Origin: JBDRGX01 sp043817485 [NCBI: bacterium]
GTDB taxonomy: Bacteria; JBDRGX01
DNA: 14,421 nt
Direction of reading: 5' to 3'
Assembly (NCBI GenBank): GCA_043817485.1
Contig: JBDRGX010000124.1
Coordinates: forward strand, 1 to 14,421
A program made the translations under genes and the position numbers. Position 1 is the stretch's first letter. Each line of letters opens with the position of its first letter. Below, piece after piece: positions 1-14,421 of this stretch. The notes under the pieces were generated by a model. The model ran no database searches. It saw nothing but the letters and a program-made list of their open reading frames with translations, and was not told the origin of the DNA.

Positions 1-23
1 TATTTTTAAAATGATCATCTATG

Positions 24-140
24 AGACTGTGTCATAACTCTAAATCTAGACATCCATACCATAACATATTGTGGTTTTGTGGAAACCTACCACTTTATGT
101 TGTAAAACAATTGCCGTGAAATTGAATTATGACACAGTCT
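24..140. mobile_element. MITE-like palindromic element with 14-bp terminal inverted repeats
   Basis: The arms agactgtgtcataa (24-37) and ttatgacacagtct (127-140) are perfect reverse complements. A second, inner imperfect palindrome (61-75 against 89-103, about 12 of 15 paired) has the same centre, near position 82, so the whole 117 bp can fold as one interrupted hairpin. No open reading frame of note lies inside. I see no clear target-site duplication. Perfect terminal repeats, small size and lack of coding capacity are what is expected of a non-autonomous (MITE-type) element mobilised by a transposase elsewhere. A structured RNA or a large terminator for glgB transcription is an alternative reading. 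Confidence 0.55.
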
Positions 141-147
141 GCATGAA

Positions 148-348
148 TTGCCCCTACCATTAGACAAGAACCAACGTCGTCATATCTTGTTACCTAAAAT
201 CATTGGCTATTTCAAAATGAACACAACAAAACAAATTAACGATTTCCGAAAAACGCCGGGCGTTTCGGTCTGGCAACGAAATTATTATAAACATATTATC
301 AAAAATATTTCGTTACTAATTATGACACATCTATTAGTGGACACTTAA
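148..348 (+). pseudogene. Fragment of REP-associated tyrosine transposase (RAYT / Y1_Tnp family)
   Basis: Codons from about 190 to 306 encode a stretch with the typical C-terminal signature of RAYT-like Y1 transposases: a KIIGYFKMNTTKQIN segment, then RKTPGVSVWQRNYYKHIIKN. Family members carry an N-terminal HUH-type catalytic domain with a histidine pair before this and a YI..NP motif after it. Both are missing here, so this is a remnant of perhaps a third of the gene. The upstream side ends at the MITE-like element, and the downstream side runs into another copy of that element's end (318-329), four bases from the glgB stop. Codons such as CCG GGC and TCG GTC are unusually GC-rich for this window, which suggests it came from elsewhere. 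It is not expected to be functional. Confidence 0.7.
318..329 (+). repeat. Third copy of the MITE-like terminal sequence
   Basis: The sequence aattatgacaca repeats 125-136 exactly and in the same orientation, and its ten-base core is the inverse of 28-37. It truncates the transposase fragment on its downstream side, so the fragment is bracketed by direct copies of the same end. Confidence 0.55.
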
Positions 349-2528
349 AGATATTCAAAAATAATGGTTGATAGAGGTGGTAAGGTTAAAGAAATAGAAT
401 TATCTCTATGATGCCATTTTACTTCTTCTGAATATACTCCACCAAAATTTCCTTGACCTGATCCTCCATATTCTTTAGCATCTGAATTCAATATTTCTTT
501 ATAAAAGCCCTTATTTGAAATACCAATTCTATAATTATATCTTATAACTGGAGTAAGGTTATAAACAAATACTAATATTTCATTTTTTGATTTTCTTATA
601 AAACTTATAATTCCAGAATCTACATCACTAAAATCTATCCATTCAAATCCTTGATACGAAAAATCTATTTCAAAAAAAGCTGAATGATTTTTATAAAGAC
701 AAAGTAAATCTTTAATATAATTTTTAAATTGTTGATGCATTAAATATTCTAAAAGATGCCAATCAAGACTTTTATCACAATTCCATTCAAGCCATTGACC
801 AAATTCATCTCCCATAAATATAAGTTTTTTTCCTGGATGCCCAAACATATATCCATAAAATAATCTAAGATTAGCAAATTTTTGCCAATAATCACCAGGC
901 ATCTTTTCGATCATTGAGCCTTTTCCGTGGACAACCTCATCGTGAGAGATGGGTAAAACAAAATTTTCTGTAAAAGCATATAAAAAAGAAAAAGTTAAAA
1001 GATTATAACAATATTTACGATAAATTGGATCTTTAGAAAAAAATGACAATTGATCATGCATCCATCCCATATTCCATTTAAAATCAAATCCTAATCCACC
1101 TAAATATACAGGACAAGAAACACCAGGCCAAGCAGTAGATTCTTCAGCCATAGTTAAAATATCAGGATAATAATAATGAACTACTTTATTAAATTCTTTT
1201 AAAAAAGCAATTGCTTCCAAATTTTCTTTTCCACCAAATTCATTTGGACTCCATTCTCCTTCTTTTCGAGAATAATCAAGATATAACATAGAAGCAACAG
1301 CATCTACTCTTAATCCATCAATATGATATTTTTCAAACCAAAATAAGGCATTAGAAAGCAAAAAATTTTTAACTTCATTTCTTGAATAATTAAAAAGGTA
1401 TGTTCCCCAATCTTTTTGTTCTTTTTTTTTCCAATCATCATAAGTGTATAAATTTGTTCCATCAAAATCAGAAATTCCATAATCATCTTTAGGAAAATGA
1501 GAAGGAACCCAATCTAAAATAATGCCAATGTTATTTTGATGACACTTATCTACAAAATTCATAAAATCTTGAGGAGTTCCAAATCTACTTGTCGGAGCAA
1601 AATAATTTACTGTTTGATATCCCCAAGAAGCATCAAGAGGATGTTCCATAATGGGAAGTAATTCTATATGAGTAAACCCCATTTCTTTTACATAAGGAAT
1701 TAATTGTTCTGATATTTCTTTATAGGTAAGAAATCCATTTTCTCTTTCGCAAGATCTTTTCCATGAATTTAAATGAACTTCATATACTGAAATTGGGTTT
1801 TCTCTCCAATTTATTTTTTTTCTATTTTCTAACCATTTTTGATCATTCCATGTATATGTCTTTAAATCACAAACAACAGAAGCTGTTTTAGGACGAAATT
1901 CTGCTTTAAAAGAATAAGGATCTGTTTTAGTTCTAATTTTATTATCTACATGTGAACAAATTGCATATTTATAAACTTCATTTTCATCTAAATTGGGAAT
2001 AAATAATATCCATATTCCAGAATCTCCTAAACAAAGCATAGAATGATGTCCTGGATACCAATGATTAAAATTTCCTACAACACTTACGCCTTTAGCATTT
2101 GGAGCCCAAACTACAAATTCAACTCCTTTGATTCCTTCTATTTTTTTAATATGAGCCCCTAATATTTCAAAAGAATTATAATTAGTTCCTTCTTTTAAAA
2201 GATAGAGATCATAATTAGAAAGTTTTGGAGGATAAGCATAAGGATCATAAAATTTATGAATAAATCCAGATTTGTCTTGAAAAGAAAATTGGTAAGGAAT
2301 AATGAAATTCACATCAGAAAATACTATTTCAAAAAAACCTTTATCGTGAATTTTATTTAATTCTATTTTCGGAAGATTTTTATCTAATCTATAAATCCAA
2401 GATTTAATAGCTAACGGGAAATAACATCTTATATGTAATTTTTCGTTGATTATATGAGGCCCTAAAAAACAAAATGGATTGTGTTCTTGGCAATTTATAA
2501 TTTTTTCTAATAATTTTTTATCATACAT
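345..2528 (-). CDS. glgB: 1,4-alpha-glucan branching enzyme (glycogen branching enzyme)
   Basis: This cytoplasmic enzyme makes the alpha-1,6 branches of glycogen. The 727 residues match the usual full bacterial length. An N-terminal N1 domain (about 1-105, with HNPFCFLGPH) precedes a CBM48 domain (about 130-220, FVVWAPNAKGVSVVGNFNHW), a GH13 subfamily 9 barrel and a C-terminal beta domain. Barrel motifs are all present: DWVPSHFPKD, GLRVDAVASM with nucleophile Asp409, MAEEST with acid/base Glu462, and PISHDEVVHGKGS with Asp530; the spacing equals that of the E. coli enzyme. The start ATG lies 8 nt after the stop of the DUF2934 gene and has no visible Shine-Dalgarno sequence, so translation may depend on coupling. 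No other glycogen genes are in the window. The 3' end sits directly against mobile-element debris but the protein appears complete. Confidence 0.96.
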   Translation of the reverse strand: MYDKKLLEKIINCQEHNPFCFLGPHIINEKLHIRCYFPLAIKSWIYRLDKNLPKIELNKIHDKGFFEIVFSDVNFIIPYQFSFQDKSGFIHKFYDPYAYPPKLSNYDLYLLKEGTNYNSFEILGAHIKKIEGIKGVEFVVWAPNAKGVSVVGNFNHWYPGHHSMLCLGDSGIWILFIPNLDENEVYKYAICSHVDNKIRTKTDPYSFKAEFRPKTASVVCDLKTYTWNDQKWLENRKKINWRENPISVYEVHLNSWKRSCERENGFLTYKEISEQLIPYVKEMGFTHIELLPIMEHPLDASWGYQTVNYFAPTSRFGTPQDFMNFVDKCHQNNIGIILDWVPSHFPKDDYGISDFDGTNLYTYDDWKKKEQKDWGTYLFNYSRNEVKNFLLSNALFWFEKYHIDGLRVDAVASMLYLDYSRKEGEWSPNEFGGKENLEAIAFLKEFNKVVHYYYPDILTMAEESTAWPGVSCPVYLGGLGFDFKWNMGWMHDQLSFFSKDPIYRKYCYNLLTFSFLYAFTENFVLPISHDEVVHGKGSMIEKMPGDYWQKFANLRLFYGYMFGHPGKKLIFMGDEFGQWLEWNCDKSLDWHLLEYLMHQQFKNYIKDLLCLYKNHSAFFEIDFSYQGFEWIDFSDVDSGIISFIRKSKNEILVFVYNLTPVIRYNYRIGISNKGFYKEILNSDAKEYGGSGQGNFGGVYSEEVKWHHRDNSISLTLPPLSTIIFEYL

Positions 2529-2536
2529 ATTTTTAT

Positions 2537-2785
2537 TTATAATAAATTATATTCTTTTTTTATTTCATTTTCTGCTCTTAACCAATCTTCAGAATCATAT
2601 CCATGACTATAATTTTTTTCTATAAAATATTGATAAGACTTTTGAGCAACTTTTTCATAAAATTCTTGTTCAGAAATTATTTTTTTTTCTTGAGCAATTT
2701 TATTTTTTGATATAAATCTACCCTTATCATCTTTAAGTCTAATTACTTTTTTTTCTTGAGCAATTTTATTTTTTTTTACTGGCAT
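2537..2785 (-). CDS. DUF2934 domain protein with internal duplication
   Basis: The 82-residue protein ends in a DUF2934-like segment (about 43-79), with the family pattern VAQKSYQYFIEKNYSHGYD followed by SEDWLRAENEI; the domain has no known function. The lysine-rich N-terminal half contains the 9-residue unit KNKIAQEKK twice (5-13 and 27-35), separated by a KDDKGRFIS stretch. The start is well supported: ATG preceded by AAAGGAGAG at good spacing, with a promoter-like TTGACA further upstream. It is the first gene of a two-gene unit with glgB, 8 nt apart. A role in glycogen metabolism is possible from this position alone and is inference. No signal peptide or membrane segment is visible. Confidence 0.8.
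   Translation of the reverse strand: MPVKKNKIAQEKKVIRLKDDKGRFISKNKIAQEKKIISEQEFYEKVAQKSYQYFIEKNYSHGYDSEDWLRAENEIKKEYNLL
2681..2774 (-). repeat. 28-bp direct repeat, 66-bp period, inside the DUF2934 gene
   Basis: Copies at 2681-2708 and 2747-2774 share ctTTCTTGAGCAATTTTATT-type sequence and are offset by exactly 66 bp (22 codons), so the duplication keeps frame and produces the repeated KNKIAQEKK peptide. Near identity at DNA level suggests a recent duplication. Confidence 0.75.
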
Positions 2786-2803
2786 TTTGAACTCTCCTTT
2801 GGA

Positions 2804-2828
2804 AATTTTAAATTATGAATTTAAAATT
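2804..2828. promoter_or_regulatory. Perfect 11-bp AT-only inverted repeat in the DUF2934-glgB leader
   Basis: The arm aattttaaatt (2804-2814) and aatttaaaatt (2818-2828) are exact reverse complements around the 3-nt loop atg. The repeat lies just upstream of the Shine-Dalgarno sequence (2792-2800) of the DUF2934 gene. It could be an operator or a weak leader hairpin. It could also be chance in DNA this AT-rich, although an 11-bp perfect arm is on the long side. Confidence 0.35.
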
Positions 2829-2845
2829 AAAATTCTTACTTCTGA

Positions 2846-2875
2846 TTTTTATTTAATATTTATTTATTTTGTCAA
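2846..2875 (-). promoter_or_regulatory. Candidate sigma-70-type promoter for DUF2934-glgB
   Basis: On the minus strand a consensus TTGACA (2875-2870) is followed after 18 nt by TAAAAA (2851-2846). The -35 box is perfect and the -10 box is weak. It lies in the 109-nt gap after pyrE, which supports DUF2934-glgB being a separate transcription unit. Confidence 0.4.
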
Positions 2876-2894
2876 TAAAAAAAATCAAATATTA

Positions 2895-3410
2895 TTAACT
2901 AAGTTCTTGCATAGTAAAAACCGAATTAAAATTACAACCTATGTTTTCAATATTTTCTCGACCGCCTTGTTGTCTATCAATAACACAAATTACATTCTGA
3001 ATTTCTAATCCTAAATTTCGCATTTGATTAATTGATGTACATACTTGTCCAGCAGTAGTAACAACATCTTCTATAACAACTATTTTTTCTCCTTTTTGAA
3101 AACCACCTTCAACTAAATTACAAGTACCATAATTTTTTGCTATTTTACGAACAAACAAACAAGGCTTATTTGTTTTTAAAGAAATTATGCTTGCTAAAGG
3201 AATTCCTCCTAATTCTAATCCAGCTAATTTATCAAAAAAAGAAGGTAAAAGTTTTTGCATTTCTTGACAAATAGCATCTAATAAAATGGGATTGCTTTCG
3301 AAACGATATTTATCCCAATAAAAAGAGCTTATTTTCCCAGATCTTAAAAGAAATTGTCCAGTTAAAAATGAAACATTTTTAATTTGTTTTATTAATTCAA
3401 TTTTATTCAC
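2895..3410 (-). CDS. pyrE: Orotate phosphoribosyltransferase
   Basis: The product joins orotate to PRPP to give orotidine 5'-monophosphate, the fifth step of de novo pyrimidine synthesis, in the cytoplasm. The diagnostic PRPP-binding loop is VVIEDVVTTAGQV (111-123). Also present are the RKIAKNYGT segment (88-96), corresponding to the flexible catalytic loop, and the DRQQGGRENI stretch (145-154) typical of PyrE. At 171 residues it is somewhat shorter than the 180-215 usual in the family, mainly at the termini. The start codon is GTG, chosen because AAGGA lies six bases before it and no better start exists upstream. It is the last gene of the PNP-ileS-dksA-lspA-pyrE operon, 28 nt after lspA. 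Confidence 0.93.
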   Translation of the reverse strand: MNKIELIKQIKNVSFLTGQFLLRSGKISSFYWDKYRFESNPILLDAICQEMQKLLPSFFDKLAGLELGGIPLASIISLKTNKPCLFVRKIAKNYGTCNLVEGGFQKGEKIVVIEDVVTTAGQVCTSINQMRNLGLEIQNVICVIDRQQGGRENIENIGCNFNSVFTMQELS

Positions 3411-3438
3411 AATATTTCCTTCAACAAATTAAATATAG

Positions 3439-3894
3439 TTATTTTAAATGCGAACACTTTAATTTTCTTTCTATAAAAGCATTTAATAAAAGCAATCCAA
3501 CTCCAATACAAATACAAGAATCAGCAACATTAAAAATAGGCCAAATTCTAAAATCCAAAAAATCTCTTACTTCTCCCAAAAATAATCTATCTATCAAATT
3601 ACCAAAAGCACCGCCAATAATTAAAGAAAAAGCTAATTGAAGTTTGTGATTTTTTTTTGGAATGCTATGATAATAAAAAAATATAATGATAATCGTAATA
3701 ATCGTAAAAAAAACAAGTATATTTTTAAAATTAGAAAATAATCCAAAAGCAACGCCTTTATTTTTAATATAAGTAAAATAAAAAATATTTTTAATAATTG
3801 GAATAGATTCTCCATAAACAAGATTTTTTTCAATAAAGTATTTTGAAACTTGATCTATTATTAAACTTACAAAAATAACTAATGAAAAAATCAT
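3439..3894 (-). CDS. lspA: Lipoprotein signal peptidase (signal peptidase II)
   Basis: This is the membrane aspartyl protease that cleaves the signal peptide of diacylated prolipoproteins. The 151 residues form four hydrophobic segments (about 1-19, 56-75, 86-101, 120-141). The family blocks are clear: IDQVSKYF near the N-terminus, NKGVAFG (45-51), GGAFGNLIDRLFLGEVRDFLDF with catalytic Asp111, and FNVADS with catalytic Asp125. Its ATG overlaps the TGA of the upstream dksA-like gene as ATGA, so the two are probably translationally coupled. The ileS-lspA association is common in bacteria. The lipoprotein-like protein encoded at 8608 would be a natural substrate. Confidence 0.95.
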   Translation of the reverse strand: MIFSLVIFVSLIIDQVSKYFIEKNLVYGESIPIIKNIFYFTYIKNKGVAFGLFSNFKNILVFFTIITIIIIFFYYHSIPKKNHKLQLAFSLIIGGAFGNLIDRLFLGEVRDFLDFRIWPIFNVADSCICIGVGLLLLNAFIERKLKCSHLK

Positions 3895-4274
3895 TTTTTT
3901 GTTTCCATTTCTTCTTTTTCTTTACATTTTAAGCATAATTTTGCATAAGGAATAACATCTAATCTTTTTTGTTCTATTAATTGATTGCATTTTTCACACA
4001 ATCCATAATTATCTCCATTTTTAATTTTTTCTAATGCTTCATCAATTTCATATAAAACATCAAATTCTGAAGATGCATGATTTAACATAAATTCCATATC
4101 ATAAGAATCTGTTCCCATATCAGACATATGTATTATTTTTCCATCATCATCTTTCAAAGATTTTTTTAAATTATTATCTTCTAAATGATTTAAAGTATTA
4201 ACAAATTTCATTTTTAATTTTAATAATTTTTCTTTATAATGTTCTGTATTTTTTTCAATATTTTCTTTTTTCAT
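3891..4274 (-). CDS. DksA/TraR-family zinc-finger transcription factor
   Basis: The 127-residue protein has an N-terminal helical region predicted to form a coiled-coil hairpin (about 5-85), with SDMGTDSYDMEFMLNHASSE near the tip region. A C-terminal four-cysteine zinc finger follows: Cys93, Cys96, Cys114 and Cys117, in GLCEKCNQLI and AKLCLKCKEK. DksA-like proteins enter the RNA polymerase secondary channel and modulate promoters, often with ppGpp. Because all four cysteines are present, this is a canonical zinc-type member. AAGGAG precedes the ATG, and the start is 16 nt after the ileS stop. The gene overlaps lspA by 4 nt. It could be DksA itself or a YteA-like relative; the sequence does not decide. 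Confidence 0.9.
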   Translation of the reverse strand: MKKENIEKNTEHYKEKLLKLKMKFVNTLNHLEDNNLKKSLKDDDGKIIHMSDMGTDSYDMEFMLNHASSEFDVLYEIDEALEKIKNGDNYGLCEKCNQLIEQKRLDVIPYAKLCLKCKEKEEMETKK

Positions 4275-4290
4275 ATATTTATTCTCCTTT

Positions 4291-7191
4291 TTAAATATTT
4301 TTTTCTTCTAATATAGATAAATTGTTTAAAATATTGCCACATCTTTGACAAACATCATTATATTTTAAATCTTCACCAACACTTTTTTTATACATCCAAC
4401 ATCTATTACATTTTTCTCCAAGAGCTTTTTCTACCTTTATTTCAAAATCTTCTTGTTCTATTTCTTTTATTTCTGAAACTTGAAATTCTGAAACAATAGA
4501 TATATCTTCTAATATTTGTTCATTTTCCTTTAAGAAATTTTTAATTTCATCATTTTTAGGATATAAAATAATTTTTGCTTCTAAACTTTGACCAATTTGT
4601 TTGTTTTCACGAGATATTTCTAAAGATTTAAGTATTTTTTCTCTAATTTTTAACAAATGAACCCATTTTTCTTGTAAGTTTTTATCCATTATTTCTTGTT
4701 TAATTTTTGGCCATTCTGTTAAATGAATACTAATTGGATCATCTTTCTTTTTAAAAATATATTGCCAAACTTCTTCTGCTGTATAAGGAAGAAGAGGAGC
4801 AATAAGTTTTGCTAATGTAGAAATTATTTTATATAAAACAGTTTGAGCAGATTTTCTTTCTTGAGAATTTGCTATAGAAACATATAATCTATCTTTAAGA
4901 ACATCTAAATAAAAAGAACTTAAATCTAAAATACAATAATTTTTTATAAAATACATTACTTTATGAAATTCATAATTTTCATAAGATGAAGTAGTTTTTT
5001 TTATAAGTTCTTGTAATTCCATTAAAGCAAATTTATCAATTTCTTTCATTTCTTGAAAAGGAATTGAATCTGTTTCGGGATTAAAATCATACAAATTTCC
5101 TAAAATATAACGACAAGTATTTCTTATTTTTCTATAAATTTCAATAATAGATTGTAAGTTTTTTTCAGAAATACAAATATCTGTTGTAAAATCAACAGAA
5201 AAAAAATATAATCGCAAAACATCTGCACCATGTTTTTCAATAATTTCAAGAGGATTAACTACATTTCCTCTTGATTTTGACATTTTTTTCCCTTTTTCAT
5301 CTAAAATAAGTCCATGAGTGATTACCATTTTATAAGGAGCTTTATTTCGAGAAGCAACACTTGGTAAAAGAGAAGATTGAAACCAACCTCTATGTTGATC
5401 AGTTGCTTCTAAATATATATCTGCGGGAAATGTCAATTGATCATTTTCTTCTAATACTGCTGCCCAACTTACTCCAGACTCAAACCAAACATCAACAATA
5501 TCTAAGTCTTGAATAAATTCTTTTTCTCCACAAGAAGAACAAGTAATATTTGAAGGTAATAAATAAGAAGTATTTTCTTGAAACCAAAATTCAATCCCTT
5601 GTTTTTTAGTTTTTTCAATTGTTTTATTAATTGCTTCTATGTTAATTAATTCTTTTTCACAATTTTTGCAATGAAATACTGGAATAGGTGTTCCCCAAAT
5701 TCTTTGTCTTGATAAACAATAGTCTGGTCTTGTTTTTACCATATTAACAATTTTTTCTTCACCCCATGCTGGAATCCATTTTGATTGATGAATTGCCTCA
5801 ATCGCTTTTTCTTTTAAATTATTATGATTCAAATTCATAAACCATTGAGATGTAGCTCTAAAAATAATTGGATTATGACATCTCCAACAATAAGGATAAG
5901 AATGAGAAATATTTTCTGTAAACAGCAATATATTTAGTTGTTTTAATTTTTCAATAATCAATACATTAGTTTTAAAAACAAACATTCCTTGAAAATCTTT
6001 TACTTCATTCGTAAATTTTCCTTTACTATCAACAGGAACAATAATTGGAAGATTGTATTTTAAAGAAGCTGCATAATCTTCTTGTCCATGTCCTGGAGCA
6101 ATATGAACACAACCTGTTCCAACTTCATTGGTGATAAAATTAGCTAATATAACAGAAGAAGTACGATCAACAAGAGGATGTTGACAAACAACATGTTCTA
6201 AATCTTTTCCTTTTATGGTTTTTAAAATTTCTATTGGTTTTGAATTTTTTATCTGGGAGTGCCAAGAATCCTCTGTCTCTTGAGACAGGGATGAATTGGC
6301 ACTATTAATAATATATTTTCCTTGCAGAGAAGATCCATCTCCATTTATGCGAGGGAGATTCATTTTTGACAAAAATAATTCTACTAAATTTTTAGACAAA
6401 ATCCATTTTTCTTCTCCAATTTTTAAAACTACATATTCAAAATCTGGATGAAGAGCAACAGCAACATTTCCAAATAAAGTCCAAGGAGTAGTTGTCCAAA
6501 TAATTATATAAGTATTTTCAATAGGTATTAAATTTTTTCCATCTATTACTTTAAATTTAACATAAATAGAAGGAGAAATATGGTCAGAATGCTCTACTTC
6601 TGCTTCTGCTAAAGCAGTTTCACAAGTAGCACACCAATGAATTGGTCTTAAGCCCTTAAAAATATATCCTTTTTCAACTAATTCTTTAAAAATTTCAAGA
6701 ATTTTTGCTTCATAATGATAGCTTAAAGTTAAATAAGGATTATCCCATTCTCCTAAAACGCCTAATCTTTTGAATTGAGTTCTCTGAGTATCAACATATT
6801 TTAAAGCATAATCTTTACATTTATTTCTAATTTCTATTCGAGATAATTTATATTTTTCTTCGCCTAATTGTTTTAAAATAATATTTTCTATTGGCATTCC
6901 GTGACAATCCCATCCAGGAACATAACAAGTATTATAACCAGACATTGTTTTAAATTTAATAATTAGATCTTTAAGACATTTATTAAAAGCAGTTCCTAAA
7001 TGAATATCTCCATTAGGATAGGGAGGACCATCATGAAGAATAAATTTGGGCTTTTCTTTGCTTTTTTCTTTTATTTTTTGATATAAAACCCATTCTTCCC
7101 ACATTTTAAAAATTTCTGGTTCATTTTTAGATAATTGAGCTTTCATTTGAAATTTTGTTTTAGGTAAGTTAAGAGTTGGTGTATAATTCAC
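4291..7191 (-). CDS. ileS: Isoleucyl-tRNA synthetase with an extra in-frame insert
   Basis: The 966-residue class I synthetase charges tRNA-Ile and edits misactivated valine. The HIGH-type motif is HLGT (64-67) within PPYPNGDIHLGTAFNK, the WTTTPWTL and GHGQEDY blocks mark the CP1 editing domain, and KMSKS is at 636-640. The C-terminal zinc site has Cys928, Cys931, Cys948 and Cys951. A second cysteine set (HCKNC, CSSCG) lies around 507-555. Residues about 278-317, within the editing domain, have no counterpart in the family as I know it and correspond to a DNA insert with its own palindromes (6241-6360). The start is GTG after a GGGGG-type Shine-Dalgarno sequence, 18 nt downstream of the phosphorylase gene; dksA-like and lspA follow. 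Confidence 0.96.
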   Translation of the reverse strand: MNYTPTLNLPKTKFQMKAQLSKNEPEIFKMWEEWVLYQKIKEKSKEKPKFILHDGPPYPNGDIHLGTAFNKCLKDLIIKFKTMSGYNTCYVPGWDCHGMPIENIILKQLGEEKYKLSRIEIRNKCKDYALKYVDTQRTQFKRLGVLGEWDNPYLTLSYHYEAKILEIFKELVEKGYIFKGLRPIHWCATCETALAEAEVEHSDHISPSIYVKFKVIDGKNLIPIENTYIIIWTTTPWTLFGNVAVALHPDFEYVVLKIGEEKWILSKNLVELFLSKMNLPRINGDGSSLQGKYIINSANSSLSQETEDSWHSQIKNSKPIEILKTIKGKDLEHVVCQHPLVDRTSSVILANFITNEVGTGCVHIAPGHGQEDYAASLKYNLPIIVPVDSKGKFTNEVKDFQGMFVFKTNVLIIEKLKQLNILLFTENISHSYPYCWRCHNPIIFRATSQWFMNLNHNNLKEKAIEAIHQSKWIPAWGEEKIVNMVKTRPDYCLSRQRIWGTPIPVFHCKNCEKELINIEAINKTIEKTKKQGIEFWFQENTSYLLPSNITCSSCGEKEFIQDLDIVDVWFESGVSWAAVLEENDQLTFPADIYLEATDQHRGWFQSSLLPSVASRNKAPYKMVITHGLILDEKGKKMSKSRGNVVNPLEIIEKHGADVLRLYFFSVDFTTDICISEKNLQSIIEIYRKIRNTCRYILGNLYDFNPETDSIPFQEMKEIDKFALMELQELIKKTTSSYENYEFHKVMYFIKNYCILDLSSFYLDVLKDRLYVSIANSQERKSAQTVLYKIISTLAKLIAPLLPYTAEEVWQYIFKKKDDPISIHLTEWPKIKQEIMDKNLQEKWVHLLKIREKILKSLEISRENKQIGQSLEAKIILYPKNDEIKNFLKENEQILEDISIVSEFQVSEIKEIEQEDFEIKVEKALGEKCNRCWMYKKSVGEDLKYNDVCQRCGNILNNLSILEEKNI
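6241..6360 (-). repeat. In-frame palindromic insertion element within ileS
   Basis: This 120-bp, 40-codon segment separates LVELFLSKM from KPIEILKTIKG, which are nearly adjacent in ordinary IleS. It contains a two-tier palindrome at 6258-6303: agtgccaa pairs with ttggcact (6296-6303), and ctgtctc (6273-6279) pairs with gagacag (6282-6288), with a shared centre. A smaller inverted repeat, atctcc / ggagat, lies at 6337-6342 and 6354-6359. The DNA is visibly more GC-rich than the rest of the gene. The encoded peptide is hydrophilic, rich in Ser, Asn and Gln. This looks like Rickettsia palindromic elements, which insert in frame into housekeeping genes; membership of a repeat family cannot be shown from one copy. 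The exact borders are approximate. Confidence 0.6.
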
Positions 7192-7209
7192 AATTAAGCC
7201 CCCATAAAA

Positions 7210-8023
7210 TTAATATTTTGCTATAAAATTTTTTAATAATTTTGAAAGTTTAGGTTCAGTTTCTTTAGATACTTTTACCACTTCTTGAAAATTAAGTGGT
7301 TTTAAATTATCTGGTAGACAAATATCTGTAATACAAGAAATTCCTAATACATTTAATCCAATATGTTTAGCAGCAATTACTTCAGGAACTGTTGACATTC
7401 CAACTGCATCTGCTCCAATTAAACGCAAAAATCTATATTCAGCTGCTGTTTCCAAATTAGGACCAGTAACTCCGATATAAACTCCTTTTTGAATTTTTAT
7501 TTTTTCATCTAAAGCTACTTTTTCTATTAAAGTAATTAAATCTTTATTATAAGTATTAAACATATCTGGAAAACGAACACCTATTTCTTCATCATTAGTA
7601 CCAATAAGAGGATTTATCCCCATAAAATTTATATGATCTGTAATTACCATTAAATCACCTAAGGAAAACAACGGGTTTAATCCACCAGCAGCATTAGAAA
7701 CAATTAGCGTTTTTACACCCAGGGATTTCATTACATAAATAGGAAAAACTATATCTTTTACACAATAACCTTCATAATAATGAAATCTTCCTTGCATAGC
7801 AATTACATTTTTATTTTCTATTTTTCCAAAAACTAATTGATTTTGATGAGTTTCTACAGTAGAAGTCAAAAAATATGGAATATCTTTATAAGAAAGCGTT
7901 TTTTTTTTCTTTTATTTCATCAGCCAATGATCCTAATCCAGTACCTAAAATAATAGCAATTTCTGGTTTTATATCAATTTGATTTATAATATATTCATAA
8001 GATTTTTTAATTTTTTCTTTCAT
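7210..8023 (-). CDS. Purine nucleoside phosphorylase, split by a frameshift in an A10 run
   Basis: The family catalyses phosphorolysis of purine nucleosides for base salvage. Translation from the ATG at 8023 (AAGGA five bases upstream) gives MKEKIKKSYEYI... with the phosphate-binding ILGTGLGSLAD, then stops at 7886-7888. The rest, from the AAA/ACG junction to the stop at 7210, lies in another frame and holds QGRFHYYEGY, SNAAGGLN, GPNLETAAEYR and GADAVGMSTVPE. Removing one A from the ten-A run (7899-7908) restores a 270-residue protein, the normal length for the trimeric PNP family. The downstream part alone could only start at TTG 7869 and would lack the phosphate loop. Where human PNP has Asn243, this protein has Asp (position 233 after correction). 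It heads the ileS operon. Confidence 0.85.
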
Positions 8024-8041
8024 TATAATCCTTTTGTTCCC

Positions 8042-8320
8042 AAAAAACGAAATATTGGTAGAATCGATTGAAAATTAATATATCATGCCTACGGCATTTG
8101 TTATTATGTGAAAATAATTTTTTTTACCGATTATTGTCCCGATGGGACATTTATGGAATAATAATTATTGATAAAGAACATAAACTAATTCATTCCGTAG
8201 AAACGAGATATTGGTAAAAACGAAACAAATTTGAATGACCAAAATACAAATGTTCAAAACAAAATTCAATTTTATTATTTTTTTTTAATATCCCATAGGG
8301 ATATAATATTGGTAAAAAAA
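8042..8320. repeat. Intergenic cluster of dispersed repeats and short GC hairpins
   Basis: The 584-nt divergent spacer (8024-8607) contains no supported gene. It carries three small hairpins: ATGCC-tac-GGCAT (8085-8097), TGTCCC-gat-GGGACA (8135-8149) and ATATCCC-ata-GGGATAT (8288-8304). Around them the core ATATTGGTA recurs at 8052, 8209 and 8307, with an inverse-like ttaccgat at 8125. A module at 8191-8220 matches 13001-13030 at 27 of 30 positions, and the following 8221-8273 resembles 12891-12943. This is the layout of REP/BIME-type palindromic repeats. The remainder (8418-8590) is low-complexity AT-rich DNA. Confidence 0.6.
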
Positions 8321-8391
8321 TATTTATCAAAAAAAACAAAAAGTCAAGAAATTTTTTAAAATTGATATTACTAAATAAAAATAACATTTAC

Positions 8392-8417
8392 TTGACAATG
8401 ATACTTACACTTATAAT
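8392..8417 (+). promoter_or_regulatory. Candidate promoter for the TPR protein gene
   Basis: A consensus TTGACA (8392-8397) is followed by a consensus TATAAT (8412-8417), but the spacer is only 14 nt, shorter than the usual 16-18. A weaker alternative nearer the gene is TTAACT (8544-8549), 16 nt, TAATAT (8566-8571). Which one is used cannot be decided here. Confidence 0.35.
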
Positions 8418-8607
8418 TAAATATTTGTATAAAATTAAAAAAGCAAAAAAATAAGAAATATTGCTCAGAAAAAATTTTAAATTATTTATAAAAAATATAG
8501 ATAAAGTTAAAAAAGGAATTCTAAAAAAAACAAAAAAAAGTATTTAACTTTTCGATAAGATTTTCTAATATTGATAATAAAATCTAAAAAGGAAGGAAAA
8601 ATAGTAG

Positions 8608-9474
8608 ATGAAAAAATCAAAATTATTCATAACGATTTTAATAGGAGGGAGTTTCCTCTTTTGTATTTTTAGTATAATAGGATGTCAAGAGAAGATAGTC
8701 CTTAAAAATGGAAATAATAACAAATATTTATCTATAGAAAAAATAAAGAATGAAGGCAAAATTGAGCAGGCATATAAATTAGACCCCAAAAATCCTGAAA
8801 TTTTACTCGAGTTAGGAAAAGTCTATAATATGAATGGCGATAAAATACTCCATTATAATGATGAGGCTACTAAAGAAGGGAGGAAAGGGAAAAAATATAA
8901 AGATGATGCACAGCGAATTTTTAAAGAGATAATGAAAAACTCACCAGAATTTGCAGATAATGCACAATATTATTTGGGAGCATCTTATTGTGATTCTCAA
9001 ACAGTATATGATAATAATTACCATCAGGCTATTCAAGAATTTATGGCATTAATACAGGTATATCCTAAGAGTAAATTTTGTCCAAAGGCGCAATATGGAA
9101 TAGGGAAGTGTTTTGAAAACCTTAAAAATTATGAAAATGCTATTGAGGAATATAAAAAAGTAATAGAAAAATATCCACAGAGTGAGGAAAAAATATTGGC
9201 TTATCGTTCTATAGGATGGTGCTATGTATGGATAAAAAATTATAAAAATGCACTTACCTATCTTCAAGAGATTGTTGACAATTTCCCTAAAACCGAGCAT
9301 GCAAGATCCGCTCTATTAGATATAGCAGAGATTTATAAAAATAATTTCAAAAATTATAATAAAGCAATAGAGGTATATAGGGAATATTTACATGATTATG
9401 CCAAAACAACAATAGAAGTTGAAACTTATCAAGAAGAAATCAATACACTAAAAGCAAAACTTAAAAATGAATAG
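8608..9474 (+). CDS. Tetratricopeptide-repeat protein, probable lipoprotein
   Basis: The 288-residue protein begins with a signal peptide (charged MKKSK, hydrophobic stretch to about residue 25) ending in SIIGC, so Cys26 is a plausible lipidation site; the lipobox is not ideal. The rest is tetratricopeptide-like. An isolated unit lies around 48-80, followed by consecutive repeats from about 120 to 270, each ending in the pattern YP or FP followed by a short turn (for example KYPQSEEKILAYRSIGWCYV). This resembles BamD/YfiO, CpoB and other envelope TPR scaffolds that bind proteins, but no specific role can be assigned. AAGGAAGG lies 11 nt before the ATG. The gene appears monocistronic, and its codon use is richer in G- or C-ending codons than the neighbours. 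Confidence 0.8.
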   Translation: MKKSKLFITILIGGSFLFCIFSIIGCQEKIVLKNGNNNKYLSIEKIKNEGKIEQAYKLDPKNPEILLELGKVYNMNGDKILHYNDEATKEGRKGKKYKDDAQRIFKEIMKNSPEFADNAQYYLGASYCDSQTVYDNNYHQAIQEFMALIQVYPKSKFCPKAQYGIGKCFENLKNYENAIEEYKKVIEKYPQSEEKILAYRSIGWCYVWIKNYKNALTYLQEIVDNFPKTEHARSALLDIAEIYKNNFKNYNKAIEVYREYLHDYAKTTIEVETYQEEINTLKAKLKNE

Positions 9475-9514
9475 TGTTTTTAAAACCATATTTTTAAAAA
9501 TTAAGAAAAAAATA

Positions 9515-9543
9515 TTGACTTATTATAAAATTAAAAATAAAAG
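9515..9543 (+). promoter_or_regulatory. Candidate promoter for the tatA-tpiA-rpmF-plsX-fabH operon
   Basis: TTGACT (9515-9520) is followed after 17 nt by TAAAAG (9538-9543), about 35 nt before the first start codon. The -35 box is one base from consensus and the -10 box is weak. The 104-nt gap after the TPR gene shows no GC-rich terminator. Confidence 0.35.
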
Positions 9544-9578
9544 TTAAAATTAAATTTTAAAAACAAGAGAGGTTTTTT

Positions 9579-10631
9579 TTGTTTGGGATAAGTGGTGGAG
9601 AATTACTTGTTATTTTATTTTTAGGGTTACTTCTTTTTGGTCCTCAAAAAATACCTCAAATAGCTAAAATTGTTGCTAAAATACTTAATGATTTAAAAAA
9701 ATCTACTGATCAAATTAAAAAAGACATTATGGAAAATGAACATTTAAAACAAATTCAAAATAATACTTATGATATAAAAAATCAAATAGAAAAAAGTATT
9801 TACAAAGAAGAAAAAGAACCATTTATAAATGAAAAAGAATATTTAAAACCAAAAGGAGAAAAATTTATGAGAAAAAAAATAATAATTGGAAATTGGAAAA
9901 TGAATAAAAATATAGAAGAATCTTTGAAATTAGTAGAAGAATTAAATCAAGAATTAAAAAATGAAAATGAAATAGATATAGTAATTTGTCCTCCTTTTAC
10001 ATCTCTTTTAGAAGTAAAGAAAAAATTAGAAAATAGCTTTATTGAATTAGGAGCACAAAATCTTTTTTGGGAAGAAACTGGAGCTTATACTGGAGAAATT
10101 TCTCCAGTAATGTTAAAAGACATTGGTTGTAAATATGTTATTATTGGACATTCAGAAAGAAGAATGTATTTTAATGAAACTAATGAAATGGTAAATAAAA
10201 AAATTAAAGCAGCATTAAAAAAAGATATTATTCCTATTATGTGTGTAGGTGAAAATTTAGAACAAAGAAAAAATAACGAAACTTTTTTTGTAATAGAAAA
10301 ACAACTTGAACAAGGACTTTTAGGCATAGAATTAGAAGATCTGGAAAAAATAATTATTGCTTATGAACCTATTTGGGCAATTGGTACTGGAGTAGTAGCA
10401 ACAATAGAACAAGCCCAAGAAGTTCATTCATTTATTAGAGAAAAATTATCTAAAATAGCTAATTCTTTTATTGCAGAAATAATAAGAATTCAATATGGAG
10501 GAAGTGTAACTCCAGAAAATATACAAAATTTAATTACTCAAAAAGATATTGATGGAGCATTAGTTGGTGGAGCAAGTTTAAAATCCACATCTTTTATTTC
10601 CATTATTAAAAATACTAAAACAACTTTTTAA
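9579..10631 (+). CDS. TatA/TatB-type translocase subunit fused in frame to triosephosphate isomerase
   Basis: One uninterrupted 350-codon frame encodes two families. Residues 1-50 are a TatA/B protein of the twin-arginine translocase: a short membrane helix (GELLVILFLGLLLFGP), the FGP hinge, then the amphipathic helix QKIPQIAKIVAKILNDLKKS. Residues 51-96 are a charged Lys/Glu-rich tail typical of TatA/B C-termini. Residue 97 onward is complete triosephosphate isomerase. The start is TTG at 9579, supported by GAGAGG six bases before it. No stop codon separates the halves, so readthrough would tether an isomerase to the membrane. An internal ribosome site and ATG at 9867 allow free isomerase as well. 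The likely history is loss of the tatA stop codon in an operon; a sequencing error is the main alternative. Confidence 0.8.
   Translation: MFGISGGELLVILFLGLLLFGPQKIPQIAKIVAKILNDLKKSTDQIKKDIMENEHLKQIQNNTYDIKNQIEKSIYKEEKEPFINEKEYLKPKGEKFMRKKIIIGNWKMNKNIEESLKLVEELNQELKNENEIDIVICPPFTSLLEVKKKLENSFIELGAQNLFWEETGAYTGEISPVMLKDIGCKYVIIGHSERRMYFNETNEMVNKKIKAALKKDIIPIMCVGENLEQRKNNETFFVIEKQLEQGLLGIELEDLEKIIIAYEPIWAIGTGVVATIEQAQEVHSFIREKLSKIANSFIAEIIRIQYGGSVTPENIQNLITQKDIDGALVGGASLKSTSFISIIKNTKTTF
9853..9858 (+). promoter_or_regulatory. Internal Shine-Dalgarno site for tpiA
   Basis: AAGGAG stands eight bases before ATG 9867, exactly where a free triosephosphate isomerase would begin. It shows that an independent tpiA start is retained inside the longer fused frame. 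Confidence 0.75.
9867..10631 (+). CDS. tpiA: Triosephosphate isomerase (nested start within the fused frame)
   Basis: The 254-residue enzyme interconverts dihydroxyacetone phosphate and glyceraldehyde 3-phosphate in glycolysis and gluconeogenesis. Catalytic residues are all visible: Asn9 and Lys11 in GNWKMN, His95 in IGHSERR, and Glu167 in AYEPIWAIGTG. The phosphate-binding loops YGGSV (210-214) and GALVGGASL (230-238) are intact. The length is typical of the bacterial enzyme. The ATG at 9867 has its own AAGGAG, so this is probably the main translation start even though the frame stays open upstream into tatA. rpmF follows 29 nt downstream. Confidence 0.95.
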   Translation: MRKKIIIGNWKMNKNIEESLKLVEELNQELKNENEIDIVICPPFTSLLEVKKKLENSFIELGAQNLFWEETGAYTGEISPVMLKDIGCKYVIIGHSERRMYFNETNEMVNKKIKAALKKDIIPIMCVGENLEQRKNNETFFVIEKQLEQGLLGIELEDLEKIIIAYEPIWAIGTGVVATIEQAQEVHSFIREKLSKIANSFIAEIIRIQYGGSVTPENIQNLITQKDIDGALVGGASLKSTSFISIIKNTKTTF

Positions 10632-10660
10632 AAAATTAAATAATAAGAAAGGAGAATATT

Positions 10661-10855
10661 ATGCCATTACCAAAACGGAAACATTCTAAATCAAGAGGTA
10701 GAAAAAGAAGAACTCATTATAAACTTTCACCTATATTTCTTGATAAATGTCCTAAATGTGAAGCTGCTAAACTTGCTCATAGAGTATGTTTAACATGTGG
10801 TTTTTACAATGATAAACCAGTGCTTCAAATAAAAACAAAAAAAGAGAAACAATGA
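10661..10855 (+). CDS. rpmF: 50S ribosomal protein L32
   Basis: The 64-residue basic protein of the large ribosomal subunit starts with the characteristic MPLPKRKHSKSRGRKRR. It carries the zinc-binding form of the family: Cys30, Cys33, Cys43 and Cys46 in KCPKCEAAK and RVCLTCGFYN. AAAGGAG lies seven bases before the ATG. Its TGA overlaps the plsX ATG (ATGA), so the two are translationally coupled. The rpmF-plsX-fabH order is a widely conserved bacterial arrangement linking ribosome and membrane-lipid synthesis. Confidence 0.96.
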   Translation: MPLPKRKHSKSRGRKRRTHYKLSPIFLDKCPKCEAAKLAHRVCLTCGFYNDKPVLQIKTKKEKQ

Positions 10856-11835
10856 AAATAGCAATTGATGTAATGGGAGGAGATTATGCTCCAAGTTCTG
10901 TATTAAACGGAATTTTACAATTAGATTCTTCATTTAAAGATAAAGTAATTTTAGTCGGAGATGAAGTAAAAATAAAAGATATTTTGGGAAATAAAAGTAC
11001 TTCATTTGAAATCATAGACACAAAAGAATTTATTGATATGCATGAATCTCCAACCATAAGTCTGCGAAATAAAAAACAATCTTCTATTATTATTTGTAAT
11101 CAATTAGTAAAAAATGGAAAAGCAGATGCTGTAATTAGTGCTGGAAATACTGGTACTTGCATGGCAAGTTCTTATTTAGAATTAGGTGTTTTGCCTGGTA
11201 TTCATAGACCAGTACTTGCTTCTATTTTACCAACTAATAAAAATAATGTTATTCTTTTAGATGTAGGTGCTAATGTTGATACAAAATCAAGACATTTATT
11301 TCAATTTGCTATTATGGGATATGTTTATGCTAAATATGTTTTAGGAAAAAAAGAACCTAAAATTGGTTTATTAAATATTGGGGAGGAACCAAATAAAGGA
11401 AATAATTTATCTATTCTTACTTATAACTTATTAAAAAATTCTCAACTCCCTTTTATAGGAAATATAGAAGGTCGGGATATTTTAAAAGGAAAAGTAGATA
11501 TAATAGTATGTGATGGATTTATTGGAAACATAATTTTAAAATTCACTGAGGGTGTTGTAGAAGTGTTATCTTCTTTATTTAAAGAAACAATTTCAAAAGG
11601 TTTCTTATCTAAATTAGGATTTCTTTTATTATCTAAAAATCTTCGTAATCTTAAGAAAAAATTAGATTATTCTGAATATGGTGGAGTTCCTTTATTAGGA
11701 GTTAATGGAGTTTCCATTATTTCTCATGGATCTTCTTCTCCTAAAGCAATTAAAAATGCTATTATGGTAGCTGAAAAATTTGTTAATTACAAAATTAATC
11801 AACATATTACTGAGGAAATTAAAAAATATGAATAA
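10852..11835 (+). CDS. plsX: Phosphate acyltransferase PlsX
   Basis: PlsX converts acyl-ACP to acyl-phosphate, the acyl donor used by PlsY in phosphatidic acid synthesis; it is a peripheral membrane enzyme. The 327 residues start with the hallmark MKIAIDVMGGDYAP. Further family blocks are VISAGNTGTCMAS, LDVGANVDTKSRHLFQFA, LLNIGEEPNKGN, VCDGFIGNIILKFTEG, and the C-terminal YGGVPLLGVNGVSIISHGSS. The length is normal. The start codon overlaps the rpmF stop by 4 nt and the 3' end overlaps fabH by 8 nt, so the three genes are tightly coupled. Confidence 0.96.
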   Translation: MKIAIDVMGGDYAPSSVLNGILQLDSSFKDKVILVGDEVKIKDILGNKSTSFEIIDTKEFIDMHESPTISLRNKKQSSIIICNQLVKNGKADAVISAGNTGTCMASSYLELGVLPGIHRPVLASILPTNKNNVILLDVGANVDTKSRHLFQFAIMGYVYAKYVLGKKEPKIGLLNIGEEPNKGNNLSILTYNLLKNSQLPFIGNIEGRDILKGKVDIIVCDGFIGNIILKFTEGVVEVLSSLFKETISKGFLSKLGFLLLSKNLRNLKKKLDYSEYGGVPLLGVNGVSIISHGSSSPKAIKNAIMVAEKFVNYKINQHITEEIKKYE

Positions 11836-12805
11836 TGTAGGAATTATTGGTATAGGTCATTATGTTCCAGAAAAAATTTTAACTAATAATGATTTAGAAA
11901 AAATCGTAAATACTACTAATGAATGGATTATGACAAGAACTGGAATTTCAGAAAGAAGAATTGCAGAAGAAAACATACCTACTTCGTATCTTGCTACAAA
12001 AGCTGCAAACGAAGCTATTCAAAATGCAAATATAAAATCGGAAGAAATAGATCTTATTATTGTTGCTACAATTACTCCCGATATGACCTTTCCATCAACT
12101 GCTTGTATAGTACAAGCACAAATAGGTGCTTTTAATGCTGCTTGTTTTGATTTACAAGCTGCTTGTTCTGGATTTGTTTTTGCTTTACATACTGCTGAAC
12201 AATTTATAGCTAATGGAGTTTATAAAAATATTTTAGTAATTGCTGCAGACAAAATGTCTTCTATTGTTGATTGGCAAGATAGAAATACTTGTGTTTTATT
12301 TGGAGATGGTGCTTGTGCTTGTATTCTTTCGCAAAGTTCATCAAAAAAAATCTTAAAATCTTATTGGAAATCAGATGGAAGATTTAAAGACATTGTTTAT
12401 TTACCAGGAGGTGGTTCTCAAATTCCTCCAAGTCATAAAATGATTGAAGAAAAATTACAATTCATAAAAATGGATGGTAAAATACTTTTCAAACATGCTG
12501 TTACAAAAATAGAGGAAAGCATTAAAAAAGTAATTTCATTATGCAATCTTTCAATAGATGACATTAGTTTAATTATTCCACATCAAGCAAATATTAGAAT
12601 AATTGAAGCAATTTATGAAAGATTAAAAGTTCCTAAAGAAAAAGTATTTATTAATTTACATAAATATGGTAATTTAAGTGCTGCTTCTGTAGGTGTTTGT
12701 TTAAGCGAAATATCAAAACAAAATACTTTGAAATCTGGAGATAAAATACTTTTAACTACTGTTGGTGCTGGTTTATCTTGGGCAAGTATGATAATTGAAT
12801 GGTAA
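11828..12805 (+). CDS. fabH: Beta-ketoacyl-ACP synthase III
   Basis: FabH condenses acetyl-CoA (or a branched primer) with malonyl-ACP to start type II fatty-acid synthesis. The 325-residue thiolase-fold protein has the full catalytic triad: Cys113 in QAACSGFVFAL, His252 in IIPHQANIRI, and Asn282 in HKYGNLSAASVG. The C-terminal GAGLSWAS motif is also present. I place the start at ATG 11828, which gives the normal MNNVGIIGIGHYVP terminus; a TTG at 11780 would add 16 residues without family support. GAGGA (11812-11816) precedes it and the gene overlaps plsX by 8 nt. It is the last gene of the operon, followed by a repeat-rich spacer. Confidence 0.96.
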   Translation: MNNVGIIGIGHYVPEKILTNNDLEKIVNTTNEWIMTRTGISERRIAEENIPTSYLATKAANEAIQNANIKSEEIDLIIVATITPDMTFPSTACIVQAQIGAFNAACFDLQAACSGFVFALHTAEQFIANGVYKNILVIAADKMSSIVDWQDRNTCVLFGDGACACILSQSSSKKILKSYWKSDGRFKDIVYLPGGGSQIPPSHKMIEEKLQFIKMDGKILFKHAVTKIEESIKKVISLCNLSIDDISLIIPHQANIRIIEAIYERLKVPKEKVFINLHKYGNLSAASVGVCLSEISKQNTLKSGDKILLTTVGAGLSWASMIIEW

Positions 12806-12870
12806 ATCAAATTATTTATAGCATAATTAATTATTTATACGAAGTTACAATTAAAAAGATAGTAATAAAA

Positions 12871-13045
12871 AAAATCCGAATATCGAAATTCGAAACAAAT
12901 ATGAATGACAAAAATACGAAACCCAAAACAAATTTTCAATTTTCAATTTAAAATAAATGCAAATGTTTCTACTAATATAAATAAAAAAACAAAGATAATT
13001 CGTTCCATAGAAATGAGATATTGGTAAAAACAAATATCGAATTTG
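12871..13045. repeat. Repeat-rich spacer between fabH and thi4
   Basis: The 344-nt gap 12806-13149 has no supported gene. It begins with AT-rich filler and contains cgaaacaaatatgaatgac (from 12891), matching 8221 onward. A module at 13001-13030 is nearly identical to 8191-8220, including gagatattggtaaaaa. Several tcgaa/ttcga units (12877-12896 and 13035-13042) give local symmetry. The two modules occur in the opposite order to the 8191-8273 copy. I see no CTGAGA-type element that would indicate a TPP riboswitch before thi4. Confidence 0.6.
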
Positions 13046-13149
13046 GTAATTTGCAACATTTTATTTTTGATTGCAACTTGATATGAATTGTTATCTTTAC
13101 AAAAATAAAAAAAATTAAAATTATTTAATAAAATCAAAATGGAGGTTTT

Positions 13150-13926
13150 ATGAAAATAGATGATATTATAGTTTCTAAAAGTATAATAGAAAGTTGGAGT
13201 AATTATTTTGTTGATTCTCTTGAATTAGATGTAGCTATTGTTGGAGGTGGACCTGCTGGTCTTACAGCTGGTTATTATTTAGCAAAAAAAGGATTCAAGG
13301 TAGGATTGTATGAAAAAAATTTATCTATTGGCGGTGGTATGTGGGGTGGAGGAATGATGTTTAACAAATGTGTGTTTCAAGATGAATCAAAATCTATTCT
13401 TGACGAATTTGGAATAAAAACACAGGAATATGAAAAAGGATATTTTATTACAGATTCTATTGAAACAGTTACTACATTATGTTCTAAAGCTGTACAAGCT
13501 GGGTTAAGAGTATTTAATCTTATTTCTGTAGAAGATGTAATGATTCGTGAACAAGCAATTACTGGTTTAGTATTATCATGGAGTGCAGTTGAAATAGCCA
13601 AATTACATGTGGATCCACTTACTATTCGGGCAAAATTTGTAATTGATACTACTGGACATGCTGCTCATGTAGCCAATATAATCATAAAAAGAATAGGAAA
13701 AAAACTTTTTACAGAAACTGGAAACTTAATAGGTGAAGGTTCAATGTGGGCAGAAGTTGGAGAACAAACTATTGTTCAAAATACTAAAGAAATATTTCCT
13801 AATGTTTATGTGGCTGGAATGGCTTGCAATGCAGTTTTTGGAGGTCCAAGAATGGGGCCAATCTTTGGTGGAATGCTATTATCTGGAAAAAAAATTGCTG
13901 AAATATTAATAGAAAAATTAAAATAA
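13150..13926 (+). CDS. thi4: Thi4-type thiazole synthase, histidine (sulfide-using) form
   Basis: Thi4 proteins build the thiazole phosphate moiety of thiamin from NAD, glycine and sulfur. The 258 residues contain the dinucleotide-binding [18 protein letters not shown] (31-48), [12 protein letters not shown] (61-72), and the C-terminal [19 protein letters not shown]. At the position of the suicidal sulfur-donor cysteine of yeast Thi4 there is a histidine, in [10 protein letters not shown] (His153), as in the catalytic methanogen enzymes that use free sulfide. That points to an anaerobic, sulfide-containing setting. GGAGG stands four bases before the ATG. The gene is flanked by long spacers and looks monocistronic. 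Confidence 0.93.
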
Positions 13927-14421
13927 ACTAAATTCAGATTACTTACAAACTGTGTTACAATTGACAATAAAAATGTTTTTTGAAAACAGAATAAAACAAA
14001 AATCAAAATTATTTTGAAGATAATTTTAAAATTGTTACAAATTTATTATTTTTTAGCAATTTATTTTTCATCAGTATTTTAATAAAACAAAATTATGTAA
14101 TTGCAATATAATCTGTCAATTATAAAAAATGAACTTGTTGCTCAATAAGTCTTTTAACATAATTTTAGTTTGCCAAATTAATTTTTTCAGTATATTTACA
14201 TACAATGAAAAAAGAAATAAAAAAATCAGAAGAAAAAAAGAAAGAACCAGAAGAAACAAGAGAATAATTAAATAGAAATGAGGTATTGTCAAAAATAATA
14301 TGAAAGAATATGATAAAAAAAACAGGAAATTTATTTAATTTTTCAGGAGATTTTTTTAAAAAATAAACAAAATTTAATATTTTCATATTTAGTAAAATTA
14401 ACAATTTTAAAATAGAAATTT
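13927..14421. other. AT-rich gene-free tail; no confident gene
   Basis: After thi4 I find no supported coding gene, RNA or GC-rich terminator. Two tiny frames exist: 14205-14267 (MKKEIKKSEEKKKEPEETRE) and 14310-14366 (MIKKTGNLFNFSGDFFKK). Both are too short and biased to call, though they could be remains of a decayed gene. A motif like gttacaa occurs at 13954 and 14033. The frame on the other strand (14165-14404) is composed of low-complexity codons and has no family resemblance. Confidence 0.5.
14273..14298 (+). repeat. Diverged third copy of the TATTGGTA repeat module
   Basis: The stretch starting tagaaatgaggtattg matches 13008-13033 at about 22 of 26 positions and has the same orientation as the copies at 8191 and 13001. 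It is weaker and could be partly chance in AT-rich DNA. Confidence 0.4.

What the first reader, a model, noticed from the sequence alone, without database searches (positions are those of the whole stretch)
6241..6360. Palindromic 40-codon element inserted in frame in the IleS editing domain
The insert interrupts a region where ordinary IleS proteins run nearly straight from LSKM-like to IEILKTIKG-like sequence. It has higher GC than its host gene and contains a 46-bp two-tier palindrome (6258-6303) plus a second small inverted repeat. Its length is a multiple of three and it has no stops. This mirrors Rickettsia palindromic elements, which are mobile repeats tolerated inside essential proteins. 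If it is dispersed in this genome, it would be a comparable element in another lineage.
Basis: partly seen in the sequence, partly recalled or inferred. Interest (0 to 1): 0.62.

Follow-up and report, generated by a model that had tools for sequence, protein, structure and literature searches.

The report
Palindromic DNA insert inside isoleucyl-tRNA synthetase
An unidentified low-GC bacterium carries a 38-codon, hairpin-forming piece of DNA inside the editing domain of an essential enzyme; it looks like the translated repeat elements known from Rickettsia, but whether it recurs in its own genome could not be checked.

Summary
Confirmed: the IleS gene (4291-7191, minus strand) carries 38 extra in-frame codons (6235-6348). 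At that place none of 78 aligned IleS of other bacteria has more than 9 residues, and none of 97 Omnitrophota IleS more than 2. Inside lies a 46-bp imperfect palindrome (6258-6303), the strongest hairpin of the window. Synonymous codon choice does not explain it: 0 of 2000 recoded versions fold as well. AlphaFold2 gives a confident IleS fold; its 26 residues below pLDDT 50 lie in the insert.

Best reading: a palindromic repeat of the Rickettsia-palindromic-element kind, landed in frame and tolerated as a floppy loop. The decisive test, further copies in the same genome, could not be run (genome not held); the window has no second copy. Support is by analogy: two Omnitrophota genomes have other palindromic repeats in frame in the same IleS domain, with 39 and 4 further places in their genomes, one absent from a relative with 85% identical IleS. 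An RPE-7 in Rickettsia IleS is in print (PMC3767692). Probably a new member of a known kind.

The parts
4291..7191 (-). ileS, isoleucine--tRNA ligase, 966 aa, GTG start, apparently intact apart from the insert
6235..6348 (-). in-frame insert of 38 codons (residues 282-319) in the CP1 editing domain, absent from the other IleS aligned; borders uncertain by a few codons
6258..6303 (.). 46-bp imperfect palindrome: 8-bp outer stem, interior loop, 4+6 bp inner stem
6238..6243 (+). TTTTGA, left copy of a 6-nt direct repeat around the insert; weak target-duplication candidate, chance-level
6364..6369 (+). TTTTGA, right copy of the same direct repeat

Best explanation
A short hairpin-forming repeat element (of the RPE / REP-in-gene / MITE kind) inserted in frame into ileS and has persisted because it encodes a polar, flexible loop that leaves the editing and synthetic domains intact. 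Shown: the extra 38 codons, their absence from the other IleS aligned, a palindrome at DNA level not explained by the protein, a predicted disordered loop in an otherwise confident fold. Inferred: arrival as one piece of DNA, mobility by an enzyme encoded elsewhere, no function for the host. The element's own ends, its copy number and its mobiliser are unknown. The palindrome (46 bp) alone is not a multiple of three, so the element, if one, is longer than the palindrome or came with a small duplication.
For: At the insert's place none of 78 IleS of other bacteria has more than 9 residues and none of 97 Omnitrophota IleS more than 2. Palindrome beyond chance: 0 of 2000 synonymous recodings and 0 of 60 codon shuffles, 0 of 200 dinucleotide shuffles. 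The palindrome lies wholly inside the insert. GC3 of the insert 26% against 10%. AlphaFold2 mean pLDDT 90.8; all 26 residues under 50 are in 288-310 and 312-314, inside the insert. Analogues of the same kind in the same domain: G056 (66-bp palindrome, 39 further places as a lower bound, with in-frame copies in an AddB-like helicase and an M16 peptidase) and G022 (perfect 20-bp arms, 4 further places, no match in relatives G097 and G206, and absent from the IleS of G097, which is 85% identical). Published precedent: RPE-7 in Rickettsia IleS (PMC3767692); REPs in tRNA synthetase genes of other bacteria (PMC3733652).
Against: No second copy in the 14.4-kb window. No significant relative in 384 Omnitrophota genomes (two candidates scored per genome): 253 have some match at E 1 or better, the best at E 6e-4 for one genome and outside the palindrome; one 42-nt match of 76% (G416) spans most of the palindrome at E 0.06 per genome, which chance gives many times over in 384 genomes. 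No GTAG or CGTC tag. The analogues are other elements at other positions of the domain. The hairpin scan is no clean detector: of the three IleS genes with a larger excess than the window one is the G022 insert, while L133's hairpin lies in ordinary sequence and L080's was not looked into; the G056 element is not among the top 15, and the best hairpin of that gene lies elsewhere.
Confidence: 0.6

Rival explanations
1. The loop is an ordinary lineage-specific expansion of the editing domain, and the hairpin is kept as an mRNA structure, for instance to slow ribosomes or to steer mRNA decay while the domain folds.
For: The hairpin is strong in the coding strand (-33.7 against -22.2 +/- 3.3 for 120 nt, 0 of 200 shuffles as good) and synonymous recoding destroys it, as selection on RNA structure would predict.
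Against: It lies within the domain, between a helix and a strand, rather than at a domain boundary; none of the other aligned IleS has the stretch, so there is no conservation or covariation to support an RNA function; the complementary strand folds equally well.
Confidence: 0.15
2. An ordinary insertion (slippage, local duplication, captured fragment) whose palindrome is coincidental or arose by template switching at one place, without any dispersed element.
For: Insertions in IleS occur without strong hairpins: L134 (18 aa), L122 (16 aa) and the purine-rich 50-aa stretch of L092. No second copy seen in the window.
Against: The strength of the palindrome is beyond codon and dinucleotide shuffles, and no parental duplicate lies within the window.
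Confidence: 0.2
3. Assembly artefact: a hairpin or chimeric piece joined into the gene.
For: pnp next door is split by a frameshift, which may be a sequence error, so the assembly may not be perfect; no reads were available.
Against: The reading frame is kept exactly through 114 nt, with no stop; a chimera would do so only by luck.
Confidence: 0.05

Closest known systems
Rickettsia palindromic elements (RPE), including RPE-7 in Rickettsia isoleucyl-tRNA synthetase (144 bp in R. japonica RJP_0691, Table 1 of PMC3767692, passages read)
   Same: Palindromic, about 100-150 bp, in frame in conserved genes including this very enzyme; encoded fragments reported in solvent-exposed places, as a flexible loop is predicted here
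   Different: Other lineage; no sequence comparison with RPE was made; dispersal not shown for the window; the place of RPE-7 within IleS was not compared
REP elements with GTAG or CGTC tags, some inside genes such as tRNA synthetases (PMC3733652, passages read)
   Same: Short palindromes, sometimes inside protein genes
   Different: No GTAG or CGTC tag at the palindrome; copy number unknown
66-bp palindromic repeat of Omnitrophota genome G056, in frame in its IleS (L081/L106)
   Same: Hairpin element in frame in the IleS editing domain; other copies in frame in other genes
   Different: Different sequence and different position in the domain; dispersal shown there, not here
Palindromic repeat of Omnitrophota genome G022 in IleS (L102)
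   Same: Perfect palindrome in frame in the same domain, with an empty site in a relative
   Different: Different sequence, about 17 aa longer than the relative, near residue 217 rather than 282-319

Membership tests
Rickettsia palindromic elements (RPE) | Palindromic, long stem-loop, 105-146 bp (PMC2229807, passages) | tested here: inconclusive
   114-nt insert with a 46-bp palindrome, z -5.2; but only part of the insert is palindromic and the element's own ends are unknown
Rickettsia palindromic elements (RPE) | In frame inside conserved protein genes | tested here: met
Rickettsia palindromic elements (RPE) | Many dispersed copies in the genome | not testable with these tools
   Genome not held; none further in the window
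Rickettsia palindromic elements (RPE) | Sequence likeness to an RPE family; host a Rickettsia | not tested
   No RPE or Rickettsia sequence was fetched; the host's lineage is unresolved
REP elements (GTAG/CGTC) | GTAG or CGTC tetranucleotide at one end of the palindrome | tested here: not met
   Neither within the 19-nt stretches at both ends, on either strand
REP elements (GTAG/CGTC) | RAYT transposase in the genome | not testable with these tools
   Genome not held
MITE | Terminal inverted repeats at the element's ends and target-site duplication | tested here: inconclusive
Isoleucyl-tRNA synthetase | Match above the curated cut-off and IleS fold | tested here: met
   941 bits against a cut-off of 621; best PDB match 8c9e, TM 0.89 by query length

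The most novel reading that the evidence does not exclude
The editing domain of IleS is a recurrent landing or tolerance place for unrelated palindromic repeats in Omnitrophota-type bacteria: the window, G056 and G022 carry three different palindromes there (and G023 a non-palindromic dispersed repeat), independently of the RPE-7 reported in Rickettsia IleS. If so, protein-coding palindromes are a widespread way in which bacteria build new loops into essential enzymes, and the inserts may tune editing.
Probability: 0.25. Interest if true: 0.6.

Novelty: new member of a known kind. Interest (0 to 1): 0.42.

Why it matters
Translated palindromic repeats are best known from Rickettsia and Wolbachia (passages of PMC3767692). 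Finding the same kind of event, in the same enzyme, in deep-branching uncultured bacteria would show that selfish repeats repeatedly add material to essential proteins, and the G022 and G097 pair offers an empty-site comparison with which the effect on enzyme activity can be tested.

Tried and rejected
Own genome: not held, so copy number could not be counted. Phylogeny: IleS identity is at most 51% to anything in the tree. The tree groups the window with the Omnitrophota rows, G012's among them, and one Brocadiia MAG at SH-aLRT 87, not starred, while its nearest rows by path are L085, L086 and L088 from the Bacillota-type search, and its make-up departs from the model; so the tree does not settle the lineage. 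The order pnp-ileS-dksA-lspA is shared with Omnitrophota loci, with a PNP 54-61% identical beside ileS in 5 of 20 fetched regions. I call the lineage Omnitrophota-like, not Omnitrophota. Elusimicrobiota were considered and could not be sampled. Second inverted repeat: rejected as chance. Target-site duplication: rejected as unproven; taking the TTTTGA-bounded stretch as the element would also leave the loop some 4 aa shorter than in relatives (my reading). Palindrome in IMG/VR contigs: 13 stretches with an exact match to a half-palindrome pattern, none with the full pattern. Insert peptide in 384 genomes: no match, which shows little for want of a positive control. G023 insert: a short purine-rich dispersed repeat with a weak fold, so not counted as a palindromic analogue. 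Literature: the listings (several cut short: 8 of 14, 15 of 18, 8 of 1,094 and 8 of 10 shown) show no report of protein-coding palindromes in Omnitrophota; beyond listings I read only the passages named.

Full report
What is there. The window (25.7% GC) holds glgB, a DUF2934 protein, pyrE, lspA, a dksA/traR-type protein, ileS and pnp on the minus strand, then a TPR protein, tatA, tpiA, plsX, fabH and thi4 on the plus strand (pyrE and fabH named by recall from their sequences, the others from family hits). IleS is 966 aa and scores 941 bits against the NCBIfam ileS model (cut-off 621).

The insert. In an alignment with 78 of the 80 IleS loci found in public genomes (L005 and L045 were too short), residues 282-319 of the window protein have next to no counterpart: the others have at most 9 residues in these columns (L009, then L013 with 8 and L015 with 5; all others 2 or fewer). 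In 97 IleS genes of Omnitrophota genomes (of 100 loci; L123, L124 and L137 gave no usable gene) the most is 2. Insertions of 12 or more residues in columns filled in under 15% of the rows occur in 6 of 98 sequences, window included; six of the eight stretches lie at reference residues 221-356, roughly the CP1 editing domain (its limits recalled). That count misses the L102 insert, which falls in better-filled columns. Two short PDB chains of isoleucyl-tRNA synthetase (editing-domain constructs by recall) match on either side of the insert: 1wny best at 206-273, 1wk8 best at 321-434.

The palindrome. 6258-6303 forms a hairpin on either strand. In RNA terms it is the strongest 60-nt hairpin of the window (plus strand). 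Keeping the protein and drawing codons from the gene's own usage gives -9.8 +/- 2.0 kcal/mol against -23.9 for the real coding strand, 0 of 2000 as good; shuffling the codons of the whole gene, 0 of 60. Among 113 IleS genes its excess over its own codon shuffles ranks fourth. The first, L102, proved to hold an inserted palindrome. The second, L080, was not looked into; the third, L133, and the fifth, L120, have their hairpins in ordinary coding sequence. The G056 gene, which does hold an inserted palindrome, is not among the top 15, and its best 60-nt hairpin lies elsewhere. So strong hairpins alone neither prove nor exclude an element; the coincidence of hairpin and insert is what matters.

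Protein. AlphaFold2 on a 43-row alignment (the window and 42 of the 72 usable loci, picked by hand for spread) gives mean pLDDT 90.8; all 26 residues under 50 are in 288-310 and 312-314. The fold is that of bacterial IleS (8c9e, TM 0.89, 42% identity). The insert is rich in serine (9 of 38, against 5.6% in the rest). It is a flexible loop in the model; nearness to the editing site was not measured.

Copies. The genome is not held. The window has no second copy. In a sample of 384 Omnitrophota genomes, with two candidates scored in each, 253 have some match at E 1 or better, as chance would give; none is convincing. Nothing in phage or plasmid records.

Analogues. G056 (3.0 Mb, drawn from the phylum of G001, the genome of the Omnitrophota locus L014) has in its IleS a 66-bp palindrome (-35.9 kcal/mol for 76 nt) with 43 matching rows in its genome, which I count as the IleS copy plus 39 further places after taking out three listed on both strands; only 40 of 207 candidates were scored, so this is a lower bound. 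Of 12 copies fetched, those in long open frames lie in IleS, an AddB-like helicase (residue about 345 of 857, frame cut by the end of the locus), an M16 peptidase (about 508 of 981) and an 888-aa frame without a firm family; a transglutaminase-like frame has its copy near residue 38, perhaps before the true start; the other seven lie in frames of 157 aa or less. Its IleS has another dispersed repeat further on, with 16 other places. G022 has a perfect palindrome with 20-bp arms in frame near IleS residue 217, 4 other places in its genome, and no match in the related genomes G097 and G206; G097's IleS is 85% identical and lacks it. These show that the kind of event proposed for the window happens in the same domain of the same enzyme in other bacteria. 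They do not show it for the window.

Literature. Passages of PMC3767692 list RPE-7, 144 bp in R. japonica, in isoleucyl-tRNA synthetase of R. japonica, R. conorii, R. africae and R. felis, and state that encoded fragments lie in solvent-exposed areas. Passages of PMC2229807 and PMC3733652 describe RPE properties and REPs inside genes, tRNA synthetases included. One founding RPE paper was asked for and is not held; the founding papers are known to me from reference lists only.

Verdict. New member of a known kind, in a lineage where the searches named found no report of it.

Noticed in passing
window 7210-8023, minus strand: pnp is split: its N-terminal part (MKEKIKKSYEYIINQIDIKPEIAIILGTGLGSLADEIKE...) lies in another frame, the break falling at a run of A's. 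A frameshift, a sequence error or slippage.
   Followed up: partly
window 8040-8320: Intergenic stretch with short palindromes (ATGCC-TAC-GGCAT, TGTCCC-GAT-GGGACA, ATATCCC-ATA-GGGATAT) and three copies of ATATTGGTA (8052, 8208, 8306; a fourth at 13018; none on the other strand): REP-like repeats unlike the IleS palindrome.
   Followed up: partly
window 9579-10631: The tatA frame runs on into tpiA without a stop, although tpiA keeps an AGGAG a few bases before its own ATG at 9867.
   Followed up: no
L081 / L106 (G056): One IleS gene with two different dispersed repeats in frame; other copies of the first in AddB-like and M16 peptidase genes.
   Followed up: yes
L102 (G022) 9830-9895 against L094 (G097): Perfect palindrome in frame in IleS with an empty site in a relative; a third relative (L104, G206) has a partial likeness there.
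   Followed up: partly
L092 (G023) 915-1080: 50-aa purine-rich repeat (RRQKTEDRRQ type) in frame in the IleS editing domain, with short likenesses elsewhere in that genome.
   Followed up: partly
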